From: Crocinitomicaceae bacterium
Lineage (GTDB): Bacteria; Bacteroidota; Bacteroidia; Flavobacteriales_D; Crocinitomicaceae
Direction: 5' to 3'
NCBI GenBank assembly: GCA_029252405.1
Contig: JAQXBM010000002.1
Location: forward strand, 62,001-126,000
DNA: 64,000 nucleotides
Shown: positions 1 to 64,000 of the stretch, piece after piece
How the letters are laid out: each line of letters opens with the position of its first letter
Position numbering within the stretch: position 1 is the first letter of the stretch
Made by a program: the position numbers and the translations under genes
Notes under the pieces: model-generated
What the model was told of the DNA's origin: nothing
Seen by the model: the letters and a program-made list of their open reading frames with translations, nothing else
Databases searched by the model: none

Positions 1-2045
1 GAAGTTGTCCAAGTTCCTGTATTTGTTGACCCAGATACATTTCCACTCAGGATAACTTCTGACTCAGTTGCACACACAACCAGATCTGCTCCTGCAAAGA
101 CAGTTGGTGCTTCAGTGAAGAAGATTGTCAAAGAATCTACGTCATCCGGACATGAGAAAAAGCTACCAGCCGAGGTGAGGTACAAGACCACACTGTCGTT
201 GGCAATATCCGTTGGAGATGGTGTGTAAGTCGTCGATAGATTCCCTGGATTACCGAAGGCTCCACCATTTCCTCCTGTCCAATTCGCACCTGCCGCAAAA
301 TTGACATTTCCAGAAATAGGCACTATACCCACGTTGTTGGTACAATACGAATCATCGTTTCCAGCTTCAGCAACGGGAGATTGAATGAAGTTGACAATCA
401 CGGTATCGCTAACAGGGTTACAATTCCCCGTCGATTCCAAAATGAATGTCAAAGGACCTTGTGTGTAATCACCAGGACTGAAGTCGTAAGTGGTCGATAA
501 GTTTGTTGGATTGTTGAGGGTTCCAGTTCCATTTTCAACAGTCCAGATACCGGTTGTGGCCCCTCCAGATACGCTTCCGTTCAAATCAATTGAAGCAACA
601 CCGTTACACAGCGTAGTATCATTCCCAGCAGTTGTAATCACCTTTCTGTTAAAGGAAGACATGTAATGATAGAGGCAACCAGTTGTAGCTCCACCATTAA
701 TCACCCCCAAAGAAAACAGTCCAGTTGAGTTCGTGATCAAGTTTTGCGTTCCAACGGCAATATCACCAGTCGGATAATCGATTTGAGCTCCACGCCATAC
801 CCCACCAGTTCCTGGTACGATGTTGAACGCAGCTGCAGGAACCAAAGCTGGATTCCCGTTTAATTGGAAATTCGTGTGATCGCCATCTCGACAGAGAATG
901 TTTAGCAAGAATGATTGAGCGTTGTTTCGTCCAAAGGCGACTTCATCAGAACCTGCACAATTCGAAGGAGGAATGATCGCCATACCAAGCTCACAACCGT
1001 ATCCTGACATGTGAACAACGTACACAGGATTATCAGAAGTAATCGAGGTGAGGGGTTGCAAGATCGAATATTGAAAGGTACTCCCTTGATTCATTAATTG
1101 AGTCGTAACGGCACCATCATCGATGGTCACATTTGTGAAATTCTCGCTTGCAATAATGAAAACGGATTCATCCGATCCAGGGTTCAGGAAGCCTCTGTTG
1201 ATGATGTAATCATTCCCGATTACATCAGTTGGCACAATTTGATCTCCCATTAAATCGAAACAGCCTCCTCCACCAGAGGGATTCACGGAATCGTCATTAA
1301 TGGTGACAGAAACAGGTTTATCAGATACGACAATTGATCCACTGAGCGTATTGCCCGGATCGCTAGTCAATTGGGTGGTGTTCTGGCAGGTGTAAACGTT
1401 TCCTGCGACAGGCAAAAACACTGAATATGTGACGTTAGCCGGGTGACCTCCAACAACGCTAGTGCGTGGGGTAATGTACACTGTTGTGTTGTCCTCCGTT
1501 GCAATAATCGAAAAATACTGATAAGGTTGTGTGACGACACCATCACCGTTTCTATCATTGGTAAGTAATCGATTGTTCCACAATGTCTGAAATGGCGTAA
1601 CAAATTCAGTTCCCATTCCATTTTGACCCTTTAATGAATAGGTCTCGGGGTTATTGGGTGTTCCTGGTGTAATGGTAATCGTATCAGAAACAAAGTCATA
1701 AACGACTGTGATTAATTCGTCTGAGGTAATTTTCACACCGGAAGTCAGAATGTTATCAGCGGGCTTACTTTCTAAGTCATCCACAATGTGATTCAAAGGA
1801 ATTGAACTCACCGTGCTAGCCGGAACAATAAAGGTTGTATCGTATCCTTGAGAAGGAAGTTGTAGTCGAACGTTTGAAGGTGTTGAGAAAGATGAAATAC
1901 GGAAAGCGAGTTGCGTATTGTTATCGTGATCAGGCGTCACCCAAGGCGCAGCAAACCAAAACAAGGTGTCAATTTGCGCGTGGACATTGCTCAACGTCAT
2001 TTGACCGAGAAAGAAAAGAAGAATGATATACTTTAGTCGCTTCAT
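1..2045 (-). CDS. Large secreted T9SS-type surface protein, IgGFc-binding-like N-terminus (3' end outside window)
   Basis: 681 codons are visible, starting at the ATG at 2045-2043; the C-terminus lies beyond the left edge. A signal peptide of about 24 residues (hydrophobic core, ending VHAQ) is followed by IDTLFWFAAP, matching the mature start of the paralogue at 3045-6485. Residues about 25-440 resemble the IgGFc-binding N-terminal domain found in bacterial adhesin-like proteins, with a conserved SGYGCEL segment. From about 450 on there are repeated units of roughly 95 residues with the pattern AG.D..C...L.G.VSG.TTG.W, probably Ig-like. It lies 14 nt after the PorP/SprF gene and is probably co-transcribed with it. 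A CHU_C-type sorting domain is expected outside the window but not seen. The ligand is unknown. Confidence 0.85.
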   Translation of the reverse strand, partial: MKRLKYIILLFFLGQMTLSNVHAQIDTLFWFAAPWVTPDHDNNTQLAFRISSFSTPSNVRLQLPSQGYDTTFIVPASTVSSIPLNHIVDDLESKPADNILTSGVKITSDELITVVYDFVSDTITITPGTPNNPETYSLKGQNGMGTEFVTPFQTLWNNRLLTNDRNGDGVVTQPYQYFSIIATEDNTTVYITPRTSVVGGHPANVTYSVFLPVAGNVYTCQNTTQLTSDPGNTLSGSIVVSDKPVSVTINDDSVNPSGGGGCFDLMGDQIVPTDVIGNDYIINRGFLNPGSDESVFIIASENFTNVTIDDGAVTTQLMNQGSTFQYSILQPLTSITSDNPVYVVHMSGYGCELGMAIIPPSNCAGSDEVAFGRNNAQSFLLNILCRDGDHTNFQLNGNPALVPAAAFNIVPGTGGVWRGAQIDYPTGDIAVGTQNLITNSTGLFSLGVINGGATTGCLYHYMSSFNRKVITTAGNDTTLCNGVASIDLNGSVSGGATTGIWTVENGTGTLNNPTNLSTTYDFSPGDYTQGPLTFILESTGNCNPVSDTVIVNFIQSPVAEAGNDDSYCTNNVGIVPISGNVNFAAGANWTGGNGGAFGNPGNLSTTYTPSPTDIANDSVVLYLTSAGSFFSCPDDVDSLTIFFTEAPTVFAGADLVVCATESEVILSGNVSGSTNTGTWTT

Positions 2046-2059
2046 GAGGCCTGTTTTTT

Positions 2060-3043
2060 CTATTTTTCTTCAATTGATTTTTGCAACTCTTCAATAATGC
2101 TCTTGTTGAGTTCATCGTCCTTTTCAGCCAACGAAGGCTTTTTCTTGCTGATGACATACGATAGCATAATCTCGTGCGATCCCGCTTGATAAGAACTCAT
2201 CCCCGTTAAGGTATAATCGAAGCCATACCCAAAACTGAACTTCTCACCGATTTGCATCCCCAAGGAGAGACCTACTGCATCATCTGATCTGAAGATCAAG
2301 CCTGCCCAGTATTTCTTGTTAAAGGTCGATTTCAACATAATGCTATACTGAATAGGCAGTGGTTTCACATACCGAATGAGGAAACTTGGCTGAATATCAA
2401 TTGGCATTTTTTTCTTCTTTGGATCTGCATTCAAATTGATGTTGAACCCTCCAATGGCTGTGTAATGAAATTCAAGGTTGCTATTGTACGAAGTGAATTG
2501 GATGTCTCGACTCAGCATGTGGTGCATCGATCCCATTAGGAAGAATTTCTCTGAGTAGAGGTGAAATCCAGAGCTGACATCAATCGCAGTAGCTGAGTAA
2601 ACGCTTCCGGTTAATACTTCATCTCCTTGGTCAGCCAATTGAGCATCGTACAATTTAACACGGTACTGCATGTATCCAGGTTGAATACCCAAGCCCAATT
2701 TTATCTTATCAGACAGTTTGAAATGATGCGCATAGTTCAAATAAACTCCAGTATTTTGAGTGATACCAGCTGTCTCAGAAATTAGAGAAATACCGTATCC
2801 AATTTTGCCTTCGTTTTTGAGAGATCCATTAAAATTCCCCATGATCAAACTAGGGGCTCCATCAAAACCAACCCACTGATTGCGGTAAGTGATATTCGCC
2901 TGATGAACCTCTCTACTTCCTGAAATGGCAGGATTGTAGTAATAATCATTCAACAAGAAGTTGGAATACACAGATCGCTGTTGGGCCGAAGCCGATGTGG
3001 CACAACCTAGAACAAATACGAGTATGATTAGTAATGTCTTCAT
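2060..3043 (-). CDS. PorP/SprF family type IX secretion outer-membrane protein
   Basis: 327 residues with a signal peptide (hydrophobic core ending SASAQQ). It continues with SVYSNFLLNDYYYNPAISGS, the typical opening of PorP/SprF proteins, and alternating beta-strand-like segments, predicting an outer-membrane barrel. The C-terminus is a charged tail (EKDDELNKSIIEELQKS) probably outside the barrel. Family members assist secretion or surface attachment of T9SS cargo and are usually encoded directly downstream of a CHU_C-domain protein. That is the arrangement here: it starts 1 nt after the stop of the 1146-residue cargo gene, so the two are surely co-transcribed. Family assignment is firm; its specific partner is inferred from the neighbours. 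Confidence 0.9.
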   Translation of the reverse strand: MKTLLIILVFVLGCATSASAQQRSVYSNFLLNDYYYNPAISGSREVHQANITYRNQWVGFDGAPSLIMGNFNGSLKNEGKIGYGISLISETAGITQNTGVYLNYAHHFKLSDKIKLGLGIQPGYMQYRVKLYDAQLADQGDEVLTGSVYSATAIDVSSGFHLYSEKFFLMGSMHHMLSRDIQFTSYNSNLEFHYTAIGGFNINLNADPKKKKMPIDIQPSFLIRYVKPLPIQYSIMLKSTFNKKYWAGLIFRSDDAVGLSLGMQIGEKFSFGYGFDYTLTGMSSYQAGSHEIMLSYVISKKKPSLAEKDDELNKSIIEELQKSIEEK

Positions 3044-3044
3044 C

Positions 3045-6000
3045 CTATTTCTTGGTATTAAGAATTAACACGGTACCCTTAAAAACATCCTCCTCATTGC
3101 CAACGTCATTTACATCTATTATATAGTAATACGTTGATTCTGGGAGTAATTCTCCATTATACCTTCCATCCCAAGGGAAGTTATATCCTTTAGAAAAGAA
3201 TATTTGCTGCCCCCATTGATTGTAAACTTCTACACGTGCATCTGGATAGAGCAAGTTGATGAAGTCCAATTTCCAGATATCATTTTTACCATCACCGTTT
3301 GGTGAAATAGCATTCGGAATCAGTGTCGTGATTTCATTGGTAACAGTGTTGATCGTGATCGACAGCGAAGTGCTATCTGAACAACCCAAAGCGCCAGTTA
3401 CGTATTGAGTGATGACATAGGTGCCATTGCTGAAGTAAGTATTTGTTGGATCTTCTTCGATGGATGTGTTGTTGTTTCCAAACTCCCAAAAGTAATCTGT
3501 CGCGTTTGTGGAAGTATTGATGAAGTTGAAAACTGCCCCAATGTTGAGTCCATTGTTGGTGTTGTAGCTGAATCCTGCTGTAGGGTACGGAGGTACATTT
3601 AGGTTCTGTACAATCGTGTCGTAACAACCATTAACCGTTCCTACAATGTGAGTGATGTCGTAATCTCCTTGGGCAGTGAAGAGCTGTGTAGCATTCTCGG
3701 TAGCACTGCTTCCCGCTCCACCAAAATCGTAAAACCAGTAATTTAAAGCATCACCACTTGTCGAGTTGTCTGTGAAATCAACAATAATTTGATTGTTTGG
3801 ACAATCCGAAGAGGCTGTAAAGGCGGCAACAGGAACTTCAAAGGCATCTACATTTTGAGTAATGCTATCCGAACAACCAATGTTCGACGTTACGATCAAT
3901 TGAACTGCATAAGTCCCAGCGCTTGCAAAAGGATGAGAAACGTTCGGGTCGGTTGAAGATTGACCATCTCCAAAATCCCACTCCCAAGAAGTCAAAGTAC
4001 CAAATCCTGGTAAAGAGAAATCGGTAAAGTTGGATGCATCATACAGACACTCTTCTGTGAAACTGAAATTGGCAAATGGAGGAGCGACGAAGGAAATCTG
4101 AACTACGTCATTTTCCGATGCGCATCCTGCATTATTCGTTGACGTCAAGGTTAAGAACAAGTTCCCAGACGATATTTCAGAGGCAGTTGGCGTGTAGGTC
4201 GCATTCAAGTCTGTATCGCTTCCGTTGTACGTTCCACTTCCTCCAGACCAGATTCCAGTATTTGTTGGGCCAGTAATCGATCCGCTTAAATCTACGCTTG
4301 CATCGTTCGAACAAACGAGGAAATTTGTACCCGCATCTACAACTGGTGCAGGAGTGAATACAACAACAATACTATCGTATTCTGGCGAACAACTGCCGTT
4401 CCCTGTCGATTCCAACAAAAGCATAATTTCTCCACTGGCGATATCTGCAGGACTCGGTTGATAATCCGCGTTTAAATCCAAGTTGTTTGGTTGAAAAACA
4501 CCACCACCAGAAGTTGTCCATTTACCGGTGCTTGTCGCGCCAGAGACAGATCCACTCAGCGATACAGTTGCCGCGTTTTCACAAACCATAATGGTGTCCA
4601 CGCCAGCATCTACCACTGGAGGTCCAGTAAAGGTGATTTCCATGGTGTCGGTTTCTGCTTCGCAGTTTGCCATGTTGGTTGAAGTCAAAACAAGTTGTAC
4701 GACCCCTGCGCTTAAATCTGCTGCGGAGGGTAAGTAGCTTGCGTCTAATGTATCAGGGTCAGGATCGAATGTTCCAGTTCCCAAAGTGCTCCAAGTTCCT
4801 GTTGATGCGCCTCCACTAATTGCACCAGCGAGCTGAGTTGCAGAGTTGTTTTCGCACAAAGTCTGATCTGCCGAAGCCGAAACGATCGGTGCGGGAGTAA
4901 CATCCAAAATAATCGTGTCTTTTCTATTTGGACAACCTCCCGTTGAATTTAATATGAGTTGAATTGGCGAAATCAAGGTGTCCAATGGACTTGGAACATA
5001 TTCGTTTGTCAAGGTGTTTGATGAAAGGGCAAAAGAACCAAATCCGCTCGTACTCCACGATCCGGTAATGTCACCTCCGCCAATGAGACCATCTAAGGGT
5101 AATGTTCTGTTGGCACAGATAGTTGTGTCATTACCCGCTGTCGCGAAAGGATAGGATACAAATTCTGATAAGTATGTATATCCAGCACCTGAACCACTAT
5201 TCCCTTGGATAATTCCCAGACCAAAAATATCACCCGAATTGGTTACTTCGCTGTATGATCCAACAGGAATGTCAGAAGTTGACAAGTAAATGGCGGCCAT
5301 TTTGTAGCTCCCAGCGGTTCCTGGAACATCCACAAATTGCGGAGCGGTAATCAAAGTCGTATTTCCGTTTATTGCAAATTGACTTTCAAATCCAGTTCGT
5401 GTGTAAAGCATTAATCCTAAAGAATCGCTGGTAGTACGTGTGAAAGCGGTTGAGTAAGTTCCTGCACAACTAACATGTGGAACTTGCGCGCCACTTAGTT
5501 CGCAACCATATCCTGATGCATGCCAAACATACACTGGTTTTGTTGTTTCAATGTGCGTTTGTGGATCATTCAGATCGATTTCGTAGGATTCACCCCAATT
5601 TATTAAGGTTGAATTAGTTCCTGAGTTGGTAACGGTTATTCCCGTTCCATTTTCTGTGGCCAAAACATACGCTCTATCGAATGAGGAGGTTCCTTTATTG
5701 ATGGCAAATTTTGTTCCAGTGAATGACGCATTCGTTATTTGATCTCCCATCGAGTTCGAGCAAGAACCTTCCGTTAATGCGCCTGAAAAAAGTGTCAATG
5801 CGATCGGTTTATCCGAAGAAACAATTGACCCAGATAAGGAAGATGCCCCAGAGACATTCATGTCGCGCGCACTGTAGGTTTCTCCCTCATTCAGGATAAA
5901 AGAGAAAGTTGAATCTTGTGGATGTCCAGTTATTGCCGTTCGCGGTGTAATTAAAACAGTAGTTCCGTCTTCACTTGCAACGATGTCAATCGATGAAAAA

Positions 6001-6485
6001 GATACTGGAGTAGTCACTGCATTATCCCAATGATTTTGAAAAGGTGTATAGAAGTTTGTCCCGAGAGCTTTCGAACCTTTAAGCGAAAAGAGTTCCTTAT
6101 TTGTGGCTGAGCCCAATTCATAAAACGCTCCAATTGCACCTGTGGATTCAATTTTTAATCCGTTGTTGGAGACAGTATTTCCCGCTGGACTTTCAATTAA
6201 GGCCAAGAAAGGTGTAAGATCAATACTGTTCGTGCTGTTCGCAGCAATGCTAACCGAAATAGGTGTGAAAGCCCCATTGGCAGGCAAGGATACCGTTACT
6301 GTAGCTGGATCAGCATACGTCATGAAGCGCAATTGAATAGGAGAGTCTCCCTCTGAAGCAGCAACTTCAGGAGCAGCAAACCAGAACAAAGTGTCCACCT
6401 GAGCAGTAATTTGAAAAAAAGCGGAAAGGAATAGCACGAATGCTAAACACTTCGGAAGGTTGTTCCGCATAGAGTTGGTTTTCAT
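3045..6485 (-). CDS. Giant T9SS cargo protein: IgGFc-binding-like domain, Ig-like repeats, PKD domains, CHU_C sorting domain
   Basis: 1146 residues. Order: signal peptide of about 29 residues; IgGFc-binding-like region (about 30-430, with SGYGCEL); four Ig-like units of about 95 residues with the AG.D...C...L.G...G.TTG.W pattern; three PKD-like domains (WEWDFGDG and the degenerate YDFGG and WEFGNN); and a C-terminal gliding-motility-associated domain (about 1060-1146: PNAISPNGDGKND, VEVYNQWGQQIF, WDGRYNGE, YYYIIDV). That last domain is the type-B signal for T9SS export, so the protein is predicted to be on the cell surface or secreted. It is first in the minus-strand operon with PorP/SprF and the truncated paralogue. 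An adhesive role is inferred from the domains. Confidence 0.9.
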   Translation of the reverse strand: MKTNSMRNNLPKCLAFVLFLSAFFQITAQVDTLFWFAAPEVAASEGDSPIQLRFMTYADPATVTVSLPANGAFTPISVSIAANSTNSIDLTPFLALIESPAGNTVSNNGLKIESTGAIGAFYELGSATNKELFSLKGSKALGTNFYTPFQNHWDNAVTTPVSFSSIDIVASEDGTTVLITPRTAITGHPQDSTFSFILNEGETYSARDMNVSGASSLSGSIVSSDKPIALTLFSGALTEGSCSNSMGDQITNASFTGTKFAINKGTSSFDRAYVLATENGTGITVTNSGTNSTLINWGESYEIDLNDPQTHIETTKPVYVWHASGYGCELSGAQVPHVSCAGTYSTAFTRTTSDSLGLMLYTRTGFESQFAINGNTTLITAPQFVDVPGTAGSYKMAAIYLSTSDIPVGSYSEVTNSGDIFGLGIIQGNSGSGAGYTYLSEFVSYPFATAGNDTTICANRTLPLDGLIGGGDITGSWSTSGFGSFALSSNTLTNEYVPSPLDTLISPIQLILNSTGGCPNRKDTIILDVTPAPIVSASADQTLCENNSATQLAGAISGGASTGTWSTLGTGTFDPDPDTLDASYLPSAADLSAGVVQLVLTSTNMANCEAETDTMEITFTGPPVVDAGVDTIMVCENAATVSLSGSVSGATSTGKWTTSGGGVFQPNNLDLNADYQPSPADIASGEIMLLLESTGNGSCSPEYDSIVVVFTPAPVVDAGTNFLVCSNDASVDLSGSITGPTNTGIWSGGSGTYNGSDTDLNATYTPTASEISSGNLFLTLTSTNNAGCASENDVVQISFVAPPFANFSFTEECLYDASNFTDFSLPGFGTLTSWEWDFGDGQSSTDPNVSHPFASAGTYAVQLIVTSNIGCSDSITQNVDAFEVPVAAFTASSDCPNNQIIVDFTDNSTSGDALNYWFYDFGGAGSSATENATQLFTAQGDYDITHIVGTVNGCYDTIVQNLNVPPYPTAGFSYNTNNGLNIGAVFNFINTSTNATDYFWEFGNNNTSIEEDPTNTYFSNGTYVITQYVTGALGCSDSTSLSITINTVTNEITTLIPNAISPNGDGKNDIWKLDFINLLYPDARVEVYNQWGQQIFFSKGYNFPWDGRYNGELLPESTYYYIIDVNDVGNEEDVFKGTVLILNTKK

Positions 6486-6597
6486 TTAGTATTTAGAGTA
6501 GTGTCAAGCATTAAAGTGCCTCGAACAAAAATAAGCGAAATTTTTTAATTGCCTATAAATCATCTTTAAACATGAGAGTTTGATTGAGCTTTTCCTG

Positions 6598-6627
6598 TTG
6601 TTTCAAATCTAAATAAACCTATATTTG
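6598..6627 (+). promoter_or_regulatory. Bacteroidota-type promoter of cysS
   Basis: TTG at 6598-6600, a 19-nt spacer, and TATATTTG at 6620-6627 match the -33/-7 consensus TTG-N19-TAnnTTTG. The cysS start codon follows 25 nt downstream, leaving a short leader. Confidence 0.65.
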
Positions 6628-6652
6628 TTCCAAACACCAATCGAATTTATAC

Positions 6653-8119
6653 ATGTCAAGTATCAGTGATCAATTACATATCTACAACTCCTTGAAAGGA
6701 AGTAAGGAGCAGTTCAAACCCGTAAATGAAGGCTTTGTAGGATTGTATGTTTGTGGACCAACGGTTTACAGCAATGTTCACCTAGGAAATTGCCGATCAT
6801 TTATCTCTTTCGATATGGTGTATCGCTATTTGATTCACCTCGGATACAAAGTGCGATACGTTCGAAACATTACGGATGTTGGTCACCTTGTAGATGACGC
6901 GGATCAAGGGGAGGATAAAATTGCAAAGAAGGCACGTTTGGAACAATTGGAGCCGATGGAAATTGTCCAACAATACACGGTAGACTTCCACAAAGTGATG
7001 GATCAGTTCAATGCTTTTCCTCCGAATATCGAACCAACAGCAACGGGACACATCATCGAACAAATCGACATGATTCAAGCGATTTTGAAAAACGGCTTTG
7101 CCTACGAATCGAATGGTTCGGTTTACTTCGATGTTGAGAAATACAACGAATCACATCCGTATGGAGAACTTTCTGGTCGCAAGATCGAAGATTTGATTTC
7201 CAATACGCGCGAACTGGATGGACAAGACGAAAAACGAGCACCATTGGATTTTGCACTTTGGAAAAATGCTTCAGATGAACATTTGATGAAATGGCCTTCG
7301 CCTTGGGGAATGGGATTCCCTGGTTGGCACCTTGAATGTTCAGCAATGAGCACGAAGTACTTGGGTGAAGAATTTGATATTCACGGAGGAGGAATGGATT
7401 TGAAATTCCCTCACCACGAATGTGAAATTGCTCAAGGAACGGCTTCAAACGGAAAAGCACCTGTTCGTTATTGGATGCACGGAAACATGCTGACCTTGAA
7501 TGGAAAGAAAATGTCAAAGTCGACAGGAAACAGCATCCTTCCGCATGAGTTGTTTTCGGGAGAGAACAATCTTCTCGAGAAAGGATACGATCCAATGACC
7601 GTGCGTTTCTTCATGATGCAAGCACATTATCGCTCTACTTTGGATTTCACTTCTGACGCATTGTCAGCAGCAGAAAAAGGATATACAAGACTGGTAGAAG
7701 CAATGGAGGTTCTCGAGAATTTGAAAGCGTCCAATGAATCTTCTCAAAACGTTAGTGAGTTGATTTCGAAGTTCTATCAAGCAATGGACGATGATTTCAA
7801 TACACCAATCTTGGTGGCTCATCTCTTCGATGCAGTGAAGTTCATCAATTCTATCAACGATGGGAAAGCGACAATTTCTTCAGATGATTTAGCGACACTT
7901 CAATCGGAAATAAAAGCCTTTGTGGTGAATGTTCTTGGTTTGAAACAAACTTCATCTCAAGGAGAAACACGCCTGAAACCTGTGATGGATTTGGTGTTGG
8001 ATCTTCGATCAGAAGCTCGCTCAAACAAAGATTGGGGAACCTCTGACAAAATTCGCGACGGACTTGCAGCCGCCGGAATTGTTGTCAAAGATGGAAAAGA
8101 AGGAACTTCTTGGAACTAA
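6653..8119 (+). CDS. cysS: Cysteinyl-tRNA synthetase
   Basis: 488 residues, normal length for the family. It charges tRNA-Cys with cysteine in the cytoplasm. Class I signatures are clear: the HIGH-type motif is HLGN at residues 43-46, following CGPTVY with zinc-ligand Cys34, and KMSKS lies at about 286-290. Further zinc ligands sit in WHLECSAMS and [10 protein letters not shown]-terminal helical tRNA-binding domain follows. The ATG has a consensus promoter upstream. The stop interlocks with the stop of the convergent gene at 8116 (4-nt overlap). Assignment is secure. Confidence 0.98.
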
Positions 8120-8781
8120 ACCTCCCTCTTGCCAAAAGAGTATCGTAATCCTCCCAAAACAGATAAATGCTGATCAAAGAAGGAACCTGAGTATGTTAGT
8201 GATCTTCTGTACGCAGTAACTAAACCAAGTTCTGCGTTTATTGAAATTCGTTTGGTAATCGGCACATCCATTCCGAAGGAAACAGCCAACTCCGCACTCA
8301 ATGTCCGATTGGAATAGTATGATTCCGTTGAACTGATTTCAGAAGTATAAATAGTATAGTTAGGATAAGCTGGGACAGAATCAATGATATATGTTTCCGA
8401 CGAAAACCTTCCAAAATGCTCCAAGTAACCGGCTCCCAAAGTTGCACCAACATAGAACACCTCGGTTTCAAGAAACCCAAGTTTTCGCTGTACGCCCGCC
8501 TTCAAAGAATAGTTCTTTTTTCTTGAATAACTGCTGGTGTAATTAATCAAACTGTCAGTATAGATGGGAATTCTGCTTGAGTTAGAACGAATCTGCGATC
8601 CAGCTGCAAACGACACAATGATACTAAACGGTGACTTAAAATGAAACCTAGAGTCGAACTGAAAGCGCTCCATATCATAGGTCGATGTCTTCAGTCCAAC
8701 GTCGAACTTATACTGGGCGAAAGAGCATGAGGACATAATTACGAATACGATGAGAAAGAAAGAAGTTTGAAATGACCTCAT
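8116..8781 (-). CDS. Predicted outer-membrane beta-barrel protein, tandem paralogue 2
   Basis: 221 residues from the ATG at 8781-8779. That start is preferred because it gives a clean signal peptide ([19 protein letters not shown]...FAQ) and lies 1 nt after the upstream paralogue's stop; a longer reading from 8892 would overlap that gene. The mature protein starts [23 protein letters not shown] and shows alternating strands ending in LRYSFGKRE, typical of small outer-membrane barrels. It is clearly homologous to its neighbour at 8783-9454. No specific function is recognisable. The pair shares one transcript, and the 3' end overlaps cysS by 4 nt. Confidence 0.8.
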
Positions 8782-8782
8782 T

Positions 8783-9454
8783 TTATTCCCTTTTGCCAAA
8801 TGAATATCGCAATCCTCCTGAAACATTACCCTGCAGGTCGATGAACGATTGCGGATAATCAAGTGATTTCTTATAAATACCTGCAAAGGCAATTTCCGCG
8901 TTAATAGAAAAACGCTTCGTTAGAGGTATATCCATTCCGAAGGAAATTCCCAGTTGCGCATTGATCGCACTAGTTCGGTTTAAGTCGTCGCTCGAACTGA
9001 TTTCATTCCAGTCGTTGTATAAATATGGACTTCCAGACAGTGTCGAGTCGGATTGAACAAAATAAGTTGCAGTGTAAGACCTGTTTTGCTGCTGTTCATG
9101 ACCAAACCCAATAGTGGCGCCGGCATAGAAAACATCTGAAGCCAAGAAACCAAGTTTCCGTTGAATACCAATTTTTAGCGTATTACTTGTTGCCCTGAAA
9201 TGGTTCTGAGTGAGGTCAAACAGACTATCACTGTAAAATGAGGTTTGTGAAGAACTGCCATAGCTGCGGGATCCAGTCGCAAGTGTAACGACGATCGAAT
9301 ACCGATTGTTTAAATGGAACCTCGATTCCAATTGGAGTCGTTCCATTTCATAAGACGAGGCTTTCAATCCAATGTCATATTTGTATTGCGCGAACGAAGC
9401 GGACGATACAAAGATGAAAATGAAAAGAGAAGCAATGCTGATTTTAACTTTCAT
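8783..9454 (-). CDS. Predicted outer-membrane beta-barrel protein, tandem paralogue 1
   Basis: 223 residues with a signal peptide (MKVKISIASLFIFIFVSSASFAQ). The mature part begins YKYDIGLKASSYEMERLQLESRF, nearly the same as the downstream copy, and ends LRYSFGKRE. Conserved stretches include QRKLGFL, FYAGATIG and SFGMDIPLTKRFSINAE. The alternating hydrophobic pattern and terminal aromatic strand suggest an eight-strand outer-membrane barrel. The two copies arose by tandem duplication, and divergence is greatest in the presumed external loops. It is first gene of the pair; no consensus promoter was found just upstream. Function unknown. Confidence 0.82.
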   Translation of the reverse strand: MKVKISIASLFIFIFVSSASFAQYKYDIGLKASSYEMERLQLESRFHLNNRYSIVVTLATGSRSYGSSSQTSFYSDSLFDLTQNHFRATSNTLKIGIQRKLGFLASDVFYAGATIGFGHEQQQNRSYTATYFVQSDSTLSGSPYLYNDWNEISSSDDLNRTSAINAQLGISFGMDIPLTKRFSINAEIAFAGIYKKSLDYPQSFIDLQGNVSGGLRYSFGKRE

Positions 9455-9745
9455 GAGATTTAATTTTAAGGGTTTGGTAGCTTAACGGGGGCGAAATTGA
9501 CTTCGTATGCGGACCTTGAAAGATTTATTATTGCGCAAATCAGCCGCTTTTATTCAAATCGCATTTGGGGTTTAACGATTCTCACTCAATAATGAGTAAA
9601 GAAGGGATGCTTATCAAATTCGGTTCTCTTATTATTTTTAATCTTGATGCTTTCGCATCGGCTTGATCCACAAAAAAATCTGTATTTTCATCGTCCCAAA
9701 GAATTGTATAAGAAACGAGGCTTCGTCCTCCCTTAGATAAAGAAA

Positions 9746-12565
9746 ATGATTACTCCAGAAACTGATAAAAAACTCTTTTTGATTGATGCCTACGCACTGA
9801 TTTTTCGTGCCTATTTCGCGTTCATCAAAAACCCAAGAATGAACTCAAAAGGACAGAACACTTCTGCAGCCTTCGGTTTTACTAATTCCTTGATCGATAT
9901 CTTGAAGAATGAAAAACCGAGTCACATTGCAGTGGTTTTCGACCCTCCTGGCGGATCAACTGTTCGAAAGGAAGAGTTTTCAGAATACAAAGCACACCGT
10001 GATGAAACGCCAGAAGGAATTATCTCGATGATTGAACCAATTAAAAAAATCATTCGTGCTTTCAACATTCCGATTCTTCAGGAAGATGGATACGAAGCGG
10101 ATGACGTGATTGGAACCTTATCAATAATGGCCGAGAATGCTGGTTTCACGACTTACATGATGACACCCGATAAGGATTTTGGTCAGTTGGTGACGGAAAA
10201 ATCAATGATGTTTCGCCCAGGTAGAGGAGGAAATCCTGCCGAAATTTGGGACGTAGCGAAAATCTTGGAAAAGTTCGATGTGGAACGCGTTGAGCAAGTA
10301 ATTGACATTCTTGGACTTCAAGGAGACGTTGCTGATAACATTCCTGGAATCCCAGGGATTGGTCCAAAAACAGCATCCAAACTGTTGAAAATTTACGGTT
10401 CGGTAGAAGGAATAATTGAGAATGTTGGCGATCTCAAGGGAAAGCAAAAAGAGAACATTGAGAATTTCGCAGAGCAAGGATTGATGTCCAAATCTTTGGC
10501 AACTATCATCACAGATGTGAAAGTTGATTTCAATGAGGAAGACTTGGTCCTTTCGCCGTATGATGATGCAAAAATTGAAGAGGTATTTACAGAATTGGAG
10601 TTTAGAAATTTATCTAAACGAGTGCTCGGAAAGGACATCGTAGTGAACACAACCGTTACGGCGAAAAATACCGACAACTCACCTCAATTGGATTTATTCG
10701 GAACGCAAAGCTTGGTGGAAGAGCAAGAGCCGGAGCCAGTATCAGAGTTTAAAACGATCGCAACGGAGAAACCAAGTTATCATTTGGTGACGCAGCCCGA
10801 GGAGCGAAAGAAATTGTTGGACTTGCTCTTAGCACAACCTTCTGTTTGTTTTGATACAGAAACGGACAGTCTGGATTCACTGCACGCGAACATAATCGGA
10901 ATGTCATTTTCCTTCAAGGAACGCGAAGCATATTACGTGGCAATCCCGCATGATTTCGAACAGGCAAAAAGCATCGTTCAGGAATTCAGACCATTTTTTG
11001 AGTCGAAAGAAGTAGAAAAAGTGGCGCACAACATCAAGTACGATTTGAAAGTGATCAATCGTTATGACGTTGCGGTAAACGCACCAATGTTTGATACCAT
11101 GGTAGCGCACTACTTGATCAACCCAGAGTCGAAGCAAGGCATGGATTTCTTGGCTGAATTGTACCTCAAATACAAACCCATTTCCATCGAAACATTGATC
11201 GGAAAGAAAGGGAAGAACCAAGGAAACATGGCGGACCTCGAACCGGAGAAGGTTGTGGACTACGCATGTGAAGATGCTGATGTCACTTGGCAACTCAAAG
11301 AATTGTTCCATCCGGAAATTCAGAAAGAACACTTGATAGATCTATTCTATGGAATGGAAATGCCACTCGTTTCCGTGCTTGCAGCCATGGAGCAGGAGGG
11401 AATTGCCATCGACGATGAAGGATTAGGCAGATACTCTGAGGAATTGGGCGCTACACTCATTGAACTGGAGGTGGGCATCAAAAAAGAAGCGGGAGTGGAA
11501 TTCAATGTTGATTCGCCACGTCAGTTGGGAGATGTATTATTCGACCAAATGAAAATCACGGCAAAAGCGAAGAAGACGAAAACAGGACAGTACGCGACTT
11601 CCGAAGATGTTCTAACGAAATTGAAGCATACTCACCCGATCATTCCAATGATTTTGGAATACCGCCAATTGCGAAAATTGAAAAGCACATACGTCGATCC
11701 ATTGCCAACTTTGATGGATCCAGTCGACGGAAGAATTCACACACAATACATGCAAACGGTTGCGGCTACTGGTCGCTTGAGTTCGAATCATCCGAACCTT
11801 CAAAACATTCCAATTCGTTCAGCAAAAGGACGAGAAATTCGTAAATCGTTCATCCCTCGTGGAAACGAATTCAAACTAATGGCTGCGGATTACTCGCAAA
11901 TTGAGTTGAGAATTATTGCTGCCCTAGCAGATGATAAAGCGATGATCGAAGCCTTCCAAAGTGGACAAGATATCCACGCTGCAACGGCATCAAGAGTATT
12001 CAATGTTGCCAATATTGAGGACGTAACACGCGATCAACGTAGTTCGGCGAAGGCGGTCAACTTCGGAATCATTTACGGTCAATCTGCCTTTGGACTCGCA
12101 CAGAATTTGGGCATTTCACGAAAGGAGGCGAAGGAAATCATCGACAGTTATTTCGAGCAGTATGGAACAATCAAGGCGTACATGGACGACGCTGTAAAAA
12201 AAGCGCGCGAGAATGGCTACGTAGAGACAATCATGATGCGTAGACGTTATTTGAAAGACATTAACTCAGCGAATGCGGTAGTTCGTGGTTTTGCGGAGCG
12301 AAACGCAGTCAATGCACCAATTCAAGGATCTGCTGCGGACATTATCAAACTGGCAATGATTCGAGTGGCAAACGCAATGAAAGCGAAGGAAGTGAAATCA
12401 AAAATGCTTTTACAGGTGCATGATGAATTGGTATTCGATGTGCATGTGGATGAGATTGATCTGATGAAAGAACTCGTAAAAACTGAAATGGAAGCTGCCG
12501 TGGAAATGGTTGTTCCGATGGTTGTTGAAATGGAAATTGCAGACAACTGGTTGGATGCGCATTGA
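9746..12565 (+). CDS. polA: DNA polymerase I
   Basis: 939 residues, full length. The 5'-3' exonuclease domain (about 1-300) has FLIDAYALIFRAYFAF, DGYEADDVIG, TPDKDFGQLV and the helix-hairpin-helix IPGIPGIGPKTA. The proofreading 3'-5' exonuclease domain (about 360-550) keeps its acidic residues (FDTETDS, YACEDADVTW), so it should be active. The polymerase domain has motif A (AADYSQIELRI), motif B (RSSAKAVNFGIIYGQ) and motif C (QVHDELVF). The enzyme fills repair gaps and removes Okazaki primers. The 291-nt region upstream holds a small GATGC-TTTC-GCATC hairpin near 9650 but no gene. Confidence 0.98.
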   Translation: MITPETDKKLFLIDAYALIFRAYFAFIKNPRMNSKGQNTSAAFGFTNSLIDILKNEKPSHIAVVFDPPGGSTVRKEEFSEYKAHRDETPEGIISMIEPIKKIIRAFNIPILQEDGYEADDVIGTLSIMAENAGFTTYMMTPDKDFGQLVTEKSMMFRPGRGGNPAEIWDVAKILEKFDVERVEQVIDILGLQGDVADNIPGIPGIGPKTASKLLKIYGSVEGIIENVGDLKGKQKENIENFAEQGLMSKSLATIITDVKVDFNEEDLVLSPYDDAKIEEVFTELEFRNLSKRVLGKDIVVNTTVTAKNTDNSPQLDLFGTQSLVEEQEPEPVSEFKTIATEKPSYHLVTQPEERKKLLDLLLAQPSVCFDTETDSLDSLHANIIGMSFSFKEREAYYVAIPHDFEQAKSIVQEFRPFFESKEVEKVAHNIKYDLKVINRYDVAVNAPMFDTMVAHYLINPESKQGMDFLAELYLKYKPISIETLIGKKGKNQGNMADLEPEKVVDYACEDADVTWQLKELFHPEIQKEHLIDLFYGMEMPLVSVLAAMEQEGIAIDDEGLGRYSEELGATLIELEVGIKKEAGVEFNVDSPRQLGDVLFDQMKITAKAKKTKTGQYATSEDVLTKLKHTHPIIPMILEYRQLRKLKSTYVDPLPTLMDPVDGRIHTQYMQTVAATGRLSSNHPNLQNIPIRSAKGREIRKSFIPRGNEFKLMAADYSQIELRIIAALADDKAMIEAFQSGQDIHAATASRVFNVANIEDVTRDQRSSAKAVNFGIIYGQSAFGLAQNLGISRKEAKEIIDSYFEQYGTIKAYMDDAVKKARENGYVETIMMRRRYLKDINSANAVVRGFAERNAVNAPIQGSAADIIKLAMIRVANAMKAKEVKSKMLLQVHDELVFDVHVDEIDLMKELVKTEMEAAVEMVVPMVVEMEIADNWLDAH

Positions 12566-12619
12566 TTGGATTGAGTGCCATGTTTGTCTCTGACTGTATG
12601 ATCTTTGCCGTTTTTGCGT

Positions 12620-12627
12620 TATCTTTG
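12620..12627 (+). promoter_or_regulatory. -7 box (TATCTTTG) of the toxin-antitoxin pair
   Basis: An exact TAnnTTTG match ends 4 nt before the antitoxin ATG at 12632. The transcript would start at or next to the start codon. No good TTG -33 element is visible at the right distance. Confidence 0.5.
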
Positions 12628-12631
12628 GTAT

Positions 12632-12880
12632 ATGAGCTCAGCAGAATTAAAAGCGCACTTGCATCAGTTAATTGACGGAATTACGGATAATTCTGTTTTG
12701 AAAGCAGTACATACATTACTTTCCAGAGCTTCCGATGACAAAGATTGGTGGGAAGAACTTTCGGAAGAATCGAAAGCTAAAACTCTAGAAAGTTTGGATC
12801 AGGCGAAAAATGGAGAAACGATCTCGCATCAAGAAGCCATGAAGAAAATGTCTAAAAAATTCCCTCAACTTCGGTTTTAA
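12632..12880 (+). CDS. Antitoxin-like small protein of a type II toxin-antitoxin pair
   Basis: 82 residues from the ATG at 12632. An in-frame alternative start 27 nt upstream would place the promoter box inside the gene, so it was rejected. The protein is helical and acidic, with a WWEELSEESKAKTLESLDQAKNGETISHQEAMKKM segment type common in antitoxins paired with ParE/RelE toxins in Bacteroidota. The stop codon overlaps the toxin start by 1 nt (TAATG), which indicates translational coupling. It presumably neutralises the downstream toxin and may repress its own promoter; both are inferred from the arrangement. Confidence 0.75.
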   Translation: MSSAELKAHLHQLIDGITDNSVLKAVHTLLSRASDDKDWWEELSEESKAKTLESLDQAKNGETISHQEAMKKMSKKFPQLRF

Positions 12881-13161
12881 TGAAGCTTATATGGACGAAT
12901 CGTGCTTTGGATGAGTATGAAGCCGTGCTTGAACATTTGCTAGACAAATGGACGTTAAAGGAAGCAAGAAAGTTCATTGTCAATATGGACTCAGTATTAA
13001 GTAAAATACAGAATAACCCCAACATGTTTAAAGCCTCGCGAGCTCATACTTACTTGAGAAAGGCTAAGATTACCAAACTCAATTCAATGATTTATCACGT
13101 AGATGATGAGGAAATAATAGTCCTTAGAATCATTGACAATAGAAGCGAGCACTTGCACTAA
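12880..13161 (+). CDS. ParE/RelE-superfamily toxin
   Basis: 93 residues. The sequence KLIWTNRALDEYEAVLEHLLDKW at the N-terminus, the basic helix KEARKFIVNMDSVL, and the C-terminal strands YLRKAKITKLNSMIYHVDDEEIIVLRIIDNR fit the ParE/RelE fold (W/S-x-x-A-x-x-D/E start, R/D-rich end). Members either cleave ribosome-bound mRNA or poison gyrase; which applies cannot be told here. It is translationally coupled to the antitoxin gene. The pair lies alone between polA and the RND exporter gene. The frame is intact, so the module may be active. Confidence 0.78.
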   Translation: MKLIWTNRALDEYEAVLEHLLDKWTLKEARKFIVNMDSVLSKIQNNPNMFKASRAHTYLRKAKITKLNSMIYHVDDEEIIVLRIIDNRSEHLH

Positions 13162-13189
13162 TCGAATATGTATGGTCTTCAAATAATTC

Positions 13190-13197
13190 TACATTTG
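13190..13197 (+). promoter_or_regulatory. -7 box (TACATTTG) of the RND exporter gene
   Basis: An exact TAnnTTTG match ends 4 nt before the ATG at 13202. This is the same spacing as at the antitoxin gene and suggests a leaderless transcript. Confidence 0.5.
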
Positions 13198-13201
13198 TTC
13201 A

Positions 13202-15376
13202 ATGTCCTCCAAAAACTGGCTCCTTATTCTTCTCGCTTACGGCTCACTATTTTTTGGAGCTTGGACGGGTACGCAGGTCAAATCTGACTTCAATCTAACA
13301 ACACTCAGCGCTCGATCAAGCGAAGCTTACCAGAACTACCAAGAATATTCGAAGCGTTTTCCTTCTAGCAATAATGGACTTGTCATTTCGATAGGTTCCG
13401 ACGACAAATTCAATTCTCAAGAAGGGTTTTATATCCTTGAAGAACTCCGAAAGGATTTACTTCGAATCGAAGGTGTTAAAAGTGCACTTGGGATTACATC
13501 GGTTGAGCTCGCCCAGCGAACATTGCTAGGGTCAAAATCGAAGTTGTTGTTTCCATTGGACGACGAAAACAAGTTTGAAAAACGATATGCAAAAATTGAT
13601 ACCTACTCGGATATCACACCAAAGTTCTTGTCCAAAGATAGAACAGCTGCGCGCATCATGTTGAAGGTCGACTGGGAAGAAGTTGATCTAAAACGAATCC
13701 AAAAGACAGTTGATCAATACAAATTCACAGAAACCCATTATTTGGGAAAGGGTGTCTTTTCGAGCGAGTTGAAGGAGTCCCTGGAAAAAGAAATTGTATT
13801 CCTTCCGTTACTCGCAGGCGCCATCTTGCTGTTCTTCTTTTTTCTTTGGTTTGGTGATTGGCGAAGTTTGGTGGTTGTAGCCAGCGTTCTCGCCGTCAAT
13901 CTCTCTCTTCTGTCAATGGTTTTTTACTTTGGAGAAATCAAAATAGGATTGCTCACCTCAACTACGCCTTTGTTGATTTTAGTGCTCTCTTTCTCTGATA
14001 TTGTCCACATTCTATACAAATTCAAACGATCCAAGAGCGATCGGATTCACGAGACAATGAAGTCTCTGCGAATTCCCCTTTGGCTCACAACCTTAACAAC
14101 GGCTGTTGCATTTGGATTGTTTTTCTTCACAGGAATTGATGAAATTTCCGAGTTCGCCACAGTGACCTGCTCCGGAATTCTGCTGGCTTATGGAACAGCG
14201 CGATTCTTGCTTCCTATATTCCTTGAGTTATTCCGAGTTCGACCCTTCAAAAAGCGCTCGGCGTTCTCTTCAAGTGCAGAAGGACTCATTCGTTTATTGA
14301 AAGCAAAACGGGTCGTGGTTGCTCTTTCTGCGGGAGTATTGATTTTCGTTTCGGTGAGTGTATTTATGAATTTTCAGGTCGATGTTTCCTATCACCAGCG
14401 CTACGGGGAAGACACGAAAATCGGTCAGGCCTTTCGCTTTTCAGATGAACATTTCGAGGGAACAAAAGCAATTGACGTTGTGCTTGAATCGAAAAAAGGA
14501 CTCACCCAAGAAGCCATTTCAAAAGTTGATAAAATCGAAAAAGCGCTAATTGAAGATTACGGCTGCCGTGCAGTTTTTAGCGTGAATACATCCATCAAAC
14601 GACTCAACAGATACAATCGCTTTGGAAAAGCCTCACAATTTTCTCTACCCGAAGAAATCGATGATGCCTTTCTTTCAGACCTCACGAAATACAAACAAGA
14701 ACTTGGTTTAAGCAACGCCATGACGGACGATCAAAAGTTGTTTCGCATCGTTGGGCGATTACCAGACATTGGAAGTGCAAAAGCGGATGCGAAAAATCAA
14801 CAATTACAAGAAACCTTAGATCAACTTCAAGACAGTGATCATCGATTGTTTATCAGTGGATTTTCATTCGTGAGGGATCAATCTACAACACGCGTGACCA
14901 AGTTAGTCCTGATTGGAATTGCTCTCAGTTTAATCGTTGCGATGATCGTAATCGGTTTCGCCTTTCGTTCGTTCAGAATTGCCATCATTTCCTTTGTTCC
15001 GAATCTACTACCCGTCGGATTTGGATTGGCGCTGATGTATTGGGTCGGAATAGAATTGAACCCAACAACGGCGATGGCCCTGTCCATTATTCTAGGGTTA
15101 GCGCTCGACGATACTATTTATTTCCTCAGTGTCATCAAACGGGTAAAACTCTTAGATGAAGAGGAATCAATAGAACTCAGCCTTAGAGAAAATACCTTTC
15201 CCGCTTCAGTAACCTCCATTATTCTAATGATCGGATTTGGAATTTTGATGCTTTCTTCCATCGAATCTAACCGAAATATTGGGCTTCTCGTGGCGAGTAT
15301 GTTGTTTATTGCATTAATTTCGGACCTTGTAATACTCCCTTCTCTGCTAAGGATGTTTTGGAAAAAAAGAAGCTGA
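13202..15376 (+). CDS. RND-superfamily (MMPL-type) exporter
   Basis: 724 residues arranged as two similar halves. Each has one N-terminal membrane helix, an exterior loop domain of about 170 residues, and five clustered helices (for example LLAGAILLFFFFLWFGDW and LVLIGIALSLIVAMIVIGFAF). Motifs TTPLLILVLSFSDIVHILYKFKR and ALSIILGLALDDTIYFLSVIKR carry the membrane-embedded acidic residues of proton-driven RND transporters. Proteins of this type move lipids or other hydrophobic molecules across the inner membrane. The next gene, a polysaccharide/glycolipid-type glycosyltransferase, starts 1 nt after its stop, so the substrate may be that enzyme's product; this is inference. Confidence 0.88.
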   Translation: MSSKNWLLILLAYGSLFFGAWTGTQVKSDFNLTTLSARSSEAYQNYQEYSKRFPSSNNGLVISIGSDDKFNSQEGFYILEELRKDLLRIEGVKSALGITSVELAQRTLLGSKSKLLFPLDDENKFEKRYAKIDTYSDITPKFLSKDRTAARIMLKVDWEEVDLKRIQKTVDQYKFTETHYLGKGVFSSELKESLEKEIVFLPLLAGAILLFFFFLWFGDWRSLVVVASVLAVNLSLLSMVFYFGEIKIGLLTSTTPLLILVLSFSDIVHILYKFKRSKSDRIHETMKSLRIPLWLTTLTTAVAFGLFFFTGIDEISEFATVTCSGILLAYGTARFLLPIFLELFRVRPFKKRSAFSSSAEGLIRLLKAKRVVVALSAGVLIFVSVSVFMNFQVDVSYHQRYGEDTKIGQAFRFSDEHFEGTKAIDVVLESKKGLTQEAISKVDKIEKALIEDYGCRAVFSVNTSIKRLNRYNRFGKASQFSLPEEIDDAFLSDLTKYKQELGLSNAMTDDQKLFRIVGRLPDIGSAKADAKNQQLQETLDQLQDSDHRLFISGFSFVRDQSTTRVTKLVLIGIALSLIVAMIVIGFAFRSFRIAIISFVPNLLPVGFGLALMYWVGIELNPTTAMALSIILGLALDDTIYFLSVIKRVKLLDEEESIELSLRENTFPASVTSIILMIGFGILMLSSIESNRNIGLLVASMLFIALISDLVILPSLLRMFWKKRS

Positions 15377-15377
15377 T

Positions 15378-16841
15378 TTGACCTATTTTGTGATCACGAT
15401 ATACGTTATCATTTCTACCCTACTGCTGATTTATAGTCTTGTAGAATTTTCCTTGTTGCTCAATTTTCTGTTCCGAAAGAATAAGCACGAGCGCAAAGAA
15501 TGGGACGAACTTCCTCACGTTACGATTCAACTACCGATGTACAACGAATCCTACGTAGTAGAACGATTGATTGACCGCATTGTAGAGCTGAATTACCCGA
15601 AGGACAAACTCGAAATTCAAGTGCTGGACGATTCGACCGATGATACGGTTGACAAGGCAAAAGCGAAGGTTGAGCATTATCAAAATGAAGGCTTCGACAT
15701 TCATTATATTCAACGAGACAACCGTGTTGGGTTCAAAGCTGGAGCGTTAGATTACGGTCTCGATATCGCAAAAGGTGAATTTGTAGCCATTTTTGATGCC
15801 GATTTCATGCCCAAGGTCGATTTTCTGATGGAGGCTATTCCGTATTTCAGTAATGATAAAATTGGAGTTGTTCAATCACGATGGACTTACCTGAATGAAA
15901 ACTATTCTTTCCTAACACGACTTCAAACTGTTATTCTGAATACACACTTTTCTGTTGAACAGGGAGGGCGAAATGCCAGTGGAGCCTACATCAACTTTAA
16001 TGGAACAGCTGGAATCTGGAGAAAGTCTTGCATTGCTGATGCAGGAGGTTGGGAAGCAGATACGCTCACTGAAGATTTGGACTTGAGTTTCCGAGCGCAA
16101 ATCAAAGGGTGGAAATTTGCCTACGTGCACGAAATAGAATCACCTTCAGAATTGCCAATTACACTTCCAGCATACCGCGCTCAACAGTTCCGTTGGTCAA
16201 AGGGAGCAGCAGAATGTGTTCGAAAGAATGTGCGAATGTTAATCAAGGACAAACGCCCGAGCGCTTGGGCAAAATTGATTGGATCTTTTCACTTATTGAA
16301 CAGCTCGGTATACTTGATTGTGGTCTCTTTCGTTCTGCTTTCATTTCCAGTTTCCTTGGCGATTGATCAGCTTCCTGCAGATTCATGGATTTACTATTTG
16401 TTCCCAGTGTTCCTCTGTACGAACCTTTTACTGTTATGCGTTTTCGCCGGAGGAAACATCTCAGCATCTAAGAATAAATTGGTTGGAGCAATCACTTTCC
16501 CGTTCATTTTTGTTTCCTTTCTGATGGTGAATATGGGAATGTCGGTGTACATGGCTTTGGGCGTTATTGAAGGATACTTGGGAAAGAAATCGGAGTTTGT
16601 TCGTACCCCGAAATTCAATATCACTGCGCAAAAGACGAAAGGCGAGCGAAAAAAGTACGGGCGGATTCAAATCACACCTCTTCTTTTAATCGAAAGCTTG
16701 TTCATGGGCTACGGGATTTTCCAAATCGTCTATCATTTAGGTACCGGAAATGTGCCGATGATCATTTTCACTACTGCTTTTACGATCGGCTTCGCGTACA
16801 ATGTTTTCGCCACGATTTATCATTCTGTAATTAGTAAATAA
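15378..16841 (+). CDS. Membrane glycosyltransferase family 2 (cellulose-synthase/mannan-synthase-like)
   Basis: 487 residues, read from a TTG at 15378 that lies 1 nt after the RND stop; no ATG precedes the conserved domain. One N-terminal membrane helix is followed by a processive GT2 domain with VLDDSTDDT, FDADFMP, TEDLDLSFR and QQFRW, the D,D,D,QxxRW set of cellulose/mannan synthases. Several C-terminal helices follow. It is predicted to use a nucleotide sugar in the cytoplasm and build or extrude a beta-linked glycan or glycolipid. The product is unknown. Coupling with the RND gene suggests a synthesis-export pair. Confidence 0.9.
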   Translation: MTYFVITIYVIISTLLLIYSLVEFSLLLNFLFRKNKHERKEWDELPHVTIQLPMYNESYVVERLIDRIVELNYPKDKLEIQVLDDSTDDTVDKAKAKVEHYQNEGFDIHYIQRDNRVGFKAGALDYGLDIAKGEFVAIFDADFMPKVDFLMEAIPYFSNDKIGVVQSRWTYLNENYSFLTRLQTVILNTHFSVEQGGRNASGAYINFNGTAGIWRKSCIADAGGWEADTLTEDLDLSFRAQIKGWKFAYVHEIESPSELPITLPAYRAQQFRWSKGAAECVRKNVRMLIKDKRPSAWAKLIGSFHLLNSSVYLIVVSFVLLSFPVSLAIDQLPADSWIYYLFPVFLCTNLLLLCVFAGGNISASKNKLVGAITFPFIFVSFLMVNMGMSVYMALGVIEGYLGKKSEFVRTPKFNITAQKTKGERKKYGRIQITPLLLIESLFMGYGIFQIVYHLGTGNVPMIIFTTAFTIGFAYNVFATIYHSVISK

Positions 16842-16844
16842 ACC

Positions 16845-16852
16845 TATCTTCG
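16845..16852 (+). promoter_or_regulatory. -7-like box (TATCTTCG) before the DUF2891 gene
   Basis: One mismatch from TAnnTTTG; it ends 4 nt before the ATG at 16857, the same spacing as at 12620 and 13190. Confidence 0.4.
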
Positions 16853-16856
16853 AACC

Positions 16857-17966
16857 ATGAAGACATTATTTCGACTCAACCTTATTTTGCTTGTTGCACT
16901 TTTCTCTTGTGTACAGTATCCAGCCGAACTTGAAACGGAAGAGGAATCAACAAATGAAATAGCAGAACGCCTACAATTGACAGATGAGCATGCGGAAAAA
17001 TTGGTCAAATTACCCATCAAATGTATCGACATTGAATACCCAAATAAGCTCAATCAAGTAATTGGAAATGATGATTACTTACGTTCACCAAAAGACTTAC
17101 ACCCGGCATTCTACGGTTGTTTCGATTGGCATTCTGCGGTTCACGGACATTGGTCGCTCGCTCGATTGGCTCAGGAAAAGCCAAACCTCAAGGAAAGAGA
17201 TCAAATCTTGACTGGTTTGGAAGCCCATTTGACGAAAGAAAACATCGCTTTGGAAATCGAGTATTTCGAAGATTCATTGAGCCAGGGGTTTGAAAGGACC
17301 TACGGTTGGGCATGGCTATTGAAGTTAGCGGAAGAATTGGAAACGTGGGACGATCCTCGGGCGATTCAGTTGAGCGAGAACATGGAGCCTTTGGCAAATG
17401 TAATCGTTGAGCGTTGCATGAAGTTCTTGCCAAAATTGCACTATCCTGTTCGAGTTGGAACACATACGAACACAGCATTTGCTCTGTGCATGATTTACGA
17501 TTACGCGCAAACAACGGATAATGAATCCTTAATGAATCTGATCAAGGAAAGAGCGGAAGATTTCTATGCATCAGATGCAGATTGCCCGCTTTCTTGGGAA
17601 CCAAGTGGCTACGATTTCTTGTCTCCGTGTTTTGAGGAAGCGAACTTAATGCGCCGTGTTTATTCGAAAGGTGAATTCAAAACGTGGTTGGAAAAGTTCT
17701 TACCTGAGTTGAGTGATCCATCGTTTAAATTGAAGCCTGCGGTGGTTTCAGACAGAACAGATGGACACCTTGTTCACCTTGATGGATTGAATTTTTCTCG
17801 TGCTTGGTGCCTCTACGGAATCGCCAATACCTTGCCAGCGGATTACGGTCATCTTGTAGAAATCGGTAACAAACACATTGAATACTCTTTTGAGAATTTA
17901 GTGGGAGATAGCTACGAAGGAGGTCACTGGTTGGCAAGCTTTGCGCTGTTGGCGCTCTCAGAATAA
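16857..17966 (+). CDS. DUF2891 family lipoprotein
   Basis: 369 residues. The start MKTLFRLNLILLVALFSC ends in a lipobox-like LFSC, so the protein is predicted to be a lipoprotein. The family hallmark HPAFYGCFDWHSAVHGHW is present at about residues 80-100, followed by an all-helical, probably (alpha/alpha)-barrel body with W/H-rich segments (YGWAWLLKLAEEL, HTNTAFALCM, LSPCFEEANLMRR, GGHWLASFALLAL). Family members have no established activity; the barrel and the conserved His/Trp suggest carbohydrate or small-molecule binding. It has its own -7-like box, so it may be transcribed apart from the RND-GT2 pair. Confidence 0.87.
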   Translation: MKTLFRLNLILLVALFSCVQYPAELETEEESTNEIAERLQLTDEHAEKLVKLPIKCIDIEYPNKLNQVIGNDDYLRSPKDLHPAFYGCFDWHSAVHGHWSLARLAQEKPNLKERDQILTGLEAHLTKENIALEIEYFEDSLSQGFERTYGWAWLLKLAEELETWDDPRAIQLSENMEPLANVIVERCMKFLPKLHYPVRVGTHTNTAFALCMIYDYAQTTDNESLMNLIKERAEDFYASDADCPLSWEPSGYDFLSPCFEEANLMRRVYSKGEFKTWLEKFLPELSDPSFKLKPAVVSDRTDGHLVHLDGLNFSRAWCLYGIANTLPADYGHLVEIGNKHIEYSFENLVGDSYEGGHWLASFALLALSE

Positions 17967-18017
17967 ACTTTATTCCTAACTTGATAAAACGAAATTTTTC
18001 TCGTTTTTTTATACTCC

Positions 18018-19064
18018 ATGAACGATCATAAGCAAGTCTTACCGCCATTTCCAAACGGTTGGTTCACCATAGAATTATCAGGAAATTTGAAGAAAGGCCA
18101 ATTGTTGGCTCGAGAATTTTGTGGTCAAGAAGTAATCATTTTCCGAACTGAGAGTGGGAAGGCGGTCGTAATGGAGGCCTACTGTCCTCACATGGGTGCA
18201 CACTTCGCGCATGGAGGAAAGGTTGAAGGTGAAGATGTTATGTGTCCTTTCCATGGGTTTTGCTTCAATGAAAAAGGCGACTGCACAAAAACTGGATATG
18301 GAACCCAACCGCCGCTTCATGCAAAAACACGCGTTTGGCATGTGAAAGAGCAGAATGGTGTCATATTAGCGTACCATCACGAAGATCCAACAGCGGAACC
18401 GTCATGGGACATTGAACCCTTTGATGAAGAAGGTTGGAGTGAACCACGATTCCACGAGTGGACCTTGAACAGTAATCCTCAGGAAATCACAGAAAATAGT
18501 GTCGATTTTGGACATTTTGGCCTCGTACATGGATACGGCGATGTAAAAAGCATCAACGAGCTGAAGCTAGATGGACCGATGCTGAATGCCAAATACGGCA
18601 TGTCAAGAGTGGCAAGCTTCACAGGAATTGGAGGGAAAACCATTCACGTCGAATTCGAGATTTTCCAACACGGATTGGGTTACGCAATCGTTGAAGCGAG
18701 AGCGGTTGAATACGACATGGTCAGCAGACACTACGTGATGCCAACACCTATAAATGGAACGGACATTTTCCTCAGAATTGGAGTCAGCGTAAACAAGATT
18801 ATTCACCCAACAAAGATTCATCCTTTACTGGGAGTTATCCCGAAAAAGATTCTTTTTCCATTGATCAAAAATGGATATTACAAAGGATATGTCAGCGACG
18901 TTCACGACGATTTCAAAATCTGGAAGAACAAAAAGTATGTCGATCCACCATTACTTGCGGCAGGCGACGGTCCGGTTATGATTTACAGAAAATGGGCGGC
19001 ACAATTTCATCCAGATAGTTGGGTAAATAGAAACAAGAAGGTCGAAGACGAAGTGATAGTTTAG
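18018..19064 (+). CDS. Rieske non-heme iron oxygenase (cholesterol-7-desaturase/KshA-like)
   Basis: 348 residues. The N-terminal Rieske domain binds a [2Fe-2S] cluster through CPHMGAHF and CPFHGFCF (CxH, 17 residues, CxxH). The catalytic domain has the mononuclear iron site ENSVDFGHFGLVHGYG (D-x2-H-x4-H). This layout, short length and the VDFGHF...HG motif resemble the sterol-oxidising branch (DAF-36/Neverland, KshA) rather than ring-hydroxylating dioxygenases. It would need an electron-donating reductase, not encoded next to it. The substrate is unknown; a steroid or hopanoid-like lipid is a guess. Its stop interlocks with that of the convergent helicase gene. Confidence 0.85.
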   Translation: MNDHKQVLPPFPNGWFTIELSGNLKKGQLLAREFCGQEVIIFRTESGKAVVMEAYCPHMGAHFAHGGKVEGEDVMCPFHGFCFNEKGDCTKTGYGTQPPLHAKTRVWHVKEQNGVILAYHHEDPTAEPSWDIEPFDEEGWSEPRFHEWTLNSNPQEITENSVDFGHFGLVHGYGDVKSINELKLDGPMLNAKYGMSRVASFTGIGGKTIHVEFEIFQHGLGYAIVEARAVEYDMVSRHYVMPTPINGTDIFLRIGVSVNKIIHPTKIHPLLGVIPKKILFPLIKNGYYKGYVSDVHDDFKIWKNKKYVDPPLLAAGDGPVMIYRKWAAQFHPDSWVNRNKKVEDEVIV

Positions 19065-22000
19065 GCAAACTGCACATTCCAACCTCTACTTTCCAAAACG
19101 CTTTGCAAGGTGACAATCTCGCGAGCTGTAGGTAGGGTGTTTTGAATACGATTAAAAACTAAGGTTCTACCTTCAATTTTGGGTTCCAAGTCGTATGGGA
19201 AGACCACTTCATTGTTGGATTCATTTCGTTCCGAAAACGCTATCCATTGACGCAAGAGGTTGATGGACTCATTGTCACTCAATTTGAAATCAGAAGACCG
19301 TACAGAACAGAAAAAGTCGATGGATTCGCGCGCACGCGTAAGCAATACATTCAAGCGTTTTCGCCCATTTTCGGTATTCATTGGCCCAAATCGCAAGTGG
19401 AAGTCTCCGTTTTCGTTTGGAGCATATCCAAAGCCAATGATTAGTGAATCGCATTCGTCTCCCTGCACGTTTTCGAGCGCTTTGAAAAAGCCTCCATACG
19501 TTTCTTGGTGATCAAACAGTTGGTCTTGCGTCGAGCCGTCTAGTTGTTTCCAAATGCACGCCAGTTGCTCTTCAGAAAACGCAACTATTCCAAGACTTTT
19601 CTTCTCCTTCAGTTTGCTTGATATAAGAACCGCAATGGATCTTGCTTCGACCTCATTTACACGATCCTTGAACTGTCCGTTTTCAACGAAATAATGTCGA
19701 ATTGGACGTTCGTTCACGCTCGATGAAGGGTATGCAGTCAACTTGCCTTCGTAGAAATGCTTGTTCGAAAATGCGATCAATTCTGGGTGCGCACTGCGAT
19801 AATGGTGAAGCAATGGAACCTTTGGAAAATGATAGCTCGCCTGATGGAGTAAATCGGTAATTTCACCCGAACCGGATTGAAAATAATTCGACGGTCCCAT
19901 TTGGTGCTCATCTCCTGCGACAACAATGCGTTTGCTTCGCTGAATTGCGCCGAGTGCATGCTGAATTGGAATTTGACTCGCCTCATCAAAAATGACCAAG
20001 TCGAAGCAGTTTTCTTCCATGGGAAAGCAGTTTGCCAAACTCGATGGATTACTCAACCAAATTGGTTTCAATAGCGAAATCCAATGGCGCGCTTCTGATG
20101 CAAACAACTCCCTCAATGTCGGATGGCTGCGTGTCTTTCCAAATTCTTTAATCAACAAGGCTTTCCCTTTTCGCAACTCTTTTTTGAGCAATTTTTGATC
20201 TGGTTTGAGTTTACTCGCGGGAGTATTCAACAAGGTATGATAGCTTGAGAATTTGTCGTGAACTTTGTTCAATAAATGAGCCGCATGAATCTTTGCTTCG
20301 TTTGATTGAGCGTTAAGAACCGAATTCACTTTCTCCCTGATTTCTTTCAAGTCGAAGTTTGAAAATGCTGGGAAGCGCTCTTTGAATTTGATGTAATTTG
20401 ATCCCAAAATGAGTGCTTCGTATGCTTCAAAATTGGCGCAATCGCGAAGCGAAATCAACTCGGAATCATCCAAATGAAGCAGCTTCTTTCTTTCGGATAG
20501 TACAATAGGTAATTGCTGCTTCTGACGTGAAAGGAAATCAGAAAGTTTCGTGTTCGCATCCAACTTAAACAAGGACTGAATGGTGTGATGAATATCATTC
20601 AGTGCTTTGTGATGCGCAGTTATTTGTGCTCGATGCTCGGCAGGAATTGCTTGAAAGATGTTCCATTTATCCTCAGAAAACACCAACCTTGACTGTTGGA
20701 TCTGTTCAATTTCTTTGGACGGATCATGCACCCCGATCTTCTTGAGTCGTGTTAAACATTTCTTTAGTTTAACTTCTCGTTCTCCAGCCTTCAAGCGTTT
20801 CTCAAGATTCGCATTCGCTTCAGAAAAGGGGATGGTAGAAATCTGCTTCCAACGCTTTTTTGCAGATCGCTTTTCCAAGAAGGAACCCTGCGTGATTTGT
20901 TGGAGAAGTGATTCCGCTTCAATGATCGAAGGGTAGGTTTTCCATTCGGAACCAATTTCACCTTTACCGGACAGTGATACATATTGTTTCGCCAATCGCT
21001 TAAACTGCTTTCGCTCCTTCGATTCAGGTGTGAAAATGGCTGAGTACTTCTTGAAGAGTTCATTTTCGAATACTTGGCAAGTAGCTGCTTCCTTCATAGC
21101 GCGAGAAAGATCGCTCGACGTTTCGAGCGTGAAATCATTTTGCAAGGTTTTCAGTTGCTCTTGGATAGACTGGACCTGCTGATCCAAATGCAAAGACGCG
21201 TCTGATTGAATTGTTTTCTTTCGAAGAAACGAGAGGTTGTTAGCAATCCCCAAATCAAAAATGGATTTAATGACGGCTTTATTCTTGGCGAACTGGGCAA
21301 TCGTTGGGGCTTGACTTGAATAACTCAATCCGATAGCTATCGGATCTAATTCCTTTCCGTCGCTAAATTCCAAGAACTCATGAAAAGAAACTCCGCCAAT
21401 CAAATCCTTTTGATTCAAAAGATCAAGCGTCATTTGAAGATTGTCCTCGTATTGCTCCGAAAGTTGAAGGTTGACTCCAGTATTTCTTCGAAAAGACTCG
21501 AATGTTTCCCATGTTCGTTGAAGACTTTCCAGAAATCGCCGACTTCGCCGTTCAGAACCTGCAACAAAACTCAAGGTGTCTAGATGGTATTGCTCCAATT
21601 TCGATTCAATGACTTCCAATGCTGCTCGTTTTTCTGAAACAGCCAGCATTGTTTGATTTGTTGTCAGTGCTTTTCCGATCAGATTACAAATGACCTGCGA
21701 TTTACCAGTTCCCGGGGGTCCTTGAATAACAGTGTGCGATTTTGAGACAGATTTAAAAACGGTTTCATGATCGGTGTCAGCAGGAAAAAGATTCGTTGAT
21801 GAAACATCGAGTTCAGGCAAAGATGAGCTTCCCATACCAAAAAGATGGCCTATAGCGGGATTCAAATCTTCTACTTGTTGCAATTCTTCCAATTCCTTCA
21901 ATACCTCGTAGCGATGATGATGGAAATTTCCAACTACACAGGTGTTCTCGCTAGCCTCAAGCTTGAGAGATATAAAATGCTCAACCAACTCATCCAGCTG

Positions 22001-22441
22001 CGATAGCGAGTTTGGAATTTCTTGGTCAAATTGTTTTCGAAAACAACTAAGGATAAACGGATTCACGAATGACGCGTCATCTGCCTCTTCGAATTTCAGG
22101 TGTTGCTCAATCCGATTGATCGAATGTGCAATTGGCGTTAGAAGAATAGGAACCTGATAGCTGGCGGGTTCAGTAGCGCGACCATTCAAATCGAGGTGCA
22201 AGGTTCCTCGGGCAACACACAAGGTGTTCACCCCAGATTCCTTGTTATTCAATCGAGCATCTGAGAGAATTTTTCTTGGGAAATCAGATTGTGCAATTCC
22301 ATCGTTAAAAAACGAAACAGGATCATCGACAAAATGAAGCCCTCGATTCCCATTTTGCGCATTCACCAAAACATCATTCACATTGAAGTGACTGCTCTCT
22401 GCGAGCAAATTAGAAATGATATGATGAAGTTCTTCTGACAA
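19061..22441 (-). CDS. Very large SF1 helicase-like ATPase (AAA_11/AAA_12, DUF4011-like layout)
   Basis: 1126 residues from a TTG start (22441-22439); no earlier ATG fits. The N-terminal about 230 residues resemble the region preceding the helicase in DUF4011-type proteins. Walker A is QGPPGTGKS at about 239-246, Walker B LVIFDEASQ at about 817-823, then VVAGDEHQMGPSNYF (motif III), QGDECDSLIIGFGYA and RLNVLLTRARE (motifs V/VI, about 1030). About 570 residues, rich in charged helices and likely coiled coil, separate motifs I and II. The C-terminal Vsr/REase-like nuclease domain of many relatives is not visible. Roles in RNA/DNA transactions or phage defence are known for relatives; none is shown here. 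Confidence 0.85.
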   Translation of the reverse strand: MSEELHHIISNLLAESSHFNVNDVLVNAQNGNRGLHFVDDPVSFFNDGIAQSDFPRKILSDARLNNKESGVNTLCVARGTLHLDLNGRATEPASYQVPILLTPIAHSINRIEQHLKFEEADDASFVNPFILSCFRKQFDQEIPNSLSQLDELVEHFISLKLEASENTCVVGNFHHHRYEVLKELEELQQVEDLNPAIGHLFGMGSSSLPELDVSSTNLFPADTDHETVFKSVSKSHTVIQGPPGTGKSQVICNLIGKALTTNQTMLAVSEKRAALEVIESKLEQYHLDTLSFVAGSERRSRRFLESLQRTWETFESFRRNTGVNLQLSEQYEDNLQMTLDLLNQKDLIGGVSFHEFLEFSDGKELDPIAIGLSYSSQAPTIAQFAKNKAVIKSIFDLGIANNLSFLRKKTIQSDASLHLDQQVQSIQEQLKTLQNDFTLETSSDLSRAMKEAATCQVFENELFKKYSAIFTPESKERKQFKRLAKQYVSLSGKGEIGSEWKTYPSIIEAESLLQQITQGSFLEKRSAKKRWKQISTIPFSEANANLEKRLKAGEREVKLKKCLTRLKKIGVHDPSKEIEQIQQSRLVFSEDKWNIFQAIPAEHRAQITAHHKALNDIHHTIQSLFKLDANTKLSDFLSRQKQQLPIVLSERKKLLHLDDSELISLRDCANFEAYEALILGSNYIKFKERFPAFSNFDLKEIREKVNSVLNAQSNEAKIHAAHLLNKVHDKFSSYHTLLNTPASKLKPDQKLLKKELRKGKALLIKEFGKTRSHPTLRELFASEARHWISLLKPIWLSNPSSLANCFPMEENCFDLVIFDEASQIPIQHALGAIQRSKRIVVAGDEHQMGPSNYFQSGSGEITDLLHQASYHFPKVPLLHHYRSAHPELIAFSNKHFYEGKLTAYPSSSVNERPIRHYFVENGQFKDRVNEVEARSIAVLISSKLKEKKSLGIVAFSEEQLACIWKQLDGSTQDQLFDHQETYGGFFKALENVQGDECDSLIIGFGYAPNENGDFHLRFGPMNTENGRKRLNVLLTRARESIDFFCSVRSSDFKLSDNESINLLRQWIAFSERNESNNEVVFPYDLEPKIEGRTLVFNRIQNTLPTAREIVTLQSVLESRGWNVQFA

Positions 22442-22866
22442 GTGGATAAATTTACGAAAAACCTCACTCCCTGCGTGCTTTCAACTTTTTGTTTTTGACT
22501 GTGTCAAGCTCTCCGGAATAGATGAGGAGAAATGCGATACTCCCTGTGACTACTGGGAATAAGTATTAGCAAGCGTCATCCGCGCCTATTTTGCGTATTG
22601 AGAAAATCGAAGTGAGACGAGGCAGTGTTAGAAGAAGCGTTACGATGGCTATCGGAACGATCACTGAAAACACTGCGTTTCAATAGATTTTTGAGTGGAG
22701 AAAAATCAGCGCAACGGCGTTTTTGGACACTATTTTTCGCTGAATGAAAAAGTGTCAAACAAAATTGAGGTCTTACACAAGGTGAGAATTTGAAATAACT
22801 CAAAAGGGATACCCCTTCATTTTAGTACATTTGTTTATCCATTAACGATACGATACAAAGCAACTA
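22442..22866 (+). other. 425-nt intergenic region without a recognisable gene
   Basis: No frame gives a convincing protein; a 75-codon minus-strand frame at 22576-22803 has no family resemblance. It holds an imperfect hairpin at 22726-22756 (GACACT...AGTGTC arms, continued by T-run/A-run pairing) and a TAnnTTTG match (TACATTTG) at 22826-22833, a likely -7 box for the gene starting at 22867. The rest shows nothing I can name. Confidence 0.5.
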
Positions 22867-24009
22867 GTGAAATTCGGTACGAAAGCAATTCATGCGGGGG
22901 TAGAACCTGATGAAGCGACAGGAGCAATCATGACGCCCATCTATCAGACATCTACCTATGTTCAAGAGGCCGTAGGTCAGCACAAAGGTTACGCATATTC
23001 ACGTACGCAAAACCCAACGCGCCATGCACTCGAAAAGAATTTGGCTGCTCTAGAAAACGGAAAGCACGGAGCGTGCTTTGGATCAGGATTAGCGGCAATT
23101 GATTGCGTCATTAAAATGCTGAATCCTGGCGACGAGGTGATTTCAACGGGTGATCTTTACGGTGGGACCTTCCGCTTATTCAAAACGATTTTTGAGAAGT
23201 ATGGAATCACGTTTCACTTCGTGGACATGACGGAACCTTCTTCGATTGCTGGTTTCATTAACGATAAAACTAAACTCATTTGGGTGGAAACGCCGACCAA
23301 TCCGATGATGAGTATCATTGATATTTCGGCAATGTCGAAAATTGCGAAGCAAGCGAATGCAATGCTATGTGTTGACAACACATTCGCGACTCCATACTTA
23401 CAAAACCCGCTAGATTTGGGAGCTGATATTGTGATGCATTCCGTGACAAAATACCTTGGGGGTCACTCGGATGTTGTGATGGGTGCTTTGGTTGTAAACG
23501 ATGACGCGATCGCCAAAGAAATGTATCGCATTCAGAATTCTTCAGGAGCTATAACGGCGCCAATGGATTCTTTTTTAGCTTTACGCGGAATTAAAACACT
23601 GCATTTGCGCATGCAACGGCACTGCGAAAATGGAGAAAAGGTGGCGCGCTTTTTAGTGGATCATCCAAGAGTTGAAAATGTATATTGGCCGGGATTTGAA
23701 CATCATCCGAATCATGACATTGCCAAGGAGCAAATGCGCGGATTTGGAGGAATGATTTCATTCAGTCTGGTTGGAAATAAATTGGAAGATGCGCTGAGCA
23801 CAGTGAGCAGTGTCAAATTGTTTGCTTTGGCAGAATCACTGGGAGGAGTTGAATCCTTGATTGGACACCCTGTTACGATGACGCACGGAGCCATTCCAAA
23901 AGAAGAAAGAGAAAAAACAGGTGTGGTAGATTCATTGATCCGATTGAGTGTTGGCATTGAAGATGCTGAGGATTTAATCGAGGATTTGATACAAGCACTT
24001 GAAAAGTAA
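22867..24009 (+). CDS. Trans-sulfuration PLP enzyme (cystathionine gamma-synthase/gamma-lyase family)
   Basis: 380 residues from a GTG start. The fold-type I Cys/Met-metabolism signature is clear: [20 protein letters not shown], the SGLAAID loop, [12 protein letters not shown] and the PLP lysine in [17 protein letters not shown]. The C-terminal [17 protein letters not shown] and [13 protein letters not shown] are standard. It catalyses formation or cleavage of cystathionine, linking cysteine and methionine; synthase and lyase cannot be told apart reliably by eye. A likely -7 box (TACATTTG) lies 33 nt upstream. Two further genes follow closely. Confidence 0.93.
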
Positions 24010-24020
24010 TATTTGAAAAG

Positions 24021-24722
24021 ATGAACTACAGTAAGTTTGCAGTAATCGGTGTTGGACGCTACGGATCAACAATTGCGAGAGGATTGGCGGAAAAAGGTGC
24101 GCAAGTATTTGCCTTCGACCCGAATGAGGAGAAAATTGAAAGCATCAAGGATGAGGTGGCATTTGCCGTAACAATGGATGCTACTGATGTTCGTGCATTG
24201 AGATCACAAAACTTAGCAGAAATGGACGCGGTCGTTGTGGCGATTGGGGAGAATTTTGAAGCCACAGTTTTGACAGCCGTTCACTTGATTGACCTTGGCG
24301 TGAAGAGAATCATTGCCCGTGCCAGTGGTCCACAACAGCGTTTGATCTTGGAAAAAATTGGAGTGAAGGAAACACTAACTCCAGAAAACGAGGTTGCCTA
24401 CGTTGTTCGTGAGAAATTATTGAACCCGAACATTGTTTCCTTCTTGCAGCTTCCAGATGATCACGAGATTGCTGAAATCCGAGCACCAAAAGGTGTAGTT
24501 GGAAGAACATGTGATGATATCGGCTTCAGAAATAAATACGAAATGACCCTGATTACTATCAAGCGTCAGTATGAAATGACCAAGAATGGTGAAGATTGCA
24601 CCGAACAGCACATCGTTGGTGTGCCTAAGGAAGACACGGTTATTCAGGAAAAGGATACGCTCGTCATCTTTGGTGCAGCAAAAAGCGTAGAGCGTTTCAT
24701 TGAGATCAACGAAGCACTATGA
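24021..24722 (+). CDS. RCK (TrkA/KtrA-type) potassium-transport regulatory subunit
   Basis: 233 residues. The N-terminal Rossmann nucleotide-binding domain is clear (FAVIGVGRYGSTIARGLAEKG, FDPNEEKIESI, VTMDATDVRALRS), followed by a TrkA-C domain with ending NEAL. The size and single-RCK plan match KtrA/TrkA peripheral subunits that gate a KtrB/TrkH ion-conducting partner in response to ATP/ADP or NAD(H). No such membrane subunit is encoded in this window, so the partner must lie elsewhere. It is 11 nt after the trans-sulfuration gene and overlaps the next gene by 4 nt. Confidence 0.9.
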   Translation: MNYSKFAVIGVGRYGSTIARGLAEKGAQVFAFDPNEEKIESIKDEVAFAVTMDATDVRALRSQNLAEMDAVVVAIGENFEATVLTAVHLIDLGVKRIIARASGPQQRLILEKIGVKETLTPENEVAYVVREKLLNPNIVSFLQLPDDHEIAEIRAPKGVVGRTCDDIGFRNKYEMTLITIKRQYEMTKNGEDCTEQHIVGVPKEDTVIQEKDTLVIFGAAKSVERFIEINEAL

Positions 24723-25423
24723 TTTTCATCACGGGTGTTTCGCGCGGATTAGGAAAAGCGATTGCTGAACTATACCTATCGAAAGGAGAGAAGGTCACGG
24801 GAATTGGAAGATCAACAGATCTCGCTCACTCGAATTTTTCATTTTTGAAGTGCGATTTATCTGATTTGGATGCCGTTCGAAACATGGAGATCCCTTCTTT
24901 TGATGAGCCAATCACTCTGATCAACAACGCAGGAATCATTGGAGAGATTAGTCGTCTCAGTGATATGGAAAACGTCGATGTCGATCAGGTGATGACTGTC
25001 AATGTTTCGGCTCCGGTAATTCTGACTCAAAAGGTCTACAAAGACCTCAAAAACAAGGATGCATTTACTTTGGTGAACATTAGCTCGGGAGCTGCAAATC
25101 GAGCAATTCCCTCATGGGCTTCTTATTGCGCATCGAAGGCAGCATTGAACATGCACACGGAAACTTTTCTTGCAGAAGAGCAGGAAAAAGGACACGCTCC
25201 AAAGGTCTACGCAGTGGCTCCAGGTGTGATAGATACAGGGATGCAAACGCAGATTAGAGCGGCAAATCCTGAGAATTTCTCCGGTCACGAGAATTTTAAA
25301 TCTTTGAAAGAAGATGGAAACCTGTTTTCTTCGGAGGAAGCAGCAAAACGATTATCTCAACTTCTTCATTTTGAATATGTTGGAGGTGTATTTCACGATC
25401 TTCGCGAGATAACCGTTCAATAG
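24719..25423 (+). CDS. Short-chain dehydrogenase/reductase
   Basis: 234 residues. Classic SDR motifs: cofactor loop TGVSRGLGKAIAE near the N-terminus, NNAG at about 67, and the active-site pair with Ser in NISSGAA and YxxxK in YCASKAALN. PGVIDTGMQ follows. Sequence alone gives no substrate; the arrangement resembles sepiapterin-reductase-like SDRs. The start ATG overlaps the RCK stop (ATGA), so the two are translationally coupled. Confidence 0.9.
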   Translation: MIFITGVSRGLGKAIAELYLSKGEKVTGIGRSTDLAHSNFSFLKCDLSDLDAVRNMEIPSFDEPITLINNAGIIGEISRLSDMENVDVDQVMTVNVSAPVILTQKVYKDLKNKDAFTLVNISSGAANRAIPSWASYCASKAALNMHTETFLAEEQEKGHAPKVYAVAPGVIDTGMQTQIRAANPENFSGHENFKSLKEDGNLFSSEEAAKRLSQLLHFEYVGGVFHDLREITVQ

Positions 25424-25530
25424 CTATTCCATACACTTCACAGTTTCGTAGGCACTACAGAGTCGAAAAGTTTGTATTTTGGTAAGCTTGTCCGTATCTT
25501 GTGCGTATTAAGTAGAAATACGCTCAAACT

Positions 25531-27675
25531 ATGAAAAAAACAATACTCTCTGCGTTGGGGATACTTGCATTCTCTGCAATATCGCTCTCTCAAACCCAAA
25601 CTACGCAGATCGATCCCACGAATGTTCGTGAAGGAGAATCAGTAGAATACTGTAAAACTCACAAGAAAAAACAAGAATTATTGTTGAACCCTGCCGCGGT
25701 TGCATCCTTTGCGCAAGATGAAGTTATTCGTCAACAAGAGGAAGCGAATGGAGTTCCGGTTCCAAAAGGGACAGTATACTACATTCCAACTGTATTTCAC
25801 GTTCTTCATAACGGGGGAATAGAAAACATCAGCGACGAACAAATCATGGACGCGCTTTCAATTCTTAATCGTGATTACCGTCTGTTGAATGCAGATGCGA
25901 ACAATGTAAATGCTGCATTCCAAGGGTTGCCAGCTGACGTTGAAATCGAATTCAGAATGGCAACAATTGCACCGAACGGAGCTTGTTTCAATGGAATTAC
26001 TCGTACTCAAAGTGCTCTTTCAAACGATGGATCAAGCGGTACAGCGCAAGTTCAAGCGATTATTAATGGAAATGACGTTTACAACGGACAGTTTCCAGGT
26101 GATGAATATATGAACATATTCATTTGTGGAGATATTGATGGAGCAGCGGGTTACACGTATACTCCTTCTAACTGGATTGGAACATCAATGGCGAACGGAA
26201 TCTGGGTTCTACACAATTATGTAGGGTCTATCGGAACTTCTTCGACTTTCACAAGCCGTACATTAACGCATGAAGCAGGTCACTGGTTGAATCTTGAGCA
26301 CCCTTGGGGAGGAAACAACAACCCAGGAAATGCCTCAAGCTGTTCTACTGATGATGGAGTTTCTGATACACCAAACACAATCGGTGTTACATCATGTAAC
26401 CAGAACGAAGCAACGTGTGGACCTTTAGCAAACGTTGAGAACTACATGGATTACTCATATTGTTCAAAGATGTTTACACCTGGTCAAGTGACTCGAGCGA
26501 GAAATGCAATCACTTCAGGTGTTGGTGGACGAAGCAATTTGATTACATCAGGAAACCTCGCAGCAACTGGTGCGACTGGTTCGGTTTACTTGTGTAGCGC
26601 AGAGTTCGAAGCTGATCGTACAACGATCTGTGCTGGAAACACGATCAACTTTGATGACCAATCTTTCAACGCGGTAAACGGTTGGACATGGACATTTACT
26701 GGAGGAACTCCAGCAACATCAACATCAGAGAATCCATCGGTAACGTACAACACACCTGGACTTTACACAGTAACGTTGAATTCAACTGACGGAACAAACA
26801 ACGACACTGAAACGAAGACTTCATACATTCGTGTATTGCCTGCAGCAGCAAGCATTCCATTCTACGAAGGTTTCGAGTCGTACTCAACATTGAACAACAT
26901 CGAGCCATGGGAAGTAATTAACCCAGCTGGAAACGCATGGCAATTGCATACTGGAACAGGTCACACTGGAAACAAATGTGCGAAGATTGTCAACTTTGGA
27001 CAGACAGCAGGAAACTTTGATGATTTGATTTCTTCTCCAATTGATCTTTCATCAATCAACTCAACAACTGGAATGACAATGAGCTTCCGTTACTCGTATG
27101 TGCAACGTTACTCATCAAACAGTGAAGTATTGAAAGTATACGTTACTCCAAACTGTGGAGAAAACTGGGCACCGCGTAAAACGCTTTCAGGGACACAATT
27201 GTCACCGACTGCTCAAAACTCAGCTTGGACGCCAACATCTCAGGCAGATTGGACAACAGTTCACATGACGAACATTACAAGTGCATACTGGACAGATCAA
27301 ATGCGTGCACGTTTCGAATTCAAATCAGATGGAGGAAACAACATCTACTTGGATGACATCAACATTTACGCTGGAGCACCTTCAGACGTAATTGTAGCAG
27401 ACGTAGCAGAAAACGGATTCGATATTGAAGCGCTTTCTGTATTCCCAAATCCAACGGAAGAAGATTTAAACATCCGCTTCACATTGAAGTCGGCTGATCA
27501 AGCAAACTTGATCGTACAAGATGTGACTGGAAAAATCACTCAATCGGCAACGATCAATGCAACTGAAGGATCAAACTTGGTATTGATGAACACTGCTGAT
27601 TTAGCTTCAGGAATGTATTTCTTGAACGTTCAAATCGGAGGATCACAAAAGACAATTCAATTTGTTGTCAAGTAA
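25531..27675 (+). CDS. Secreted M43 (cytophagalysin-type) metalloprotease with T9SS sorting tail, copy 1
   Basis: 714 residues. Signal peptide (MKKTILSALGILAFSAISLSQ), propeptide region, then the zinc site HEAGHWLNLEH (HExxHxxxxxH, first His about 247) and the Met-turn NYMDYSYCSKMFTPGQ of M43B metalloproteases. A PKD-like domain (about 345-430, NGWTWTFTGG) and a jelly-roll/MAM-like domain (PFYEGFESY onwards) follow. The tail SVFPNPTEEDLNIRF ... GMYFLNVQIGG is a type-A T9SS sorting signal. The protein should be exported and either released or surface-anchored. It is the first of two tandem paralogues and has its own terminator. Confidence 0.95.
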   Translation: MKKTILSALGILAFSAISLSQTQTTQIDPTNVREGESVEYCKTHKKKQELLLNPAAVASFAQDEVIRQQEEANGVPVPKGTVYYIPTVFHVLHNGGIENISDEQIMDALSILNRDYRLLNADANNVNAAFQGLPADVEIEFRMATIAPNGACFNGITRTQSALSNDGSSGTAQVQAIINGNDVYNGQFPGDEYMNIFICGDIDGAAGYTYTPSNWIGTSMANGIWVLHNYVGSIGTSSTFTSRTLTHEAGHWLNLEHPWGGNNNPGNASSCSTDDGVSDTPNTIGVTSCNQNEATCGPLANVENYMDYSYCSKMFTPGQVTRARNAITSGVGGRSNLITSGNLAATGATGSVYLCSAEFEADRTTICAGNTINFDDQSFNAVNGWTWTFTGGTPATSTSENPSVTYNTPGLYTVTLNSTDGTNNDTETKTSYIRVLPAAASIPFYEGFESYSTLNNIEPWEVINPAGNAWQLHTGTGHTGNKCAKIVNFGQTAGNFDDLISSPIDLSSINSTTGMTMSFRYSYVQRYSSNSEVLKVYVTPNCGENWAPRKTLSGTQLSPTAQNSAWTPTSQADWTTVHMTNITSAYWTDQMRARFEFKSDGGNNIYLDDINIYAGAPSDVIVADVAENGFDIEALSVFPNPTEEDLNIRFTLKSADQANLIVQDVTGKITQSATINATEGSNLVLMNTADLASGMYFLNVQIGGSQKTIQFVVK

Positions 27676-27692
27676 GAAATAAACGAATCAAG

Positions 27693-27728
27693 AAGACCTT
27701 TTCACATTGCGTGAAGAGGTCTTTTTTT
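27693..27728 (+). terminator. Rho-independent terminator after metalloprotease copy 1
   Basis: A 13-bp stem (27693-27705 with 27711-27723, one G-T wobble) and 5-nt loop ATTGC are followed by a T-run to 27728. It separates the two tandem protease genes into distinct transcripts. Confidence 0.85.
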
Positions 27729-27749
27729 ATCCATTAATTAGAATACAGC

Positions 27750-29933
27750 ATGAAGAACTACATAACACTTGTCCTCCTTTTATTGGGAACTTCTTTGAGT
27801 TTTGGACAGGTAACAGGAGAATGGTGCGCCACAGATCAGCGCATTCAAGAGCAGTTTGCCGCCGATCCATCGTTGCAGGAAATGTTTCATCAACAAATGA
27901 TGGCTGCATCTCAGTACCGTCATAATGGTGAAGGAAGCAGAGCGACGATTACAGTACCAGTTGTTGTTCATATTATTCACGATAATGGAGCTGGAAATAT
28001 CTCTGATGAGCAAATTCAAAGTGCCTTGGACGTTTTGAACGAGGATTACAATCGTTTGAATGCGGATACAACTGCCACACGAACTACACCAGATGCACCA
28101 TTTGCGCAAGAAGCTGGGAGCATGGACATGGAGTTCAAATTGGCGAGAATTGATCCAGATGGGAACTGTACGAACGGAATTGTTCGTGTAAACGCAGCTC
28201 ACTTGACGTACAACGCCGGTGAAGATTGCAAGTACTCGTCGAATGGTGGATCTGATTTATGGCCGCGTGACGAGTACTTTAATATTTGGATTGTGAATTC
28301 AATTGACAATGGAGGAGCTCAAGGAATCACGCTTGGTTATGCTTACTTGCCTTACGGTGGAGCAGGTGGCGACGGATACGGTATTCTGATGCGTCACGAT
28401 ACATTCGGAATCATTGAAACGGCTGCTGGATCAGATGGCCGCACATTGACGCACGAAATGGGTCACGCCCTCGGATTGAATCACATCTTCGACGCAGGTT
28501 GGGGTGGAGGAAACCCAACTGGGTGTCACACGAATGATTGTTCAGCAAACGGCGATTACAGCTGCGATACTCCTCCGCAAGAAGAGGCAAACTGGAGTTG
28601 TTCTCAAACGTGGAATTCATGTGCAGATGTCCCAGTTGGTGATGCCTACGGAACTGACGTGATGGATCAAATTGAAAACTACATGAGCTACAACGCGTGT
28701 CAGAACATGTTCTCGAGAGATCAAGTAAACATCATGCAAGCGAATTTTGTAAACATCAGCTTCCTCGCAGGATTGATTGATCCGAGTAACCTCATTGCAA
28801 CAGGTGTAAACGATCCTGATCAATTGTGTACTGCTGAATTTGAGGCCTTGAATAGAAGTATTTGCAGCGGGACGGTAGTCGACTTCAGCGATTTTAGTTT
28901 CCACGCTCCTAACTCTTGGACATGGACAATCAGTGGTATTGAAGGAACGGATTACAACTATGTAAACGGAACGTCAGCAACTTCGCAAGAGCCATCAGTG
29001 GAATTCTTGAGTTCAGGAAACTACGATGTGGAATTGGAAGTTTCGGACGGTGTGACAACACAAACTGAGGCAAAAACGGCTTACATTTCCGTGATTCCTC
29101 AACCAGCAGCTATTGATTTGATCGAAAGTTTCGAAGCGTACACATCTTTTGCCACGACTGATCAGTGGTCGACATACAGCGCCGGAGGAAGCGAATTTGA
29201 AATCGTTGAGGGTGTAAGTCGAACAGGTTGGAGAAGTGCCAAATTGCAAAACTATGGACAATCAACCGGGAATTCTGATGAGTTGATTTCAGCTCCAGTG
29301 GATTTATCCGTAATCGATCCGACAACGGAACAAGTAACATTGAGCTTCCGTTATTCATATAAGAAGCGCTACGAGTCGAACAATGAGTGTTTGAAGGTGT
29401 TTATCACAAACGATTGTGGTGATTCATGGGTGCAGCGTAAAACGCTTTGCGGAATTCAGTTGTCTTCTGCTTACCAGAACTCGGCTTGGACTCCAACCGA
29501 TATCGGACACTGGACAACGGTGCACATGACGAACATTACGAGCGCTTACTTTATCGAGAACTTCCGTTACAAATTCGAATTTGAAAGCGACAATGGAAAC
29601 AACTTGTACTTGGAGGACATCAATATTTACAAGGGTGCCCCTTCTGATGAATTGGTAGGAATCGATGAAAACGGAAACGTGATTGAATCGATGTCTGTGT
29701 ATCCAAACCCGACTGCTGGAAACGTGAATGTTCGATTTGCGGTGGCAAATGGAGCGGAAGCGACAGTTCAGGTAACTGATTTGGCTGGAAAGCAATTACA
29801 GGTGCATGAGATCTTTGCTGCGGCAGGAAACAACTTGATTGAACTGACGACTGAAGGTTACGCGAGTGGCGTTTATTTGGTTGAGGTTGCTGTAGGTGGA
29901 GTTAGTTGGGTTGAGAGAGTTGTGGTTGATTGA
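27750..29933 (+). CDS. Secreted M43 metalloprotease with T9SS sorting tail, copy 2
   Basis: 727 residues, paralogous to the preceding gene along its whole length. Signal peptide (MKNYITLVLLLLGTSLSFGQ), zinc site HEMGHALGLNH at about 235-245, extra Cys-rich segment (CHTNDCSANGDYSCDTPP), Met-turn NYMSYNACQNMFSRDQ. Then a PKD-like domain (NSWTWTISGIEG), a jelly-roll domain (DLIESFEAY) and a T9SS type-A tail (SVYPNPTAGNVNVRF ... GVYLVEVAVGG). The region from the jelly-roll on is most alike between copies (TTVHMTNITSAY). It lies between two terminators and so is probably a single-gene transcript. Confidence 0.95.
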   Translation: MKNYITLVLLLLGTSLSFGQVTGEWCATDQRIQEQFAADPSLQEMFHQQMMAASQYRHNGEGSRATITVPVVVHIIHDNGAGNISDEQIQSALDVLNEDYNRLNADTTATRTTPDAPFAQEAGSMDMEFKLARIDPDGNCTNGIVRVNAAHLTYNAGEDCKYSSNGGSDLWPRDEYFNIWIVNSIDNGGAQGITLGYAYLPYGGAGGDGYGILMRHDTFGIIETAAGSDGRTLTHEMGHALGLNHIFDAGWGGGNPTGCHTNDCSANGDYSCDTPPQEEANWSCSQTWNSCADVPVGDAYGTDVMDQIENYMSYNACQNMFSRDQVNIMQANFVNISFLAGLIDPSNLIATGVNDPDQLCTAEFEALNRSICSGTVVDFSDFSFHAPNSWTWTISGIEGTDYNYVNGTSATSQEPSVEFLSSGNYDVELEVSDGVTTQTEAKTAYISVIPQPAAIDLIESFEAYTSFATTDQWSTYSAGGSEFEIVEGVSRTGWRSAKLQNYGQSTGNSDELISAPVDLSVIDPTTEQVTLSFRYSYKKRYESNNECLKVFITNDCGDSWVQRKTLCGIQLSSAYQNSAWTPTDIGHWTTVHMTNITSAYFIENFRYKFEFESDNGNNLYLEDINIYKGAPSDELVGIDENGNVIESMSVYPNPTAGNVNVRFAVANGAEATVQVTDLAGKQLQVHEIFAAAGNNLIELTTEGYASGVYLVEVAVGGVSWVERVVVD

Positions 29934-29956
29934 TTTGACTATTGAAATGATATTTG

Positions 29957-29987
29957 AAAGCAGTGTCGGAAGGCACTGCTTTTTTTG
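29957..29987 (+). terminator. Rho-independent terminator after metalloprotease copy 2
   Basis: AAAGCAGTG (29957-29965) pairs with CACTGCTTT, followed by a run of T. It lies about 25 nt past the stop. Confidence 0.85.
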
Positions 29988-30016
29988 TTTTGAAATTATT
30001 CAGAAAACAGATTCAT

Positions 30017-30685
30017 TTACGATGATTGCAAGGAATCGATCAACATGGTAAATGAAGAATCGCTCAGAACCTTTGTGACTCTTATACCTTTCTCAATAAG
30101 TGCACTTTCCGTGCTCTTCCCCCAAGCAATTACCTCCGACCCCTTAGGGATATCATTCTCAATGAAGAAGCCTTCAACATTACTGGGACTCGTAAGCACA
30201 TACACATCACACTCATCAACAACGCTATCTTTCACTTCGGTAGAATAAACGACAACCTCTTCCTTTTGATTCTCATCAATCACAGAAGAAATCGTCTTCA
30301 AACTTCGATCAGAAATAGGAAAAAGGACACGCTTTGCACCAAGCCAAGATTTGAACTCCTCCGCAACCCGTTTCGGTTCACCACTTTTCGCTCCAACAAA
30401 ATCAACGGTATGTCCTAAGGTTTCCAATAGCTCGGCTGTCTTCCCACCAACGCACCCAATTGCCTTATTCTCAGGAATTGATTCACAAGCCTTGAAAAAG
30501 ATCACAGACCGTACACTGCCAAAAAGTAGCACATCGTAATCTCTTTCTACATCGAACTCAATAGGACTAAAGGAGAGAAATGAATGATTTAAAACCGTGT
30601 AACCTATCTCCTCAAACTGGGAGCGATACGGTTCAATTTCGGAAGTGTTTTTCGATATGAATATCCGTTTACTCAACGAATGCAT
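30017..30685 (-). CDS. hemD: Uroporphyrinogen-III synthase
   Basis: 222 residues. The family is poorly conserved, but the two-lobe pattern is visible: FISKNTSEIEPYRSQFEEIGY at the start, VIFFKACESIPENKAIGCVGGKTAELLETLG in the middle and LTSPSNVEGFFIENDIPKGSEVIAWGKSTESALIEKGIR near the end. It cyclises hydroxymethylbilane to uroporphyrinogen III in tetrapyrrole synthesis. Position directly after hemC, with a 17-nt overlap, supports the call strongly. It is last in the hemA-hemC-hemD operon. Confidence 0.9.
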   Translation of the reverse strand: MHSLSKRIFISKNTSEIEPYRSQFEEIGYTVLNHSFLSFSPIEFDVERDYDVLLFGSVRSVIFFKACESIPENKAIGCVGGKTAELLETLGHTVDFVGAKSGEPKRVAEEFKSWLGAKRVLFPISDRSLKTISSVIDENQKEEVVVYSTEVKDSVVDECDVYVLTSPSNVEGFFIENDIPKGSEVIAWGKSTESALIEKGIRVTKVLSDSSFTMLIDSLQSS

Positions 30686-31565
30686 TTTTCAAATCAGCGA
30701 CAACCTTTTCAGCCATGCCATCGAATTCAGTTACTGGGTAATCGAGAAACACACTTTCAGCGCCCGTCTTTTCAGCAAAGGCCACATACAAATGATGATC
30801 TTCTGTGCAATACGCGCCTAACGGCAACTGGCATCCACCATCCAAGAGGTTCAAGATTTTTCGCTCCAAACAAATACACGATTCAACAGCCGTGTCATTC
30901 ATCGTCGCCATCAATTCCGACATCTCGGTATCTTCTTCACGAATTTGAAGTCCTAACACGCCTTGCGCAGGAGCAGGAACAAACTCAGTCGGATTTAATT
31001 CCACTGTTTCAAACTCACTCAAATCCAATTCCAAACGATCGATTCCCGCTTTTGCCAAGATAATCGCGTCGTAGTTTCCTTGACGGAGCTTATCAATTCG
31101 AGTTGGAACATTTCCACGCAAATCCTTGATCGTTACATCACTTCTAAAGTGGATAAACTGTGTCTTGCGACGGGCAGAAGAAGTACCAACTGTGGCACCT
31201 TCTTTCAAATTCCATTTCTGAGTACTGTCGGCAGATTCTTTGCGAATCAACAGTAAATCGGAAGGGTTTGCACGCGATGAAACGCATGCTATTTTTAATC
31301 CAGCTGGTGGATTCGTTTCTAAGTCTTTGTGGGAGTGAACGGCCAAATCGACCTTCTTTGAAAGCAAAGCATCTTCAATTTCCTTCGTGAAAAATCCTTT
31401 TCCCTCCAGCTTGTCGAAACTCAAATGTTGAATGGCGTCTCCTTGTGTTTTGATGATGTTGATTTCCACCGTACATCCTCGTTTTTCCAATTCACTTTTT
31501 ACGAAATACGCCTGCCACAAGGCAAGATCGCTTCCTCTTGATCCAATAACTACGTGTTTCTTCAA
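30669..31565 (-). CDS. hemC: Porphobilinogen deaminase (hydroxymethylbilane synthase)
   Basis: 298 residues, usual length. IGSRGSDLALWQAYFVKSEL at the N-terminus, HSHKDLETNPPAGL, GTSSARRKTQ, DLRGNVPTRIDKL and PAPAQGVLGLQIRE are all diagnostic. The dipyrromethane-cofactor cysteine lies in LLDGGCQLPLG (about residue 240). It joins four porphobilinogen molecules to hydroxymethylbilane. The start overlaps the hemA stop by 4 nt and its end overlaps hemD, so expression is coupled. Confidence 0.97.
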   Translation of the reverse strand: MKKHVVIGSRGSDLALWQAYFVKSELEKRGCTVEINIIKTQGDAIQHLSFDKLEGKGFFTKEIEDALLSKKVDLAVHSHKDLETNPPAGLKIACVSSRANPSDLLLIRKESADSTQKWNLKEGATVGTSSARRKTQFIHFRSDVTIKDLRGNVPTRIDKLRQGNYDAIILAKAGIDRLELDLSEFETVELNPTEFVPAPAQGVLGLQIREEDTEMSELMATMNDTAVESCICLERKILNLLDGGCQLPLGAYCTEDHHLYVAFAEKTGAESVFLDYPVTEFDGMAEKVVADLKNAFVE

Positions 31566-32809
31566 GTTCGCTTATTTAGCAAGATTTTCTTTGCCATGAG
31601 CATCGGCATACTCATGTATTTTTTCTCCATATAGCCGATTACATTTTCCAACACAGCACGAGCGTCGTCATCCAAATTATTCAAATCATTTTTGAATACT
31701 TCGTTGAGCGCAGCATGCTTAATTTCTTTGACTTTTGTCGGAACTTCGCGCATGGCAATTTCTACCGAGCGCTCTTTGAATTTATGTTGAAACTCACCAA
31801 CGGCTTCGTCGATGATCAATTGAACGTGTTCTACTTCTCGCGATCGAACCTTGAGGTTTTCATTCGAGATTTTCTGCAATACTTCCACTGAAATGTGATG
31901 AACCGAGTGCGCATCAGAAATTTCAGGTGATAAATCCTGCGGAATAGCAATATCAATCACCACTTTTCGATCCGTTTCACCTTGCAGCAATTGATCGTAA
32001 ATGGCTGGCGTCAAAATATGATCTTCTGATCCAGTACATGAAATGATGATGTCGAACCCTTCTGTGAAGTGATTCAAGGCAGAAAGCGGATGAGCAGTTC
32101 CATTTAAATCACTGGCGAGTTGCTCTGCTTTCGATAAAGTACGGTTGAATACGTTGAAATTGGTGAATCCGTGCTTGCGCAAGAATTTCCCCATGTTCGT
32201 GTTCGTGACTCCAGCACCAATGATCAAGATTCGAGAATCCATCGGTACGTTCATGTCGCGCAATTGGTGATACGCTAACGAAACAACTGAAACAGGTCGT
32301 CGAGCGATGTCTGTTTCCGTGTAAACGCGTTTTGCCGTTTCGATCGTATGACGCATCATCAATCGAAGGCTGTCACCCGTTAATCCATTTTTGCGTGAAT
32401 TATCGAAAGCATTTCGAACTTGTGTGATAATCTCTCGCTCTCCAACAACCATCGAATCAACAGAAGATGCAACAGACAGTTGGTGGCGTACAGCGTCAAT
32501 TCCTTGGAAAATTTCGGCACTTTCAACCAGTTTGATTCTGTTTTCAGAAGAAACGGAAGGATAAAGTGATTGAACGAAACGATCTACGAAATCGCTGTCG
32601 AAGCTGTGATCTGTGACAATCGCAAACTCAATACGGTTACACGTTGTGAGGTACATCAACTCGGTTAAACCGAAGGTTAATTTTGCCTCAGCCAAAAGAG
32701 CTGGCTGATTTTCAGGATCAAGATGCAATTGTCCGATCTCAGAAACAGCCAAGTTTTTGTGCGTAAATGCAATGATATGTAGGGCGTCTAGGCCAGTTTG
32801 GGTTATCAC
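31562..32809 (-). CDS. hemA: Glutamyl-tRNA reductase
   Basis: 415 residues from a GTG start (32809-32807). It reduces glutamyl-tRNA to glutamate-1-semialdehyde, the first step of C5-pathway haem synthesis. The catalytic cysteine is in YLTTCNRIEF (about residue 57). SSVDSMVVGEREIITQVRNAF, the NADPH-binding ILIIGAGVTNTNMGKFL and the C-terminal dimerisation helix (about 320-415) are present. First gene of the hem operon. A CATATTTG box, one mismatch from TAnnTTTG, lies 5 nt before the GTG on this strand. Confidence 0.96.
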   Translation of the reverse strand: MITQTGLDALHIIAFTHKNLAVSEIGQLHLDPENQPALLAEAKLTFGLTELMYLTTCNRIEFAIVTDHSFDSDFVDRFVQSLYPSVSSENRIKLVESAEIFQGIDAVRHQLSVASSVDSMVVGEREIITQVRNAFDNSRKNGLTGDSLRLMMRHTIETAKRVYTETDIARRPVSVVSLAYHQLRDMNVPMDSRILIIGAGVTNTNMGKFLRKHGFTNFNVFNRTLSKAEQLASDLNGTAHPLSALNHFTEGFDIIISCTGSEDHILTPAIYDQLLQGETDRKVVIDIAIPQDLSPEISDAHSVHHISVEVLQKISNENLKVRSREVEHVQLIIDEAVGEFQHKFKERSVEIAMREVPTKVKEIKHAALNEVFKNDLNNLDDDARAVLENVIGYMEKKYMSMPMLMAKKILLNKRT

Positions 32810-33017
32810 AGATACAAATATGCACAGTTAGGGCGCTTTGTTTGTCACACTAATGTCATATTCTGAGTATTTAGAACTCTTCTAAATTGTGCCGAAACTC
32901 AGGGAATTTGGGGTAAATGGGTGATTCTGCGCCACATATTGATTTCAAATCAAGAATTGGGGTCGATTTCGCTGTTTTTTCGCCCAAAAATGTATCTTTA
33001 AGCAACTATTTTTCGTC

Positions 33018-33800
33018 ATGAAAACCATTGAATTTGAATCCGCGCAAAATGTGAAAGTCGAGTACGAACTCGCTTCAGTCGGTCAACGTACCGTTGCGGC
33101 GATGTTGGACGTGATCGCTTTTTTCATTTATTTCTTGATTTTCTCGCTCATTTTGGGATTGTCAAATCCATTTGGTGGAGACGCGATTGGAATGGGAAAA
33201 ACGATGTTCGTGGTTCTGCTATTGGTGAAAATTCCATGGATCTTTTACAACCCACTGATCGAGTATTTGACGCACGGGCAGAGTCTTGGGAAGTACATCA
33301 TGGGAATCCGTGTGGTAACAATTTCAGGCGAACGTCCGGGACTCAGAGAAGTATTCACCCGTTGGATTTTTAAAGGAGATTTCATTTGGATCAGTGCCGA
33401 TCCGTTTACGGTGTTGATTTGGATGGCAGTGGGATTGGTCGGAATTCTTTTCGCTGGAACTTCACAACGCCGTCAACGAATGGGAGATGCCATGGCGAAT
33501 ACGATTGTCATCAGAAATAAATCGAGCATGCGCTACTCTCTGCGCGATGTACTTTCGATTAAAAGTCAAGATAATTACTCACCGATTTATGCAAATGCGA
33601 CGCGTTTCACGGATGAAGATATGTTGCTGATCAAAAACACGATTCAGCGCGTACGCTTAAATCCGAACCCAGAAACGAAGAAATTTGCAATCGAATTGGC
33701 CAATGAATCAGCGCGATTACTTGGCTTGGATGAAACACCTAAAAAGCGACTGGAGTTCTTGCAAACATTGTTGCAAGATTACGTCGTTTTAACACGCTAA
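33018..33800 (+). CDS. RDD family membrane protein
   Basis: 260 residues. RTVAAMLDVIAFFIYFLIFSLI carries the R/D pattern of the RDD domain, followed by further membrane helices (TMFVVLLLVKIPWIFYNPLIEYLTHGQSLGKYIMGIRVV; FTVLIWMAVGLVGILFAG) and QRMGDAMANTIVI. The C-terminal about 90 residues are soluble and helical. RDD proteins are poorly understood; some act in ion transport or protein processing. rsmI starts 6 nt later, so they form an operon. Confidence 0.9.
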   Translation: MKTIEFESAQNVKVEYELASVGQRTVAAMLDVIAFFIYFLIFSLILGLSNPFGGDAIGMGKTMFVVLLLVKIPWIFYNPLIEYLTHGQSLGKYIMGIRVVTISGERPGLREVFTRWIFKGDFIWISADPFTVLIWMAVGLVGILFAGTSQRRQRMGDAMANTIVIRNKSSMRYSLRDVLSIKSQDNYSPIYANATRFTDEDMLLIKNTIQRVRLNPNPETKKFAIELANESARLLGLDETPKKRLEFLQTLLQDYVVLTR

Positions 33801-33806
33801 TCAATA

Positions 33807-34478
33807 ATGGCAAAGCTCATTCTCGTTCCAACACCCATTGGAAACCTGGAAGACATTACACTTCGAGCAATTCGAATTTTGAAGGAAACGGATCTCATTT
33901 TCGCTGAGGATACTCGGACGACTAATCGACTGATGAAACATTTGGAAATCAGCAAGCCGGCCATTCCTTTTCATGCGCACAACGAACATCGGTCTTTGGC
34001 GCAAACCATTGATCGAATTAAAGCTAACGAGATGTGCGTGCTGGTTTCTGATGCCGGTACTCCAGCGATTTCAGATCCTGGGTTTTTACTGGTGCGCGAA
34101 TGCTTGAAGGAAGGAATCGAAATTGAATGTTTGCCCGGACCAGCGGCACTTATTCCAGCGGTTGTCGCAAGTGGATTTCCATGCGATAAATTCGTATTCG
34201 AAGGCTTCCTCCCGCACAAGAAAGGACGTCAAACGCGATGGAAAATATTGGCTGAAGAAGAACGCACAATTGTGTTGTACGAATCACCACACCGATTGGT
34301 AAAATGCTTGAAGCAGATTGGTGAATTTTTGGGAGAGGATCGACGCGTTTGTGTGGCGAGAGAACTCACGAAAATGTACGAGGAATTTCAGCGTGGAACA
34401 GCGGTTGAGGTAATGGAACATTATGAGGCGCACCCGCCGAAAGGGGAGATTGTTGTTGTTATTGAGGGAAAAAAATAG
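33807..34478 (+). CDS. rsmI: 16S rRNA (cytidine1402-2'-O)-methyltransferase
   Basis: 223 residues. SAM-dependent tetrapyrrole-methylase fold: LVPTPIGNLEDITLRAIRIL at the N-terminus, AEDTRTTNRLMKHL, ALIPAVVASGFPCDKFVFEGFLP, TIVLYESPHRL and ELTKMYEEFQRG are diagnostic. It 2'-O-methylates C1402 in the decoding centre of 16S rRNA. It is slightly shorter than E. coli RsmI because the C-terminal extension is missing, as is common in Bacteroidota. Co-transcribed with the RDD gene. Confidence 0.96.
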   Translation: MAKLILVPTPIGNLEDITLRAIRILKETDLIFAEDTRTTNRLMKHLEISKPAIPFHAHNEHRSLAQTIDRIKANEMCVLVSDAGTPAISDPGFLLVRECLKEGIEIECLPGPAALIPAVVASGFPCDKFVFEGFLPHKKGRQTRWKILAEEERTIVLYESPHRLVKCLKQIGEFLGEDRRVCVARELTKMYEEFQRGTAVEVMEHYEAHPPKGEIVVVIEGKK

Positions 34479-34493
34479 GTTAATTGAAAGAAT

Positions 34494-34557
34494 CGGACTT
34501 CGACTCCGCTCAGCCTTCGGTTATTGGACATCGAGGGCTGAGCGGAGTCGAAGTCCG
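34494..34557. repeat. Perfect 22-bp inverted repeat (REP-like element A)
   Basis: The arms 34494-34515 and 34536-34557 are exact reverse complements, with a 20-nt spacer. They contain the core TTCGACTCCGCTCAG. Right half words GGACATCGAG and GAGCGGAGTCGA recur in element C (50126-50224). It lies between rsmI and the next gene. Confidence 0.85.
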
Positions 34558-34580
34558 TTGTAAATGAAACAAAACAAGCT

Positions 34581-35609
34581 ATGGAGTCACAAGCATTTTT
34601 TTTAACGAAAACAGGAACGGCTGCTGAGGCATTTGATCTCCGTAAATTCGACATTCCAGAACCAACAGGAAACCAAGTTTTGGTCGAAGCGGAAGCCTTT
34701 GGTTTGAACTATGCAGATGTTATGGCGCGCCGAGGATTGTACCGCGAAGCTCCACCGTTTCCATGCGTGGTTGGATACGAAGTAGTTGGGAAAGTTATCG
34801 CTTGTGGACCTGATGCAAGCACAGACAATTTGAATAAACGCGTCGTAGCTTTTTGCCGATTTGGGGGCTATTCACGACACGTCATCACAGACGATTATGC
34901 AACAGTTGCAGTGAGCGATCAAGATCCAATTGAATTATTGGCCTTGTGTACCCAAGCCGTGACAGCCTACTACATGGCGGAATACTTATCACCCATTCAC
35001 TCGATTGATCGCGTGTTGGTGCATGCTGCCGCAGGCGGAGTAGGTTCCATTTTGATTCAATTGGCCAAGTTGAAAGGTGCGGAAGTGATTGCGAAAGTCG
35101 GTCAAAAAGACAAAGAACAATTTGTGAAAGATTTGGGCGCAGATCACGTAGTGAACTACCGAACATCGGAATATTCAGAGCAAATCAAAGCCTATTTGAA
35201 AGGAAAACGAATTGACATCAGTTACAATCCCGTGGCAGGATCAACCTACAAAAAAGACATGGCATTGCTCGGATCGGGTGGTCGAATGGTCATTTTTGGC
35301 GGATCGGAACTAGCAAATGGAAAATGGGGAATCTTCTCAAAACTAAACTTCGTCCGAAAGATGGGGTTCTTGACGCCAATTGTTTTGATGATGCGTTCGA
35401 AAAATATTCTCGGTGTGAACATGCTGAAGATTGCAGACAACAAACCGAAAGTGCTTGAGCACTGTTTACAAGCAGTTGTAGAATTGTACACGGAAGGAAA
35501 GATCAAACCTCAGGTTGGAGGGAGTTATTCTTCGGATCAAATGGCGGAGGCGCATACGGCTTTAGAGAGTGGAAAAACGACGGGTAAGTTGGGTGTGATT
35601 TGGACATAA
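34581..35609 (+). CDS. Zinc-independent quinone-oxidoreductase-like MDR dehydrogenase (VAT1-like)
   Basis: 342 residues, medium-chain dehydrogenase/reductase family. GroES-like N-terminus (LVEAEAFGLNYADVMARRGLYREAPPFPCVVGYEVVG) without the zinc-ligand Cys/His set, then a Rossmann domain (VHAAAGGVGSILIQLAKLKGAEVIAKVG) and a C-terminal KTTGKLGVIW. It resembles NADPH:quinone reductases and synaptic-vesicle VAT1-type enzymes. It probably reduces quinones or enones; the substrate is unknown. Element A lies in the 102 nt before it. Confidence 0.9.
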   Translation: MESQAFFLTKTGTAAEAFDLRKFDIPEPTGNQVLVEAEAFGLNYADVMARRGLYREAPPFPCVVGYEVVGKVIACGPDASTDNLNKRVVAFCRFGGYSRHVITDDYATVAVSDQDPIELLALCTQAVTAYYMAEYLSPIHSIDRVLVHAAAGGVGSILIQLAKLKGAEVIAKVGQKDKEQFVKDLGADHVVNYRTSEYSEQIKAYLKGKRIDISYNPVAGSTYKKDMALLGSGGRMVIFGGSELANGKWGIFSKLNFVRKMGFLTPIVLMMRSKNILGVNMLKIADNKPKVLEHCLQAVVELYTEGKIKPQVGGSYSSDQMAEAHTALESGKTTGKLGVIWT

Positions 35610-35613
35610 ATTC

Positions 35614-35643
35614 AACACTTTTTTTCCGGTCGAAAAAAGTGTT
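35614..35643. terminator. Hairpin terminator after the quinone-oxidoreductase gene
   Basis: Exact 11-bp arms 35614-35624 and 35633-35643 (AACACTTTTTT / AAAAAAGTGTT), 8-nt loop, 5 nt after the stop codon. The T-run is inside the left arm and thus weaker as a classical terminator. Confidence 0.55.
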
Positions 35644-35841
35644 CAAAAACGCCCTGAGATCGCTGATTTTCTTAACGGCATTTCCAATCTGATATGGCGA
35701 CCATTTCGGAGGTCGCTGCGCGCCTCCTCATGGTACCCGTCATCTTCATCTCTTCAAATTGTTGCGAAAATAGGCTCAGGTACTTCTTCAGGAATTCACG
35801 AATGAAATGGATATTCGTTCTTGTCGTCGAGATGTTTTCAG

Positions 35842-35849
35842 TAACTTGG
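35842..35849 (+). promoter_or_regulatory. -7-like box (TAACTTGG) of the Rieske ferredoxin gene
   Basis: One mismatch from TAnnTTTG, with TTG at 35821-35823 eighteen nt upstream. It ends 4 nt before the ATG. Confidence 0.45.
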
Positions 35850-35853
35850 AAAG

Positions 35854-36198
35854 ATGTTCTCGCGTAAACTCAAATGGCACAAAATCTTCGAATCGAAAAG
35901 CGAATTAATCGACTTTTTCGGGCTAAAAGATACTGCGCTCTTTAAGAACACGTTTGGTGAAATCATGCTTGCCCGCGAAGGCGAAACATTCTATGCATTT
36001 CAGAATAAATGTCCTCATCAGAACAAGTCTCTGGAAGGCTGTTCGATTGATGATGGCGCGATCATTTGTCCATGGCACAGATATGCATTTTCATGTGAAA
36101 CGGGTCGCGGTCATGGAATGTATCTAGAGAAATACCCCATCAAGTTTGAAGAAGATGGAGTGTTCATCGGCAAAGAAGGATGGAGTTTATTCGGGTAA
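35854..36198 (+). CDS. Small Rieske [2Fe-2S] ferredoxin
   Basis: 114 residues, a stand-alone Rieske domain. CPHQNKSLEGC...AIICPWHRYAF supplies the Cys/His ligands (CxH and CxxH). The enclosing FGEIMLAREGETFYAFQNK and CETGRGHGMYLEKYPIKFEEDGVFIG are typical of NirD/biphenyl-type ferredoxins. It carries electrons to an unknown acceptor; it might serve the oxygenase at 18018-19064, but they are far apart. The 3' end stops 3 nt before the convergent gene. It has a -7-like box at the start codon. Confidence 0.92.
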   Translation: MFSRKLKWHKIFESKSELIDFFGLKDTALFKNTFGEIMLAREGETFYAFQNKCPHQNKSLEGCSIDDGAIICPWHRYAFSCETGRGHGMYLEKYPIKFEEDGVFIGKEGWSLFG

Positions 36199-36201
36199 GC
36201 T

Positions 36202-37746
36202 CTAACGTGAAAGTTGGCGCTCACGGATGACATCTTCAACGGGCTTATTCTCAATTCTACTCGTCAGCCAAGAAATCAAATCCAGATACAGCAAAGGACG
36301 TCTTTCGAATGGGTCTTCGAAAATAGCGATCAAATTGCTACGCAGTTCTACGAAGTGAGGCGTCATTTCGTTCCTGTTCATGTGCACGGACTTTCGGATA
36401 AACGCGATGATCAATTTTTGTACTTCCTGCAAATCACCGTACTTGATTAAAAAGCGATAAGTACTTTTTAATTGATACTCAACGAGTTCATGATTCCCCA
36501 ATTCATAATGCGCCACAAGGTTCAGAATTCGAGCAAAGCACTGAACATCTTGTCGCAAATGGTGCTCCTTGGTTTGAGAATGAATGATTCGGTTTAGTAC
36601 TTGCACGCTTGATTTGAACTCATCCGCACCAAAATGCATGCACGCAATTTTGTAATAAAAAACCTGAATTCTATTCGTGTCGATGTATGAATCATTTGCA
36701 TTCAACCATTCCTCCAATTCGCTTCGGAACACATCGTTTTTTCGGAAGTTTCCATTGATAAAACGGTGATTCAATCGACCAATGTAGTGGTAGATACGCG
36801 CCATCAAGTTGGTATTGAAATCGAAGCTTTCACCATGCTCCTCGATGAAGGAATTCAACAACAAATAGTAAGATTCAAATTGCTTGGGCTTGTTCGAATA
36901 GAATAACGCAGAAAGAATGTTATGAAGTCCCTTCAAATAGATGATGGGTTCCTCTTTCAGCAATACGGGATTCGCTCTCATCTCCTCAATCCATGCGCAT
37001 CCATGCTTGTAACACAGCACGAAACTTTGAGTAATGAAATGAAACCAAGTATAAGCCATGTGCTGGTACACCTTGCTTCGGACGGACATTTCATTCGTGT
37101 CAATTTTGCTCGTTTCATCTTTGAAGATGATGGCTACTTTTCTAAACTGACGTTGATTCTTAACGTGACCAAATTTCAGGTAATAATCGTACAAGCGAAT
37201 CGCAACATTGGACCACTCATCAGAAGATTTTAGAATTGCCCTCAGTTGATTGTTCTTCTCAACGATGCTCACGGCCTGGTTCGGTTCGCTTTCCGTTACA
37301 AAGAACAGCTCAATTTTTCGCTCCATGTGGTTAACGGTGTACAATGCAAGGTCGTCTTGATAGGTCTCAGCAATGCTTCTGGCCTTGTAAAGTTGATTCA
37401 AACTCTGTAAGTAAAGCCCTTTTGTGTAGAGTACTTTTGAGAAACTAATGAGCTCATCTATTCGAACAGATGGATCATTATGGTGCAATAACCTTAAACT
37501 AATCAACAACTGTTCGTACAAGTGCGATTTAAGGTTGGACAATGAGCTTCCTTTTGTCCCCGGTAATTTCTTTGTTAAATGTGAATTATCCAATTCATTT
37601 CCTCGGTCGTAAAGATCAAAAAGAATCAAAAACTTTAAATCCTTGTCACCAAAATTCCGTTTTGCATACAGCTTGAAATGACGTTTTTCTGCCTTCGTTA
37701 ACGAGTCAATCAAGTGTCGAAGAGCGTTGGAATTTGTTTTGGGCAT
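36202..37746 (-). CDS. Helical repeat protein of unknown function
   Basis: 514 residues, no signal peptide or membrane helix. The N-terminal LTKAEKRHFKLYAKRN and LSNLKSHLYEQLLISLRLL motifs are shared by many unnamed Bacteroidota proteins. The rest is almost wholly helical with TPR-like spacing (ALYTVNHMERKI, SKVYQHMAYTWFHF, LYYKIACMHFGADEFKSSVQVLNRI). It could be a scaffold or regulator; nothing shows a partner. The C-terminus abuts the convergent Rieske ferredoxin gene. It faces away from the leu operon, with 151 nt between them. Confidence 0.75.
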   Translation of the reverse strand: MPKTNSNALRHLIDSLTKAEKRHFKLYAKRNFGDKDLKFLILFDLYDRGNELDNSHLTKKLPGTKGSSLSNLKSHLYEQLLISLRLLHHNDPSVRIDELISFSKVLYTKGLYLQSLNQLYKARSIAETYQDDLALYTVNHMERKIELFFVTESEPNQAVSIVEKNNQLRAILKSSDEWSNVAIRLYDYYLKFGHVKNQRQFRKVAIIFKDETSKIDTNEMSVRSKVYQHMAYTWFHFITQSFVLCYKHGCAWIEEMRANPVLLKEEPIIYLKGLHNILSALFYSNKPKQFESYYLLLNSFIEEHGESFDFNTNLMARIYHYIGRLNHRFINGNFRKNDVFRSELEEWLNANDSYIDTNRIQVFYYKIACMHFGADEFKSSVQVLNRIIHSQTKEHHLRQDVQCFARILNLVAHYELGNHELVEYQLKSTYRFLIKYGDLQEVQKLIIAFIRKSVHMNRNEMTPHFVELRSNLIAIFEDPFERRPLLYLDLISWLTSRIENKPVEDVIRERQLSR

Positions 37747-37897
37747 GTGATTTAATTTTATTTTAAATAATTGATTATCAATAAAATGTGATCAGATTTC
37801 GTTTTTTGGATATCACAATTCCGCTTCTTTTTAATTTCTCTGCTGGTCGGTTAGGAACTAGCTTCGTTGTGATTACAATACTAAGAAATTTACCGCT

Positions 37898-39043
37898 TTG
37901 AAAGAACAAATACAGATATTTGATACGACACTGAGAGATGGTGAGCAGGTTCCAGGTTGCAAATTGAACACCCAGCAAAAATTAGAAATTGCCAAGGAAT
38001 TGGAAGAGCTCGGAGTCAATGTAATTGAGGCGGGATTTCCAGTTTCAAGCCCAGGAGATTTTGATGCCGTGAAACAGATTGCTGAAACGATCAAGGGAAC
38101 CACGATCTGCGGACTGTCAAGAGCCGTTGACAAGGACATTGAAATTGCTGCCGAAGCACTAAAGAATGCCGATAACCCTCGAATTCATACTGGAATAGGA
38201 ACATCAGATTATCATATTTACAGCAAACTCATGACCACTCCAGAAGAGGTAATTGAGCGAGCTAAACACGCGGTTAAAACTGCCAGAAACTTGTGTGCAG
38301 AAGTTGAGTTCTATGCGGAAGACGCAGGAAGAACGGATAATGCTTTTCTAGCGAAAGTTGTTGAGCAAGCAATCGCTTCGGGTGCAACAATCATCAATAT
38401 TCCTGATACAACGGGCTATTGTCTTCCAGAACAGTATGGTGAAAAGATCAAGTATTTGATGAATCATGTTCCGAACATTGACCGGGCGATTTTGTCTACG
38501 CATTGTCACAACGATTTAGGATTGGCAACGGCAAATAGCATTGCGGGTGTTCTCGCAGGAGCGCAGCAAGTGGAATGCACGATCAACGGAATTGGTGAAC
38601 GCGCTGGAAATACTTCTTTGGAGGAAGTTGTAATGATTATCAATCAACATGAGCGCATTCAAAGGGAAACGAGCATCAATACGCAATTGCTCAACCCGAT
38701 TTCCAAGTTGATAGAATTCGAGATGAACATGCCTGTTCAACGCAACAAGGCAATTGTAGGTGAAAACGCGTTTTCACATTCTTCAGGAATTCATCAAGAC
38801 GGTGTCATTAAGAACCGCGAAACATACGAGATTATCGACCCAAAAGATGTGGGCGCGGATGATTCTCAAATCATATTAACGGCAAGAAGTGGGAGAGCAG
38901 CACTGAGGTATTGTGCTCAAAAATTGAACTTCGAATTAACACGAGAAAAGTTGGAAGTGGCCTACGATCGCTTTCTGTCAATTGCCGATCAACACAACCA
39001 GATCAGCAATCAACAATTGGTAAGTCTACTTGAAAGTATTTAA
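37898..39043 (+). CDS. leuA: 2-Isopropylmalate synthase, short form
   Basis: 381 residues from a TTG at 37898. DREAM-family signatures [16 protein letters not shown] and [16 protein letters not shown] are present, with [16 protein letters not shown] and [13 protein letters not shown]. It condenses 2-oxoisovalerate and acetyl-CoA. E. coli LeuA is about 520 residues; the C-terminal leucine-binding regulatory domain is absent here, so classical feedback inhibition is not expected. Homocitrate synthase is less likely because leuC-D-B follow. First gene of a complete leuACDB operon. Confidence 0.93.
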
Positions 39044-39045
39044 AA

Positions 39046-40410
39046 ATGGGAGAAACAATCATTGATAAAATTTGGGATGTTCACGTAGTGAAGTCCATTA
39101 CGGATCAGGTCGATATGTTGTACATCGATCGACATTTTATCCACGAAGTAACCAGCCCACAAGCATTTTCAGGGCTAAAGGAAAAGGGATTGAGCGTTTT
39201 ACGACCAGAGAGAGTCACGGCGGTTGCAGATCACAATGTACCGACGCAAAACCAACATTTGCCTATCGAGAATGAACTCTCAAAGAAGCAGGTGGACACG
39301 CTTTTAAGCAATTGTACAGACCATTCGATTGAACTCTTTGGAATTGGTCACGAGAAAAACGGAATTGTGCATGTCATTGGACCAGAAAATGGCCTCACGC
39401 AGCCGGGAATGACAATTGTTTGCGGAGATAGTCATACCTCCACACATGGTGCTTTCGGAGCGATTGCTTTTGGAATTGGAACTTCTCAAGTTGAACAGGT
39501 GCTGGCATCGCAGTGTTTGTTGTTGAGTCGACCAAAAACGATGAAGGTTGAAGTCAATGGTAAATTGAGTACAGGAGTTGGCGCCAAGGACGTTGTGCTT
39601 TACATCATTTCGAAGTTAGGGACTGAAGGTGCGACTGGACATTTTGTGGAGTATGCAGGCGATGTCTTCCGAAGTTTTTCCATGGAAGAGCGCATGACCG
39701 TATGCAACATGAGCATAGAAATGGGAGCGCGCGGAGGACTTGTTGGAATCGATGAAACGACAATCAATTATGTGAAAGAACGCGCCACAATCTCAGATGA
39801 GAAACTGGCATTTTGGAAAACCTTGAATTCTGATCAAGACGCAAAATTTGACCAAACAATTACATTCCGAGCGGAAGATATTCATCCGATGGTAACGACC
39901 GGAACTTCACCCGATACTGGAGTTGACATTGCGGAGACAGTAGCTTCCTCGACTCGAAATAGCGAAAAAGGACTCGAATACATGGGCTTGAAAAATGAAC
40001 AGCCGATGATCGGGACGAAAATTGATTATGTCTTTATCGGGAGTTGTACGAATAGCCGAATTGAAGATTTACGAGCAGTTGCGGGAATCGTTGAGGGCCA
40101 CAAAAAGCCTGAAGGAGTTACCGTTTGGATTGTTCCAGGGTCGAACAAAGTGAAAGATCAAGCAGTTGATGAAGGTCTCGATAAGATTTTCATCGATGCA
40201 GGGTTTGAATTCAGAGAGCCAGGATGTTCTGCTTGTTTGGCAATGAACGATGATAAAATTCCAAGTGGTGCGCTTTGTATCTCCACTTCCAATCGAAATT
40301 TTGAGGGAAGGCAAGGTGATGGAGCAAGGACAGTTTTGGCGAGCCCAATCACTGCAGCCGCATCAGCAATTAATGGAAAGATTACAGATCCTAGAACTTA
40401 TTTAAACTAA
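39046..40410 (+). CDS. leuC: 3-Isopropylmalate dehydratase large subunit
   Basis: 454 residues. Aconitase superfamily: GDSHTSTHGAFGAIAFGIGTSQVEQVLASQ, the [4Fe-4S] ligands in FIGSCTNSRIEDL and EPGCSACLAMNDD, and NRNFEGRQGDGARTVLASPITAAASAI. With LeuD it isomerises 2- to 3-isopropylmalate. It starts 2 nt after the leuA stop and ends 1 nt before leuD. Confidence 0.98.
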   Translation: MGETIIDKIWDVHVVKSITDQVDMLYIDRHFIHEVTSPQAFSGLKEKGLSVLRPERVTAVADHNVPTQNQHLPIENELSKKQVDTLLSNCTDHSIELFGIGHEKNGIVHVIGPENGLTQPGMTIVCGDSHTSTHGAFGAIAFGIGTSQVEQVLASQCLLLSRPKTMKVEVNGKLSTGVGAKDVVLYIISKLGTEGATGHFVEYAGDVFRSFSMEERMTVCNMSIEMGARGGLVGIDETTINYVKERATISDEKLAFWKTLNSDQDAKFDQTITFRAEDIHPMVTTGTSPDTGVDIAETVASSTRNSEKGLEYMGLKNEQPMIGTKIDYVFIGSCTNSRIEDLRAVAGIVEGHKKPEGVTVWIVPGSNKVKDQAVDEGLDKIFIDAGFEFREPGCSACLAMNDDKIPSGALCISTSNRNFEGRQGDGARTVLASPITAAASAINGKITDPRTYLN

Positions 40411-40411
40411 T

Positions 40412-40999
40412 ATGGACAAGATTATTTCAACGGCGATTGTACTCGATAGAGACAACATCGACACAGATCAAATCATACCGGCTAAATTTTTAAAATCAAC
40501 GAACAAAGAAGGGTTCGGCGATAGGTTGTTTTACAATTGGAGATACGATGAAAACGATATTCCGAAGGAAGATTTTGAGTTTTTGAAGTATCAGAAAGAA
40601 AGCAAAATACTTATTGCAGGGAACAATTTCGGTTGTGGATCGAGTCGCGAGCATGCGGCATGGGCAATCGCGGATTACGGAATTGAAGTAGTGATCTCCA
40701 GTCAGTTTGCCGACATTTTCAAAGGGAATGCATTGAACAATGGAATCGTTCCAATAACTGTTTCGGAAGCATGTTTGAAGGCATTGATGAAATACTTTGA
40801 ACGTGAAAAGTCCTGCCCAATTGAAGTGGATATCGAGGAGCAAACCTTGATCGTAGATGCAAAGGACATTTTCATCAATGTGAAATTTGATATCGACCCA
40901 CTGAAAAAAGAATTCATCCTAACGGGAACAACAGAAATAGAGTACTTGGTTGAACATCAAGCAGACATCATCAATTTTGAAAAGACACACGTGTTATGA
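40412..40999 (+). CDS. leuD: 3-Isopropylmalate dehydratase small subunit
   Basis: 195 residues. DRDNIDTDQIIPAKFLK, the substrate loop NNFGCGSSREHAAWAIADYGI and the terminal EYLVEHQADIINFEK are typical of LeuD. It forms the heterodimer with LeuC. The gene follows leuC by 1 nt and overlaps leuB by 4 nt (ATGA), so translation is coupled throughout this operon. Confidence 0.97.
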   Translation: MDKIISTAIVLDRDNIDTDQIIPAKFLKSTNKEGFGDRLFYNWRYDENDIPKEDFEFLKYQKESKILIAGNNFGCGSSREHAAWAIADYGIEVVISSQFADIFKGNALNNGIVPITVSEACLKALMKYFEREKSCPIEVDIEEQTLIVDAKDIFINVKFDIDPLKKEFILTGTTEIEYLVEHQADIINFEKTHVL

Positions 41000-42111
41000 A
41001 AAAGCAAATTACCTTAATCAAAGGAGACGGAATCGGTCCAGAAATCACGCGACAAGCAATTAAGGTATTGGACGCGGTAGCTTCAACTTTCCAGCATGAT
41101 TTTAAGTACGCGGAGGTCGATATGGGTGCGTGTGCAATTGACAAATACGGTCTTCCAATTACAGATGAAGGTCTGGAAACATGCGGCAATAGTGATGCCG
41201 TACTTTTGGGCGCAATTGGCGATCCGAAATTCGATAACGATCCAACGATTAAAGTCCGACCAGAACAAGGTTTGTTGAAATTGAGGAAGACTTTGGGGCT
41301 GCATTCAAACATCCGACCGATAAAAACGTATGCGGAAATCATTGAAAGCTCACCAGTCAAAAAGCGTTTGTTGGATAATGTCGATTTCGTGATTTATCGA
41401 GAGCTCATTGGAGGAATTTACTTTGGAGACAAAGTACTCAGTGAAGATGAAAAAACTGCCTTCGATCTTTGTGAATACACGACTGATCAGATAGAACGAA
41501 TTACACGAAAAGCCTTTGAAGGAGCGCAACGACGTAAGAAGAAGGTAACACTTGTCGATAAGGCGAATGTGCTCGAAACTTCGCGTTTGTGGAGGAAAAC
41601 GGTTGCAGAAATTGCGCAGGATTATCCTGATGTTGAATTGGATTATTTGTTCGTAGATAACGCAGCCATGCAGATCATTCAGGCACCTCATTCTTTCGAT
41701 GTTATTTTGACCGAGAACATGTTCGGAGATATTCTTTCGGATCTAGCCAGCGTAATTACCGGATCGATCGGAATGTTGCCTTCTGCATCTGTAGGTGAAT
41801 CGAATGCGCTTTTTGAACCAATTCATGGTTCTTATCCTCAAGCAAAGGGTCTTGATATTGCGAACCCAATGGCGATGATTTTGTCTGTTGCGATGATGCT
41901 GGATTACTTTGATTTAGCTGAAGAAGCCTCGAAAGTCAGAGAAGCCGTTGAGTGGGCTTTGGCGAAAGGGTACGTTACAAAGGACCTCCATGCCACTGAT
42001 CCAATGGGATGTGAACGTGTTGGCGAAATCATTTCATTGTACATCGAATCAGAAGATGAATTGATCATCAATAGTCGCAATACGGAGGAATCCAGGGGTG
42101 TGCTAATTTGA
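40996..42111 (+). CDS. leuB: 3-Isopropylmalate dehydrogenase
   Basis: 371 residues, usual length. IKGDGIGPEITRQA, LRKTLGLHSNIRPIKTY, YRELIGGIYFGDK, DNAAMQIIQAPHSFDVILTENMFGDILSD and FEPIHGSYPQAKGLDIANPMAMI are diagnostic of the isocitrate/isopropylmalate dehydrogenase family and the NAD-dependent LeuB branch. It oxidatively decarboxylates 3-isopropylmalate to the direct precursor of leucine. Last gene of the operon; its stop lies 1 nt before the convergent lipoprotein gene's stop. Confidence 0.98.
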   Translation: MKKQITLIKGDGIGPEITRQAIKVLDAVASTFQHDFKYAEVDMGACAIDKYGLPITDEGLETCGNSDAVLLGAIGDPKFDNDPTIKVRPEQGLLKLRKTLGLHSNIRPIKTYAEIIESSPVKKRLLDNVDFVIYRELIGGIYFGDKVLSEDEKTAFDLCEYTTDQIERITRKAFEGAQRRKKKVTLVDKANVLETSRLWRKTVAEIAQDYPDVELDYLFVDNAAMQIIQAPHSFDVILTENMFGDILSDLASVITGSIGMLPSASVGESNALFEPIHGSYPQAKGLDIANPMAMILSVAMMLDYFDLAEEASKVREAVEWALAKGYVTKDLHATDPMGCERVGEIISLYIESEDELIINSRNTEESRGVLI

Positions 42112-42112
42112 A

Positions 42113-42667
42113 TCAAGGAGGATAAGGTCCTGTGTATTTCATGCAAGGATTATCGCCCGTGTAGCATTTTTGTTGAATCGTCACAGTCTCTACCATTGGA
42201 TTAGATATCTCAACAGTTAAATCAGGAGTGGTTCTCCACGTTTCAAAGCATGAATCAGCGCTGTATTGGTAGAAATCACCTTCAATCTTCTTCTTTTTTA
42301 TGAATTCGTCGATTGGTAGTGCTTTGTCTTCACTGATGATTGAATACGTTCCATCTTTCAAGTCGATGCTCAACTTTCCGTTTTCATCGGTTTTTACGCG
42401 AACCATCTTTGTAATGGATGAAGGACGTTCATCTTTGTAGATGTAAAATACCTGATTGGCAATTGGGTTTGTAAACCCAGCTGATTGAGCTTCAGTAGGC
42501 GCTGCACCACCGCAATACGGTCTGTGCGATTGAAAAGTAACCGTCAAAGTTTGCTTTCCTTTCCAAATGTTGTCGGCAGCATCCATGGCACCATCAACAG
42601 ATTCTTTCAAATCTGCACATGAACCAAAAGCAATTCCTATTGCGAGTAAAATGAGTTTAAAATCCAT
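42113..42667 (-). CDS. Predicted lipoprotein with a carboxypeptidase-regulatory-like beta domain
   Basis: 184 residues from the ATG at 42667-42665. That start gives MDFKLILLAIGIAFGSCAD with a lipobox Cys at about 18; a longer reading lacks any signal. The mature part has Cys residues (YCGGAAPT, SCFETW, KCYTGDNPCMKY) and VRVKTDENGKLSIDLKDGTYSII, a carboxypeptidase-regulatory/transthyretin-like strand pattern. It overlaps the antiporter gene by 11 nt, so the two are coupled. Role unknown; perhaps an envelope protein tied to the transporter. Confidence 0.7.
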   Translation of the reverse strand: MDFKLILLAIGIAFGSCADLKESVDGAMDAADNIWKGKQTLTVTFQSHRPYCGGAAPTEAQSAGFTNPIANQVFYIYKDERPSSITKMVRVKTDENGKLSIDLKDGTYSIISEDKALPIDEFIKKKKIEGDFYQYSADSCFETWRTTPDLTVEISNPMVETVTIQQKCYTGDNPCMKYTGPYPP

Positions 42668-43961
42668 CGAAATCTTGTTTTTCAGTGTTTTCCTCCATTC
42701 GTGTAACGAAGGCTTCGGAGTCTTTATTCTTGTTGATAAGCGGTACCTTGTGAAAGAGTACATCCGTAATTTTCTCCCCTTTGTATGAGATCAGTGAAAT
42801 CATCATGATGATACTCGTGATCAAAATAGGGTAGAGAAGCAGTCCTGAGTCGAATGCTTCGATGTGAATCGCCCCGTTCTTTTCCAATACGAAGAAAAGT
42901 AGAACCGTAATCAATCCACGTGGAGCAATGAACAGCTCAGGAAGCAAATTGTCTTTCGCGAATACACGTAATCCAACGTAACGAACGACGTAGAGAATTG
43001 CTACAATTGCGAGACTATTTACCGCTACCTGCCAATTGGCGAGCGAGCTCAAGGTAATGCTCAATCCAAATACCACGAAGAAGAACGTACGAATCAGGAA
43101 TGCCGATTCTAAGGTTAAATTGTGGAAATCGTGCAGAATGGGCTTCACTTTTTCACGGTCGAACAGCTTCGCGAGCCTGCCCTGGAAGAAGACGTCCGTA
43201 TTATTCAGTACCACACCAAAAGCGAGGATAATCAGCAGCGACGACAAGTGGAAATATTTTCCAACTGCGAAAAGTAGCAAAAGCACTCCAATCACCAAAA
43301 ATAGTTTAACCTGCATCTGTAAGTGTTGGAAAAGATAAACCAAACCGTATGCCACAACAACAGAAATCAATAAAGTAACGCCAATGTTAATAACGATTTC
43401 CCAAACAATTGAACCGCCTCCAGCTCCACCATCGGCACCAATCATGAAGTAGAAAACCATAATTCCCAGGATATCGGAAAAGGTACTTTCATAGATCATG
43501 AACTCCTTTTTGGATCCCGTCAATCGGCCAACACTAGGAATGATAATCGCGCTACTCATGATACTCAACGGAATTGCGTAAACAACTGCTGTGTAGAGGG
43601 TTGTTGAAGGAAAGATGTACATGAAAAAGCCTGCAAGGGCAAACATTGAGCCTCCAATTCCGACCAACGCTACGACTAAAGATCGGAGAATCATCCCCGT
43701 TTTTTGTTTCTCTAGTTTCAGGTCTAATGCGGCCTCAAGGACAATCATCACCAGCCCGACATTCCCAAGGATTTCGAGGAGTGAATCAAAATGCAAGTCT
43801 TCGCTAAGTCCGTAAGCGTCGAGGACTGCCTTCAACCCCATTCCAAGTCCAATAAGCATCAAAACTGAAGGGATGTTCGTTTTCTTGGCAAGAATGTTAA
43901 AGAAGAAACTTAAAATGATGATGCCGGCAATCGACATGATCAGTAAATAAGGATTATCCAT
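42657..43961 (-). CDS. CPA1-type cation/proton antiporter
   Basis: 434 residues with about 12 membrane helices. The motifs LMLIGLGMGLKAVLDAYGL, LVMIVLEAALDLKLEKQK, PLSIMSSAIIIPSVGRL and STFSDILGIMVFYF (the ion-binding acidic residue region) belong to Na+/H+ antiporters, and the C-terminal LFIAPRGLITVLLFFVLEK is also typical. A short soluble tail ends the protein. It likely exchanges Na+ or K+ for protons in the inner membrane. A consensus -7 box lies on this strand at 43981-43988. It diverges from the arsenic operon but no functional link is evident. Confidence 0.9.
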   Translation of the reverse strand: MDNPYLLIMSIAGIIILSFFFNILAKKTNIPSVLMLIGLGMGLKAVLDAYGLSEDLHFDSLLEILGNVGLVMIVLEAALDLKLEKQKTGMILRSLVVALVGIGGSMFALAGFFMYIFPSTTLYTAVVYAIPLSIMSSAIIIPSVGRLTGSKKEFMIYESTFSDILGIMVFYFMIGADGGAGGGSIVWEIVINIGVTLLISVVVAYGLVYLFQHLQMQVKLFLVIGVLLLLFAVGKYFHLSSLLIILAFGVVLNNTDVFFQGRLAKLFDREKVKPILHDFHNLTLESAFLIRTFFFVVFGLSITLSSLANWQVAVNSLAIVAILYVVRYVGLRVFAKDNLLPELFIAPRGLITVLLFFVLEKNGAIHIEAFDSGLLLYPILITSIIMMISLISYKGEKITDVLFHKVPLINKNKDSEAFVTRMEENTEKQDFDGF

Positions 43962-43980
43962 ATCGTCTGTTCGTTTGAGT

Positions 43981-43988
43981 CAAAGATA
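43981..43988 (-). promoter_or_regulatory. -7 box (TATCTTTG) for the antiporter-lipoprotein pair
   Basis: On the minus strand the sequence reads TATCTTTG, an exact TAnnTTTG match, leaving a 19-nt leader to the ATG at 43961. No clear -33 TTG is visible. Confidence 0.5.
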
Positions 43989-44034
43989 AGAAAATACCGT
44001 ATTGAAATTGGTGCTAAATCAAAAAGTTAATCGT

Positions 44035-44082
44035 AATATTGCGATATAGCAATATTCAAATATCTCGATATTTCAATATTGC
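44035..44082. promoter_or_regulatory. Palindromic ArsR-type operator array
   Basis: Dyad 1: exact 8-bp arms at 44035-44042 and 44049-44056 (AATATTGC / GCAATATT, 6-nt spacer). Dyad 2: exact 7-bp arms 44058-44064 and 44067-44073 (AAATATC / GATATTT). Together 44049-44082 forms a 34-bp near-perfect palindrome. It ends 17 nt before arsR, where autorepressing ArsR proteins bind. Confidence 0.75.
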
Positions 44083-44099
44083 TCTAAAAAGAAAGAGAA

Positions 44100-44429
44100 A
44101 TGGGACTAACAAGAATAGACAAATACACGCAAGAACAAGTTGATCTTGCGCAGCTTCTTAAAGTACTCGGTCACCCCGCACGAATCGCGATTGTGCAATC
44201 AATCATTCGCACGGATTCATGTGTTTGCGGCGATCTAGTTACCGAAATAGGCCTTGCTCAATCCACAATTTCACAGCATTTGAAGGAATTGAAACACGTC
44301 GGAATCATCCAAGGGACCATCGAAGGATCGAGCGTTTGCTACTGTATCAACAAAGAAACGTGGGGTCGGCTAGAGTCTACAGTGAACGAATTATTTAAAT
44401 CAGTAGCGGCCAATCCTGATTGCTGCTAG
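44100..44429 (+). CDS. arsR: ArsR-family metalloregulator
   Basis: 109 residues, winged-helix-turn-helix. LLKVLGHPARIAIVQSII and LAQSTISQHLKELKHVGII form the HTH. The pair Cys41/Cys43 in DSCVCGDL corresponds to the As(III)-binding CxC of E. coli ArsR, and extra cysteines sit in SVCYC and the terminal CC. It probably represses the operon by binding the palindromes upstream and lets go on As(III) or Sb(III). First gene of arsR-arsI-arsC-aqpS. Confidence 0.94.
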   Translation: MGLTRIDKYTQEQVDLAQLLKVLGHPARIAIVQSIIRTDSCVCGDLVTEIGLAQSTISQHLKELKHVGIIQGTIEGSSVCYCINKETWGRLESTVNELFKSVAANPDCC

Positions 44430-44461
44430 ACAAAAAGAACAAAATCATTAAAAAATAGATT

Positions 44462-44986
44462 ATGAAGGAGACAGTTTTTCCAAGAATGCACATGTCATTT
44501 TACGTAAGTGACTTGACGGCAACGGTGAATTTTTACAGCACCTTTTTCGGTGTTCCTGCATCGAAAGTGAAATCAGGTTACGCGAAATATGAACTTGCAG
44601 AACCGGGATTGATCATTTCATTTATTGAAAACAAAGAGCGCGTTCAAGCGAATTTTGGCCACGTTGGAATTCAAGTTGGATCCAAAGAAGAAATGGAACG
44701 TCGATTGGAAATGGCGCGTTCGCAAGGAATAGTTTCGAAGGAGGAAATTGGAACTTCTTGCTGCTACGCTGTTCAGGACAAGTTTTGGGCTGATGATCCA
44801 GATGGAATCCAATGGGAGGTATATTATTTTCATGAAGATGTTGAGTTCAACGATCCAAAATTTTCGGAAGAAGATGCCGCAGCTTGTTGCATGCCTTTGG
44901 AACGTGAAGAGAAGCCAAAACTTCAAATGATGGATTTAACGAAAAATGAAGCTGAGACTTGCGAGCCAGGTTCAGGATGCTGCTAA
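44462..44986 (+). CDS. arsI: ArsI/CadI-like VOC-family protein, putative C-As lyase
   Basis: 174 residues, vicinal-oxygen-chelate fold. The 2-His-1-Glu iron set fits His10, His67 (NFGHVGIQV) and Glu119 (WEVYYF). The adjacent Cys100-Cys101 in TSCCYAVQDKFW matches the cysteine pair needed by ArsI dioxygenases for binding trivalent organoarsenicals such as MAs(III). Two further CC pairs (AACCMP, GSGCC) lie in a C-terminal extension. Enzyme activity is inferred from these motifs and the operon context; the alternative name CadI describes the same family. Confidence 0.82.
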   Translation: MKETVFPRMHMSFYVSDLTATVNFYSTFFGVPASKVKSGYAKYELAEPGLIISFIENKERVQANFGHVGIQVGSKEEMERRLEMARSQGIVSKEEIGTSCCYAVQDKFWADDPDGIQWEVYYFHEDVEFNDPKFSEEDAAACCMPLEREEKPKLQMMDLTKNEAETCEPGSGCC

Positions 44987-45004
44987 CCCCAATCAATTTA
45001 AAAG

Positions 45005-45418
45005 ATGAAAAAAGTATTGGTGCTGTGCACAGGAAACAGTTGTAGAAGTCAAATTGCTCACGGGTATTTGGCACATTTTTCTCCAGAAGGAACCGAAGTG
45101 TTTTCGGCGGGAGTGGAAACGCACGGAGTTAATCCAAAAGCGATTGAAACAATGAAAGCTGATGGTTTGGATATTTCAAATCATACGTCGAACAACATCT
45201 TGGAATACGAAGGACAACATTTCGACTTCGTGATTACCGTCTGCGATAGTGCAAAGGAAAAGTGTCCGTATTTCCCTTCTGATGCGGTGAAGTTTCACAA
45301 CAATTTCCCTGATCCTTATGGAGCAACAGGTACAGATGAGGAAATAGCAGCAGTGTTTGCGGCTGTTCGAGATCAAATCAAAACGTATTGTAAAGAATTC
45401 GTATCCGCCTATTTATGA
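45005..45418 (+). CDS. arsC: Arsenate reductase, low-molecular-weight phosphatase type
   Basis: 137 residues. P-loop CTGNSCR (Cys8, Arg14), plus Cys80 and Cys87 in VCDSAKEKCPYFP, the redox relay of thioredoxin-coupled ArsC (pI258 type). The general-acid Asp is in FPDPYGATGTDEE. It reduces arsenate to arsenite in the cytoplasm, passing the disulfide to thioredoxin. It overlaps the aquaporin gene by 4 nt, so the product arsenite could leave by that channel. Confidence 0.94.
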   Translation: MKKVLVLCTGNSCRSQIAHGYLAHFSPEGTEVFSAGVETHGVNPKAIETMKADGLDISNHTSNNILEYEGQHFDFVITVCDSAKEKCPYFPSDAVKFHNNFPDPYGATGTDEEIAAVFAAVRDQIKTYCKEFVSAYL

Positions 45419-46062
45419 ATCGCTATTTAGCGGAGTTTTTAGCGAGCTTCGTCATGATATTTTTAGGAACCGGATCAATGGTTCTTGCCGATCAAAGTGA
45501 CGGTTGGTTCACCCACCTCGATGTTTCATTGTCGTGGGGATTTGCTGTCGGATTGGGAATTTTTCTCTTCAGTAAATATTCCGGCGCGCACATGAATCCC
45601 GCAGTGACGATTTCATTGTTCTTTCTGAGGGCGCATCCGAAACGAGAATTGTTGGGGTACCTTGCGCTGCAAATTTCAGGTGGAGTTGCCGCGAGTTTGT
45701 TGCTGAGGTTGCTATCTCCCGAAAACGAATTTTTGGGCGCATCACTGCCATCTGGAAGTGCCTGGGAGAGTTTTTACATTGAGTTCTTGTTGACATTCGC
45801 GTTGATGGCAGTTGTTTTGTTGTCAGGATGGTTCAAGAAAGGAGCACTTTTCTTAGTCCCCGCGGCAATAGGAGGCACCGTTTTTCTTGAGGCATATTTC
45901 GCAGGACCGATTACTGGGGCAAGCATGAACCCGGCGCGAAGTTTCGCACCAGCGGTTGTTTCAGGTCATACCGAACACTTGTGGGTGTATTTGATTGCAA
46001 CGACGATGGGAGCAATGGCAGCCAGCGGATTGTGGCTGATTTGGAAACGAAATAAGACTTAA
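45415..46062 (+). CDS. MIP-family aquaglyceroporin, putative arsenite channel (AqpS-like)
   Basis: 215 residues with six membrane helices and both NPA boxes: HMNPAVTI and SMNPARSF. Family channels pass water, glycerol or metalloids. In Sinorhizobium meliloti aqpS replaces the pump arsB in an ars operon and lets arsenite leave down its gradient after ArsC action; the same reading fits here, since no ArsB or Acr3 gene is adjacent. The gene is coupled to arsC (ATGA) and its stop interlocks with that of the convergent gene at 46059. Confidence 0.88.
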   Translation: MNRYLAEFLASFVMIFLGTGSMVLADQSDGWFTHLDVSLSWGFAVGLGIFLFSKYSGAHMNPAVTISLFFLRAHPKRELLGYLALQISGGVAASLLLRLLSPENEFLGASLPSGSAWESFYIEFLLTFALMAVVLLSGWFKKGALFLVPAAIGGTVFLEAYFAGPITGASMNPARSFAPAVVSGHTEHLWVYLIATTMGAMAASGLWLIWKRNKT

Positions 46063-46505
46063 TTTCTCCTTCGCGTATCCGCAATATTGATAATTTTCCA
46101 ACCACGTTCACCGTCAACAAGGACCATAGAGTTCACGCCTTTGTGGCTAAATTTATCACCAACGTAGAAGGAATATTCCATCCAAGCGGAAGCTAAGCCA
46201 TCATCGACTTGAATGACCATATTCGAAATTCGCTCATCCCATACTTCGTCATGAGGAGTGCCCACGGCCTTCGCAAATTCATCGATTGATCCCATGCTTA
46301 ATTGAAAAGCATCGTCTTTTTTGTATGTAGTATATAGTTCCGCATTCTCATGGAAAACTTCCCGAACCAGTGTGCTATCTCCCGTTCGCATTCCTTCAAA
46401 TAATTGATCAATTACCGCGCGTACTTCCGCGATTCGTGTTGAGTCAGTTTGGCTCCAAGAAGTGGAACTCATTGTTATAAGTGCAAATAAGAGTATCGTT
46501 TTCAT
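46059..46505 (-). CDS. Secreted SnoaL/DUF4440-like protein
   Basis: 148 residues from the ATG at 46505-46503, giving a signal peptide (MKTILLFALITMSSTSWSQ); a longer frame from 46589 would overlap the upstream SRPBCC gene. The body VRAVIDQLFEGMRTGDSTLVREVFHENAELYTTY...WMEYSFYVGDKFSHKGVNSMVLVDGERGWKIINIADTRR fits the NTF2-like DUF4440/SnoaL cone fold. Such proteins bind small molecules, but no activity is evident. Confidence 0.8.
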   Translation of the reverse strand: MKTILLFALITMSSTSWSQTDSTRIAEVRAVIDQLFEGMRTGDSTLVREVFHENAELYTTYKKDDAFQLSMGSIDEFAKAVGTPHDEVWDERISNMVIQVDDGLASAWMEYSFYVGDKFSHKGVNSMVLVDGERGWKIINIADTRRRN

Positions 46506-46558
46506 AATTGAAAGATCAAAAAAATGCCGAATCAATAAAAGTGAATTATGTTGAGCGG

Positions 46559-47041
46559 TTAAAGTGGGATGGATAAAAACTCTTTCCAAGCGCCATTTTC
46601 GGCTACTTTTTTCAATAGTTCATTGCGCTCCACAAGCAAACGTTCCATGTAGTTTTTTAGGAATAAGCGGTTGGCGATCTTCCCCAAAAAGCCAAGCGGA
46701 GCTTCAAACTCAAAAATATCGATGAGCAAGGTTTTGTTGTTTTCCTCTAAAAATAAATGTTGATGACAAACAGATTTGAATGCCCCTTTCGTCATTTCAT
46801 CAACGAAAATATCAGGGCGTTTCATGATGGTAATCTTGGAAGTAAGTTTCTGAGGAATCCCAAAGTGTTTCGCCTTCCAGGTAACAGTTTCATTCAAGTT
46901 GATCAGACCACTTGTTTTACCAGCAATCGCCTTTTCACCTGTTTCCTCGGTTGATTTGATGTGAAAATCAATGCTACGAGAAAGGTCGAACACCACATTT
47001 ATCGGTGCATTTATTTCTGTATTGAGCTCAATTCGAGGCAT
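46559..47041 (-). CDS. SRPBCC-family (START-like) ligand-binding protein
   Basis: 160 residues. It opens MPRIELNTEINAPINVVFDLSRSIDFH, the typical start of polyketide-cyclase/SRPBCC domains, with TWKAKHFGIPQKLTSKITIMKRPDIFVDEM and a C-terminal long helix (NYMERLLVERNELLKKVA). It probably binds a hydrophobic ligand. The DUF4440-like gene starts 53 nt after its stop and may be co-transcribed. Confidence 0.82.
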   Translation of the reverse strand: MPRIELNTEINAPINVVFDLSRSIDFHIKSTEETGEKAIAGKTSGLINLNETVTWKAKHFGIPQKLTSKITIMKRPDIFVDEMTKGAFKSVCHQHLFLEENNKTLLIDIFEFEAPLGFLGKIANRLFLKNYMERLLVERNELLKKVAENGAWKEFLSIPL

Positions 47042-47102
47042 TAATTAATAACGATATAATATGTAACTCCCTCTTGAAAGTCACAATTTAGTTTTCAGTA
47101 GA

Positions 47103-47150
47103 TTGACTCACAAAATACAAAAAGAGTCAAGAAATGGAGGTATTTCCTCC
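47103..47150. promoter_or_regulatory. Two small dyads before the DUF2141 gene
   Basis: TTGACTC (47103-47109) and GAGTCAA (47124-47130) form an exact 7-bp dyad; GGAGG-TATTT-CCTCC at 47136-47150 forms a 5-bp hairpin. They lie 20-68 nt before the ATG. Possible operators; no known regulator. Confidence 0.35.
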
Positions 47151-47170
47151 AAACCATAGTATTTTAGAGT

Positions 47171-47620
47171 ATGAATTTGAGCAAATGGCTTTTCTTGCTA
47201 CTGATCCCATTCATGTCGGGATCTTTTTCGTTAACTCCATCCAAGGAGGGAACGCACGACATCACGGTAAAAATTACCAATATCAGAAGTAAGAAAGGAA
47301 GGATTCAGCTTCAATTGTACCGAACAGGAAAGTCATTCTCTGCGGAAACGCCTTACAAGCAATACTATGTATCGAAGAAGTCGCTCAATAATAAAACAGT
47401 GACATACACCATTCGTGGACTTAAATCAGGAACATACGGGGTAGCATTACTGGATGATGAAAACTCAAACAAGGAAATGGATTACGGCTGGGTGCTGCCG
47501 GAAGAAGGGTTCGGTTTCTCAGATTACTATCACACGGCGTGGAGTAAACCGAAATTCAGTCAGTTCAAGTTTTACCTTTCAGCTGATAAGAAGGTCGGCA
47601 TGAAAGTCCGCTATATGTAA
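47171..47620 (+). CDS. DUF2141 family secreted protein
   Basis: 149 residues with a signal peptide (MNLSKWLFLLLIPFMSGSFS). It matches DUF2141: VKITNIRSKKGRIQLQLYRTGKSF, the turn YTIRGLKSGTYGVALLDDENSNKEMDYGWVLPEEGFGFSD. These are small beta-sandwich periplasmic proteins of unknown function. A TATTTTAG box 3 nt before the ATG weakly resembles the -7 element. Stands alone between minus-strand genes and the ALDH7 gene. Confidence 0.88.
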   Translation: MNLSKWLFLLLIPFMSGSFSLTPSKEGTHDITVKITNIRSKKGRIQLQLYRTGKSFSAETPYKQYYVSKKSLNNKTVTYTIRGLKSGTYGVALLDDENSNKEMDYGWVLPEEGFGFSDYYHTAWSKPKFSQFKFYLSADKKVGMKVRYM

Positions 47621-47713
47621 CCGAGCGCCATTTCTGTATCCCAATAACACCTCGTTTTGTCAATTATTTAACGTAATTTTGCCGAACATTTAATTAATAA
47701 ACAACATAATCTC

Positions 47714-49273
47714 ATGGCTGAAGTATTAACAGACCTAGGAATAAAAGATATCCTTGCCCAATTTAGTATTGAGCAAGTAAATAACGGAGCATCAACAGGT
47801 GGTCACTGGTTCAACACTCGAGGAGAGAAAATAGACTCAGTCTCTCCAGTAGATGGAAGCGTAATTGCCTCTGTAAATTCTGCAACTGAAGCAGATTACG
47901 AAGCAGTAGTATTGAAAGCTCAAGAAGCATTCAAAGTATGGAGAAACGTACCTGCACCAAAAAGAGGTGAGGTAGTTCGTCAGCTTGCTGAGAAATTGAG
48001 AGAATACAAACAACCATTGGGTGAACTTGTTTCTTACGAAATGGGTAAATCATTGCAAGAAGGTTTGGGTGAAGTTCAAGAGATGATCGACATCTGTGAT
48101 TTCGCAGTTGGTTTGTCTCGTCAGTTGCACGGATTGACAATGCACTCTGAGCGTCCTGGACACAGAATGTATGAGCAGTACCATCCTCTTGGAGTAGTTG
48201 GAATTATTTCAGCATTTAACTTCCCAGTAGCCGTATGGAACTGGAATACAGCTCTTGCATGGGTTTGTGGAGATGTGTGTGTGTGGAAACCATCTGAAAA
48301 AGCACCGTTAACAGCAATCGCTTGTCAACAAATCACAAAAGAAGTATTCGATGCGAACGATGTTCCTGAAGGAGTTTCTGGTTTGGTAATCGGTGGTGCA
48401 GACCTCGGAATCTTAATGTCGAACGACAAACGTGTTCCTTTGGTATCGGCAACTGGTTCTACTCGAATGGGTAAAGCAGTTAGCGCGGCAGTTGGAGCTC
48501 GATTAGGGAAATCATTGTTGGAGCTTGGAGGAAACAACGCAATCATCATCACACCATCGGCTGACTTGAACATTGTTGTTCCAGGAGCAGTATTTGGTGC
48601 AGTTGGAACGTGTGGACAACGTTGTACTTCGACTCGTCGTTTGATCGTTCACGAAGATGTGTATGATAAAGTAGTAAGCGCAGTTGCAGGAGCATATCCT
48701 CAATTGAAGATTGGAAATCCACTGGATGAAAACAATCACGTTGGACCACTTATCGATCAAGATGCAGTAAACGCATATTTGAGCTCATTGGAACAAGCTA
48801 AAGAGCAAGGAGCGAACATCATCGTTGAAGGTGGAGTATTGACAGGAGAAGGATACGAATCAGGATGCTACGTGAAACCAGCAATCGTTGAAGCGAAAAA
48901 CGAAATGGCGATCGTACAGCACGAAACATTCGCTCCGATTTTATACATCATGAAGTACAGCGGAGGCGTTGAAAACGCGGTCAAAATGCAAAACGACGTT
49001 CCTCAAGGATTATCATCTGCAATCATGACGAATAGCATCAAAGAATCTGAGGCGTTTTTGGCGGCATCAGGATCTGATTGTGGAATTGCAAACGTAAACA
49101 TTGGTACTTCTGGTGCTGAGATTGGTGGAGCATTCGGTGGAGAGAAAGAAACAGGTGGTGGACGTGAGTCTGGATCTGATGCTTGGAAAGTCTACATGCG
49201 CCGTCAAACAAATACAATCAACTACACTGATTCATTGCCATTGGCACAAGGGATCAAGTTTGATTTAGGATAA
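47714..49273 (+). CDS. Aldehyde dehydrogenase, ALDH7 (antiquitin/AmaB-like)
   Basis: 519 residues. Catalytic Cys304 in GTCGQRCTSTRR and the Glu region LLELGGNNAIII follow the ALDH7 pattern. GIISAFNFPVAVWNWNTALAWVCGD and GGAFGGEKETGGGRESGSDAWKVYMRRQTNTINY are specific to the alpha-aminoadipic-semialdehyde dehydrogenase branch, so lysine degradation (piperideine-6-carboxylate oxidation) is the most likely role. No other lysine-pathway gene is nearby. A TAATTTTG box lies near 47675. Confidence 0.93.
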   Translation: MAEVLTDLGIKDILAQFSIEQVNNGASTGGHWFNTRGEKIDSVSPVDGSVIASVNSATEADYEAVVLKAQEAFKVWRNVPAPKRGEVVRQLAEKLREYKQPLGELVSYEMGKSLQEGLGEVQEMIDICDFAVGLSRQLHGLTMHSERPGHRMYEQYHPLGVVGIISAFNFPVAVWNWNTALAWVCGDVCVWKPSEKAPLTAIACQQITKEVFDANDVPEGVSGLVIGGADLGILMSNDKRVPLVSATGSTRMGKAVSAAVGARLGKSLLELGGNNAIIITPSADLNIVVPGAVFGAVGTCGQRCTSTRRLIVHEDVYDKVVSAVAGAYPQLKIGNPLDENNHVGPLIDQDAVNAYLSSLEQAKEQGANIIVEGGVLTGEGYESGCYVKPAIVEAKNEMAIVQHETFAPILYIMKYSGGVENAVKMQNDVPQGLSSAIMTNSIKESEAFLAASGSDCGIANVNIGTSGAEIGGAFGGEKETGGGRESGSDAWKVYMRRQTNTINYTDSLPLAQGIKFDLG

Positions 49274-49279
49274 ATAATT

Positions 49280-49370
49280 ACGGAGTTCGGCACTTCGACA
49301 GGCTCAGTGACCTTCAGCCCGTTGAATTCCGTAAAAAGAGAACACGAGGACTGAGGCACTCGAAGTCCGT
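49280..49370. repeat. REP-like element B
   Basis: Complex palindrome: the left part contains CACTTCGACAGGCTCAGTG and ACGGAGTTCG; the right end, CTGAGGCACTCGAAGTCCGT, is its imperfect complement. The right half recurs in element D (CAGAGGCTCTCGAACTCCG). TTCGACAGGCTCA recurs inverted at 55671-55690. Confidence 0.65.
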
Positions 49371-49378
49371 ATCAATAC

Positions 49379-49416
49379 AAAAACCCCGACACCAGTTATG
49401 GTCGTCGGGGTTTTTA
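49379..49416. terminator. Bidirectional hairpin terminator between ALDH7 and the 49433 gene
   Basis: AAAACCCCGAC and GTCGGGGTTTT arms with inner ACC/GGT pairing, A-run on the left and T-run on the right, so it can stop transcripts from both sides. Closely related to the hairpin at 50240-50276. Confidence 0.85.
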
Positions 49417-49432
49417 TTTATTAAAGCTCAAT

Positions 49433-49951
49433 CTAGCTTTGCTGCTCCATTACTACGTAATAGTAAGCGATTCCAATTGGCGAGCCTGCCGCCACAAATC
49501 CTGAATCAACCATTTTCGCGTTAATTTTTCCTGGATACAATTTGTACAGTTTGCTCACTGCATTTGAAATTGCCTTGTTGATGTCGCTCGAGTTCGGCGC
49601 AATCCCAGTAACTTGGTTTGACTGTGTCGCTGTCAATGCCTCTGGAGTTGCTTTGCTTTCGAAGATGTTCTCGATTGTAATTCGCTGCGTTCCACCTTCC
49701 ATTTGGAAGCTCACATAATCCAAATCTGTTGCATACTGAACAGTTTTTTGGACAGTGTATGGGAAATCTCCAATGGCATCACTTGGCTCACCTGTCACCA
49801 TGTAAATTGGTGGGTATATCTGAGCTAATGAAGCCTCAATTTGAATTTTTTGAAAACCATCTTCGTAACCTGATGCTACGATTGTTACCTCTGGCTCGTT
49901 TCCGTAACGGTAAGCCTTTACTGTGCTTGGGTATAAAATTTCTCTACTCAT
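49433..49951 (-). CDS. Hypothetical protein
   Basis: 172 residues from the ATG at 49951-49949 (MSREILYPSTVKAY). An in-frame extension from 50011 has no support. No signal peptide. The sequence is beta-rich, with EVTIVASGYEDGFQKIQIEASLAQIYPPIYMVTGEPSDAIGDFPYTVQKTV, a stretch TQSNQVTGIAPNSSDINKAISNAVSKL that is a likely helix, and a terminal GIAYYYVVMEQQS. I do not recognise a family. The gene is isolated: each flank holds a REP-like repeat and a terminator hairpin of the same type. Confidence 0.65.
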   Translation of the reverse strand: MSREILYPSTVKAYRYGNEPEVTIVASGYEDGFQKIQIEASLAQIYPPIYMVTGEPSDAIGDFPYTVQKTVQYATDLDYVSFQMEGGTQRITIENIFESKATPEALTATQSNQVTGIAPNSSDINKAISNAVSKLYKLYPGKINAKMVDSGFVAAGSPIGIAYYYVVMEQQS

Positions 49952-50125
49952 TGTGAATAATTTAAGTGTGTTAGTTCCTACTCGTTTGGTTAAAGGTTTT
50001 TCGGATATCACCTGAGTACAAAGTTGGGGTGAAGTGGGGGGTTAGAATAGAGGGGAATCACCGATTTAGCTAATTCACGTAAAAACACGCAGTCCATTTG
50101 TATTTATACCTGTTGGAAAAGAAAA

Positions 50126-50224
50126 CGGGGTTCGGCTCCGCTCACCCCGCGCGTTTTCTTGTTAAGGATTTCACTTAGGGGTGAGTCGGACATCGAGCGG
50201 AGTCGAGATGGGAGCCGAACCCCG
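50126..50224. repeat. REP-like element C
   Basis: Outer 14-bp exact arms 50126-50139 and 50211-50224, inner 8-bp pairing near 50141-50148/50178-50185, and an inner TCGGACATCGAGCGGAGTCGA tract shared in large part with element A at 34494-34557. Confidence 0.7.
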
Positions 50225-50239
50225 AAATCTTGAACAAAA

Positions 50240-50276
50240 AAATCCCGACGACCATCGGATGACGGTGTCGGGATTT
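50240..50276 (-). terminator. Hairpin terminator for the 50296 gene
   Basis: Exact 10-bp arms 50240-50249 and 50267-50276 (AAATCCCGAC / GTCGGGATTT). Read leftwards it ends in a T-run, 20 nt after the minus-strand stop. Same core (GATGGTCGTCGGG) as the hairpin at 49379. Confidence 0.8.
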
Positions 50277-50295
50277 GTAGTTGCAGGTAAATACC

Positions 50296-51258
50296 TTATT
50301 CTTCGAGAATTCCTTCTTCCTCAATTTCTTCTTCTTCTTCCAAGACGTCATTGGAAACGACTTCATCTCCAAATTTCTCATAGTTGACAAGCCAAGCGGC
50401 AGCGTTTTTCACATAACGTCCCGTTCCAGCAGTGTCCCAGTTGATGTATAATCGTGTAAATCCACCATCTAAAATCAAGCGCTTTCCATCTTTTTCGTAA
50501 ACGGCAGTCACCAAATTTCCAGCTGATCCATAAACAAGCGGCTCTAAATCTTGGTGATCAGAAAGTGTAGCAATCGTTACTCCTTCATATAGATGTTGAA
50601 GTCCGGTTGTGATGAGGTGATTCGGCATTACACCAACTTTCTTTCCGCCCATCATCAAGTCAACAACTTTGTTACCCATAGTGTTTCCGTTCATTTCCAC
50701 ACCAATTAATTCTTTGGCTACGTAATTTGCATCGGCGTAGTAAGGCTGGTTATCGCCCCAGATGTAAACACCTTTTCCTGCGTCGAAAAATTCCTTGATC
50801 ACTTTAAGATGATCTTTATTCAGCATTTGAGTGGAGCTTGAGACGATCCAAAGTTGACAAGCTTTGTCCAATCCTTCTTTCAATACTTCTGGTTCAGGTG
50901 GACGATTCATCCAACGGTAAACAGAGAATCCTTTTTCTTTCAAGGCTCCTTCTGGCAATTTGAAATCGAATCCTTCTCCCGTGTAAAGGTGTAAAACAGC
51001 AATTGTTTGTCCTTCAAAGGCACCATCAACGGCTAAATCGTATTGATTTCCATTGGCATTTCCGTATGAGTCTGAAGCAACTTCGCGGTGTACTATTCTT
51101 GTCTGTTCTGATTGAGAAACGGGGTCGTAGTAGACTTCTTCTGCTTCTTCAGTAATGACGTTTTGGGAGGCGCATTTGTTGTATTGCGCAAATGTTCCGT
51201 TCGATATAAAGGAAAAGCTCAAAGCAATTCCTGCGATAATAAGTTTGGAGGTTTTCAT
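50296..51258 (-). CDS. Secreted protein with a GATase-like region, unknown function
   Basis: 320 residues from the ATG at 51258-51256, which begins a signal peptide (MKTSKLIIAGIALSFSFISNGTFAQ). The mature part includes TIAVLHLYTGEGFDFKLPEGALKEKGFSVYRWMNRPPEPEVLKEGLDKACQLWIVSS and FFDAGKGVYIWGDNQPYYADANYVAKELIG, resembling ThuA/class-I glutamine-amidotransferase-like folds without a clear catalytic Cys. The C-terminus is a run of Glu (EEEEEIEEEGILEE). No close family is recognised; a structural binding role is possible. Terminator 50240-50276 follows. Confidence 0.7.
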   Translation of the reverse strand: MKTSKLIIAGIALSFSFISNGTFAQYNKCASQNVITEEAEEVYYDPVSQSEQTRIVHREVASDSYGNANGNQYDLAVDGAFEGQTIAVLHLYTGEGFDFKLPEGALKEKGFSVYRWMNRPPEPEVLKEGLDKACQLWIVSSSTQMLNKDHLKVIKEFFDAGKGVYIWGDNQPYYADANYVAKELIGVEMNGNTMGNKVVDLMMGGKKVGVMPNHLITTGLQHLYEGVTIATLSDHQDLEPLVYGSAGNLVTAVYEKDGKRLILDGGFTRLYINWDTAGTGRYVKNAAAWLVNYEKFGDEVVSNDVLEEEEEIEEEGILEE

Positions 51259-51323
51259 AATGTGATTGTTTCTATTTGGAAGTCTGTACACTGAAAACCT
51301 CAAAGGGTTCAAAAAGGGTAAAC

Positions 51324-51881
51324 CTACCAGCTAAGATTTAGGTTCACGGAGCCCGGCCCTTGATTGCTGGGAAGGTATCTCTCCCGTATGACCTTAAGGT
51401 GATGCAAGTCGTGTCCAGCGATTGTCCAACCCAGTTCGCGAGCTGAGATTTCTACACCGCTTGCAATTCCTGAGAAGTCCAGATTTTGTTGCTTCATTCG
51501 CTTGAAAAGAAGAATTGTAGAGCGTCTTATTAATGCATACTCTTCGACAAGGTCCTTAAATGGAATATCAGAAGCAGGATCCTCTTTGGCGTACTTGTCC
51601 TGATCAAAACCGGGTAGTTCAGCGGTTTCATTTCTTGAAATACACAAGGCACGATACGCAAGAATTCGTTCTGTATCAATGCAGTGCGACAAGACTTCTT
51701 TAATGGTCCATTTGCCCTTCTGATACGCATAATTTGATTGCTCTTCACTCAGGGGTTGTAATGTATCGATCACTTCATCTCTGGAAGCTATGAGAGATGA
51801 GATAAGATCATCTTTTAAGGCAACCTTAATGTATCGTTGAAAATAGAAGTTTTCTCTAGGTGTTGGTTTGTTGATCGTCAT
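51324..51881 (-). CDS. DinB-family (four-helix metal-binding) protein
   Basis: 185 residues from the ATG at 51881-51879 (MTINKPTPRENFYF); an in-frame extension from 51995 overlaps the kinase gene and was rejected. KGKWTIKEVLSHCIDTERILAYRAL, LPGFDQDKYA and ELGWTIAGHDLHHLKVIRERY hold the conserved His triad for a divalent metal. DinB-like enzymes act as thiol (bacillithiol) transferases or hydrolases; the substrate here is unknown. It lies 37 nt downstream of the broken histidine-kinase gene. Confidence 0.88.
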   Translation of the reverse strand: MTINKPTPRENFYFQRYIKVALKDDLISSLIASRDEVIDTLQPLSEEQSNYAYQKGKWTIKEVLSHCIDTERILAYRALCISRNETAELPGFDQDKYAKEDPASDIPFKDLVEEYALIRRSTILLFKRMKQQNLDFSGIASGVEISARELGWTIAGHDLHHLKVIRERYLPSNQGPGSVNLNLSW

Positions 51882-51918
51882 ATGCTGACTAAGATAATCA
51901 ATCGAAATTGTTTTTGGA

Positions 51919-53799
51919 TTAAAGAACTTCTTTGAAGTGAATCTCCACTTTGTTCTTCCAGTTGACATCCGTTTTTCGTTGAATGACACCATCAATTTGA
52001 CTAATCACCGTATCGATGAGTTCCATCCCAAAACTTGAACTATCATCAGGTTGCTCAAATCCAATTCCGTTGTCTTTGTAGGTTAAGGTAAAATCGTTGG
52101 TTGGGGATTTCGTCAGTGACACCTCAATTTGAGGATCAACCGCCGATTTCTCGAAGGCATATTTCAATGAATTCGTGACCAATTCGTTAATAGTTATTCC
52201 TATCGGAACGAGCGTTTTGATATTCAATCGATCTATCTCGGTCTCCGCAGAAATTTTCACTTTCGAATGAACAGAATACGACCGAATAGTAGTAATCAAT
52301 TTGTCGAGGTATTCTTTCGTGCCTAATTCAGCAAACATTTCCTGTTTATAGATCAGCTCGTGAATGGAAGCCATGGACTGGATACGGGATACAGCGTCAT
52401 CAAAAACATGCTCAATGTGTTCATCATTTTCCTCTGCGGCTTGCAAACGCAGTAAGCTTGAGATGATCTGGAAATTGTTTTTTACGCGGTGATGAATTTC
52501 CTTTAAAAGTAGGCTTCGTTCGTTATTTTGTTGCTCGATTTTTCTTTTTCTCTTATTGGACAATCTCAAACGATAAATAACAAAAAGCGTAAAAATGAAG
52601 AGTACAATTGCTCCAGCGATGAGTGCATTCGTGATGATTTTCTGACGGTCTTTGTCTGCATTTGCCAGCTTCAGTTCCTTATCGTCAATTTCCTTTTGGT
52701 TTTCAAGTTTGTATTGATTTTCCAATTTCAACGCCTCAATACGATTTTCCTCACCACGCAATTCTTTATCGATTGCGGCATGTTTTTCTGAATAGAGGTA
52801 AGCGTTTTCGTAATCCCCCAGGACAGAATACGTTTTTTTCAAGACCGATGATGAACGACGAATAAGTTCCTTGAACCCTAACTTTTCTGCATATTTTTCT
52901 GCTTCAAGCCCATTCTGATGCGCTTTTTCGTAGTCTTTTCCATCCAGGTAGATGCTTCCCAGTTTGCTGTGGGTGAACGCAAGCCACTGGTCTGATTCGA
53001 GTTCTTTAAAGATTTCAAGCGATTGCTCTAGCAGCACTAACCCAGTATCAACAGTCTCTTTGGATTTAGAATAAACTCCTCCTAAATTGTTTAGCGCCAT
53101 CCCAAGTAACATAGAATCTTGAACCCTCTGACTTAGCTTGATACAACTGTCTAAAACGACTTTTGCCTTGTCATATTCTTTCAAATCGTTGTATATAGCT
53201 CCCATATTATTCAGCATATACAGAGCATTTGAGGTATCACCAATTTCCAAATTGAGTACGGCCGCTTTTTCATGGTACCTTAAGGACTCGGTTAAATTGT
53301 TCTAATTGTAGAAGACTCCTCCAATGTTTATTAGAATCGAAGTTAGCTTTTTCTTTAATCCGATTTCTTCACAAATTTCCTTCGCCTCAAAGAAGTAAGA
53401 CAAGCTCTTTTTATGCTTTCCGAGATTCCTATATGCCGACCCTAAGTTGATAAGAGCATTGCTTTCAGCCTCTTTCAACTTGAAATAATCGGAATCGGAT
53501 AATTTTCCTTTTTGTCTTCTATAGAATGTTCGAATTTTAGAGAGCGCAGCCTTGGAGTAGGCTAACTGAGCATCAATATTATCGATGCTATTGGAAATTT
53601 CACTGAAAAGAACTAGCCTACTAACGCTATTCTTAGTTGTATGATATTCATTTAATGTTTGGTAAATAGCCGACGAATCGGATGAGTTCAATACGGAAAG
53701 ATCGAGCGAATCAATTATATAATACGACTTCCTGCCATATTCCTGAGAGAGAACGGCGGTAGACACAAAAAGAACGAAGATTAAAACTAATTGACGCAT
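51919..53799 (-). pseudogene. TPR-containing histidine kinase (HisKA_2 type) interrupted by one amber codon
   Basis: One open frame of 627 codons is cut by a single TAG at 53304-53302 (codon 166). Before it: signal peptide MRQLVLIFVLFVSTAVLSQ and TPR repeats; after it, in the same frame, the TPR continues (NNLTESLRYHEKAAVLN), then further TPRs, a coiled coil, a membrane helix (LIAGAIVLFIFTLFVIY), HisKA_2 with HHRVKNNFQ, and an ATPase domain (NELVTNSLKYAF, DNGIGFE). CAG to TAG is one change, in a position where Gln suits the TPR loop. The downstream part has only a TTG near 53250 for restart. Whether it is dead, read through or an assembly error cannot be told. Confidence 0.82.
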
Positions 53800-53961
53800 T
53801 ACCTTAAGGGAGAGTAAAGAGCTAACTTTCTGATATTTAGCGCAAAACCACCTCCTTTTAACCGAGCGAACAAAAAAGAAAGGATGAGATCGGACTTATA
53901 ATTCAACATTCGAACATAAATCCGTGTAATTGTAAGGGGCAAGAGGTCACATTCTATTCAA

Positions 53962-54312
53962 CTAGTTCCAATTGAAGAACATATCACCTTTTATTGATGC
54001 GTGAAGAGATGCTTTGAGTTGATCGAATTTTTCCTTGGCTTTCACATTGCCTTTTTCAGCTTCCGCTTTGACTTTGTAATACAAATCCATGGTTTCGCCG
54101 AATAAATCCTGATCCAATCGATTTTTGATATTGGCAATTTTACTATTGACCTCGATAAGGAAATGCTCAATTTCACCAAGTTCCTTTAATTCCTCCGCAG
54201 TGCAGTCAGCCTTGCGCACAAGTAACACATATCGCGGCAATAATTCACCGAGAAGCGCATTGAATTGATCCAATTCCTGATTCAACAATTGCTTGTGTTT
54301 TTCGAAACTCAT
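53962..54312 (-). CDS. Small coiled-coil protein of unknown function
   Basis: 116 residues, no signal peptide. Almost entirely helical with heptad-like spacing (KHKQLLNQELDQFNALLGELL, EEHFLIEVNSKIANIKNRL-type pattern, ETMDLYYKVKAEAEKGNVKAKEKFDQLKASL). No recognisable family. It is divergent from hemW, with 92 nt between them. Real-gene evidence is its length, composition and compact spacing. Confidence 0.6.
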   Translation of the reverse strand: MSFEKHKQLLNQELDQFNALLGELLPRYVLLVRKADCTAEELKELGEIEHFLIEVNSKIANIKNRLDQDLFGETMDLYYKVKAEAEKGNVKAKEKFDQLKASLHASIKGDMFFNWN

Positions 54313-54392
54313 GGTATTAAATTATGAAAAAATGAACGCGGAAACAACCTTTTTGCTGATTTAACATTTGTTTCGAACCTAATTCCTTTGCG

Positions 54393-54400
54393 TACTTTTG
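54393..54400 (+). promoter_or_regulatory. -7 box (TACTTTTG) of hemW
   Basis: Exact TAnnTTTG match ending 4 nt before the GTG start, with TTTG at 54367-54370 as a possible -33 element (22-nt spacing). Confidence 0.5.
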
Positions 54401-54404
54401 CTTT

Positions 54405-55526
54405 GTGGCAGGAATTTATCTTCATATCCCATTTTGTAAACAGCAGTGCACGTACTGCGATTTTCATTTTAGCACCACTTTCGAAGCGTATCGAGAGCAG
54501 ATGATTAATACCATCACGACCGAGCTGGTTTCGAGAGTAGCCTATTTGGAGCAGAAGCCAATCGAAACGATCTACTTTGGTGGCGGAACGCCGAGTCTTT
54601 TGAACAAGGAAGAGATTTCGAAATTGCTGGACAGCATTCAGTCCAATTATCAAGTAGTGTCAAACGCGGAGATCAGTTTGGAGGCGAATCCAGATGATAT
54701 TTCAGTTGAATCTTTGAGAGAATGGAAGGAACTCGGGATCAATCGACTTAGCATTGGCTTGCAGTCTTTCAAAGAGGCTGATTTGAAATGGATGAACCGC
54801 GCTCACACTGTTAATGAGGCGCAAAATTGCGTTCGATTAGCTCAATCAGAAGGATTCGAAAATCTCACGGTTGATTTGATCTACGGACTTCCAAATCTTA
54901 CGATGGATGAATGGCGAAACCATGTTCAAACCGTAATTGATTTTGGTGTTCCACACATTTCCGCATATTGCTTAACAGTGGAAGAGAAGACTGTCCTTCA
55001 CAAATTGGTCAAGAATGGGAAAATTGACGCTGTTTCTGATGAAACCCAAGGTGAGCAATTCATGGTTTTATTGGAAATGCTCGAAGCGAACGAATACGCT
55101 CAATATGAGATTTCCAATTTCTCGAAGCTGGGATTCGAATCCATGCACAATGGTAATTACTGGAAGGGCGAATGGTATTTGGGCGTTGGACCTTCTGCGC
55201 ATTCCTTCAATGGAACTTCCCGCCGATGGAATGTAGCGAACAATCGTCGCTATTTGAAGGCAATCGAGGACAAAGCGAGCTATTCTGAAACAGAAGAACT
55301 ATCAGCAGAAAATCAGTTTAACGAGCGCATACTGATTGGCTTACGTACAATATTGGGGGTCAACCTGAATGAATTAGAAGCCATTTCTGTGCCTCCGCGG
55401 GCATTTTATGACAAAATTGAATCGTTCATTGAGTCGAACTGGATGATCCAAGAAGGCTCAGTGATTTCGCTGACCAAGGAAGGTCGCCTCCGCGCGGATT
55501 ACATCGCGAGTGAGTTGTTCTGTTAG
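54405..55526 (+). CDS. hemW: Radical-SAM haem chaperone HemW
   Basis: 373 residues from a GTG at 54405, supported by the -7 box placed exactly 4 nt before it. GIYLHIPFCKQQCTYCDFHF carries the CxxxCxxC radical-SAM cluster site. TIYFGGGTPSLL, RLSIGLQSF and VDLIYGLPNLTMDEW are typical. HemW was long annotated as coproporphyrinogen oxidase HemN; it lacks HemN's extended N-terminus and acts in haem delivery. It is far from the hem operon at 30017-32809. Element D repeat follows its stop. Confidence 0.94.
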   Translation: MAGIYLHIPFCKQQCTYCDFHFSTTFEAYREQMINTITTELVSRVAYLEQKPIETIYFGGGTPSLLNKEEISKLLDSIQSNYQVVSNAEISLEANPDDISVESLREWKELGINRLSIGLQSFKEADLKWMNRAHTVNEAQNCVRLAQSEGFENLTVDLIYGLPNLTMDEWRNHVQTVIDFGVPHISAYCLTVEEKTVLHKLVKNGKIDAVSDETQGEQFMVLLEMLEANEYAQYEISNFSKLGFESMHNGNYWKGEWYLGVGPSAHSFNGTSRRWNVANNRRYLKAIEDKASYSETEELSAENQFNERILIGLRTILGVNLNELEAISVPPRAFYDKIESFIESNWMIQEGSVISLTKEGRLRADYIASELFC

Positions 55527-55532
55527 TGGGCT

Positions 55533-55690
55533 TTCGAGAGCCTAAGCCCACGATCTAGTTTTTTGGGTTTTATCCTTTATTCTGATGAATTCCCAACACT
55601 GAGGACAGAGGCTCTCGAACTCCGATATTAATTTCCCTTAATTCTACTAACTTTACTCCCCAAACGACGTGCATTGAGCCTGTCGAAATG
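55533..55690. repeat. REP-like element D with an adjoining half-repeat
   Basis: Exact 11-bp arms 55533-55543 and 55609-55619 (TTCGAGAGCCT / AGGCTCTCGAA). The region 55600-55625 resembles the right end of element B. A second word, GCATTGAGCCTGTCGAAATG at 55671-55690, is the complement of the element-B word TTCGACAGGCTCA with flanks. Confidence 0.65.
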
Positions 55691-55702
55691 ATCAGACACA
55701 CC

Positions 55703-58489
55703 ATGAAAACATTCTTAACACTTCTATCCCTTCTTATTATTTCATCAACCTTCGCGCAAAAGAAAGTAGTCGACCATACAGCTTACGATGGCTGGAAGTC
55801 ACTCAGAAGCGAGAAAATCTCAAACGATGGAAACTATATCTGTTATGAAATCAAGCCTCACAAAGGTGATGGTTTCCTATACATCTATGATGTGAAAACA
55901 GGCGACTTAGATTCAATTCCAAGAGCAACCCGTGCATCTTTCTCCGGAAATAGCGGATTTGTGGCGTTCAAAATCACGCCAGGATACGACACACTGCGCA
56001 ACTGCGAACTTGAAAAAGTAGACAAGAAAAAGTGGCCGAAGGATTCCATGGGAATTTACGTTTTAGCGTCGGATTCACTTATTAAATTTCCAAAAATCAC
56101 CTCCTTTGAAGTCAACAAAGAAAACGATTGGATCACCTTCATGTCAGCCGATAACAAATTGAAGATGAAATTCGGAGAGAAGAAAAAGAAGAAGCGAAAG
56201 AGATGGTGCAAGAAGAAGCAAAAGCCAACACCAAGCTCAAAAGGAAAATTGCTTACTATTTTCAATCCAATTTCTGGAGACAGAATGGAATTCAAGGATG
56301 TAAAAAAATACGAGGTTTCTAAAAACGCAAATAAAATTGCCTACACGACTCACCAAAAGCTTGAAGCAGATTCTTTTGCTTTGAACATTGTTTCAGTTGG
56401 CTTACCTGGAAGTTGGACAGATAAACAAAAGTATACAGATCTTACTGGACTTGCATTTAATGAACAAGAAACACGACTTGCTTTCTTGAGTTCAGTCGAT
56501 AGTGGAGACGTGAAAGTTCATGCCTTGAAATTGATGGAGTTGTCTTCAAAGGATATCGCATCAGTAGCAGATACAAGTCAAGCGTTTTTAGTTGATGGCG
56601 ATGCCGTTTCAACGAATTATGGTCCGCGTTTTACAAAAGACGGAATGTACCTTTATTTTGGATCTGCTGAGAAACCAGTTGAAGAACCAAAAGACACGTT
56701 GATAGAAAGTGAAAAAGTGAAATTGGACTTGTGGCACTACCAAGAGCAACGACTTCAACCACAGCAATTACTGGAATTGAAACGAGATAAGCGCAAAACA
56801 ACATTGTATGCTTACGATTTATCGATGTCTAACGCGGTGCAGCTTTCGAACGACACGCTTCAAATGCGTTCAAAGTTCGATTTGAAAGGAGAATACTTGT
56901 TTGCGACGAGTGAAGAATCTTATGCTCACACATACAACTGGGCGGTTCCACGTCCTTCGGATCACTACCGTGTATCCATCGCAACAGGAAAGTCGGAATT
57001 ATTGAAAGTCGGAGCGGAATACGGTGGAGAAATCTCGCCATCTGGGAAGTACTACTTGTACTTCGATACCGATAAACACAATCATTATTTGATGGAGATA
57101 TCTTCAAAAGACGAAAAGTGTATCACTTGTTCTGTTGACGATGTGTTGTGGGAGGAAGACATGAACGGAATGCCGATGAAAGCATATCCATCAGGGATCA
57201 TAGGATGGAACAAAGACGAAACAATCGTTTACATTCAGTCTGAATTTGATATCTGGGAATACAATCTAGAGACAAACGCAACGACGTCAACAACGCACGA
57301 AGAGGGATCAAAGGCTAACGTTGAATTGCGCCCACAATTTTGGTCATATGACAGCACGTACATCGATTTCGAGAATGTTTATGTGAAAGGTTTCGACAGA
57401 AAAACGAAAGGAGTTCATGTTTATACTTTGGATCAACACTCAGGACATGTCGATCTAAACGAACAAGCATACTACGATGCTCGATTGTATCCAGTGAGAC
57501 GCTCGAAAGACAAGTCGCAAATGATGCTTCGAAAAAGTACAGCGATTGATTACCCGAACTTATTTTTGGCTGACAACTTCAAATCAGGAAAACAAATTTC
57601 AGATGCGAATCCTCAACAAAAAGATTACAACTGGACAACAGTAGAATTGATGAACTGGACGAGTTACGAGGGAATCGAACTTGAAGGATTGTTGTACAAA
57701 CCAGAAAACTACGATCCGAACAAAGAATACCCGTTAATGGTTTATTTCTATGAATTGTACACGGACCGTTTGCACTCGCACTACACGCCAAGACCGACGG
57801 CATCGATTGTATTCCCGACAGAATACGCATCTGCGGATTACTTCGTATTCATTCCAGACATTCGTTACAAAGAAGGTCATCCTGGTAAATCAGCGTACGA
57901 TTGTATCATGAGTGGAACTGATCGCGTATTGGAAATGTATCCAAATGTTGATTCTACGCGAATGGCATTGCAAGGACAATCCTGGGGAGGTTATCAAACA
58001 GCGCAACTTGTGACAATGACAAAGCGCTACGCGGCTGCGATGGCTGGAGCGCCGGTAACGAATATGTTCTCCGCTTATGGTGGAATTCGTTGGGGAAGTG
58101 GGTTGAACCGTCAATTCCAATACGAGCACACACAAAGTAGAATTGGATACACGATTTGGGAGCGACCAGATTTGTACATTGAGAATTCACCGCAATTCCA
58201 CCTTCCAAATGTTGAAACACCATTGCTGATCATGCACAACGATGGCGACGGAGCTGTTCCATGGTACCAGGGAATTGAATTGTACACAGGATTAAAACGA
58301 CTTGGAAAACCAACGTGGATGTTGAACTACAACGGTGAGCAACACAACTTGATGCAAAATGCAAATCGTATCGATTTGAGTATACGTATGCGTCAATTCT
58401 TCGATCATTATCTGCACGGAAAAGATGCGCCACTTTGGTTAACAGATGGCATTCCCGCAACGGTGAAAGGTAAGGAGCTGAGGTACTAA
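55703..58489 (+). CDS. S9 prolyl-oligopeptidase-family secreted serine peptidase
   Basis: 928 residues from the ATG at 55703, which gives a signal peptide (MKTFLTLLSLLIISSTFAQ); an ATG at 55688 lies inside a repeat. The N-terminal half is a predicted beta-propeller; the C-terminal hydrolase has the nucleophile in GQSWGGYQTA (Ser about 760), Asp in LLIMHNDGDGAVPW and His in NGEQHNLM. It likely cleaves oligopeptides in the periplasm or outside. About residues 163-185 are unusually Lys/Arg-rich (EKKKKKRKRWCKKKQK); the alternative frame there reads as a more ordinary helix, see findings. Confidence 0.92.
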   Translation: MKTFLTLLSLLIISSTFAQKKVVDHTAYDGWKSLRSEKISNDGNYICYEIKPHKGDGFLYIYDVKTGDLDSIPRATRASFSGNSGFVAFKITPGYDTLRNCELEKVDKKKWPKDSMGIYVLASDSLIKFPKITSFEVNKENDWITFMSADNKLKMKFGEKKKKKRKRWCKKKQKPTPSSKGKLLTIFNPISGDRMEFKDVKKYEVSKNANKIAYTTHQKLEADSFALNIVSVGLPGSWTDKQKYTDLTGLAFNEQETRLAFLSSVDSGDVKVHALKLMELSSKDIASVADTSQAFLVDGDAVSTNYGPRFTKDGMYLYFGSAEKPVEEPKDTLIESEKVKLDLWHYQEQRLQPQQLLELKRDKRKTTLYAYDLSMSNAVQLSNDTLQMRSKFDLKGEYLFATSEESYAHTYNWAVPRPSDHYRVSIATGKSELLKVGAEYGGEISPSGKYYLYFDTDKHNHYLMEISSKDEKCITCSVDDVLWEEDMNGMPMKAYPSGIIGWNKDETIVYIQSEFDIWEYNLETNATTSTTHEEGSKANVELRPQFWSYDSTYIDFENVYVKGFDRKTKGVHVYTLDQHSGHVDLNEQAYYDARLYPVRRSKDKSQMMLRKSTAIDYPNLFLADNFKSGKQISDANPQQKDYNWTTVELMNWTSYEGIELEGLLYKPENYDPNKEYPLMVYFYELYTDRLHSHYTPRPTASIVFPTEYASADYFVFIPDIRYKEGHPGKSAYDCIMSGTDRVLEMYPNVDSTRMALQGQSWGGYQTAQLVTMTKRYAAAMAGAPVTNMFSAYGGIRWGSGLNRQFQYEHTQSRIGYTIWERPDLYIENSPQFHLPNVETPLLIMHNDGDGAVPWYQGIELYTGLKRLGKPTWMLNYNGEQHNLMQNANRIDLSIRMRQFFDHYLHGKDAPLWLTDGIPATVKGKELRY

Positions 58490-58510
58490 TATTAAAAACA
58501 GTATCTTCGA

Positions 58511-58582
58511 CCCTCAAAAACTGAGTTTAATTGACTAACTCGGCTGAATCCCAGCCAAAACTACCCTCAGTTTTATGAAGGG
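58511..58582. promoter_or_regulatory. Nested hairpin covering the SulP ribosome-binding site
   Basis: Outer arms AAAACTGAG (58517-58525) and CTCAGTTTT (58566-58574) are exact and extend outward as CCCTC (58511-58515) facing GAAGGG (58577-58582); inner GGCTG/CAGCC pair at 58542-58556. GAAGGG is also the likely SD, 6 nt before the ATG at 58589. Confidence 0.5.
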
Positions 58583-58588
58583 AATTTA

Positions 58589-60850
58589 ATGGCAAAAGGA
58601 ATCCGGGAGAACATCCCATTAACAGGCTGGAAAGGCTTAAAAAAACATTGGAAGAATGATGTCGTTGCAGCGATTAGTGTTGCACTAGTGGCACTGCCTC
58701 TTTCATTGGCGATTGCCAAGGGAATGGGACTCCCTCCGATTTCAGGTTTGATCACTGCCGTAATTGGTGGTTTGGTTACAACTCTCATTCGAAGCGCATA
58801 CCTCACAATTAATGGTCCCGCAGCTGGATTAATTGCCGTTGTTGCGGCATCAGCCGCTGCGTTGAGCCCTACAGGAGCACCAATTGACGGGTTTCCCTAT
58901 GTACTTGCCGCGATTGTCGTCGCAGGAGCATTACAAGTGGTCGTAGGGTTATTGAAATTCGGGCGTATTGCAGATGTCTTTCCAACTTCTGTCATTCAGG
59001 GAGTACTTGCGTCCATTGGAATTATCATCTTCGCTAAGCAAATGCACGTCGCAATGGGAACGACATCTGATGGAGGAAATACGGTGGAAATCATCATGGA
59101 TATCTTCCAAAAAATTCCCGAAATCAACCCGTACATCGCTATCATTTCAGGTTTAGGAATCGTCCTTTTGTTTTTTCACAGCAGAATTAGCTACAAGGTC
59201 TTTCACTTTATCCCTGCGCCTGTTTGGGTACTTGCCATTGGTGTTCCAATCGTATTGTTGTATGGTTACCTCGAAGCGAATGAAATAGCTGTATTCGGAA
59301 AAGTATTCGAATCGCCAAAGGATTACTTAATTGATGTTCCTAATAATTGGATGGACGGATTTTGTTATCCCGATTTTTCCAAGGCCTACACCGGAACATT
59401 CTGGATGGCGGTTATTTCGATTAACCTGATTTCTTCGGTTATTACTTTGGCGGCTACAAAAGCGGTTGACAAACTTGACCCGTATAAACGAAAAACGAAC
59501 CTAAACAAAGATTTAACCGCAGTCGGATTCTCGACAATGGTGTCTGGTTTCGTTGGTGGATTGCCAATTTTGAGTGTGATTGTGCGTAGTACAGTCAACG
59601 TTCATAACAACGCAAAAACGAAATGGTCTAACTTTTATCACGGCTTATTCATCGCTTTGTTCGTGCTTCTTGGGTTACCGCTGATTCAAATGTTCCCAGT
59701 TGCGGCATTGGCAGCGGTTCTTGTATTTACGGGAATCAAATTGGCATCGCCGAGGGTATTCAAGGAAGTATACAATCAAGGGTTGGAGCAGATCATTTTC
59801 ATGTTAGCGACCATCATTATTACCTTATATAAAGGACCACTTGTTGGTATTTTTGGTGGGATTGGAATCACGCTGATGGCTCATTTGTTAATGGCCCGAG
59901 TAACGATTCCTCAATTCATTCAATTGGTGTTTAGATCCGGTACGAACGTGAAAGAAAATCATGACGGTTCGTATACCTTAAAAGTAAAGGGGATCGCGAA
60001 CTTTATGACCTTACTTCGTTTGATCGCCATGTTGGAGAAAATTCCTGCTGGAGTTGATCTCAAAATTGATCTTTCCAAAACGCGATTAATTGACTTGACG
60101 TTCCAAGAGAAGTTGATGGAGTTCAGGTCATCGCATCGATTGACAGGAGGGAAAGTTCAGATCATTGGATTGAGTCAGCACGTCGCGTCTTCGAATCATA
60201 AATTGGCGTTAAAGACCTTGATTCTTCCGAACTTCCAAAAGACCTCTCCTCGTGAGAAGAGAATCAAGCAGATGGCGGCCAACAACAGATGGTTGTACAC
60301 AAGAGAAGAGCAAGTAGATTCAAGTGAATTGTTGGACTTCAACTTCTTCCAAACTCGACCATTGGAGAGCAAGCAAAACGTGATTGGAGGAGACTTCAGC
60401 GAGACACAAGTCGATTGGGAAATCAGTGACATTGTCTTCGATGAGGGAGCCATGCTTTCGAAAGAAATCTATAAAACGACTGTTCAATTGGTTCACTTAC
60501 CTGAGGAGATTCCTTCCTTTGTTTTGGATCAAGAAGGGATATTTGATAAGTTATTCGATCGAGTACTCTATTCACTCACGGATACACACGACATTGATTT
60601 TGAAGAGTTTCCAGTATTCTCAAAGAACATTCGGCTTACGGGAAGCAATGAAGAAGCGGTTCGGGAGCTATTCACACCTTCGCTTATTCGCTTTTTGGAA
60701 GAGGAACAGGTCTATCACATTGAGTGTAATGGAAATGCTTTGATTATCTTTAAGTCATTAAGAATCGCAAGTACGAACGAAATCAAAAACATGGTTCGAT
60801 TTACCGAGGATTTTGTGAAGTACCTTGCCAAACAACCAGTACTGATCTAA
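58589..60850 (+). CDS. SulP-family anion transporter with long C-terminal extension
   Basis: 753 residues. The membrane part (about 1-450, 10-12 helices) starts DVVAAISVALVALPLSLAIAKGMGLPPISGLITAVIGG and LTINGPAAGLIAVVAA, typical of SulP bicarbonate/sulfate transporters. A STAS-like domain follows (about 480-550: DLKIDLSKTRLIDLTFQEKL ... GGKVQIIGLS). The last about 180 residues (RWLYTREEQVDSSELLDFNFF to the end) are acidic and not recognised. The substrate cannot be told from sequence. ALDH starts with 1-nt overlap, so they are co-translated. Confidence 0.92.
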   Translation: MAKGIRENIPLTGWKGLKKHWKNDVVAAISVALVALPLSLAIAKGMGLPPISGLITAVIGGLVTTLIRSAYLTINGPAAGLIAVVAASAAALSPTGAPIDGFPYVLAAIVVAGALQVVVGLLKFGRIADVFPTSVIQGVLASIGIIIFAKQMHVAMGTTSDGGNTVEIIMDIFQKIPEINPYIAIISGLGIVLLFFHSRISYKVFHFIPAPVWVLAIGVPIVLLYGYLEANEIAVFGKVFESPKDYLIDVPNNWMDGFCYPDFSKAYTGTFWMAVISINLISSVITLAATKAVDKLDPYKRKTNLNKDLTAVGFSTMVSGFVGGLPILSVIVRSTVNVHNNAKTKWSNFYHGLFIALFVLLGLPLIQMFPVAALAAVLVFTGIKLASPRVFKEVYNQGLEQIIFMLATIIITLYKGPLVGIFGGIGITLMAHLLMARVTIPQFIQLVFRSGTNVKENHDGSYTLKVKGIANFMTLLRLIAMLEKIPAGVDLKIDLSKTRLIDLTFQEKLMEFRSSHRLTGGKVQIIGLSQHVASSNHKLALKTLILPNFQKTSPREKRIKQMAANNRWLYTREEQVDSSELLDFNFFQTRPLESKQNVIGGDFSETQVDWEISDIVFDEGAMLSKEIYKTTVQLVHLPEEIPSFVLDQEGIFDKLFDRVLYSLTDTHDIDFEEFPVFSKNIRLTGSNEEAVRELFTPSLIRFLEEEQVYHIECNGNALIIFKSLRIASTNEIKNMVRFTEDFVKYLAKQPVLI

Positions 60851-62292
60851 TGGAAAAGTTACAGAATTTTGTGAATGGAGAATATTGCACTCCATCGACA
60901 GGTGAATACATTGATAATTTTGAACCGGCAACGGGGAAAGTATATTCCTTGATTCCAAATTCTGGAGAAGCGGATGTTCAGAATGCAGTAGATGCTGCTG
61001 AAAAAGCATTTCCAATTTGGTCGGAGATGAGTTCTGTGGAACGCAGTAAAATCCTTATCAAACTTTCAAAAGGCATTGAAGACAGAATGGACGAGTTCGT
61101 TCAAGCTGAATCGCGCGATAACGGTAAGCCACTCTCGCTTGCTGCCCATGTAGATATTCCAAGAGCTGTTTCCAATTTTCATTTCTTCGCTACGGCGATC
61201 GTGCACTATGCATCAGAATCTCACCAAATGGAAGGTTTGGGTGTAAATTATACACTGCGTAAACCTATCGGGATTGTTGGGTGTATTTCCCCATGGAATT
61301 TACCCTTGTATCTGTTCTCTTGGAAAATTGCTCCGGCTTTGGCTGCAGGAAACTGTGTTATTGCGAAGCCGTCAGAGGTGACACCTTATACTGCTTACTT
61401 ATTAGGTAAGGTTGCGCAAGAAGCTGGAATGCCTCCAGGCGTATTAAACATCTTGCATGGAGAAGGAGGAGCCGTTGGAGATGCCATTGTGAAGCACGCG
61501 AAGATCAAAGCAATCTCATTCACGGGTGGAACGAACACAGGAAAATATATCGCGCAAACAGCCGCGCCGATGTTCAAGAAATTATCCCTTGAATTAGGAG
61601 GGAAGAACCCAAATATCATTTTTGCGGATTGCGATTTCGATGAAATGCTTAGTACGACCTTGCGCTCTTCATTTGCCAATCAAGGGCAGATTTGTTTGTG
61701 TGGTTCACGAATTTTTGTCGAACGGCCAATCTATGAGCGTTTCAAAGAAGCATTCGTTTCGCGAGTGAGCACAACAGTTGTGGCTCCACCAAATGATCCG
61801 AAAGCAAAACTAGGAGCTGTGGTTTCGAAACCGCACATGGAGAAAGTACTGTCTTATGTTGAATTGGCTAAAGAAGAAGGAGGAACCGTTTTAACAGGAG
61901 GTGAGCGCGTTCAAATGGATGCACCTTATAATGAAGGCTACTACTTAAGACCAACGGTGATTGAAGGTTTGGCATATGATTGTCGAACGAATCAAGAAGA
62001 GATCTTCGGGCCAGTTGTCACGATTACTCCATTCGATACAGAAGAAGAAGTGCTCATGATGGCTAATTCAACCCAATATGGATTGAGTGCAACGCTCTGG
62101 ACATCCAACCTAAAAAGGGCGCACAACATGGCGAATGAACTGCATGCTGGAATCGTTTGGGTGAACTCGTGGTTGGTGCGTGATTTAAGAACACCGTTTG
62201 GTGGTGTAAAAGCATCAGGAGTCGGTCGCGAAGGTGGTTGGGAAGCATTGAGGTTTTTTACAGAGGCTAAGAACGTGTTTATCAAGTACTAA
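60850..62292 (+). CDS. Aldehyde dehydrogenase, ALDH8-like (aminomuconate-semialdehyde type)
   Basis: 480 residues. Catalytic Cys282 in ANQGQICLCGSRIF and Glu in SLELGGKNPNIIF. The ANQG-CLC segment and GIVGCISPWNLPLYLFSWKIAPALAAGNCVIAKPSE place it with ALDH8A1/2-aminomuconate-semialdehyde dehydrogenases of the kynurenine route, and with 2-hydroxymuconic-semialdehyde dehydrogenases. No other genes of that route are present. Translation is coupled to the SulP gene (TAATG overlap). Confidence 0.9.
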   Translation: MEKLQNFVNGEYCTPSTGEYIDNFEPATGKVYSLIPNSGEADVQNAVDAAEKAFPIWSEMSSVERSKILIKLSKGIEDRMDEFVQAESRDNGKPLSLAAHVDIPRAVSNFHFFATAIVHYASESHQMEGLGVNYTLRKPIGIVGCISPWNLPLYLFSWKIAPALAAGNCVIAKPSEVTPYTAYLLGKVAQEAGMPPGVLNILHGEGGAVGDAIVKHAKIKAISFTGGTNTGKYIAQTAAPMFKKLSLELGGKNPNIIFADCDFDEMLSTTLRSSFANQGQICLCGSRIFVERPIYERFKEAFVSRVSTTVVAPPNDPKAKLGAVVSKPHMEKVLSYVELAKEEGGTVLTGGERVQMDAPYNEGYYLRPTVIEGLAYDCRTNQEEIFGPVVTITPFDTEEEVLMMANSTQYGLSATLWTSNLKRAHNMANELHAGIVWVNSWLVRDLRTPFGGVKASGVGREGGWEALRFFTEAKNVFIKY

Positions 62293-62578
62293 AACCATTG
62301 TTATAGTTCATTAGTAAGCGCTAAATCAACGGGTTACGCATTCAAAAAATGCACATAAACGTGAAACAGGTGTAACTAAACCGATTATTTTGCATCTATT
62401 TTGGAATCTCGCTTGTTCGTTTAGATAAAAATATTTAAGTTGATCATCCTTTATACCAAGTGCGCTTAGAAATAAGTTCATTTACCACTAGAATACCGAT
62501 GCCTCGGCGTACTATATACTACCTACCTCCCTTCTGCGTCTCAACCACTATTATTAACCATAATTAAATTTACTACAA
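62293..62578 (+). other. 286-nt intergenic region
   Basis: No gene seen. AT-rich, with TATTTTGC and TATTTTGG words near 62387-62405 that weakly resemble -7 boxes; if used, the next gene would have a leader of about 180 nt. Confidence 0.3.
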
Positions 62579-63064
62579 ATGAAAGCAATGAAACGAACCG
62601 TTCTGGTTGGGATTTCGATGTTTGCATTGGTGGCAGGAGTATCCGCTCAAACGGTGAATAATTCCCCAACAACGCTGCAAACATTTCAAGCCGACTGGCA
62701 ACAGACAAACGGTGTCACAACGATGACCCCCGCTCTCTATGAAGAGATGAAAACAGCATGGATGAATTCCAACGTCAATACGTTCTCAGCAAATGAGAGA
62801 GTTGTACCGGTGGAATTAACGGCTGCTGAGAAACAAGTGATCCTAGATGCCGAGAAGCGTCAGGCAATGGGAGTTCCTTCAGATTATCCGCTATTACAGG
62901 ATACAGGAAACCCATCATTGGATGCTGACAATTACCATCAAGCGAAAGTGGCGTGGATTCAGAACAATCCAGCGGCTTACAGTCAAATGATTTCAACATC
63001 TACATTGACAGAATCGCAGCGAAATGAAATCCGGCAGCAAGAAATCAACAATCAAAACCCTTAA
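62579..63064 (+). CDS. Secreted helical protein of unknown function
   Basis: 161 residues with a signal peptide (MKAMKRTVLVGISMFALVAGVSAQ). The mature protein has two similar segments: FQADWQQTNGVTTMTPALYEEMKTAWMNSNVN and DADNYHQAKVAWIQNNPAAYSQM, sharing the Y..K.AW..N pattern, which suggests an internal duplication. It is helical and hydrophilic. I recognise no family. The next gene starts 2 nt after its stop, so they form an operon. Confidence 0.75.
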   Translation: MKAMKRTVLVGISMFALVAGVSAQTVNNSPTTLQTFQADWQQTNGVTTMTPALYEEMKTAWMNSNVNTFSANERVVPVELTAAEKQVILDAEKRQAMGVPSDYPLLQDTGNPSLDADNYHQAKVAWIQNNPAAYSQMISTSTLTESQRNEIRQQEINNQNP

Positions 63065-63066
63065 CC

Positions 63067-64000
63067 ATGAAAAAGCTTTACACTTTATTAGGGGTGATTG
63101 GTCTGATTGCTTTCAGTTCAACATCTAACGCACAATGTGCTAATGACAATTCGCTTTACTTAACAGTAAACGCGGCAAATATCGGATCAACGGGTACGAT
63201 TATTTCTACATGTACGTACGGAGGAGAATACAACCTCATTACAAACATGACTGCTGGAGATGTCTACACGTTTGAAACCTGTGGAGACACAGATTTCGAT
63301 ACGGAAATAACTGTTTACAACAATGCTACTGGAGCGTTTATCGTCGAGAATGATGATGCTTGTGGACTTCAGTCAAGCGTGACATTTACTTCTGACGGAA
63401 GTGATGTTCGCGTTCTTATTGACCAATTTCCATGCGTGAGTAACACAACATGTATGACGGTCTTAGGATCAGTTCAACCAGGAAACGTTACTCCTTGTGA
63501 TAACATCGTGCCATTGGCATGTGATATCGCTGGGAACTTTACGTTAGCTGGAACAGGGTCATTCAATAATAACGGACCTTGGAACACTCCAGGAGCAGAG
63601 CAAATTTATTCATTCACTGCACCAACTACTGGCGCGTACGCTATTGATGTTGCGCACACAGGTGGAGGATGGGTTGATTTGTTCCAACGTGATGCAGCTT
63701 CAGGATGTTCAGGTACTTCTTGGACATACATTGATGATGTACTTGGTTCAGCAACGAACACAGTTAACTTAGTAGCAGGGCAAACGTACTACTTCATGTT
63801 AGATGATGAGAATACGACAACATCTATTGGAACAATTACGATTAACTGTCCAAGTGGAGTAGATCCATGTGATGACATTACTGACCTTGATGGATGTGAT
63901 GTATCGAAAGATTTCTCACTTTCAGGTTCAGGTGCCTTCAACGGTAACGGACCTTGGAATACACCAGGACAAGAAGTAATTTACTCATATACTGCACCTT
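63067..64000 (+). CDS. Secreted repeat protein, PPC-like domains (3' end outside window)
   Basis: The first 311 codons are visible; the gene runs off the right edge. A signal peptide (MKKLYTLLGVIGLIAFSSTSNAQ) is followed by a Cys-rich domain (ISTCTYGGEYNLITNMTAGDVYTFETCGDTDFDTEITVY-type pattern) and repeated units of about 110 residues with the word GPWNTPG preceded by SGSF/AFN and followed by YSFTAP or YSYTAP. The fold resembles bacterial pre-peptidase C-terminal (PPC) domains. A T9SS tail is expected but lies outside. It directly follows the 62579 gene. Confidence 0.85.
   Translation, partial: MKKLYTLLGVIGLIAFSSTSNAQCANDNSLYLTVNAANIGSTGTIISTCTYGGEYNLITNMTAGDVYTFETCGDTDFDTEITVYNNATGAFIVENDDACGLQSSVTFTSDGSDVRVLIDQFPCVSNTTCMTVLGSVQPGNVTPCDNIVPLACDIAGNFTLAGTGSFNNNGPWNTPGAEQIYSFTAPTTGAYAIDVAHTGGGWVDLFQRDAASGCSGTSWTYIDDVLGSATNTVNLVAGQTYYFMLDDENTTTSIGTITINCPSGVDPCDDITDLDGCDVSKDFSLSGSGAFNGNGPWNTPGQEVIYSYTAP

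Follow-up and report, generated by a model that had tools for sequence, protein, structure and literature searches.

An arsenic operon of a Crocinitomicaceae bacterium with an ArsI-like protein and a NIP-like channel

In a bacterium of the family Crocinitomicaceae, a compact operon encodes an ArsR repressor, an ArsI-like protein, an ArsC-like arsenate reductase, and a channel of the MIP family. It is very likely that this is a complete arsenic-detoxification operon and that arsenite leaves by a passive, NIP-type channel and not by a pump. We analysed a stretch of 64,000 nucleotides (the window) and the genome that it comes from, an assembly of 4.28 Mb in 102 contigs that is 99.99% complete.

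The four genes and their operator

The operon contains four intact open reading frames, all on the forward strand (from the window's ORF list), and a sequence upstream of arsR that resembles an operator:

44030..44045, + strand: putative arsR operator, a near-perfect palindrome, ATCGTAATATTGCGAT
44100..44429, + strand: arsR, ArsR/SmtB repressor, 109 amino acids (NF033788, 65.6 bits versus a cut-off of 55)
44462..44986, + strand: arsI-like gene, VOC-fold protein resembling C-As lyases, 174 amino acids (NF041414, 134.5 versus 116 bits)
45005..45418, + strand: arsC, low-molecular-weight-phosphatase-type arsenate reductase, 137 amino acids (PF01451, 71.1 bits)
45415..46062, + strand: NIP-like MIP channel, 215 amino acids (PF00230, 156.3 bits versus a gathering score of 25; two NPA motifs)

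The family scores, together with the same gene order in 11 genomes of the genus, exclude chance and confirm that the operon is real. We surveyed 15 genomes from the genus, and the gene order recurs without change in 11 of the 11 that have a full-score match to ArsI. The gaps between arsR, arsI, arsC, and the channel gene are 32, 18, and -4 nt. An earlier reading of this DNA from the sequence alone had described four closely packed genes, which they are, but what it gave as a 4-nt spacing is an overlap; this overlap of arsC with the channel gene recurs in the other 11 loci of the genus that hold both. That reading had also placed the start of the feature at 44035, and the start has to be moved, as the conserved operator begins at 44030. 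The flanking genes (a Na+/H+ exchanger, PF00999, upstream, and one unrelated gene) are both on the minus strand. In G244, one of the 11 genomes with the same gene order, arsR is cut at the end of a contig.

The palindrome is conserved: the consensus ATCGTAATATTRCGAT is present in 27 of 27 arsR upstream regions, including those of two relatives that carry arsM in the operon (G224 and G194, discussed below). Adding G270 brings the tally to 27 of 28 upstream regions (19 distinct); the upstream region of G270 lacks the operator, and its ars operon is of another type. Within our genome, the exact operator occurs at a single site, and the one site with a single mismatch precedes an ffh-like gene, which rules out a wider ArsR regulon. 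ArsR has a C41-x-C43 motif and a C-terminal pair of cysteines (C108/C109), and it would be expected to repress the operon from this site.

ArsC has the CX5R P-loop (C8-TGNSC-R14), and the triad C8/C80/C87 that the sequence-only reading had pointed out can indeed be read from the sequence. It matches a Bacillus-type ArsC (1jl3, E = 1.2e-32). With TIGR02691 (the thioredoxin-linked pI258 type) it scores 138.8 bits, which is under the cut-off of 174.3, so we label it as an ArsC-like protein of the pI258 fold rather than as a pI258 equivalog. It is predicted to reduce arsenate.

The ArsI-like protein (ArsI below) passes the cut-off of the NCBIfam model NF041414, which covers ArsI and CadI together, so the score does not separate one from the other. 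Its best solved relative is the C-As lyase of Thermomonospora curvata (5c4p, E = 7.7e-24), for which the metal ligands and the roles of the cysteines and of a lysine have been described (PMC12607644). H10, H67, and E119 of ArsI align with Q8, H65, and E117 of this lyase; the adjacent cysteines C100 and C101 align at the substrate site; and K107 aligns with Lys105, whose mutation is reported to abolish activity (PMC12607644). Invariant residues were confirmed across 19 relatives. Thus, the claim that ArsI keeps its catalytic residues (H10/H67/E119 and the cysteine pair) is borne out by the alignment to 5c4p, and ArsI probably cleaves C-As bonds. The C-terminal tail of ArsI is CEPGSGCC. Because the structural model is poor in the tail (pLDDT below 50 at residues 129-169 and 172-174) and reaches TM-scores of just 0.30-0.33 (by query length) against C-As lyases, the assignment of the fold rests mainly on the sequence. 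ArsI is the only such protein that we found in this genome, and among named relatives the nearest come from an uncultured Flavobacteriales bacterium (95%) and Fluviicola sp. NORP8 (87%).

A channel in a genome without a recognised arsenite pump

The channel has two NPA motifs, and we file it by Pfam and by fold only, as its score with TIGR00861 (149.4 bits) is under the cut-off of 171.25. Its closest solved relative by sequence is the rice channel NIP2;1 (7cjs, E = 9.2e-31), which is also the best match to the fold of the model (pLDDT 91.1). Alignment to GlpF gives a selectivity filter of W/A/A/R; as a control, the same method gives W/G/F/R for GlpF and F/H/A/R for AQP4. This filter rules out an ordinary water or glycerol channel. 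Plant NIPs conduct As(III), and those of group I have the filter W-I/V-A/G-R (PMC2442057). Bacterial NIP-like channels (AqpN) and the plant NIPs are among the nearest known systems, with rice NIP2;1 as the best solved relative, but our channel does not follow the rule for group I: three of the four filter residues fit, and H5 is Ala instead of Ile or Val. We infer that the channel would conduct As(III).

The sequence-only reading had remarked that no ArsB or Acr3 is present, and this now holds for the whole genome: at E ≤ 10, profile searches found no match to Acr3 (TIGR00832), to ArsB (PF02040), or to ArsP_1 (PF03773). In 14 control genomes, the same searches were positive in 7, 6, and 9 genomes, respectively. 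We also searched the genome for a second MIP and found none, so the operon's channel is its single MIP. Another contig carries genes for an ArsM and an ArsS of the arsenosugar type, which score 549.6 bits (cut-off 400) and 448 bits (cut-off 300), and the operator scan gave no match at this pair. This pair implies that the cell may itself produce methylarsenite, MAs(III), and that ArsI could serve against both the cell's own and foreign MAs(III).

We propose that the operon works as follows. As(III) or MAs(III) would bind to the cysteines of ArsR and release it from the operator. Arsenate would enter via phosphate transporters and be reduced to As(III) by ArsC, while MAs(III), whether made by other microbes or by the ArsM of the cell itself, would be cleaved to As(III) by ArsI. 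Both routes would converge on As(OH)3, which could leave down its gradient through the channel for as long as the concentration outside is lower. GlpF contributed negligibly, if at all, to the entry of MAs(III) into E. coli, and in yeast, MAs(III) was passed by rat AQP9 but not by Fps1p (PMC1440775). If our channel resembles GlpF, then ArsI would turn MAs(III), which could not exit, into As(III), which could.

Channel or Acr3 across the order

The same arrangement recurs across the order. We read 124 MIP ORFs in a set of 299 genomes: 69 have canonical (water- or glycerol-type) filters and 55 have non-canonical filters. An ars gene other than arsR lies in the stretch read for 48 of the 55 non-canonical MIPs and for 2 of the 69 canonical ones, which leaves 7 of the 55 with no ars gene besides arsR in the stretch read. 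Because the width of the flanks differed between loci, we recounted with every locus limited to 1 kb, and the linkage was 45/55 for non-canonical and 2/69 for canonical MIPs; adjacent ars genes on the same strand and within 60 bp accompany 42/55 and 2/69. Most of the ars-linked MIPs share their stretch with an arsenate reductase.

Acr3 is over the cut-off in 127 of the 299 genomes, and none of these has a non-canonical MIP (0/55 genomes with such a MIP versus 127/244 others; Fisher p = 9e-16, with kinship ignored). A channel in the place of a pump, with no known arsenite pump found in our genome, is thus seen here and as a pattern across the order, which supports this part of the earlier reading. 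Genomes with canonical MIPs likewise have less Acr3 (11/65 versus 116/234), so part of the exclusion effect may be due to lineage. If partial Acr3 proteins are also counted, then 1 of the 48 genomes with an ars-linked MIP has one (G173, below the cut-off). Another genome, G171, has Acr3 and a 55-amino-acid remnant of a NIP-like MIP that is broken by a stop; the stretch read there holds no ars gene. Within the genus, 12 of the 15 genomes have the channel without Acr3 and 3 have Acr3 without a MIP (p = 0.0022, with kinship ignored). Nine genera include both genomes with the channel and genomes with Acr3, and in none of them does one genome have both over the cut-off. The channel lacks linkage to ars genes in two of these nine mixed genera, g11 and g48. 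ArsB is found in 3 of the 299 genomes, two of them over the cut-off.

Another 13 stretches, from 12 genomes, contain fragments of MIPs or no MIP ORF and lie outside the comparison of 55 with 244 genomes; these 12 genomes are counted in it by their other MIPs or as lacking a MIP. Seven of the stretches are of the glycerol type (the second piece in G001, and G013, G030, G154, G243, G245, and G259) and four are divergent (G012, the second piece in G050, and both in G117). The stretch in G014 holds a MIPb-type channel whose frame is broken; it lies beside arsR, arsM, and arsC in a genome without Acr3. The last of the 13 is the remnant in G171 described above.

The operon also varies at two positions within the genus. 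G224 has arsR-arsM-arsC-channel and G194 has arsR-arsM-arsC-acr3, and both lie behind the same operator as our operon and, by eye, between the same flanking genes. One site and one operator in this genus thus carry either arsI or arsM, and either the channel or Acr3. In other parts of the order, a DUF6428 protein often occupies the second slot and a longer ArsC-like protein the third, along with Acr3 or a MIP. The DUF6428 proteins in the ArsI slot carry the same Cys-rich tail as ArsI; our literature search did not find a paper that names DUF6428.

Loci with ArsI show the same alternation. Of 19 ArsI genomes, 16 have a MIP in the operon, with Acr3 over the cut-off in 0 of the 16, and the 3 without an operon MIP all have Acr3. 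Among 80 named ArsI loci, 18 have a MIP nearby, 13 have Acr3 nearby, none has both, and 37 have neither; 7 of the 80 ended within 2.5 kb, and 5 are unclassified because no ArsI ORF was picked (a MIP is present in at least two of these, L032 and L093). The 37 loci imply that the operon can lack an exit of its own. Nineteen of them are titled Cytophagaceae, Spirosoma, or Aquirufa, and these mostly consist of just arsR, arsI, and the gene for the longer ArsC-like protein.

To compare the channels, we built a tree from 135 rows, reduced to 84 by dropping those that were at least 80% identical to a kept row or shorter than 190 amino acids. A branch with support 100/97 splits 20 rows of the W/I/x/R type, among them F/I/G/R and one long-branched W/C/I/K, from the other 64. 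A clade with support 100/98 joins the xAAR channels, our own included, with rice NIP2;1 but also with AQP4 and AqpZ-like rows, while the W/G/Y/R channels group with E. coli GlpF in a separate clade (99/92). Several branches are long, so the deep placements are unsure, but the tree suggests that the ars-linked channels come from at least two MIP lineages, both with NIP-like filters. Outside the order, we inspected seven plasmid MIPs with the filter F/A/A/R, and six of them (from Priestia, Alicyclobacillus, Calothrix, Oscillatoria, Deinococcus, and Klebsiella) lie in arsenic or arsinothricin clusters; the seventh, from Hymenobacter tibetensis, is not within a cluster of either kind. Three further MIPs outside both the order and ars clusters have the filters F/H/S/R, F/H/T/R, and V/I/G/R.

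We lean slightly towards a general explanation, in which the exit for arsenite within this order is a matter of either-or. Channels with NIP-like filters, from at least two MIP lineages, would take the place of Acr3 in a cassette that is otherwise constant, and the middle slot would likewise swap between ArsM, which methylates, and ArsI, which demethylates. A channel would short-circuit the pump, and the two would counteract each other if Acr3 were active, so each lineage of the order would keep one and never both. This is no rule for all bacteria, as a gene table for Frankia lists both ACR3 and AqpS in half of its 12 columns, whose meaning lies outside the available part of the paper (PMC4531530).

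Other explanations would assign different roles to ArsI or to the channel. ArsI could resemble CadI and act as a thiol protein, either binding As(III) or Cd(II) or aiding thiol-arsenic complexes, in which case the operon would deal with inorganic arsenic only. Besides the shared NCBIfam model, a role in thiol complexes was proposed for the CadI of Frankia (PMC4531530), and the Cys-rich tail of ArsI, which DUF6428 shares in the slot of relatives, would suit such a protein. We think that this is unlikely, however, given that the lyase's metal ligands, cysteine pair, and lysine are all retained, that the best solved relative is the lyase 5c4p, and that in two relatives from the genus the slot is taken by ArsM, an enzyme of the same chemistry.

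Nor is As(OH)3 on its way out the only conceivable cargo of the channel. Aquaglyceroporins differ in their handling of MAs(III), as AQP9, Fps1p, and GlpF illustrate (PMC1440775), the channel of G224 is paired with ArsM in place of ArsI, and homologous channels lie within arsinothricin clusters. A methylated arsenical that leaves or another metalloid that enters might then be the main cargo, but we consider this quite improbable: most ars-linked MIPs accompany an arsenate reductase, whose product is As(III), and the gene that the channel replaces is that of an arsenite pump. A last alternative is that the real export is active, by a transporter (MFS, ABC, or P-type) that is encoded elsewhere and went unrecognised, with the channel as an auxiliary. 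In its favour, our search of the genome covered just Acr3, ArsB, and ArsP_1. Even so, the exact operator occurs only once in the genome, and if the channel were auxiliary we would not expect Acr3 to be absent wherever such a channel occurs, so this alternative seems highly improbable. The passive arsenite channel remains our preferred explanation.

Relation to known arsenic systems

In Sinorhizobium meliloti, the gene order is arsR-aqpS-arsC-arsH. The aqpS-arsC operon of this bacterium likewise has an aquaporin in place of ArsB, with a downhill exit for the As(III) that ArsC makes (PMC6205960, PMC9454679), and efflux of As(III) by AqpS has been published (PMC6205960). Our genome has the same combination of a channel and arsC with no arsenite pump (Acr3 and ArsB were searched). 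The two operons differ in that arsI is found only in ours, and the likeness is one of gene content and logic. A closer parallel in gene content comes from Frankia, with the same types of genes: arsR, a phosphatase-type arsC2, cadI (of the ArsI/CadI family), and aqpS, whose channel is called orthologous to S. meliloti SMc02648 (PMC4531530). Strains in which aqpS neighbours the other three genes resist more than 50 mM arsenate but are not resistant to arsenite (0.1 mM). Frankia differs in that it belongs to the Actinobacteria and that ACR3 is also listed in some strains; the likeness is in the gene set (PMC4531530). The analogy with S. meliloti that the sequence-only reading drew is thus reasonable as a mode of working only, and that interpretation as a whole is partly supported.

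The gene set itself is not new, with arsR, arsC2, and cadI already described beside aqpS in Frankia (PMC4531530). ArsI operons with Acr3 are also known (PMC12607644), as are channels within ars operons: Yang et al. (2015) counted 18 MIPs among 685 ars operons and 717 transporters, and the accessible text of that paper has no filter classes, no exclusion of Acr3, and no mention of ArsI (PMC4435449). What is new are the examples from Bacteroidota, the classes of filters, and the exclusion between channel and Acr3 within an order. Pommerrenig et al. (2020) reportedly claim, going by the title, that NIPs originated in bacterial arsenic detoxification, and that study may already contain part of these points. 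Our literature search, in which some papers were accessible only in part, found no report of exclusion between the channel and Acr3, of linkage between filter class and ars genes in Bacteroidota, or of a swap between arsI and arsM in one slot.

If the exclusion is true, then the direction and the limits of arsenic handling could be predicted from a genome sequence: lineages with the channel would withstand arsenate and methylarsenite, though not arsenite from outside, while those with the pump would resist both. Surveys that count acr3 and arsB alone would class the bacteria with the channel as sensitive to arsenic. With their filters aligned, the channels also offer a large, naturally occurring collection of candidate arsenite channels, which should be useful for understanding how arsenic, boron, and silicon came to be conducted by plant NIPs.

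Operons that share the enzymes but export by a pump occur in other bacteria. The skin-element operon of Bacillus subtilis, arsR-yqcK/arsI-arsB(Acr3)-arsC, has arsR, arsI, and arsC in common with ours and differs in that export is by the Acr3 pump (PMC12607644). A plasmid of Legionella anisa carries arsR-arsI-arsC-Acr3, which is the order of our operon with a pump in the channel's place.

A C-terminal cysteine tail on ArsI and other proteins

The predicted C-As lyase (ArsI-like protein) of the window ends in a short cysteine-rich tail.

44960-44983 (+): C-terminal Cys tail of the ArsI-like gene

The tail follows the pattern C-x-[PSG]-..-CC, most commonly as CEPGSGCC, CAPGSGCC or CTPGGGCC, and we found it in 80 of the 87 distinct complete ArsI C-termini. 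Besides the window, the loci with such a tail include L163, L161 and L215. In the comparison set of 1,204 other complete open reading frames (non-ArsI), CC fell within the last three residues in 109, and 89 of these 109 were ArsR. The tail also occurs on DUF6428 proteins (PF20001), on the methylating enzyme ArsM of genome G224, which ends in CAPGSVCC, and likewise on the ArsM of L218. A DsbA-like protein encoded by the window's own genome carries it as well. The cysteine tail may be a common As(III)-binding handle across unrelated proteins.

In one relative, G187, the ArsI gene (L012:1480-2010) has an in-frame stop within the tail, so that the final residues are lost.

Other ars genes: DUF6428, ArsM and ArsS

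The second slot of ars operons, which follows arsR, is repeatedly occupied by DUF6428, a family of unknown function, placed between arsR and either arsenate reductase or the arsenite pump Acr3.

L163:1944-2414: DUF6428 in an ars operon (also in L164, L186-L192 and others)

In the literature that we searched, we found no mention of DUF6428 by name. Elsewhere in the window's own genome, contig C43 (L169) holds an arsenosugar-type ArsM, its partner ArsS and a CMD-domain protein in one cluster.

Channel variants

The second NPA motif of the window's MIP channel is kept as NPA; it is NPF in the genus-member channels of L003, L005, L006, L009, L017 and L161, and NPI in the channels of L035 and L045. 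Genome G014 (L310) has arsR-arsM-arsC followed by a MIPb-type channel whose reading frame is broken, and we found no match to Acr3 in that genome. With the window's channel as the tblastn query, 1,038 Klebsiella plasmid records matched, though not every one is of the L183 type. In L183, a Klebsiella pneumoniae plasmid, a channel with an F/A/A/R selectivity filter lies inside a cluster whose annotation includes a putative ArsM of arsinothricin biosynthesis.
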